From: Myxococcales bacterium UBA5297 | GTDB taxonomy: Bacteria; Myxococcota; Myxococcia; Myxococcales; UBA5297 | DNA: 26,060 nucleotides | Direction: 5' to 3' | NCBI GenBank assembly: GCA_002408385.1 | Contig: DHSB01000004.1 | Location: 77,384 to 103,443, forward strand | Part shown: in pieces, positions 1 to 26,060 of the stretch | Numbering within the stretch: the first letter of the stretch is position 1 | How the letters are laid out: the number at the start of each line of letters is the position of its first letter | The notes under the pieces: generated by a model | Told to the model about the DNA's origin: nothing | The model's database searches: none | What the model saw: the letters and a program-made list of their open reading frames with translations, nothing else | Program-made: the position numbers and the translations under genes

Positions 1-30
1 GCGAGGCCGAAGTCGAGGGGCCCGACTCCG

Positions 31-80
31 CCTGCTCCGAGCCTGTCGAGGGGCTCGGGCCGATCGGTTATCGCTCGGAA
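31..80. repeat. REP-like palindromic repeat, copy 1
   Basis: The core reads CCGAGCC-(8 nt)-GGCTCGG, a 7-bp stem, followed by a short tail ending in TATCGCTCG. A near-identical copy of the whole stretch lies at 693-742. Both copies sit just downstream of a minus-strand stop codon, as expected for REP-type extragenic elements. It may help 3'-end formation or mRNA stability; that is inference. Confidence 0.7.
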
Positions 81-99
81 GGATTTCTCGGCGCCTCTG

Positions 100-441
100 T
101 CAGGCTGCCTTGGCCCGCTCGAGCGCCTCGCGCACGTTCTCGTCGCTGAGGAGGATCTCGAACTCCTCGGGGCTGAGGAACGCGGTGCGGCGCGCCTTGA
201 GCTGGGCGATGTCGACGAGCACGCGCACCAGCGCGCCGTTCTCCTCGACGCGCTCGATGCGCACCGGGTTGCCCGCCTCTGCCTGGGCCACGATGTCGCG
301 GGCGAGCGAGCGCAGCTCTCGCGAGATGCGCAGCGCCCTGCGACCGTCGGGGTTGTCGAAGGTGGAGAAGTGGCGGTTGCGCGAGAGCCGGACCTCCGAG
401 TCGCACAGAAGCGCTACCAGCCTTTGGACGTATCCCTTCAT
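100..441 (-). CDS. hypothetical helical protein, 113 aa
   Basis: I do not recognise the family. The protein is small, soluble and charged. The N-terminal half looks helical and contains an RISRELRSLARDI stretch; a short strand-like segment (VRIERVEENGALVRVLVDI) follows, then a C-terminal helix ending in KAA. There is no signal peptide or membrane segment. I place the start at the ATG at 439-441, because it follows a GGGAG-type ribosome site and the 15 residues upstream (from 486) look non-coding. Codon use is GC-rich like its neighbours. The next gene on the same strand lies 320 bp upstream, so this is probably a separate transcript. Function unknown. Confidence 0.65.
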   Translation of the reverse strand: MKGYVQRLVALLCDSEVRLSRNRHFSTFDNPDGRRALRISRELRSLARDIVAQAEAGNPVRIERVEENGALVRVLVDIAQLKARRTAFLSPEEFEILLSDENVREALERAKAA

Positions 442-763
442 CTCTTCGACTCCCTCGCCGGGAGTGTAACAGACGCCTCGGCGCATCCGTCCGGGGCCGA
501 CGGGCGTGGCCTTCCGGAGGCGCTTCTGCGGGCTCCGACCGCCAAAAGCAGCCAGGCTCCGAGGTGTCGTCGAAGCGCTTCAAGACGCCCAATATCTGTC
601 GCGAAATCCCCCTCGCTTCCGGCCTCGCCCCCCGCTCCCCCGTAGGCTCCCGAGGAACGAGGGAGGCGGACTCGAGCGGCCTTTGACTTCGGCCTGCCCC
701 GAGCCTGTCGAGGGGCTCGGGCTGACCGGCTATCGCTCGAGGGACTGATTCTTCGACACGCCT
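442..763. other. intergenic stretch with REP-like repeat
   Basis: About 320 bases between two minus-strand genes. Apart from the palindromic repeat at 693-742 I see no gene or RNA. Short open frames here lack ribosome sites and are low-complexity Pro/Arg/Ala sequence. The promoter of the 113-residue gene should lie near its left end, but no clear -35/-10 pair is visible. Confidence 0.5.
693..742. repeat. REP-like palindromic repeat, copy 2
   Basis: Near-identical to 31-80 over about 50 bases, with the same 7-bp CCGAGCC/GGCTCGG stem and the same TATCGCTCG tail. It lies 21 bases past the stop codon of the 485-residue gene (764), the same placement as copy 1 relative to its gene. Confidence 0.7.
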
Positions 764-2221
764 TCAGGCCGCTTTCTGCGTGTAGCGGCAGGCAAGGGCG
801 CGCCCCTCCTTCGCGTCGAAGGGCAGCTTGGCGAGGTCGCCGCGTCGGCTTACCGCCGCGAAGGTGCGCTCGAGCATCTCGGTGAAGACGCGGCAGTCCT
901 CGGCGAGCCGGTTGCGGAGTACCTGCCCGGTCGGCACCGTCCGGGTCTCGCCGATGATGGCGGCGAAGCGGTCGAACGGGTCGTAATCGCCGTAGCGCAG
1001 AAGCTGGTACGAGAGGTCGCGGAAGTAGGCGACGAAGGCCTTGAGCTGAGCGAGCGCGCGCTCGCACTCCTCGACAGGCCCCTTGGCGAAGGTCTGGCCG
1101 GCCCAGTGGCAGACCTCGCGATAGGCGAACAGGTCCAGCCGCAGTCTTCGAGACTGCTCGCGGCGCGCACCCGGGCTGTCGAAGAGCGTCTCGTCGAAGC
1201 TCGAATCGAAGATCCGAGCGAGCTGCGCGATGGACTGCCGGCAGACTCCGGCCAGGCCGTCGCGGGCACGGCCGATGGCGCCCTTGGGCGGTGGGCCGAC
1301 GAAGGAGAGCTCCTCCTTGACGACGCGGTTCGCCTCGCGGCGCAGCTCCTCGGCCGCGCTGATTGCACGGGCCGACTGCTCGGACCCGAGGACCGCCAGC
1401 CGGGCCGCCAGCTCGCCCTCGATGAAGGCGGCCAGCGAGAAGGTCTCCGAACGCACCAGCGCGAGGATCACTTGGCTGCGACGGGTCGGCAGCTCCTTCG
1501 GTCCGGGCACGTAGCGCAGGTAGTGGAGCAGCCGGAAGAGGGCGAGGAAGGCTATCGAGACCGGCTTGCAGACCTTGCCCTCGAGCCCGAGCAGCAGCTC
1601 GAGGATGCGCACGTCCTTGATCCGGTCGTACTCCTGACGGAACTCGAGCGGGCGAAAGGGCTTGAAGTATTTGTTGAGCGAGATCTCGCGCAGCGCGAGC
1701 TGTCCGATGTTCGCGAACAGCTCGTAGTCGGCGTGCTCGAGCTTCTGCAGGCGCTCGATGGTCCCGCGCAGGGCGAGGAAGTCCGAGCGGATGAGAAACA
1801 GGCTCTCCTGCGGGGTGCCCTGCTCGAGCTCGGCCTCGGCCAACTCCCGGCGCACCCGCTCGTCGACGATCTGCGACTCGACGTACTTGCGGAACACGAG
1901 CCGGCGATCGCTCGGCGGGTCCAGGAGGAAGCGCGCCAGCTTGATCGCCCGGTTGATGGCGTCGCGCACCGAGCGCAGCTCGTCCATGAAGTTGCGGCCG
2001 ACGACCGCGCTCTGATCGAGCGGCAGGTTGTGGAGGTTGAAGTAGCGCTCGACGCCGCGCAGCAGCATCTCGAACTCGAAGAGGATCTCCTCGCGTCCGT
2101 CGACCGCCAGCGAGCGCAGCCAGCGCTCGCGCTCGGCGAGGTAGCCGGCGCGCAGGCGCTGGCTGTCCTTCATCAGCTCGAAGAAGAAGTCCCGCGCGAA
2201 GCGGGCGCGATCGGTCGGCAT
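764..2221 (-). CDS. conserved-looking helical protein of unknown function, 485 aa
   Basis: A long soluble protein with no signal peptide or membrane segment, rich in amphipathic helix throughout and carrying many Arg, Glu and Leu residues. It opens with a helical segment containing FARDFFFELMKDSQRLRAGY and includes aromatic-rich patches such as NKYFKPFRPLEFRQEYDR near residue 205. I see no nucleotide-binding loop, metal site or other catalytic motif, and I do not recognise the family. Coding status is supported by its length, strong third-position GC bias, the ATG at 2219-2221 and the absence of a better overlapping frame. The antisense frame 1106-2260 is a GC-bias shadow. It is transcribed divergently from the 170-residue gene at 2331. 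A scaffold or regulatory role is possible, but nothing in the sequence decides it. Confidence 0.8.
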   Translation of the reverse strand: MPTDRARFARDFFFELMKDSQRLRAGYLAERERWLRSLAVDGREEILFEFEMLLRGVERYFNLHNLPLDQSAVVGRNFMDELRSVRDAINRAIKLARFLLDPPSDRRLVFRKYVESQIVDERVRRELAEAELEQGTPQESLFLIRSDFLALRGTIERLQKLEHADYELFANIGQLALREISLNKYFKPFRPLEFRQEYDRIKDVRILELLLGLEGKVCKPVSIAFLALFRLLHYLRYVPGPKELPTRRSQVILALVRSETFSLAAFIEGELAARLAVLGSEQSARAISAAEELRREANRVVKEELSFVGPPPKGAIGRARDGLAGVCRQSIAQLARIFDSSFDETLFDSPGARREQSRRLRLDLFAYREVCHWAGQTFAKGPVEECERALAQLKAFVAYFRDLSYQLLRYGDYDPFDRFAAIIGETRTVPTGQVLRNRLAEDCRVFTEMLERTFAAVSRRGDLAKLPFDAKEGRALACRYTQKAA

Positions 2222-2312
2222 CGGACTGGCCCTGCGGACAAAGGCAGGCCGCGAGGGTAGCGCACCTTGTCGATAGGGGACAGTTCACTGCGGCCAACGC
2301 CAGCCTGACACG

Positions 2313-2322
2313 GTGCTAGAAT
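2313..2322 (+). promoter_or_regulatory. possible extended -10 promoter giving a leaderless mRNA
   Basis: TGCTAGAAT forms an extended -10 element (TGn plus TAGAAT at 2317-2322). A start site about 7 nt downstream falls within a base or two of the ATG at 2331, so the transcript would have almost no leader. No Shine-Dalgarno sequence precedes this ATG, which fits. No convincing -35 is visible. Confidence 0.4.
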
Positions 2323-2330
2323 CTCCGCCC

Positions 2331-2840
2331 ATGCCGCAGCGAGCACGTTCATCAGGCCGCCGGGACGCTCCGCAACCGCAGGAGCAGGAGAAGGCGCCCG
2401 CGGCTCCGGTTGCGCCGACGCGCGATGGGCCCGACAAGTTCCAGGACGGCCGGCGCCGCGCGCCCATCGCGCTCGATGCGCCCCGGCCCCTCGAGCCGGT
2501 CAAGCGGGCGCGGATGCTCGACCCGCGACTGATGCCGCTCGTCCCCGCTTCGGTGACGACCGATCCCTCGCGCCAGTTCCACGCGCTGCTCGGGCTGCCG
2601 CCCACCAAGGTGAAGCCTCCGGAGAAGCCGCCCGAGTCGAGCAAGGGTGGCAAGGCCGACATCGAGGCCTTGCTCGCGACCCTTTCGCCGGCGCGGGCCA
2701 AGGTGATCCGCCAGATCATCTCGGGCAGGAACACCCGGCTGCGTCGCGCGCTGCTTGCCTTCATCGAGGACGCCAAGTTCGCCCGGCTTGAGTTCGAGCA
2801 GCAGCGCCGGGCGCTCGCCGCGTTCGACCTGCGGCGCTGA
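2331..2840 (+). CDS. hypothetical protein with disordered basic N-terminus, 169 aa
   Basis: The first 100 or so residues are rich in Pro, Arg, Gln and Ala and look disordered. The last 60 form a compact helical basic segment (LATLSPARAKVIRQIISG, then helices with FIEDAKFARLEFEQQR). There is no signal peptide or membrane segment. I do not recognise the family. The start is set at the ATG at 2331 rather than the in-frame codon at 2313, because a -10 element overlaps the latter. It is divergent from the 485-residue gene, with a 109-bp shared promoter region. The positively charged C-terminal helices could bind nucleic acid or a partner protein; that is a guess. Confidence 0.65.
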   Translation: MPQRARSSGRRDAPQPQEQEKAPAAPVAPTRDGPDKFQDGRRRAPIALDAPRPLEPVKRARMLDPRLMPLVPASVTTDPSRQFHALLGLPPTKVKPPEKPPESSKGGKADIEALLATLSPARAKVIRQIISGRNTRLRRALLAFIEDAKFARLEFEQQRRALAAFDLRR

Positions 2841-2885
2841 CGGCCTTCCAGAGAGCCTGGCGAGCGAAGCCCGAAGCCTCGCAAA

Positions 2886-2921
2886 GACGCGCCTCGACAA
2901 GCTCGGGGTGAGCGGGTGGGG
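2886..2921. repeat. REP-like repeat fragment
   Basis: Contains CTCGACAAGCTCGGGGTGAG, a divergent, reverse-oriented relative of the palindromes at 31-80 and 693-742. It lies between the convergent 3' ends of the genes at 2331-2840 and 3015-3935. Confidence 0.45.
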
Positions 2922-3014
2922 TTCTTCTCGCGCATGGCAATCGAGGTGCCGCTCGAGGAGAACGCGGTGCCCAGCCCCTCGCGCGTGATCGGGCACAGCG
3001 ATTCGCCCCCGGGG

Positions 3015-3935
3015 CTATGGAGACTTGCCCCGTCCGCACAGCCGTTGGAAGCAGCAGCCGCGGCAGCGCGACGGATCCTCGTGCATCGGGAAGTCGTCCT
3101 TCACGGCGAGGTTGCGCTCCGGGTCGCGCAGCAGGGCCTTCATCGAGGAGACGCTCGAGCGGAAGAACCCGCGGAACTCCTCGAGCGCGGCCGGGGTCAC
3201 GTTCACGTCGAGCTCTTCGCCCGCGCCGAGATAGACGAGCCGGGCGAGGACCCGCTCGGGAGCCGCGCCCCACTTGGCGGCGGCGTACAGGGCATACCCC
3301 TTGACCTGTTCGCGGTCCTCGTCGCGCGGGCGGCCGGTCTTCCAATCGACGAGCACCGTCGTGCCCTCTTCGCGAAAGGCGAAGTCCGGACCGGCGAAGA
3401 CCTTGATGCCCTCGAGCTGGAAGGAGTCGATCTGGTCGATGGGCAGCCAGTCCTCGCGCGCCAGGGTGCGCGCGCGGGCGAGCCAGCGCGACGCGTAGAA
3501 GGTGCGCAGACAGCCCTCGGTGACCTCCCAGTTCGCCTTCCACTCGGCGTCCGACACCGGCAGGGCGAGCTCGTGCTCGACCAGCCCGACGATGTGCTTG
3601 GGCCGGGCGCGATACTCGCCGCGGCGGCTGCGGCGGAAGTCCTCGCGCATGCGCGTGTGGGCGCGGGCGATGAGCTGGTCGAGCGGGGGCGGATCGCCGG
3701 CGCGCGCCAACGTGAGCGCGTAGGCGATGACGTCGTGGACGACCTTTCCGGCCCACTGTTGGCGGGTCGAGAGATTCTTGAGGATGTACGCCTCGCGGAT
3801 CTCGGGCGCGGAGCTCGCCTCCCAGCCGCCCCAGGCACCGTAGTAGTGGAACCAGTAGAGGCGCCGGCACTCTTCGAACTTGCCGTGCCGCGACTTCGAC
3901 CAGGAGAACTCGTTGACCAGCTCGCGAAAGCCCAT
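3015..3935 (-). CDS. PD-(D/E)XK nuclease with 4Fe-4S site, Cas4/AddB-like
   Basis: A stand-alone RecB-family nuclease of 306 residues. The motifs are in the expected order: GKVVHDVI with H67 (the GxxxH helix), D184 in GPDFAF, the catalytic DWK at 197-199, and QxxxY at 210-214. Four cysteines frame the domain as in Cas4, AddB and Dna2: C23 near the N-terminus, and C291, C294 and C300 in the pattern CxxC-x5-C. They should hold a 4Fe-4S cluster that braces the fold. It is therefore predicted to cut or process DNA ends, probably single-stranded. There is no adjacent helicase, cas1, cas2 or repeat array, so a CRISPR role is not supported; DNA repair is more likely. The start is the ATG at 3933-3935, since the six residues upstream (from 3953) do not resemble the family. 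Confidence 0.88.
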   Translation of the reverse strand: MGFRELVNEFSWSKSRHGKFEECRRLYWFHYYGAWGGWEASSAPEIREAYILKNLSTRQQWAGKVVHDVIAYALTLARAGDPPPLDQLIARAHTRMREDFRRSRRGEYRARPKHIVGLVEHELALPVSDAEWKANWEVTEGCLRTFYASRWLARARTLAREDWLPIDQIDSFQLEGIKVFAGPDFAFREEGTTVLVDWKTGRPRDEDREQVKGYALYAAAKWGAAPERVLARLVYLGAGEELDVNVTPAALEEFRGFFRSSVSSMKALLRDPERNLAVKDDFPMHEDPSRCRGCCFQRLCGRGKSP

Positions 3936-4054
3936 GGCTTCGCATACTCGCACGGCATCTGCCCAGTCCGCACATCCAAAGCGCGCGGAACGGCTCGGCG
4001 GAGGTCGTAGTGAGGTCGCCTGAGCTCCTTTCGGCCCTGTCCAAGCTTATTGGG

Positions 4055-4125
4055 TGCAACCCGGTCATCCCGAGCGTAGAGGCGACCAGCGGGAGCCTCG
4101 GAGTCGAGGGATTCGCGAATTCGCT
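4055..4125. repeat. possible extragenic repeat
   Basis: Holds GTCATCCCGAGCGTAG and, about 35 bases on, GGAGTCGAGGGATT. This layout is typical of dispersed extragenic repeats in many GC-rich genomes. A similar mixture (GCTCAGGGTGAGCGG, GGAGTCGAAG, CGAGGGATCC) is seen at 21528-21640. It fills the gap between the nuclease start and the hydrolase stop. Confidence 0.35.
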
Positions 4126-4156
4126 TCCCAAACATGATTTGGACGAACTGCTCGCC

Positions 4157-5251
4157 CTACTTCGATCGCGGCGCTCGCTGCAGCTCGGCGAGCCAGAGCA
4201 GGCCCGCGTTGTAGATGACGTCATGGCGCCCGCTGTAGACGTGCAGCGTGATCTGGCCCGAGCTGCGATGCAGCAGCAGCGGCTTGCCGGCCTCTTCGTA
4301 GCGCGAGTCCTCGGCCGCGCCGCTGAGCTCGGCGGGAACTCGGCCCTCCCTCGAAATCCGCTCGATCTGCCTTTTCGAGAAGCGGTCCTCGCTTCGCGCG
4401 AGCGCGTTGAAGGCGGCCAGCGAGTGGGCCGGCGAGACGAGCGGATCGTCGATCCCCGCGCCGACCAGGATGCGCACGCCCTTGCCGCGTGCGCGCTCGA
4501 GGTAGCTGCTCGGGCTGCGGCGCAGGCACTCTTGGGCCGCCTCGCTGCCGGAGACCGGTTCGCCGCCGCAGGCCGCGCGGATCTCGCGGGCATAGCGCGG
4601 GTACTTGCGCCGCGTCTCCTCGTGCCACTGCGCGAGATCGAAGACCGGCACCCAGGCGACCGCGCCCGCCCACAGCTCCGGGTATCGCCCCGCCATTGTC
4701 AGCGCCATCATCGCGCCGCCCGAGTAGCCGACGAGGTAGATGCGCTCCGAATCGACGCGGGCGCGCTCGCGCGCGTAGGCGACCGCGTCGAGCACGTCGC
4801 GCACCGCGAGCTCGCTGCCCGCGGCCTCGGGGCGGTTGAAGCGGCCGCGGAAATCGGGATGGACGAAGACCCAGCCGTTGCGCACCGCCCACAACCCGTA
4901 GGGCGAGCTGGCCGGGTCGAGGTAGTTGACGCTCCAGCTATGCAGCACGACGAGCAGCGGCCGCCTCTCGGATCGCTCTTCGCCTTCCTCCGAGGAGTCG
5001 GGGGCGTAGAAGAGCGCCGGCTGCAAGCTCCCGTCGGCGCTCGAGGGGATGCGCACCTCCTTCACCTCGGGGACGACTCGTTTCCAGGCAAGCCGCGGCT
5101 TGAGCCGCTTGAGCGGAGAGGCGATGAGCGCCGTGTACGTCTTGAACTCGTCTACCGTGCGCAGGCCGGGGACCGGCGCCGCGGCCAGGGCCCCGGCGCA
5201 GGTCAACGCGGCGGCGAGAGCTCCCCAGCGCCTCGAGGCCGAGCGCCTCAT
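4157..5251 (-). CDS. secreted alpha/beta hydrolase, prolyl-oligopeptidase/esterase-like
   Basis: A serine hydrolase of 364 residues. Residues 1-25 form a signal peptide (MRRSASRRWG, then an Ala-rich core ending near AAAPV), so it acts outside the cytoplasm. The nucleophile elbow is GYSGG with Ser177. Asp269 in GAGIDDPLVS and His343 in YSGRHDVIY complete a plausible triad, and the oxyanion region is VVLHSWSVNY at 101-110. This pattern is shared by the S9 peptidase and acetyl-xylan-esterase-like branches; the substrate cannot be read from sequence. The start ATG at 5249-5251 overlaps the TGA of the acyltransferase by 4 bases (ATGA), so the two are translationally coupled. One reading is that the hydrolase trims or removes acyl groups on the glycan the partner modifies; that is inference. 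Confidence 0.85.
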   Translation of the reverse strand: MRRSASRRWGALAAALTCAGALAAAPVPGLRTVDEFKTYTALIASPLKRLKPRLAWKRVVPEVKEVRIPSSADGSLQPALFYAPDSSEEGEERSERRPLLVVLHSWSVNYLDPASSPYGLWAVRNGWVFVHPDFRGRFNRPEAAGSELAVRDVLDAVAYARERARVDSERIYLVGYSGGAMMALTMAGRYPELWAGAVAWVPVFDLAQWHEETRRKYPRYAREIRAACGGEPVSGSEAAQECLRRSPSSYLERARGKGVRILVGAGIDDPLVSPAHSLAAFNALARSEDRFSKRQIERISREGRVPAELSGAAEDSRYEEAGKPLLLHRSSGQITLHVYSGRHDVIYNAGLLWLAELQRAPRSK

Positions 5252-6300
5252 GGTACGGTCTCCCGGACAATCGGGACCCGCTTGAGCAGGAGGACTATCG
5301 CCAGCGAGGCCGCGAACACGATCGCGGCGAACAGCGGCACGCCCAGCAGCGGAGGAAGGCTCGTCTCGTCGATGCGCACGCCGAGCTGCCCGGACTTGAG
5401 CAGGTCGATGACCAGGGCGTGGACGAGGTAGACGCCGAGCGCGCTGGCACTCGCCTTGCGCAGCCAGCGATGGCCCCAGCCGTCGGGTGCGAGCGGCAGG
5501 CGGGCATTCCTGCCCAGCAGGAAGACCGCGACCGACATGAGCAGCACGTTGGCGGCGAAGTACTCGTAAAACAGCCCGTCGAAGACGCCGCCGCCATGCT
5601 GGACCGTCAGCCACCAGGTGCCCGCCGCGGTCAGCGCCCAGCCGGAGAGGAAGAGGGCGCCAAGGAGGCGCAGCCGGGGCCTGGCGAGCGGCAGGTCGCG
5701 CAGCAGAAAGCCCAGCAAGAAGTAGCCGAGATAGCGCAGCGGCGAGGTGTCGACGCTCTCGGGCGCTTCGCTCCATCCGCCGAGCTCGCCGACGAACGGC
5801 AGCACCGAGGCGACCAGCGCCCAGGTGGCGACGAGCGCCCAGGCGCCGCGCCGGCCGGTCTTGCGCAGCAGAAGCTGCAAGAGAGGCACGAGCAGATAGA
5901 GCGTAAGGATCACCGAGAAGAACCAGAGGTGGTAGTAGACCCCTCCACTGACGAGGAGCCTCGGCAGCTCGCTCGCCTCCAGGCTGCGGCCGTGGAAGAG
6001 CCGAGCCCAGAAGAAGTAGACGACGCTCCAGGCGAGGAAGGGCAGGGCAGCCTTGCGGAAGCGGGTCGCGAGGAAGCGGCCGAACGGCTGCTCGCGCCCC
6101 AACAGCAGCGCGCCGCTGAGCATCACGAAGAGCGGGACGCACCAGCGCACGGCCGAGTCGTAGGCGTTGCCGACCCACCAGCTCGCTGCGCCGGCGGTGC
6201 GATACCTCTCGAGCAGGGGCGCGGCGCTGTGGACCAGGACGGTTCCGCAGACCGCGAGGGCGCGCAGAAGGTCTGCCCAGATGAGCCGCTTGCTCTCCAT
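5248..6300 (-). CDS. acyltransferase family 3 membrane protein
   Basis: A polytopic membrane protein of 350 residues with roughly ten hydrophobic helices, typical of acyltransferase 3 proteins (OatA, WecH and NodX relatives), which move acetyl or similar groups onto cell-surface sugars. The N-terminal helix carries the family signature ADLLRALAVCGTVLVHSAAP with a conserved Arg and His. A later YYHLWFF segment matches the second conserved His region. The start is the ATG at 6298-6300; the upstream extension to 6507 is arginine/proline-rich non-coding frame. Its stop overlaps the start of the secreted hydrolase (ATGA), so they form one operon. The acceptor glycan is unknown. It lacks the extra SGNH domain that some relatives carry. 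Confidence 0.88.
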   Translation of the reverse strand: MESKRLIWADLLRALAVCGTVLVHSAAPLLERYRTAGAASWWVGNAYDSAVRWCVPLFVMLSGALLLGREQPFGRFLATRFRKAALPFLAWSVVYFFWARLFHGRSLEASELPRLLVSGGVYYHLWFFSVILTLYLLVPLLQLLLRKTGRRGAWALVATWALVASVLPFVGELGGWSEAPESVDTSPLRYLGYFLLGFLLRDLPLARPRLRLLGALFLSGWALTAAGTWWLTVQHGGGVFDGLFYEYFAANVLLMSVAVFLLGRNARLPLAPDGWGHRWLRKASASALGVYLVHALVIDLLKSGQLGVRIDETSLPPLLGVPLFAAIVFAASLAIVLLLKRVPIVRETVP

Positions 6301-6431
6301 CCGATCGGTCGAAGTGCCCGGCGCGGTGCTCCTTCGACAAGAGTAAGCGCCGCCTCTCGACCGGGGCCGAGGAGGGTTGTCGCGAGCGGCCCGAGCACGC
6401 TTGGGTGGCGGGCGGGTTCGGGGCGAAATTC

Positions 6432-6459
6432 GCCGCGGGCCCAGCCTGGGCCCGGCGGC
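6432..6459. terminator. strong GC hairpin between operons
   Basis: GCCGCGGGCCCAG pairs with CTGGGCCCGGCGGC, interrupted by one unpaired G. The perfect part is GGGCCCAG/CTGGGCCC. It lies past the stop of the arsG-like gene (6572, minus strand) and upstream of the acyltransferase. It could end arsenic-operon transcription, but no T-tract follows, so intrinsic termination is uncertain. Confidence 0.4.
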
Positions 6460-6478
6460 CGTCGCGCGAGCCGGGGAG

Positions 6479-6560
6479 GCCGCCGTCCCGGCGGGCCGTC
6501 GGTGCACGAGGCGGGCAGCGCCGCCGTCCCGGCGGCCGTCGGTGTGGGAGGCGGAAAGCG
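6479..6560. repeat. tandem 41-bp repeat with inner hairpins, two copies
   Basis: Two adjacent units begin at 6479 and 6520. Each starts with GCCGCCGTCCCGGCGG and continues CCGTCGGTG; the second lacks one G. Each contains a 6- to 7-bp stem with a TCC loop (CCGCCG-TCC-CGGCGG). The array follows the 3' end of the arsenic operon directly. Confidence 0.7.
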
Positions 6561-6571
6561 CCAGCCGCGGA

Positions 6572-7267
6572 CTAAAGCACCTCGAAGGTGTAGCTCAGCA
6601 GGTAGTAGCCGCCGATGCCGATGAAGACCAACGCAGTCACCCGCCTCATCCATCGCTCGATGAGCGTGAGCGCGTTGAACGCCTTGGAGATCCGGTTCGC
6701 CGCGAAGGCGAGGACCAACGAGCAGAAGACGACCGGCACCGCGGTGCCGACGCCGAAAATCGACGGAAGCAGGATCGCCGACTGGTGCGAGACGGCCAAA
6801 GGCACGAGGCTGCCGAAGAACAGCGCCGCCGAGACCGGGCAGAAGGTGAGCGCGAAGACCAGGCCGAGCAGGCCCGCGCCCCACAGCCCCAGTCGCTGAA
6901 CCTTCGTCTGCAGCCTGTCGAAGAGGGCCGAGCCATTGCCGGTCCAGGGCCACGGGATCACGTCGATGAGCAGGAGCCCGACGAGGAGCAACACCGGACC
7001 GAGCGCCTGGTTCAGGTTGCGCTGCAGGAACAACGACACCGACGAGATCGACAGCAGGCTCTTGACCACGACAAGCGCCACCGCGAGGTAGCCGACCGTT
7101 CGTCCGAGCGTGTAGAGCAGGCCGGCCAGGAGCACCTGGCCCGGCCGGTCCACTGTCTTGCCGACGTAGGCGATGGCCGCGATGTTGGTGGCCAGCGGGC
7201 ACGGGCTGATCGAGGTGAGGAACCCCAGCCAAAGCGCGCTGCCGGCGACCAGGAGCAGCGACTCCAT
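6572..7267 (-). CDS. arsG: ArsG-like efflux permease (CcdA/DsbD fold)
   Basis: A membrane protein of 231 residues with about six hydrophobic helices and the CcdA/DsbD-type cysteine pair: Cys23 in SPCPLATNIAAIA and Cys143 in FALTFCPVSA. This layout, next to an ArsF-like lipoprotein and an ArsR regulator, matches the ArsG branch, described as an efflux permease for trivalent aminoaromatic arsenicals. An alternative is a CcdA-like carrier of reducing power to periplasmic thioredoxins. The start is the ATG at 7265-7267, one base inside the TGA of the upstream gene (TGATG), which argues for coupled translation; a TTG codon at 7270 is less likely. It is the last gene of the arsenic operon, followed by hairpins and tandem repeats. 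Confidence 0.75.
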   Translation of the reverse strand: MESLLLVAGSALWLGFLTSISPCPLATNIAAIAYVGKTVDRPGQVLLAGLLYTLGRTVGYLAVALVVVKSLLSISSVSLFLQRNLNQALGPVLLLVGLLLIDVIPWPWTGNGSALFDRLQTKVQRLGLWGAGLLGLVFALTFCPVSAALFFGSLVPLAVSHQSAILLPSIFGVGTAVPVVFCSLVLAFAANRISKAFNALTLIERWMRRVTALVFIGIGGYYLLSYTFEVL

Positions 7268-7785
7268 CAACTGCCCCCGAGCATCTGGAGGTATTCGCGG
7301 ACGTTCTTCTCGGCGTAGCCGGCCAGCGCCGTCTGGTCGAGCGCGTGGTTCCAGATGTCGCCGCAGTTGGCGAACTTGACCGTCTGCTCGCCGCGCACCC
7401 TCGCCACCACCAGGGTGCTGAAGCTCAGGTCGAACTGCTTCACAAAGTGCTCGTGCTCGGGCGCCTCGTAGTTGATCTCCTGGAAGCTGAGCCGGCCGGC
7501 CGCGAGCTCGGCGGCGAACTTCTCCTGAATCGTCTTCGAGATGGTCTCCTGCATGCCGATGCAGGTCCGGCAGCGGCGATTGCCGTGGAAGTAGTACGCG
7601 ACCACCCTGTCTTGCGCCGGGTCGGCCTGCGCGGTGGCGGCCTTGACCTCGGACGCCTTCGGCTCGGTGGCTTGGGGAGCCGCCGCTTCGGACTTGGGCG
7701 CTTGGCTCTCAGTCCCTGCCGACTTGGTGCAGCCGACGAAGAGGCTGGCGGTCGCCACCAGGGCGACGAGTGAGGGGATTCTCAT
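7267..7785 (-). CDS. arsF: ArsF-like thioredoxin-fold lipoprotein
   Basis: A lipoprotein of 172 residues. The lipobox is LFVGC with Cys19, followed by a flexible Ala/Lys/Pro-rich linker (20-58) and a thioredoxin-like domain. That domain carries the redox pair CRTC (Cys72, Cys75) after YYFHGNRR, and a third Cys141 in FANCGD. Proteins of this type are known as ArsF, reported as one subunit of an activity that reduces nitroaromatic arsenicals together with ArsE. A periplasmic redox role at the membrane is predicted. The start ATG at 7783-7785 gives a clean signal sequence; the 15-residue upstream extension would spoil it. It lies 49 bases after the small thioredoxin gene and overlaps arsG by one base. 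Confidence 0.75.
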   Translation of the reverse strand: MRIPSLVALVATASLFVGCTKSAGTESQAPKSEAAAPQATEPKASEVKAATAQADPAQDRVVAYYFHGNRRCRTCIGMQETISKTIQEKFAAELAAGRLSFQEINYEAPEHEHFVKQFDLSFSTLVVARVRGEQTVKFANCGDIWNHALDQTALAGYAEKNVREYLQMLGGS

Positions 7786-7834
7786 CGGATTGCTCCCGGG
7801 GTGGTGCTGGGGTGATGGGCGGAATCTCAAGCCC

Positions 7835-8080
7835 CTACTTCGCGGAAGCGCCGGTGATCCAGGTCTGGATCTCTTGGCTCGTCGGAATCCGGCCGCTCGC
7901 CTTGACCTGTCCGTCGATCACGAGCGCCGGGGGCATCATCACGCCGTACTCCAGGATGTCGTTGATCTTCTCGACCTTCTCGAGCGTGACTTCGACTCCC
8001 GAGGCCGCGACCGCCTTCTCCGTCTCCGCATAGAGCTTCTTGCACTTCGCGCAACCGGTGCCGAGGACCTTGATGACCAT
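7835..8080 (-). CDS. small thioredoxin/glutaredoxin-like protein, possible ArsE
   Basis: A cytoplasmic redox protein of 81 residues. It begins MVIKVLGTGCAKCKKL, giving a CAKC pair at Cys10 and Cys13, and has the MMPPALVIDG segment that ends in the cis-proline loop of the thioredoxin fold. It belongs to the small thioredoxin (redox-active disulfide protein 2) group often found beside DUF318/ArsP permeases. Its place directly before an ArsF-like gene makes it a candidate for the ArsE partner, but I assign that only from position and fold. The start is the ATG at 8078-8080; the longer frame to 8239 runs through a hairpin-bearing gap and is not protein-like. Confidence 0.82.
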   Translation of the reverse strand: MVIKVLGTGCAKCKKLYAETEKAVAASGVEVTLEKVEKINDILEYGVMMPPALVIDGQVKASGRIPTSQEIQTWITGASAK

Positions 8081-8141
8081 GGCCTTCCTCCACTGAGCGC
8101 GCCGCAGGGCGGCGCTGTTGGTGTCTCCTGCTTCGACCATC

Positions 8142-8172
8142 CATCCAAAGCGCGCGGATGCCTGCGGCATCC
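8142..8172. repeat. intercistronic hairpin and short repeat in the arsenic operon
   Basis: A 17-base sequence (CATCCAAAGCGCGCGGA, 8142-8158) recurs exactly at 3973-3989. Here it runs into a perfect 7-bp hairpin, GGATGCC-TGC-GGCATCC (8156-8172). It sits in the 109-bp gap between the permease stop and the thioredoxin start. It could alter the relative expression of the two halves of the operon; that is inference. Confidence 0.5.
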
Positions 8173-8189
8173 GGGCGCACTGAACTCCA

Positions 8190-9371
8190 TCAACCGAACA
8201 GCGCGCCGTAGGCCATGCCCGCGGCCGTCGAGAGGGCAATCACCAGCGCGACGTAGGTGACGGTCTTCTTCGTCCCGAGCACGCTGCGAATCACCAGCAT
8301 CGAGGGCAGCGAGAGCGCCGGGCCCGAGAGCAGAAGGGCGAGCGCCGGCCCCTTGCCCATCCCCGCGCCGATGAGGCCCTGGAGGATGGGCACCTCGGTC
8401 AGGGTCGCGACGTACATGAAGGCGCCGACGACGCCCGCGAAGAGGTTCGCCCTGAGCGAATTGCCGCCGACCAGCCGGGCGACCCAGTCCGAGGGGATGA
8501 GCCCCTCGTGGCCGGGGCGGCCCAGTAGCAACCCGGCGACCAGCACGCCGGCGAAGAGCAGCGGCAGGATCTGCTTGGCGAAGGTCCAGGTCGACGAGGT
8601 CCACTCCGAGAGCTCGTCGCGCTTGAACCAGCCGGCGAGCATCCCCGCGAGCCCGATGCCGAAGACCGCGGTCACCGGCCACTTCGCGGCGTGGATCAGC
8701 GCCCACAGGCTCTGCTCGTCGCCTGCTGCCGGCCGGCCCCAGTTGGCGAAGACGAGCACGCCGACCATCGAGGCGAAGTAGAGCCCGTCCTGCCACAGGG
8801 CCCGTGACGGAGCGCTCTCTTCGGGCATCACTGCGGCCGCCGCCGCGCTGGCGCGAGCCGCCTCTTCCTTGCGGAAGATGAGGTGCATGGCGAGCCCGAT
8901 CACGATTGAGAAGACGATCGCCGCCACCGCGCGCGCGACGCCGAGCTCGAAGCCGAGCACCCGGGCGGTGAGGATGATGGCGAGCACGTTGATCGCCGGC
9001 CCGGAGTAGAGAAAGGCGCTCGCCGGGCCGAGGCCCGCGCCGCGCCGGTGGATTCCGGAGAAGAGCGGCAGCACGGTACAGGAGCAGACCGCGAGGACGG
9101 TCCCGGAGACCGCGGCTACCGGGTAGGCGACGAGCTTGGAGGCCTGCGCCCCGAGGTACTTCATCACCGAGGCCTGGCTGACGAAGACGCTGATGCCTCC
9201 GGCGATGAAGAAGGCCGGCACCAGGCACAGCAGCACGTGCTCGCGCGCATAGTCGTGGAGCATCGCGAAGGCTTCGAGCAGCGCCCCCTGCACCCGGGGA
9301 GAGTCGATGGGCAGCCACCAGGCCGCCGCGAAGACCGCGGCGATGAGCCCGAGCTTCCTCTTCTCGCTCAC
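8190..9371 (-). CDS. arsP: ArsP/DUF318-family permease
   Basis: A membrane protein of 393 residues with about ten hydrophobic helices in two repeats and a cytoplasmic loop near residues 170-190 rich in Ala and Glu. The family cysteine motif CSCT lies at 96-99 in a TVLAVCSCTVLPLFSG segment, followed by SGPAINVLA; the second half has the matching SGPALSLPSM. Members include ArsP, which exports trivalent methylated and aromatic arsenicals; other DUF318 permeases have unknown cargo. The start is a GTG (9369-9371) overlapping the TGA of arsR (GTGA), so regulator and permease are coupled. The arsR and arsF/arsG neighbours make an arsenical cargo the best reading. Confidence 0.82.
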   Translation of the reverse strand: MSEKRKLGLIAAVFAAAWWLPIDSPRVQGALLEAFAMLHDYAREHVLLCLVPAFFIAGGISVFVSQASVMKYLGAQASKLVAYPVAAVSGTVLAVCSCTVLPLFSGIHRRGAGLGPASAFLYSGPAINVLAIILTARVLGFELGVARAVAAIVFSIVIGLAMHLIFRKEEAARASAAAAAVMPEESAPSRALWQDGLYFASMVGVLVFANWGRPAAGDEQSLWALIHAAKWPVTAVFGIGLAGMLAGWFKRDELSEWTSSTWTFAKQILPLLFAGVLVAGLLLGRPGHEGLIPSDWVARLVGGNSLRANLFAGVVGAFMYVATLTEVPILQGLIGAGMGKGPALALLLSGPALSLPSMLVIRSVLGTKKTVTYVALVIALSTAAGMAYGALFG

Positions 9372-9715
9372 GTGCTCTCCAGGGAGTCGGCCGCCTGTCG
9401 GCCGTCGCTCGCTCGGCCGCCGGGGGCCTCGAGGTTCCGCTCGACGGCGTCGATGCAGCCGAAGAACTTGAGGATGCAGGGCACCTGCAGGCGGTAGAAG
9501 ACCTTCAAGCCCTGCTTGTGGTCGGCGACCAGCCCCGCTTCGCGCATCAAGGCGAGGTGCTTCGAGACGGTCGAGATGTCCGAGCCGACCAGCTCTTGGA
9601 GCTCGCAGACGCAGCGCTCGCCCTCGGCCAGCGCGTCGACGATCAGCAGCCGGCTCGGGTGCGCCAGGGCCTTGATGATCTTGGAACGTCGTTCGTACCT
9701 GCGTTTGTCGAGCAC
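9368..9715 (-). CDS. arsR: ArsR/SmtB-family metalloregulator
   Basis: A winged-helix repressor of 115 residues that should control the operon it heads. The HTH core runs from ALAHPSRLLIVDALAEG to the wing KQGLKVFYRL, with recognition helix SDISTVSKHLALMREAG. The metalloid site of classical ArsR is present as ERCVCELQ (Cys35, Cys37). Two more cysteines, Cys80 and Cys87 in VPCILKFFGC, may add to the As(III) site. I favour the GTG at 9713-9715: it has GAGG about 7 nt upstream, the family homology begins here, and a TTGACA lies just beyond. An in-frame ATG at 9788-9790 would add 25 residues that do not look like the family, so it is the alternative. The stop overlaps the permease start. Confidence 0.88.
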   Translation of the reverse strand: MLDKRRYERRSKIIKALAHPSRLLIVDALAEGERCVCELQELVGSDISTVSKHLALMREAGLVADHKQGLKVFYRLQVPCILKFFGCIDAVERNLEAPGGRASDGRQAADSLEST

Positions 9716-9742
9716 CCGCGCCTCGGTCCGCAAAGGTTGGTC

Positions 9743-9771
9743 ATTCGGCCAAACAGCCAGAGAGCTGTCAA
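9743..9771 (-). promoter_or_regulatory. possible arsR operon promoter
   Basis: On the minus strand a perfect TTGACA (9766-9771) is followed 17 bases later by CCGAAT (9743-9748), a weak -10. Transcription would start about 20 bases before the favoured GTG of arsR. If the upstream ATG (9790) is the true start, this would instead lie inside the gene. No clear operator palindrome is seen. Confidence 0.35.
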
Positions 9772-9790
9772 TGCATTCCCGCGGAGGCAT

Positions 9791-10188
9791 GTCGAAGAGG
9801 CCCTGCTCGTCCAGGCGACCGCGTGTTCGGACAGGCGAGGGCAGCGACGTGTTGGAGGGATTCCAGAGAGGCGGCGACGACTCCGACCTACCTCCGGCGG
9901 CTTTGCCAGCTTGGAGGCTTCGAGGCGCCGGTCACTGGCCACACGGGCTCGCTCCTGGCCGGCCGGGCGCTGCTTGGCCAAGCCGCCAAGTCGCCTTCTC
10001 CCTGGTCTTTGGCCGGGATTCGCGAGTTACTGCATCGCCCCGCGGGCCCGGCACCGGCTCAAGGCTCTGGCGGGCAACCTTGGAAAAGCCAACGCAATCT
10101 GCCCTGCAGCGTAGCTCCCGACCCGGCGAGCGACGGGGAGTGGCCGGAGCGGGCGGGCCGAGTCAAGGGGGGGGCGACACCTCGTGAG
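9791..10188. other. intergenic stretch, nothing recognised
   Basis: About 400 GC-rich bases between arsR and the PilZ gene. I looked for a riboswitch (including c-di-GMP classes, given the PilZ neighbour), tRNA, repeats and small genes and see none that can be supported. Confidence 0.4.
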
Positions 10189-10533
10189 CTACGTCCGCTC
10201 CTCGAGCTCGGCGAAGAACGCGTCCTCCGAGTCGGGCAGCGGCTGGTCGAACCTGAGCGCCATCGCGTAGCGCCACTGGCGGCCCGGTTCGAGGCGCTCG
10301 ACGCGCACCACCTCGCCGTGCCCTTTGCGGATGCTGCCCGGGTCCTCGGAGATGTGGAAGGTGACCTCCAGCCACTCGCCGATCTCGAACTTGCTGTTGC
10401 TCAGGAACAGGGTTCCCGAGGCACTCACGTCGCGGGTGATGCCGATTCGCTCCTTGCGCTGCGCCGAATCAATCTGGACCACGACGGCGATGACGTGACG
10501 CTCCGATTGGCGACCGTTCGTGTTGAGAGGCAT
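10189..10533 (-). CDS. single-domain PilZ protein
   Basis: A small cytoplasmic protein of 114 residues that is essentially one PilZ domain, the beta-barrel that binds cyclic di-GMP. Both binding motifs are intact: RxxxR at Arg8-Arg12 (RQSER) and DxSxxG at 35-40 (DVSASG). The domain then follows the usual course (GTLFLSNSKFEIGEWLEV, then GHGEVVRVE and MALRF). The start is the ATG at 10531-10533; the upstream extension to 10917 reads into the antisense of the metallophosphoesterase. It probably acts as a receptor that passes the c-di-GMP signal to a partner controlling motility or surface polysaccharide; no partner is evident here. It lies 160 bp past the metallophosphoesterase stop. Confidence 0.88.
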   Translation of the reverse strand: MPLNTNGRQSERHVIAVVVQIDSAQRKERIGITRDVSASGTLFLSNSKFEIGEWLEVTFHISEDPGSIRKGHGEVVRVERLEPGRQWRYAMALRFDQPLPDSEDAFFAELEERT

Positions 10534-10693
10534 TCGAATAACTCCATCGACGGGTCGGTTGCGCGCGAGAGAAGCGCTTGGGCGCCTCCTAGAGTCAGCC
10601 GGTTCTGCTCGACGACGAGTATCGCGAAGCTTTGTCGCCAGGTCGACGCTCGTTGTTGCTTCGCCGTCGAGCTCAAGCCGGCGAGCCGAGCCC

Positions 10694-11722
10694 TCAGTTG
10701 CGCGTGGGCTCCTCCGGGAGCGCTTCGGGCCGCAGGTCGAGCACCGAGATCTCGGGACGCACGCCGAGGCGAAGCGGGAAGCTCTTCTCCACTCCGAGCC
10801 CAGGGGTGACGAAGACGCGCCCGGCTCCAACCTCGTAGAGCCCGCGCGCAAGTTGGCGGCCCTGCCTGCCGATGGCGAAGAGCGGCCCCCAGAGCGGCAC
10901 CGAAATCTGGCCTCCATGCGTGTCGCCGCACAGGTAGAGGTCTATCCCGGCGCGCATCGCCTCGAAGGCGTAGTCGTTGCCGTGGTAGAGCAGCACCCGC
11001 AAGCCGTCGGGTGACGGCCGTCCAATCACCGAGCTGGGACCCCAGTCGTCGATCCATTCGTGAGCGCCGATCTGCAGCCGGGCTCCGTCCACCTCGAGCT
11101 CGCGCCAGCCGCGCGAAAGCTCTTCGAAGCCGGTTCCGCCGAAGAGGTCGAGCTCCTCCCAGAACCAGACGTCCCAGTTCCCGCGGATGGCGAGCTTGGC
11201 GACGCGGGCGCGCATCGCGGTGAGCGCAGCGCGAAGTTGCGGGAGCCGGCTCGCCTCGTTGAGGGCGTCGCCGAGGAAGATGAGCAGGTCGGGCTCAAGC
11301 CGGTTGACCTCCGCGGCCACGCGCGCGTCGAGCTCGAAGCGCGGGTCGCTGTGCAGGTCGCTGATGACGACGAGCCGCAGCGGCGCGACGACCTTCGGCG
11401 AACGCACCTCGACGCGCTCGACCAGCAGCCGCTGCGGTTCGACCCACCGGGCCCAGCCTCCGACCGCCAGAACGAGCAAGCACGGGACGACTGCGGCCAG
11501 GGCCTGACGCCGAGCCGGGGGCTCGAGACGGCGCTCTCGCCAGAGGAGGCCGGCTACCAGGGCGGCGCCGGGACGCAGCGCGGCGGCGAAGGCGACCGCT
11601 ACCGCGACCACGGCGAGCAGGGCGACGAAAGCCTCGAGCCGCGTAAAGCTCAACCGTCCGGCCTGGGGAGCGATGAGGCAGGCGATGCCGGCGGTCGCGA
11701 GGAGGAAGATCGTGGTCGACAC
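10694..11722 (-). CDS. membrane-anchored metallophosphoesterase
   Basis: 342 residues. Two or three N-terminal hydrophobic segments (about 1-20, 30-62, 75-92) anchor a calcineurin-like phosphoesterase domain (about 110-330). Metal motifs: SDLH (Asp122, His124), LGDALN (Asp152), RGNWD (Asn182), YHGN (His247) and CGDTHGG (Asp267, His269). Two positions differ from the usual pattern. GNHD is GNWD, losing the general-acid histidine, and GHTH is GDTH, with Asp in place of a metal-binding His. Relatives include YaeI-type enzymes and some UDP-diacylglucosamine hydrolases, but the substrate is not decided. The start is GTG (11720-11722) without a clear ribosome site. It is in the same frame as, and 97 bp after, galT, so it may be read from the gal transcript. 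Confidence 0.82.
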   Translation of the reverse strand: MSTTIFLLATAGIACLIAPQAGRLSFTRLEAFVALLAVVAVAVAFAAALRPGAALVAGLLWRERRLEPPARRQALAAVVPCLLVLAVGGWARWVEPQRLLVERVEVRSPKVVAPLRLVVISDLHSDPRFELDARVAAEVNRLEPDLLIFLGDALNEASRLPQLRAALTAMRARVAKLAIRGNWDVWFWEELDLFGGTGFEELSRGWRELEVDGARLQIGAHEWIDDWGPSSVIGRPSPDGLRVLLYHGNDYAFEAMRAGIDLYLCGDTHGGQISVPLWGPLFAIGRQGRQLARGLYEVGAGRVFVTPGLGVEKSFPLRLGVRPEISVLDLRPEALPEEPTRN

Positions 11723-11818
11723 GAGCCGGCGTGCGATGGCTGATCGAAGCGGCGCGAGGGGACGGATGGCGAACCTCGTGGGAGCGAATGGGGTTCTCGC
11801 GTCGTAGGTGAGGCCCGA

Positions 11819-12832
11819 TCACAGGACTGCACGGAGTCTCTCGGCCGCCTGTTCAGCGGTCAGATCGCGCTGCGGGCCGCCCAGCATCTCGTAGCCGACC
11901 ATGAACTTGCGGACCGTCGCCGAGCGTAACAGCGGCGGATAGAAGTGCGCGTGCAGATGCCAGGCCTCATGGTCCTCGCCTCCCCGCGGCGCCTGGTGGA
12001 GGCCGCAGCCAAAGGGCATCGTCACCTCGAAGAGCGCGTCGTAGCAGCGCAGCAGCCCCTGCCAGAGGTCGGCGAGGCCTTCACGTTGGGCTGCATCGAG
12101 ATCGAGCAGCGTCGCGGCGTGGCGGCGCGGCAGGACCAGGGTCTCGAAGGGCCAGACGGCCCAGAACGGCACGAGGGCGACCCATTCACCGTTGGCGAGG
12201 ACCATCCGCTCTTTCGCCGCGAGCTCGTGCGCCGCCACCTCACAGAGCAGACAGGTTCGGTGCTCGCGACGGTACGCTGCCTGGGCTCGGTCTTCCTTGG
12301 CCACCTCGTTCGGCACCCCGCGCGTCGCCCAGATCTGGCCGTGCGGGTGCGGATTGCTGCAGCCCATCACCTCGCCCTTGTTCTCGAAGATCTGGACGTA
12401 GCCGATGTCGGGCTGTGCGGACAGCTCGGCGAACTGGTCGACCCACATCCTCACGACCCCGCGCATCTCCCCGGGCTCGAGATCGGAAAGCGTCAGGTCG
12501 TGGCGCGGTGAGTAGCAGAGCACGCGGCAGATGCCGCTCTCGGTCTCGGCCTGCTTCCAGGCGGGAGTGTGCTCGGCGGTCGCCGGCGAGTCGCGCAGCA
12601 GGGCAGGGAAGTCGTTGTCGAAGACGAAGGTGCCCCGGTACGCCGGGTTTGTCGCGCCTTCGGCGCGCGCGTTTCCCGGGCAGAGGTAGCACTTCGGGTC
12701 GTACGCAGGGCGCGTCGCCGCTGGCAGCCTCTCGACTGCGCCCTGCCAGGGACGCCGCGCGCGGTGCGGCGAGACGAGGACCCACTCGCCGGTGAGCGGG
12801 TTGCGCCGCCGATGCGGAATCTGGAAGTCCAT
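11819..12832 (-). CDS. galT: galactose-1-phosphate uridylyltransferase
   Basis: Second step of the Leloir pathway: exchanges UMP between UDP-glucose and galactose 1-phosphate. It has 337 residues, about the length of the E. coli enzyme. The active-site HPH lies at 162-164 in [11 protein letters not shown]; His164 is the residue that becomes uridylylated. The zinc-site pair Cys48 and Cys51 is in KCYLCPGN, with His111 (SPRHD) as a further ligand candidate. The C-terminal half has the matching LHAHFYPP segment. The start is the ATG at 12830-12832, which gives [20 protein letters not shown], the standard N-terminus; 27 residues upstream are not part of the family. It lies 174 bp after galK on the same strand, so the two probably form a galactose operon. 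Confidence 0.96.
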
Positions 12833-13006
12833 GGTGGCCCCACGTTCTCGGGAAGCGGCAAGCGGCCAGGCGGCGTGCCTCCATCCAAGGCCGGAGGCGG
12901 CAGCCTGGCTCAATGAGTGGCCTTCGTCCGCCTCTCCGCAGGCGCCCGCCCTCTGGGCGATCGAGCCTTGGAAGGCCCGGGAGCCGCGCCGAAGGTCTCG
13001 TGTCGC

Positions 13007-14176
13007 TTACTCGAGCTCGCCCGCGGTCGCGCCCTCTGCGGCGGCGGTGACGATGGCCTTCGCGTCGCGCCCGATGCTGCGCTGATAGGCGGCACGCACG
13101 GCTTCGACGAACGCTTCGGTCTTTTCGGCGACGACGAGGTTGACGGTGCTGCCCCCGAAGCCGCCGCCGGTCATGCGCGCGCCGATGCAGCCGGGGGCGC
13201 CCCACGCAGCTTCGACGAGCGCGTCGAGCTCGGGGCAGCTCACCTCATAGTCGTCGCGCAGGCTGCGATGCGAGGCGGCGAAGAGCTCGCCTATCGCCCG
13301 CGTGTCGGCGTTCTCGAGGGCGGTGACGGCGCGGTGGACTCGCTCGTTCTCGGCGATGACGTGCCGGCAGCGGCGCAGGCCGACCGGGTGGATGCGCGCA
13401 GCGACCGCCTCGAGGTCCGCGGCGCTCACCTCGCGCAGCGACTGCACCTTCGGTTGGGTCTTGGCGATCACCCGAAGCGCATCGGCGCACTCGAGCTGGC
13501 GCTTGTTGTACTCGGAGGTCGCGAGGTCGTGGCGAACCCCGGTGTCCATCACCACCAGCGACCAGCCCGTGGGCAGGGCGACGTGCCGGGTCTCCAGGCT
13601 GCGGCAGTCGAGCAGCAGCGCGTGGTCGCGCTTGGCCAGCAGCACCGCGAGCTGGTCCATGATGCCGCACCGGACACCGGCGAAGCGGTGCTCGGCCTGC
13701 TGCAGCATGCGGGCGAACGCGAGGCGGTCCAGCTCGATGCCGTTGACGCGGGCGGCGAGCATTCCGAACGCGGCCATCGACGCAGCCGAGCTGCTCAGCC
13801 CGCCACCGACCGGCAGGTCGGCGTCGATCCAGATCTCCAGGCCGCGCGGTCGCTCGACCCCCTTGAGCACCGTGCGGATGATCCCTTCGGCGCGCCGCGC
13901 CCAGCCTCTGGTATCCGCGGGCATCGGCACTGCCAGCGACAGCTCGTAGTTGTTCTGGAAGGTCTCGGAGTAGATGCGCACCGTCGCATCGCCGCGTGCC
14001 CGGCCAAGGACGCGCACGTGCCGCTCGATGGCCGCCGGGAGCACGAAGCCGTCGTGATAGTCGGTGTGCTCGCCGATGAGGTTGACCCGGCCCGGCGCGG
14101 CGACGAACAGCACGCTCGCTTTGCTGCCGAATTGCCGCTCGAACGCTTTGCGATCGTTTTCCCAGTTCAGAGTCAT
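13007..14176 (-). CDS. galK: galactokinase
   Basis: A GHMP-family kinase of 389 residues that phosphorylates galactose with ATP at C1, feeding galT. The galactokinase signature GRVNLIGEHTDYHDGFVLP lies at 29-47, the ATP-binding GGGLSSSAAS at 124-133, the catalytic base Asp174 in CGIMDQ, and the third GHMP motif GARMTGGGFGG at 332-342. All key residues are present, so it should be active. The start is the ATG at 14174-14176, preceded by GGGGAGACAAA; the longer frame to 14500 runs into the divergent gene's leader. No galE or galactose transporter is in the window. The 206-bp gap to the divergent lipoprotein gene should hold the operon promoter. Confidence 0.96.
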   Translation of the reverse strand: MTLNWENDRKAFERQFGSKASVLFVAAPGRVNLIGEHTDYHDGFVLPAAIERHVRVLGRARGDATVRIYSETFQNNYELSLAVPMPADTRGWARRAEGIIRTVLKGVERPRGLEIWIDADLPVGGGLSSSAASMAAFGMLAARVNGIELDRLAFARMLQQAEHRFAGVRCGIMDQLAVLLAKRDHALLLDCRSLETRHVALPTGWSLVVMDTGVRHDLATSEYNKRQLECADALRVIAKTQPKVQSLREVSAADLEAVAARIHPVGLRRCRHVIAENERVHRAVTALENADTRAIGELFAASHRSLRDDYEVSCPELDALVEAAWGAPGCIGARMTGGGFGGSTVNLVVAEKTEAFVEAVRAAYQRSIGRDAKAIVTAAAEGATAGELE

Positions 14177-14382
14177 TTTGTCTCCCCGCTGTGCCGGCGC
14201 TTTTCTACCACCCCTCAACGTCGGGGAACATGCGCCTCTGACCGCATCAAAGATGCCGGGCTGGCAGGTCGGGCCGACTGTCGGGCGGCGCAAATTGCTG
14301 GGCCTAGAGCGCCTGCCTACGTTGCCTGCGAGGGGCAAGTTGACGGGCGCGCCTTCAGGCCGCTCGCGACAGGGGGCGGCGA

Positions 14383-15300
14383 ATGCGTGGAGGGATTTGG
14401 GTCGCGGGGGCGGCTTTTCTGCTCGGTGGCTGCGCGATGGTGCGCACGCCCTACGTGGCCGTGGCCGAGCACGAGCTGAGGCCGGCCGAGCAGGGCGCAA
14501 GGCCCGAGGCGCAGACCGAGCCGGACTTCGAGGTCATCGAGTCGAGGAGCGGGCCGGTCGCGAAGAGCCCGCCCGCGGCGGTCCGGGCCGACGACGAGAG
14601 TGTCTGGGAGGAGATCCCGCAGCCGGTCTGGGCCTGGCCCATCCAGCACCTCGAGGCGAGTCGCAACTTCCCCGACCCGTTCCTGGGCGAGGAGCTCTAT
14701 CCGGAGGTGTCGATAGGCTCGACGACCCTCGCGGCCCACGTCGATGCGACCGACGCGATCGAGTTCGCGAGCACCGTCGACCTGTCGCTCTACTGGCTCG
14801 CCGTCCGCTTCCCGGTCATCAGCACCCTGAACGGATCGCGCCCCGAGCCCTCGGTCGATTTCAACTTCAAGGTTCCGTTCGCCATCCCGGGCTCCGACAG
14901 CAACTGGCTCGGCGTTTCGTGGGGCGCCACCCTGAGCGACGCGAGGCCGAGCCTGGACGACAGCAGCCGCTTCGAGCTGCTCTACGCCTACGGTGGCGGC
15001 CTGCTCGCCGCGCAGTTGCGCGTCGGATACGGCTACCGAGAAAGCTTGCCGGGCCTCGGGCTGCGCCAGGGGCTGCTCTACGGTGCGCAGCTCGGTCTGA
15101 GCCTGGGCCGGGTGCAGCCGATGGTCGAGGTCGACGGGATGCGCTTGGTCGGGGGCGACGACCAGATCTCCATCTTGCCGGGCGTGCGCTTCCTGCCCGC
15201 GACGCTGCCGACCCTGCAACTCGGGGTGGCCGGGCTTGCCGTGCTCGGTGGCAACGACCGGTTCGGCGGGCTGGTCGAGATCAGCTACAACTTCCTGTGA
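14383..15300 (+). CDS. outer-membrane lipoprotein with predicted beta-barrel
   Basis: 305 residues. The signal peptide ends in the lipobox LGGC with Cys17, so it should be lipid-anchored. A Glu/Pro/Ala-rich linker runs to about residue 95. The remaining 200 residues alternate polar and hydrophobic residues in strand-sized stretches with many Gly and aromatic residues (for example VSIGSTTLAAHV, YAYGGGLLAAQLRVGYGY) and finish in VEISYNFL, the aromatic end typical of barrel proteins. This suggests a small outer-membrane beta-barrel, perhaps 8-10 strands; the function is unknown. The start ATG at 14383 follows a GGGGGCGG ribosome-site-like stretch. It is divergent from galK and stands alone on the plus strand. 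The group II intron remnant begins shortly after its stop. Confidence 0.78.
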   Translation: MRGGIWVAGAAFLLGGCAMVRTPYVAVAEHELRPAEQGARPEAQTEPDFEVIESRSGPVAKSPPAAVRADDESVWEEIPQPVWAWPIQHLEASRNFPDPFLGEELYPEVSIGSTTLAAHVDATDAIEFASTVDLSLYWLAVRFPVISTLNGSRPEPSVDFNFKVPFAIPGSDSNWLGVSWGATLSDARPSLDDSSRFELLYAYGGGLLAAQLRVGYGYRESLPGLGLRQGLLYGAQLGLSLGRVQPMVEVDGMRLVGGDDQISILPGVRFLPATLPTLQLGVAGLAVLGGNDRFGGLVEISYNFL

Positions 15301-15829
15301 CGGTCGAGAGTCGACGGCCTGGGCATCGCCCGGAAACTATGCGATCGGTCGCAGGTAGATGGGGTCCGGAGGGTTGAGGCAAATGGCCAGTCCGTAGCGA
15401 AAGCGAACCGGATGGTGGCGCTCGGAATCGACGAGCCAGCGAGGGACTGGCGAAGTCAGGAGTCGAGAGACCCTCGTGCTCGGGATGAGGGATTAGGTGT
15501 CAAATCCTGGGGCGGGTTCAGGGTGTGGTTACCGGACGGAATGGTCGGAATGTCTGACAGGTGATCCAGGGAGACCTCGCGGACCTCCCGTTAATAGCGC
15601 GCCCAGGGACGGCAAGACCTGCCGGAGGGCGCCCGGAGCCCGGGAACACGAGAGATAGGAAACAAGGCCCGTGTGGCGCGAGGAGTCAGAGGGCCCATCA
15701 GAGCGATGACGCCACGGCACCACGAACGCGGTGACCCGCGCACCAGCACGAGGGTGGGCGAGTCTGCCTTGTTGAAGAAGGTGGGCAGAGCGGCAAAGGG
15801 ACCCTGGGGAAGTGAATGGACGAGGACGG

Positions 15830-16003
15830 ATGAAGGAGATGGTAGCCGATGAGCTTGATCGCGCGAGGCGATTGGCTGAGAAGCCAGACCACACCCTGCG
15901 TATCGAGCGAGAGCGTGAAGCACTGCGCCTGGGAAACCATGCCTACCCGGTCTGGACCCCGCCCATGGTGGAGGCACAACTGGCCTTTGCCGCGAGAGCA
16001 TAG
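15830..16003 (+). pseudogene. short open frame in intron domain IV
   Basis: A frame of 57 residues beginning MKEMVADELDRARRLAEKP and ending EAQLAFAARA, preceded by AGGACGGATG. It occupies the place where an intron-encoded reverse transcriptase would start, but shows no RT, maturase or HNH motif and stops before domain V. It may be the scar left by loss of the intron protein, or plain domain IV RNA. I would not call it a functional gene. Confidence 0.35.
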
Positions 16004-16013
16004 CTTTCCTGGA

Positions 16014-16046
16014 GAGCCGTATGCGGGAAAACCCCACGTACGGTTC
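16014..16046 (+). ncRNA. group II intron domain V
   Basis: A 33-nt hairpin beginning GAGCCGTAT and ending GTACGGTTC. The lower stem has nine pairs, with the catalytic AGC triad intact (16015-16017). A two-base AC bulge (16036-16037) is in the usual place. The upper stem has a C-C mismatch (16024 with 16034) and a five-base GAAAA loop instead of a GNRA tetraloop, one base short of the usual 34. This suggests drift. Confidence 0.88.
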
Positions 16047-16049
16047 GGC

Positions 16050-16080
16050 GGGAGGGGTGGGAGACCGCCCCTGCCCCTAT
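16050..16080 (+). ncRNA. group II intron domain VI and 3' end, bulged G at branch site
   Basis: The stem pairs 16050-16060 with 16065-16076 around a GAGA loop (11 pairs). One base is unpaired on the 3' side, G16073, exactly 7 nt before the last intron base T16080. That is where the branch-point adenosine normally bulges. The intron ends in A-T, as the family consensus (AY) requires. Confidence 0.75.
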
Positions 16081-16089
16081 AGGGGTTCG

Positions 16090-17025
16090 CTATGCTGCCT
16101 CGGGCATCGGGCCAAGGGCCGGCAGCTTGAGCTCAAGCCGCTCGATCTCCTTCGGAGTGGCGGTGATCTCCTCGTAGCAGCTCGGATCGGACAGCACGCG
16201 CGTCACCAGCTTGTGGTTGAGCGCGTGGCCCGACTTGTGCGCGTTCAGGTGCCCGATGACCGGCATGCCGAACAGGAACAGGTCGCCGACCGCATCGAGC
16301 ACCTTGTGGCGCACGAACTCGTTCGGGAAGCGCAAGCCGTCCGGGTTGAGGATGCTGAAGTCGTCCACCACGATCGCGTTGTCGAGCGAGCCGCCTCGCG
16401 CCAGGCCTGCCCGCTTGAGCGCCTCGATGTCGCGCACGAACCCGAAGGTGCGCGCGCGGGCCACCTCGCGGTGGAAGGTGCGGTCGGAGAAGGCGAAGCG
16501 AAACGACTGGTCGCTGATGAGCGGGTGCTTGAAGTCGATGTTGCAGCTCACGGTGAACTGACCGGCCGGCGCGAGGCTCGCCTCTTTGTCGCCGTTGCGC
16601 ACGGCGACCTTGCGCCGGATGACCAGGAACTTCTTCATCCGCTGCTGCGGGACGATGCCCGCCGAGCGCACCAGGAAGGCAAACGGGGCCGCCGAGCCGT
16701 CCATGATTGGCACTTCGGGCCCGTCGAGCTCGACGCGCAGATTGTCGATACCCAGACCGCACAGCGTCGCGCACAGGTGCTCGACGGTGCCGACCCGAAC
16801 CCCGTCGCGTCCAAGCGAGGTCGCCAAGGCGGTGTCGACGACGTACCTGGCGCGCGCGGGGATCTCCCGGGAGCCCGGCACGTCGGTGCGGCGGAAGGTG
16901 ACCCCGTGGTTCTCCGGGGCGGGCTTGAGGGTGAGCCTGACTGGAGCGCCGGTGTGAAGCCCGACGCCGGAGCAGCGGACTTCGCTCTCGATGGTGCGCT
17001 GCCTGAGTTGATCGATTAGCTCCAT
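16090..17025 (-). CDS. lpxC: UDP-3-O-acyl-N-acetylglucosamine deacetylase
   Basis: The zinc amidase that makes the first committed step of lipid A synthesis, showing that the host makes lipopolysaccharide. It has 311 residues, close to E. coli LpxC. The active site is intact: Glu82 and His83 in TVEHLCATLCGLG, zinc ligands His240 and Asp244 in FVRHKVLDAVGDL, and catalytic His267 in NAHKSGHALNH. The start is the ATG at 17023-17025, with GGAGGAAC about a dozen bases upstream; a longer frame to 17115 is not family-like. Its stop is only 9 bases beyond the end of the group II intron, which lies on the opposite strand, so the intron sits in the lpxC 3' flank without breaking the gene. It is probably essential. 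Confidence 0.96.
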   Translation of the reverse strand: MELIDQLRQRTIESEVRCSGVGLHTGAPVRLTLKPAPENHGVTFRRTDVPGSREIPARARYVVDTALATSLGRDGVRVGTVEHLCATLCGLGIDNLRVELDGPEVPIMDGSAAPFAFLVRSAGIVPQQRMKKFLVIRRKVAVRNGDKEASLAPAGQFTVSCNIDFKHPLISDQSFRFAFSDRTFHREVARARTFGFVRDIEALKRAGLARGGSLDNAIVVDDFSILNPDGLRFPNEFVRHKVLDAVGDLFLFGMPVIGHLNAHKSGHALNHKLVTRVLSDPSCYEEITATPKEIERLELKLPALGPMPEAA

Positions 17026-17471
17026 GCTCGCTGATGTTCCTCCGGCCGTCGTGTGCGGCCAGATTCCCCCGCTGCGGTGTTTGGTCTGACGCGCCGCACC
17101 TTTAGCAACGGGCATGCCGGCAACGGAGCGCTTGAACAGCCGATTGTTTGGATGGCCAACCGTCGAGTTTTCCTGACTGTTCCAATGAAACCTCGCCCTG
17201 CGGCTCAGAACCGCCTGTCTAGCGCAAGCGCCTGGGAGAGGCTTTTCACGACGTTGGTGTCAGATCCCAAGCGCTGTTCTGGGCTTCAGGCAGCCCGGCT
17301 TGCCAGCTCGCGATCTCCTCTCGAGCGCAGCGAGTTCCAAACGAACGCCCCGCCGCAGCGGGGAGCCGACCAGGCCCTTGCCTGGTCGAAAGAGGCGCGC
17401 ACGTTACTGCAGCCGCCGGGCATCGGCAACCAACAAATCGGTGATCCTGGACGGTTGCGTGGTCGGCGAGG
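17026..17471. other. intergenic stretch upstream of lpxC
   Basis: About 450 bases between lpxC and the DUF1844 gene, both minus strand. It should hold the lpxC promoter, but I see no convincing -35/-10 pair. No tRNA, repeat or supported small gene was found; the short plus-strand frame at 17053-17508 has no ribosome site and no recognisable domain. Confidence 0.4.
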
Positions 17472-17906
17472 TCAGCCGCGGGGGCCCGGGCTCTGCGCCT
17501 GGACGTAGCGCATCCGCAGGTCGTAGAGCAGCGTCGCGAGCAGCCGCGACTCCTCTGAGGTGAGGTTGCCGCGGGTCTTCTCCTCGAGAAGCGCGAGGAT
17601 GTCGATCGTCTGCTTAGCGAGCGGCAGGTTCGCCTCCGACTGCCCGGTCTCGGGGTGTGGCGCGTCGCCAAGGTGGATCACCGCCGAGGAGGCAAGCGAC
17701 AGACAGAAGGTCGTAAAATCCATCTGCGGCAGAGGCTTGCGCTCGTGCTCCTCGCGCATCTTCCAACCCGGACCCTCGATCGGCTCGGAGGCCTTCGCTT
17801 CCGCCTTGGGCGTCTCGGCCGGCTGCCCAGCAGGCATCTCGGCAGGTTGCTCGGCTGCAACGCGCCTGTCGATGACCTTGAAGCCCTTGTTCTCCTGTTC
17901 AGCCAT
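17472..17906 (-). CDS. DUF1844 family protein
   Basis: 144 residues. The first 60 are low-complexity (Ala, Pro, Glu, Lys) and probably disordered, apart from a short opening KGFKVIDRR typical of this family. Residues 60-137 form the DUF1844 domain, with DFTTFCLSLASSAVIHLGD, NLPLAKQTIDILALLEEKT and a final helix LLATLLYDLRMRYVQ. The function of DUF1844 is unknown. Family members occur in Deltaproteobacteria, Acidobacteria and Planctomycetes, often as single-copy small proteins. The start is the ATG at 17904-17906. It lies 168 bp after the HtrA stop on the same strand, so co-transcription is possible but not shown. Confidence 0.9.
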   Translation of the reverse strand: MAEQENKGFKVIDRRVAAEQPAEMPAGQPAETPKAEAKASEPIEGPGWKMREEHERKPLPQMDFTTFCLSLASSAVIHLGDAPHPETGQSEANLPLAKQTIDILALLEEKTRGNLTSEESRLLATLLYDLRMRYVQAQSPGPRG

Positions 17907-18074
17907 GATTTCCTCCCGCGAAGCTGTGGCCTGGGGCAGAGAAGCCGGCTCGAGGGGAGCGGGCCGGCAGCTTGAAGTGCTCGAGTCGTTGCCTTGGTCT
18001 CTTCGGTCCCCTCTGTTCTCCTCGCCTCGAAGGCGCCCGCCTGCAGGCCCTCGCGGGCGGTGACCGGCCGCCGC

Positions 18075-19412
18075 CTAGAGCGAGAACTCGATCTGTTCGA
18101 GCCCCGCGCCTCGCTGGATCAGCAGGGTGATGCGCCCGACCGGATGCGCTCTGCGCACCGCCTTGCGAAGGTCGTCGAGCGACTCGAGTTCGACGCTGTT
18201 TATCGCGCGGACCAGATCGTCGGGGCGCACCCCGACGCGCGCGGCGGCCGAGCCGCGCCGCAGGCCGGCGACCGCGAGCACCTTCATCGGTCCTCGCCGG
18301 GTCCTCACCTTCGTCTCGACGAGTTGGATGCCCACCCGGCGCGCCAGCAGCTCTTCGGCCCGCTCGAGCGGAAACTCCTCGGGAACCAGCTCGATGGCGA
18401 GGTTGCCCTCCTTGCGCGGCACCTCGATCCGCAGGGGCCTGCCGGGAGCGCGACCGTGCATCCGATAGCGCAGCTCGTCGGCGTCCTGCAGGCGGTTGCC
18501 GTCGAGGGAGACGATAAGCTCGCCCGGGCGCAGCCCGGCGCGCTCGGCCGGACCGCCCGGCTCGACGTCGGTGATGACCACCCCGCCGCTCTCGCCCTGG
18601 GCCCCCGCGGCAGTCTCGGCAGACAGGCCGATCCAGGCTTCGCGCACCTCGCCAAGCTCGATGAGCGAGCGGGCGATGGCGCGCACTCTGTCGGCGGGGA
18701 TGGCAAAGCCGATGCCCTTGGCGTCGCCGCCGTGGACGGCGGTGTTGATGCCGATCACCTCGGCGTCGACGTTGAGCAGGGGGCCGCCACTGTTGCCCGG
18801 ATTGATCGAGGCGTCGGTCTGGATGAAGTCGTAGAAGGAGGCCTCCGAGGTCTTGAGCTGCCGATGCAGCGCTGAGACGACCCCGGCGGTCACGGTGTAC
18901 GAGAGGCCGAAGGGGTTGCCGATGGCGATCGCCGTCTCGCCGATCATCGGCTCGGCCTCGCTGAGCACCGCCGCGGGCAGCGGCTCCTTGGACTCGACCT
19001 GGAGGACGGCCAGGTCGCTGCGCGGGTCGGTCCCGACGACCTTGGCGAGCAGCTCGCGACCGTCGGAGAGTGCGACCTTGACCCGAGAGCCGCGGGCGAT
19101 GACGTGGTAGTTGGTCACCACGTAGCCGCGCGAATCGATGATTACCCCCGACCCGAGCGAGTTCTGCACGAAGCTTCGCTGGGTGGGGCCGGCCTCGAAG
19201 AACTCCTGGAAATAGCGCTCTATCGGGTCGCGGCTGCGCAGCCGGCGCTGCACGAGCGTCTCGGTCGAGATGTTGACGACCGCTGCCTTGACCTTCTCGG
19301 CGGCGACGACCACGGGGCTGCGCCGTTCGGCTGGCCCCCCCCAGGCCGCGGCGCCGACCAGCAGCGTCACCAAGAGAGCGCAGGCGCCCGAAAGCCGGGC
19401 ACTCGTGTGCAT
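18075..19412 (-). CDS. HtrA/DegP-type periplasmic serine protease with two PDZ domains
   Basis: 445 residues. A signal peptide of about 25 residues (CALLVTLLVGAAAWG) sends it to the periplasm. The trypsin-like domain (about 35-245) has the full triad: His103 in TNYHV, Asp133 in RSDLAVLQ and Ser208 in NPGNSGGPL. Two PDZ domains follow (about 255-345 and 350-440), with GGPAERAGLRPGELIVSLDG and AAARVGVRPDDLVRAINSVE as their carboxylate-loop and core regions. It should remove or refold damaged envelope proteins. The length and two-PDZ layout match DegP/DegQ; I cannot say which. The start is the ATG at 19410-19412. It follows the 65-residue gene by 69 bp on the same strand and may share its promoter. 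Confidence 0.94.
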   Translation of the reverse strand: MHTSARLSGACALLVTLLVGAAAWGGPAERRSPVVVAAEKVKAAVVNISTETLVQRRLRSRDPIERYFQEFFEAGPTQRSFVQNSLGSGVIIDSRGYVVTNYHVIARGSRVKVALSDGRELLAKVVGTDPRSDLAVLQVESKEPLPAAVLSEAEPMIGETAIAIGNPFGLSYTVTAGVVSALHRQLKTSEASFYDFIQTDASINPGNSGGPLLNVDAEVIGINTAVHGGDAKGIGFAIPADRVRAIARSLIELGEVREAWIGLSAETAAGAQGESGGVVITDVEPGGPAERAGLRPGELIVSLDGNRLQDADELRYRMHGRAPGRPLRIEVPRKEGNLAIELVPEEFPLERAEELLARRVGIQLVETKVRTRRGPMKVLAVAGLRRGSAAARVGVRPDDLVRAINSVELESLDDLRKAVRRAHPVGRITLLIQRGAGLEQIEFSL

Positions 19413-19481
19413 GAAGCCTCCTCGCGCGCCGCTTCACGGCAGGAAGCGGCGCTTCGACTTGGCCAAAAAAACAGCCCCGGT

Positions 19482-19679
19482 TCAGTCCTCTTCGGGATGA
19501 CTGCCGGTGGCAACCACCTGGGTCGGCTCGACCGTCGCCTCGATGTTCGCGGCGTTGCCGGCCAGATCGGGCAGGGACTTCAGATAGCGCTCGTAGTCCT
19601 TCGGATCGAGCAGGCCCTTCTTGAGGTTGCGACCGACGAGTCGCTTGTCGAAAACCTTGGGGTCCACAGTGTCTGCCAT
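19482..19679 (-). CDS. small conserved-looking protein, 65 aa
   Basis: A short acidic protein starting MADTVDPKVFDKRLVGRNL and containing the helical DPKDYERYLKSLPDLAG, with a Thr/Val-rich tail. It looks like the small cytoplasmic proteins found beside stress and envelope genes in deltaproteobacteria, but I have no name for it. The start ATG at 19677-19679 is preceded by AGAGGAGAAGCGACG, a good ribosome site, and by a strong promoter at 19720-19749; both support a real gene. The 19-residue upstream extension lies over the promoter and is rejected. It is the first gene ahead of the HtrA protease. Confidence 0.78.
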   Translation of the reverse strand: MADTVDPKVFDKRLVGRNLKKGLLDPKDYERYLKSLPDLAGNAANIEATVEPTQVVATGSHPEED

Positions 19680-19719
19680 CGTCGCTTCTCCTCTGGCCGC
19701 CCCCGTCTCGAAGCGCGGA

Positions 19720-19749
19720 TATATATGGGGCCGCAAAAGCGCCTGTCAA
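19720..19749 (-). promoter_or_regulatory. sigma-70-type promoter
   Basis: On the minus strand: TTGACA (19744-19749), an 18-base spacer, then TATATA (19720-19725) in an AT-rich island rare in this GC-rich window. Predicted transcription starts near 19712, leaving a leader of about 33 nt that carries the GAGGAGAA ribosome site of the 65-residue gene. It probably also serves htrA. Confidence 0.7.
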
Positions 19750-20618
19750 ACACTGGAGTTGGCGGGCTTGCGGTCTGTCGCCTGCCTTCGCCCCGAAGCC
19801 GCGCCCCGTGGGTCGGGCCTGAGGTGCGGCGGCCTTGCTGCGAAGTGTCTCTTCGCGGGGAGGCCAGACCTTCACCTCCTCTGGCTCCAGCGTGCAGGCT
19901 CGTGCTCGGAAGAAAATCCCGCGTGGGCGGCGAGGAGCCAAGATCCCCAAGGCTGGCCACGGTAGGCAGAGATTGGGGCGATGGCTGACAGGGAATCGGG
20001 TATCGTGCGCCGCTGTTTTTGGAGCTCAGAAAGGCGTCATGTGAGCGGAGGTGCCGGGCGGGCGCTCTGGCCTGTGGCGCAGAAAGACCAGAGAAGGCCT
20101 CAACTGCGCGCGAACCTGTCGCCCCAAGCCGCCGGCGACCCTCTCGCTCACACCGAACCGCGCCCGCCACCGGCGATGGCGGCAGGTGAGGCCCTCGGTG
20201 CCGCCTGCTCGCCGAACATGGAGAGGCGCTCGCGGGCGGCTCTCCTTCTTGATCAAAGGCGGGGACGGCCACCCGGACTCTTTGACCTGGTGCTCCCGGC
20301 GGTTCTTGAGGGGGCCGCGCTCCTCGGCCACCTCGAACCAGGAATCTGCCTGGAACCCTCCGGCAACCTGTTCGACGGCCTGCCAAGAGGCCCACGGCCT
20401 CATCCGGGCGCAGCGGAAGGCTTGACTTGAAGCCTGGAGGCTGGACCTTGTAGCCCCGGCTTGCCTCGTTGGTTCCAGCCCGGCCGTCTCGGGCACGTGA
20501 CCTCTGATTGCCTCCCGCGGACGCCGGAGCGCCGGAATATGAGATGCTCACGTGCCCCGCAGGGTCAGAAGATGGCGGCAGCCCGGCTGTCGTTCAGGGA
20601 GTACTGAGGAGTTTGCGA
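19750..20618. other. long intergenic stretch, nothing recognised
   Basis: About 870 bases between a divergent promoter and the methyltransferase, long for this compact window. The longest frame (minus strand, 20026-20496, 156 codons) has no ribosome site and matches no family I know; an ADSWF string in it recalls transposases but the rest does not. I see no tRNA, rRNA piece, CRISPR or clear repeat. It could hold a decayed gene or an unrecognised RNA. Confidence 0.4.
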
Positions 20619-21395
20619 ATGCCTGAGAAGACTGCAGCCGAGCGGTTCGACGAGACCGCGCACAATTACTCGACGAGCTCCCACCACGTCGGCGGACGTT
20701 CGCTCGAGCGCATGCTCGAGATTGGCGCGCCTACGCCAGAGATGCTGGTGTTGGACGTGGCCGCGGGGGCCGGGCACACCTCGGCGGCGTTCGCCCCTCG
20801 GGTCAAGCGGGTCGTCGCCTACGACCCGGCGCCGAACATGCTCGCTGAAACCGAAAAGCTGCTGGGCGCGCGAGGCTTGAACAACGTCGACCTGCGGCGC
20901 GGCCTGGCCGAACAGATCACCTTCGAGGACGAGACCTTCGACCTGGTGGTCAGTCGGCTGGCGCCTCACCACTTCGAGAACATCGAGAGGGCGCTGCGCG
21001 AGATGGCCCGAGTCGCCAAGCGCGGAGGCAAGGTGCTCGTCTCCGACTTGGCGGGTTTCGAGGACCCCGAGCTCGACGAGTTCAACCACAGCCTCGAGCT
21101 GCTCCACGACCCGACGCACGTCGGCAGCTACACCCCCGAGCGCTGGCGCGGCATCTTCGAGCAGGCCGGGCTCGAGGTCTGCCACGACGAGCAGTTTCAC
21201 GAGCCGCCCAAAGGGCTGCTCGTCTCCGAGTGGTGTCGAGTCGCGAAGACGCCGGGCGAGAGGGTCCTCGAGATCATGCGCCGGTGCCTCGAGGCGCCGA
21301 CCAAGGTCCGGCACGCCCTCGGGATTGCACAGGAGGGCGACGACCTGCGGATTCGCGCCAGGCGCATCGAGCTGATGGGCGGAATCAAGAAGTAG
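20619..21395 (+). CDS. class I SAM-dependent methyltransferase, UbiE/MenG-like
   Basis: A soluble enzyme of 258 residues. The SAM-binding motif I is VLDVAAGAGHTS (about 44-55), followed by the acidic end of strand 2 (VVAYDPAPNML), then LAEQITFEDETFDLVVSRLAPHHF (motifs II and III) and GGKVLVSDLAGFEDPELDEF (post-II). This order and the SRLAPHHF/LVSD pattern match the Methyltransf_11/UbiE group acting on small molecules such as quinones or lipids. The substrate is unknown. The start is the ATG at 20619, preceded by TGAGGAG at a good distance; the 37-codon upstream extension is unlikely. It is a monocistronic plus-strand gene, convergent with the gene at 21643. Confidence 0.88.
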   Translation: MPEKTAAERFDETAHNYSTSSHHVGGRSLERMLEIGAPTPEMLVLDVAAGAGHTSAAFAPRVKRVVAYDPAPNMLAETEKLLGARGLNNVDLRRGLAEQITFEDETFDLVVSRLAPHHFENIERALREMARVAKRGGKVLVSDLAGFEDPELDEFNHSLELLHDPTHVGSYTPERWRGIFEQAGLEVCHDEQFHEPPKGLLVSEWCRVAKTPGERVLEIMRRCLEAPTKVRHALGIAQEGDDLRIRARRIELMGGIKK

Positions 21396-21527
21396 GTGCC
21401 GCGTCGCGGGCGGGGCCGGGGTCGAGGGCTTCGGCGACACCTCTCGAGCCCATCGGCTTGGGATTCCTGAGCGGATCGAGAGGTGCCGGGAAATCTCCTT
21501 CGGGCTCGGGCCCGCCCACCTCCGGCC

Positions 21528-21640
21528 ACCTCGAACGAAGTCGAGGGCCCCGCGACTTCGCTCCCGCCGCTCGCGCGTCGGAAGCTACGCTCAGGGTGAG
21601 CGGAAACGGACGGAGTCGAAGCAAGGAGTCCTCGAGGGAT
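21528..21640. repeat. REP-like palindromic region between convergent genes
   Basis: Contains CCTCGA-ACGAAG-TCGAGG, a 6-bp stem (around 21528-21545), then GCTCAGGGTGAGCGG and GGAGTCGAAG, pieces common in dispersed extragenic repeats and related to the stretch at 4055-4125. It lies between the convergent ends of the methyltransferase and the 303-residue gene and could serve both 3' ends. Confidence 0.4.
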
Positions 21641-21642
21641 CC

Positions 21643-22554
21643 TCAGCGCTGCTGCAACGCGGGCACCGCCTCGCGCTGGCGTTGCACGCCTTGCTCGATG
21701 ATCTCGAACACGGTCGCAGGCGGCAGCCGACTGCGCGAGCCGTCGGGGTTGCGCGGCGCGCCGCCTATCGTGCTCGCGCCGCCCCAGCCCGGCTCGACCT
21801 TGTTGAGCTCGGCGAGCAGGCTGGGCACGTCGAAGAAGTCCACGAAGTCGCTCTTGCGCGCCAGGGTGTAGGCAAACGAACCGTCGCTCTGGTGCCGGCA
21901 GGTCACGATGCGCTCGATGCCCTTCTCGTACAGGTCGAAGAGCACGTGGGGGTCGGCCGCGCGCACCATCGTCCAGCCGGTTCCCTCGTAGAGCACCTCG
22001 TATTCGGCGCGCACCTCCGCCTTGCGCAGCTCCTGTTCGGACGGCGCCTCGCCCCGCAGCAGCTTCTCGAAGCGCTCCCCTATCTCGTCGATGAGGCCGA
22101 GCAGCTCCTCGGGCGACATGCGCTCGTAGGTGCCGCTCATCCGGGCGCGGGTCTCGGGCTCGCCTATCCATTCGATTTGCCGGCGCGCGTAGACCAGCGG
22201 GTAGGCGCCTCCATGCGCGTCGAGCAGTCCCGCGGCCGTGATGTAGCGGCCAACCCAGGGGTCAATCAGCCGGGCCGGATTGCGCAGCGCCCAGACCGAG
22301 AGAGCGACGTCGGTGTCGACATCGTTCAAGTAGACCGTGAAGCGCTCGGGCTTGAGCCCGAGCAGCAGCGCGTCGCGAACCTGCTCGCAGGTCGCGGTGG
22401 TCACCAGCCGGATGCAGCCCTTGTGGTGATCAAAGGAGTAGCGGTGGTGCGCGTTGTCGAAGGCCGGGCCCTGAACGTAACCGTCCAGGGCGATCGACCA
22501 AGGCGGCAGGTCGGCAAGCTTGGCGGTCCGGCCGCGTTCGATGACGAGTTTCAT
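21643..22554 (-). CDS. uncharacterised protein with DHH-like motifs, 303 aa
   Basis: A soluble protein of unknown function. The N-terminal third contains DNAHHRYSFDHHKG and, about 40 residues on, YLNDVDTDVALSVWAL. The spacing of the FDHH and NDVDTD acidic/His clusters recalls the metal site of DHH-family phosphoesterases (RecJ, NrnA, exopolyphosphatase). A Gly-rich GWGGASTIGGAPR near residue 275 could be the counterpart of the substrate-binding GGGH loop, but it is not canonical. I therefore suggest, without certainty, a DHH-related phosphoesterase. There is no signal peptide. The start is the ATG at 22552-22554; no strong ribosome site is seen, but the upstream frame is not protein-like. It is divergent from the radical SAM gene, with 578 bp between. 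Confidence 0.75.
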   Translation of the reverse strand: MKLVIERGRTAKLADLPPWSIALDGYVQGPAFDNAHHRYSFDHHKGCIRLVTTATCEQVRDALLLGLKPERFTVYLNDVDTDVALSVWALRNPARLIDPWVGRYITAAGLLDAHGGAYPLVYARRQIEWIGEPETRARMSGTYERMSPEELLGLIDEIGERFEKLLRGEAPSEQELRKAEVRAEYEVLYEGTGWTMVRAADPHVLFDLYEKGIERIVTCRHQSDGSFAYTLARKSDFVDFFDVPSLLAELNKVEPGWGGASTIGGAPRNPDGSRSRLPPATVFEIIEQGVQRQREAVPALQQR

Positions 22555-23132
22555 GGAAGAGCGCTGCAGAGGTTGGGGCAAGGCTGCGGCTTGGCGAAGG
22601 TCGAGTCCGAATGCGCTCACCCGACGGAAGAGGCGCCAAGCATAGGCTTGCTTGCCCGGGGTGGAATGGGGCGAGAGGTTAACCGAAATGGCTGGACGCC
22701 GCTCAACCGTTTCGGGCGAGCGCGGCGGCTTGGGGACGGCGGGGCCGCTCGCCGAGGGCGAAAAGAGCGGCCGGCCGAAGGCCGCGAGCGGGCCCGTCGC
22801 CTCAGATTGACCGCGGAGCTTGCTTGCCGGCCGGCTACACTGGCGCGCCGGCTCTCTTGATCTCGCTGGGAAGAGCCCAAGAGCAACCAAGAGCGCGCGG
22901 ACGGACGGGCGAAGGGACGCCCTGTCTCGGCGCGACGCCACAACGAATTCGGCGCCAAGCCTTGTTAGGAGTCGTGAGTTGACAATCTGCGAGTCGGCGT
23001 CGCCTCGCGGCGCGGGTCCCCGAAGGCCCGGAGACGGCTCGTCGCGAACGCCCCGCTCGTGCTCGATTCCTGGCCGGGCGCAGCGCCGTGGTCACTCCCA
23101 ACTCAAAACTCCCAACTGAGTTAGATAGCCAA
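22555..23132. other. intergenic stretch between divergent genes
   Basis: Nearly 580 bases that should hold both promoters. A perfect TTGACA lies at 22979-22984 (plus strand), but no matching -10 follows. Just before the radical SAM gene there are two copies of the decamer ACTCCCAACT (about 23095-23118). No gene or structured RNA was recognised. Confidence 0.4.
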
Positions 23133-24674
23133 ATGGACTCTCGCTGGAACCAGATTGAGCAAGTGCGCGCCCGTCTTCGCGAAGAGCAGGGCGTGCTGAT
23201 CAAGGACGCGCCCGTGCGCGTGGCGCTCTGCTACCCGAGCCCCTACCACGTCGGAATGAGCTCGCTCGGTTTTCAGGCGATCTACCGCGAGATCCACGGG
23301 CACCCGGGCGCCACGGCCGAGCGGGCCTTCCTGCCCGAAAACCTTGCGGCCTTTCGCGAAGGCTCCCTGCCGCTCATCACCTACGAGACCCAGGCCCCGG
23401 TCTCAAAGCTGGGCATCCTCGCCTTCTCGGTCGCCTACGAGCTGGAGATCACCGGCGTGCTCGAGATGCTGCGGCTGGCCGGGCTGCCCCTGCTCGCGAG
23501 CGAGCGGGCGAACGGCCACCCGCTCATCGTCGCTGGCGGGCCGCTCACCTTCTCGAACCCGGCGCCGCTCGAGCCCTTCGTCGATCTGATTGTCATGGGC
23601 GAGGCCGACGAGCTCGTCCACGAGCTGCTTGAGGTGGCGGGCGCCGGCCTCGACCGCGACCGGCTCCTCGACGCGCTCGCGGGACGGCCCGGCTTCCACG
23701 TCACCGGGCGCGGGCTTCCGCTCCCCGCGATCGCCAAGGCCTCGGTCGACCGGTTGCCCGCGTTCTCGCAGATCGTCACCCCGAACACCGAGCTGCGGTC
23801 GATGTTCCTCGTCGAGGCCGCGCGAGGGTGCTCGCGGGGCTGCACCTACTGTGTGATGCGCCGCTCGACCAACAACGGGATGCGCCCGGTGCCGCCCGAG
23901 CGCCTCCTCTCGCTCGTCCCGCAAGAGGCCAAGCGCGTCGGGCTCGTCGGCGCGGCGGTGACCGACCACCCGCGGATCCACGAGATCCTGCGCGCGCTCG
24001 TCGACTCCGGACGTGCCGTCGGAGTCTCGAGCCTGCGGGCAGAGCGCCTCACCGCCGAGCTCGTCGGGCTTCTTGCCCGAGGGGGTTACCGCACCCTGAC
24101 CGTCGCCTCTGACGGCATCTCGCAGCGGCTGCGAGAGGCGGTCGACCGCAAGACCGGCGAGCAGCACCTGGTCCGCTCGGCGCAGCTTGCCCGCGAGCAC
24201 GGCCTCGCGCGGCTCAAGCTCTACGAGATGGTCGGCGTGCCCGGAGAGACCGACGAGGACGTGGACGAGCTGGCCCGCTTCACCCGCGAGCTGTCGAAGA
24301 TCATCCCCGTCTCGCTGGGCATCGCGCCGTTTGCCGCCAAGCGCAACACGCCGCTCGACGGCGCGCCTTTCGAGCCCATCGCCCGCATCGAGGCCAAGCT
24401 CTCCAGGCTCAAGCGCCAGGTGCAGGGCAGGGTGGAGATCCGGCCGACCTCGGCCCGCTGGGCCTGGGTCGAGTACATGCTGGCGCAGTCCGGGCCGGAG
24501 GCGGGGCTCGCGGCCCGCGACGCCTGGGAGGCCGGCGGCTCGTTTGCCGCGTGGAAGCGCGCTTTCAAGGAGCTCGGCGTCAAGCCCTTTGGGGCCCGGC
24601 GAGTTCCGGACAAGCGCCGCGAGCTGCCGCCGCTCGCCTGGCGCCCCGCGCCGGGCGAGACCCGAGATTTGTGA
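23133..24674 (+). CDS. radical SAM enzyme with B12-binding-like N-terminus
   Basis: 513 residues. The radical SAM cluster is C233-x3-C237-x2-C240 in ARGCSRGCTYC, which binds the 4Fe-4S that cleaves SAM. The N-terminal 200 residues follow the cobalamin-binding fold pattern of this group (RVALCYPSPYHVGMSSLGFQ, ILAFSVAYELEI, IVAGGPLTFSNPAPLEPFVD, IVMGEADE), though the classic DxHxxG cobalamin-ligand motif is absent. So it may not bind B12. After the cluster come typical barrel pieces (VGVSSLRAERLT, LKLYEMVGVPGETDEDV). The substrate is unknown; relatives act as methylases or methylthiotransferases. The start is the ATG at 23133; the GTG-initiated upstream extension covers the decamer repeat and is rejected. 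Confidence 0.9.
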   Translation: MDSRWNQIEQVRARLREEQGVLIKDAPVRVALCYPSPYHVGMSSLGFQAIYREIHGHPGATAERAFLPENLAAFREGSLPLITYETQAPVSKLGILAFSVAYELEITGVLEMLRLAGLPLLASERANGHPLIVAGGPLTFSNPAPLEPFVDLIVMGEADELVHELLEVAGAGLDRDRLLDALAGRPGFHVTGRGLPLPAIAKASVDRLPAFSQIVTPNTELRSMFLVEAARGCSRGCTYCVMRRSTNNGMRPVPPERLLSLVPQEAKRVGLVGAAVTDHPRIHEILRALVDSGRAVGVSSLRAERLTAELVGLLARGGYRTLTVASDGISQRLREAVDRKTGEQHLVRSAQLAREHGLARLKLYEMVGVPGETDEDVDELARFTRELSKIIPVSLGIAPFAAKRNTPLDGAPFEPIARIEAKLSRLKRQVQGRVEIRPTSARWAWVEYMLAQSGPEAGLAARDAWEAGGSFAAWKRAFKELGVKPFGARRVPDKRRELPPLAWRPAPGETRDL

Positions 24675-24745
24675 CCGGTTGCCGGGGCCGGACTCCTCCG
24701 GCCGCCCGGAGCCGTGGACCGGGACGCCGATTCCTCGCCCTGCGT

Positions 24746-25967
24746 TTAGGTCGGCCGCGCCTCCTGGCCCCGCGAGGCGACCTTGGGGCCGTCGCTACAG
24801 GGCATGACGTCGAAGTCGAAAATCTCAGTCGGCACATAGAGCGTGCAGCAGGCGTTCGGGACGTCGACGATGCCGCTGATGCGCCCCTCGACCGGCGCGG
24901 TGCCGAGCAGCAGGTAGACCTGCTGGGGCGTGAACCCGAAGCGCGTGAAGTACTCGACCGCGTTCAGGCAGGCGCGCTGATAGGCGATGAAGGGGTCGAG
25001 GTAGTGCTGCTTGTCCTTGTCGTCGACCGAGATTCCCTCGAAGACGAGGAACTCGGAGAAGCGCGGATCGAGCGGGCCCGGCTTGAAGATGGGGTTGGCG
25101 ATTCCGTACTTGTTGACCCCGTCCTTGATCAGGTCGACGTGCAGGTCGATGTACCCGGCCATCTCGATGCCGCCGCAGAAGGTGATCTCCCCGTCGCCTT
25201 GCGAGAAGTGGAGATCGCCGACCGACAGGTTGGCTCCCTTGACGAAGACTGGCAGGTAGAGGCGCGAGCCGCGCGAGAGGTTCTTGATGTCGCAGTTGCC
25301 GCCCTGTTCGCGCGGCGGAACGCTGCGCGCGCCCTCGCGGAGAACGCGCTCGGCGTGAGGCCCGGTCAGCGCGCCGACGAGCGCGCCGTTGGGATCCGGA
25401 GGCGAGGCGAGCGGAGGGACGCGGTCCGGGGCGGTCGCGAGCAGCTCGCCCTCGCGCTTGTTCCAGCGTGCGAGCAGCTTCGCGTCCGGCGCGGTGCCGA
25501 CGATGCCCGGGTGCACGATGCCCGCGAACCGGACCCCCGGGATGTGGCGCGAGGTCGCCTAGATGCCCTGGAAGTCCCAGACCGCTTTGCGCGCCTCCGG
25601 GAAGTAGTCGGTGAGAAAGCCTCCGCCATTCGTCTTCGCGAAGATGCCGGAGAACCCCCACTCGTTGCCCTGCAACGGGCCAAGATCGAGGATGTCGACG
25701 ACGAGGAGGTCACCGGGCTCGGCCCCGTTGACGGCGACCGGCCCGCTCAGCATGTGGACCCGCCGCAGGTCGACGTCGCGCACGTCGTTGGCGCTGTCGT
25801 TGTTGGCGACCTGGCCTCCGGTCCAGTCGAGGCACTCGAGCCTGAAGATCGCGCCCGGATCGTACCGCCGCGATGGGCGGTATCTCCGGGGGCCAGCGGT
25901 TATGGATGGGAACTGCTTGCTCCTCGGCCCGCTCGTTCAAGTCGATTCCGACCAGCTTCTTGGGTAT
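24746..25967 (-). pseudogene. formamidase/acetamidase, broken by three lesions
   Basis: The parts together make a nearly full FmdA/AmdA-type enzyme, which hydrolyses formamide to formate and ammonia. The N-terminal piece has VPIHNRWPPEIPP; the middle has LECLDWTGGQVANNDSAND, GDLLVVDILDLG and GFSGIFAKTNGGGFLTDYF; the C-terminal piece runs from ATSRHIPGVRFAGIVHPG to VMPCSDGP. Lesions: the expected ATG is ATA (25965-25967), although GGAGGT precedes it at ribosome-site distance; a net one-base insertion near 25855-25866 shifts the frame; and a TAG at 25559-25561 replaces the Tyr expected in GIYATSRHIPG. Everything downstream of the TAG is in frame to the natural stop. It is most likely a recent pseudogene; sequencing error would need three separate mistakes. 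Confidence 0.88.
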
Positions 25968-26060
25968 GCCGCACCTCCGTTTTCGCGCAAGAGCAGGTAG
26001 GCAGTTGCCTTGCTCGCCGCTTCCTCGGCCGCGCAGTACCGCCGTCGTCTTTTGGGCGGT
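25968..26060. other. window edge, no gene assigned
   Basis: The last 93 bases contain the ribosome-site-like GGAGGT of the formamidase gene (minus strand). A minus-strand frame passes through and could be the end of an upstream gene, but I cannot identify it. Confidence 0.3.

What the first reader, a model, noticed from the sequence alone, without database searches (positions are those of the whole stretch)
16050..16080. Group II intron with G at the bulged branch-point position
Domain VI folds into an 11-pair stem with a single unpaired base on the 3' side, G16073, 7 nt from the intron end, where nearly all group II introns have adenosine. Either the intron has lost branching and is dead, or it splices by hydrolysis, or it uses a G branch. 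Domain V keeps its catalytic AGC triad.
Basis: partly seen in the sequence, partly recalled or inferred. Interest (0 to 1): 0.75.

Follow-up and report, generated by a model that had tools for sequence, protein, structure and literature searches.

The report
Dead remnant of a mobile intron
This is the broken leftover of a self-splicing mobile intron: it has lost its front end and nearly all of its enzyme gene, so the odd G where its relatives have an A looks like ordinary decay and not a new way of splicing.

Summary
In detail: window 16012-16080 is a group II intron domain V-VI (Rfam RF00029, 42.8 bits), and G16073 is unpaired (P = 0.999), 7 nt before the 3' end at 16080. The sequence around it is not a working intron.

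All 114 matches (113 loci, 50 distinct sequences) to a domain V-VI pattern that leaves this position free have A there. C16034, which breaks a domain V pair, is also unmatched: G in 114 of 114.

In relatives the GTCCGTA motif of domain I lies 125-129 nt after a GTGCG start (19 of 20 motif rows; the other is a chance motif). In the window that start would fall inside the upstream reading frame, and 15299-15364 is a dispersed genomic repeat. A model of the intron's first 151 positions scores 66-158 bits in 8 other loci and 11.6 in the window. The protein gene is cut to 57 codons. The held genome has no reverse-transcriptase match at E <= 0.001 and no convincing intron 5' half elsewhere.

Best reading: a 5'-truncated, ORF-deleted relic with a neutral A-to-G change. 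Hydrolytic or G-branch splicing is not supported. Interest is low.

The parts
15299..15364 (+). left part of a dispersed genomic repeat, at the stop codon of the upstream reading frame; not intron
   Evidence: 38 further matches elsewhere in the genome at E <= 1e-3, a lower bound since 40 of 172 candidates were scored; 28 of the 38 aligned
15361..15640 (+). remaining part of intron domain I, approximate limits (overlaps the repeat end by a few bases); about the first 100 nt, including the GTGCG 5' splice site, are missing
   Evidence: alignment to 8 relatives; GTCCGTAG at 15390 against 125-129 nt from the start in 19 copies; model R1
15641..15829 (+). rest of domain I and domains II-III, approximate, not separately modelled
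   Evidence: partial alignment only, e.g. the GAGTCAGAG block near 15683
15830..16003 (+). 57-codon remnant of the intron protein gene in domain IV; reverse-transcriptase and maturase domains missing
   Evidence: translation and a weak VWTxxM match, E 4.4; no Pfam domain; same stop and similar C-terminus as the C91 fragment
16014..16046 (+). domain V, AGC triad at 16015-16017; C16034 replaces a G and, by my reading of the domain V fold, breaks the pair with C16024
   Evidence: RF00029; fold; G at that position in 114 of 114 relatives' matches
16047..16080 (+). domain VI with unpaired G16073 at the branch position; intron 3' end at 16080
   Evidence: tandem copies in L163

Best explanation
A degenerate remnant of a bacterial mobile group II intron lying between two convergent reading frames (an unnamed ORF ending at 15300 and lpxC ending at 16090). 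Shown: the 3' end with domains V-VI is there; the 5' splice site and about the first 100 nt of domain I were not found, and a dispersed repeat abuts the truncated end; most of the protein gene is missing; domain V carries a substitution at an otherwise constant base; the branch A is G. Inferred: the copy was made or left 5'-truncated (incomplete reverse transcription at insertion, or later deletion), can neither splice nor move, and the A-to-G change is neutral drift in a dead element.
For: RF00029 match. A in 114 of 114 pattern matches, 50 distinct sequences. A in the same genome's C91 fragment, 86 of 96 bases identical. GTGCG start 125-129 nt before GTCCGTA in 19 of 20 motif rows; in the window this falls in the upstream reading frame. 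R1 model 66-158 bits in 8 of 14 other loci against 11.6 in the window. Dispersed repeat at 15299-15364. Protein gene reduced to 57 codons. C16034, 0 of 114 in relatives. No RVT_1 match at E <= 0.001 in the held genome, and the only 5'-half hit there is at chance level (14.8 bits, E 4.59). [quoted passage not shown]
Against: In a 1.9-kb search with filters off, the 5' model placed itself over 15261-15415 at 11.6 bits, E 0.0076; E is 0.49 in the larger search. By my reading the agreement lies mainly in the last part, which is present, but this is not a clean zero. The assembly is 95.55% complete in 255 contigs, and one search scored 150 of 2813 candidates, so a missing helper or 5' half cannot be fully excluded. 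The 57-codon frame is still open. A sequencing or assembly error at 16073 cannot be tested here.
Confidence: 0.94

Rival explanations
1. The intron is active and splices by hydrolysis or with a G branch.
For: G16073 is unpaired and the AGC triad is kept. Group IIC ribozymes can splice by hydrolysis without a branch (PMC7161350, passages seen including part of the abstract); no subclass was assigned here.
Against: No 5' splice site and no first ~100 nt found; no reverse-transcriptase match in the genome; none of 114 relatives' matches shares the G, and C16034 is unmatched too.
Confidence: 0.01
2. The intron is split and splices in trans with a 5' half encoded elsewhere.
For: A 5'-less intron with a partly kept 3' portion is the arrangement one would expect of a trans-spliced 3' half.
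Against: Search of the own genome with the 5' model gave only one chance-level hit, 14.8 bits, E 4.59, with 150 of 2813 candidates scored. Downstream, lpxC is convergent and matches profile positions 1-267 of 268, so no coding exon is seen after 16080 on this strand; whether the upstream ORF is a whole gene was not tested.
Confidence: 0.01
3. A variant of the dead-relic reading: the G is a copying scar. Reverse transcription ran through the 2'-5' branch of a half-inserted lariat, which would explain the 5' truncation and the branch mutation together.
For: The window has both a 5' truncation and a change exactly at the branch position.
Against: The four other loci with at least 2.7 kb upstream where the 5' model found no good start (L125, L131, L138, L162) all keep A, as does the truncated C91 fragment. 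The window has another unmatched substitution as well (C16034), so drift suffices.
Confidence: 0.03

Closest known systems
Bacterial mobile group II introns starting GTGCG and ending CCTACCCCTAT or nearly so (e.g. copies in Pirellulaceae, Cloacimonadota and Massilia contigs, among L057-L169)
   Same: Domain V-VI sequence and domain VI register; the GTCCGTA block of domain I; same 3' end
   Different: The window lacks the GTGCG 5' end and nearly all of the protein gene; G for A at the branch position; C for G at 16034
Truncated or inactivated group II intron copies, which PMC4424553 (passages seen) says are the majority of copies in bacteria
   Same: 5' truncation, lost protein gene, intergenic position
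   Different: Nothing of substance; this copy has also changed its branch base
C91 fragment in the same genome (G000:C91:45424-45528)
   Same: 86 of 96 bases identical; nearly the same domain VI upper stem; same protein stop and similar C-terminus
   Different: Has A at the base aligned with G16073; its 3' tail is longer (CCTACCTACCCTTAT), and Rfam's alignment puts a second A, four bases on, at the branch place; keeps part of the maturase domain (PF08388); truncated at another point

Membership tests
Group II intron (sequence ancestry) | Domain V with catalytic triad, followed by domain VI | tested here: met
   RF00029, 42.8 bits over cut-off 40; AGC at 16015-16017
Group II intron (functional) | GUGYG-type 5' end and complete domain I | tested here: not met
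   No start found; expected place lies in the upstream reading frame; R1 11.6 bits against 66-158 in 8 of 14 other loci
Group II intron (functional) | Bulged branch adenosine in domain VI | tested here: not met
   G16073; A in 114 of 114 relatives' matches
Mobile group II intron | Intron-encoded reverse transcriptase/maturase | tested here: not met
   57-codon remnant without a Pfam domain; no RVT_1 match at E <= 0.001 in the genome
Group II intron (functional) | Splicing of the transcript | not testable with these tools
   Needs RNA
Structural subclass IIA, IIB or IIC | Subclass-specific domain I and V features | not tested
   The truncated domain I was not folded as a whole; no subclass is claimed

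The most novel reading that the evidence does not exclude
The branch-position G is the scar of reverse transcription through a lariat branch during an abortive, 5'-truncated insertion, so that truncated intron copies would record how they were inserted.
Probability: 0.03. Interest if true: 0.5.

Novelty: already known. Interest (0 to 1): 0.08.

Why it matters
It matters little beyond annotation. It shows that an unusual base at a catalytic position means nothing until the intron's other end has been checked. A working G-branched group II intron would be surprising, but nothing here suggests that this element is one.

Tried and rejected
Distant blastn of 15366-16081 against plasmids gave only short matches near domain V (21 records, at most 10% of the query) and against phages no match. 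A phylum search of 195 genomes with the same stretch matched in 16 (the own genome included), and outside the own genome the matches were 49 bases or shorter. BLAST of the window region against the fetched relatives gave only one short match starting before about 15969, so a MAFFT alignment was used instead. The first script survey of the Rfam hits of other genomes was wrong, because loci with matches on the minus strand were read on the wrong strand; the sequences were printed again (30 loci, several of other intron types), but their branch bases were not scored. In one search the L065 piece was cut at wrong coordinates and the L098 piece ran past the intron end; those two folds are not used. 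Two automatic counts of the branch base mis-scored single loci (L100 called G, L138 and L166 not called; L074, L086, L137, L138 and L156 called C or T). A stricter count, written after reading the sequences and with the relatives' 3' ends listed in its pattern, gives A in 114 of 114.

Considered and rejected: an insertion with the whole repeat around the intron, as I first wrote in the notebook. Only the left part of the repeat is present; the right flank agrees with it in only a few bases by eye.

Full report
What is there. A scan against Rfam finds a group II intron domain V-VI at 16012-16080 on the plus strand (RF00029, 42.8 bits, cut-off 40). The AGC triad is at 16015-16017. The minimum-energy fold uses a slightly different lower helix (a G16052/G16073 mismatch and an unpaired C16049, -24.8 against -22.4 kcal/mol).

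Is the G shared? A pattern that fixes most of domain V and the start of domain VI but leaves the branch position free was run over the GTDB contigs. All 114 have A at the branch position (sequences). Two earlier automatic counts agree except for single loci that they mis-scored. These are not independent samples: 50 sequences are distinct, and many are copies in one genome. The sister fragment in the window's own genome, C91:45424-45528, is identical in 86 of 96 bases and has A at the aligned base. Its 3' tail is longer, and Rfam puts a second A at the branch place. The window has another change not seen in the 114: C16034 for G, which by my reading of domain V breaks the first pair of the upper helix. 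The branch base was not scored in the more distant intron types of the phylum survey.

Where is the rest of the intron? Relatives start with GTGCG, shown by copies whose flanks diverge there and by two copies head to tail in L163 (CCCCTAT followed by GTGCGCC). The GTCCGTA block of domain I lies 125-129 nt after such a start in 19 of 20 rows that hold the motif; the twentieth, L131, is a chance motif. That script looked only at matches with at least 500 bases upstream, and those without the motif are not listed. In the window this block is at 15390, so the start should be near 15261-15265, inside the upstream reading frame 14383-15300. Intron-like sequence begins near 15361. The stretch 15299-15364 is a repeat with 38 further matches elsewhere in the genome, a lower bound because 40 of 172 candidates were scored (28 copies aligned). 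A covariance model of the first 151 positions, built from ten relatives, was run over the window and 14 other loci. It scores 66-158 bits in eight of the 14. Of these L066 was in the model, L071 is near identical to L066, and L103 and L106 are near copies of the model member L163, so L080, L111, L147 and L166 (66-137 bits) are the fairer controls. It gives 15.7 bits in L125, nothing in L002, L033, L131, L138 and L162, and 11.6 bits in the window. In a 1.9-kb search with filters off the window match at 15261-15415 has E 0.0076. It ends in the intron part that is present; its first half overlaps the upstream reading frame and the repeat.

The protein gene. The distance from the GTCCGTA block to domain V is 1665-1811 nt in 15 of the 19 copies and 476-828 nt in the other four (L062, L069, L103, L106). 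In the window it is 622 nt. An open frame of 57 codons remains (15830-16003), ending at the same stop as the C91 fragment. It has no Pfam domain, while C91 keeps part of the maturase domain (PF08388). Its match to relatives' N-termini is weak (VWTxxM, E 4.4). The held genome has no RVT_1 match at E <= 0.001, two partial maturase-domain matches, and only a chance-level hit to the 5' model (14.8 bits, E 4.59, 150 of 2813 candidates scored). The assembly is 95.55% complete.

Mechanism. Best supported is a dead, 5'-truncated, ORF-deleted copy. Truncation could come from incomplete reverse transcription at insertion or from later deletion; this is inference. With no 5' splice site, neither hydrolysis nor a G branch can remove it in cis, and no convincing 5' half was found for splicing in trans. 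The A-to-G change is most simply drift. A copying scar across a lariat branch would also put a change at this base, but the five other apparently truncated copies at hand (L125, L131, L138, L162, C91) all keep A.

Known context. [quoted passage not shown] Group IIC ribozymes are described as splicing by hydrolysis without their protein (PMC7161350, passages seen, including part of the abstract); no subclass was assigned here. Two paper searches were answered; I make no claim that G-branched introns are absent from print.

The branch-base count was redone and the numbers above were held against their calls.

Noticed in passing
window 15299-15364, and at least 38 other places in G000 (28 of them as L003-L030): A dispersed GC-rich repeat (about 60-130 nt); by eye some copies follow a stop codon closely (reading frames not checked). 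One 133-nt copy folds with z = -3.2. 2 of 194 other genomes of the phylum gave a match to that copy, both under 40 bases, with 4 candidates scored per genome. No Rfam match at this place in the window.
   Followed up: partly
L033 (G000:C103:91135-91211, minus strand): A third group II intron trace in the same genome, different in sequence: RF00029 at 35.1 bits, below cut-off, near a partial maturase domain at C103:91317-91466.
   Followed up: no
L062, L103, L106: Relatives in Planctomycetota contigs with an intact GTGCG start and branch A but too little room for a full protein gene (GTCCGTA-to-domain V distance 476-639 nt): possibly helped in trans by full copies.
   Followed up: no
L163: Two long intron copies head to tail, one starting at the exact 3' end of the other.
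   Followed up: no
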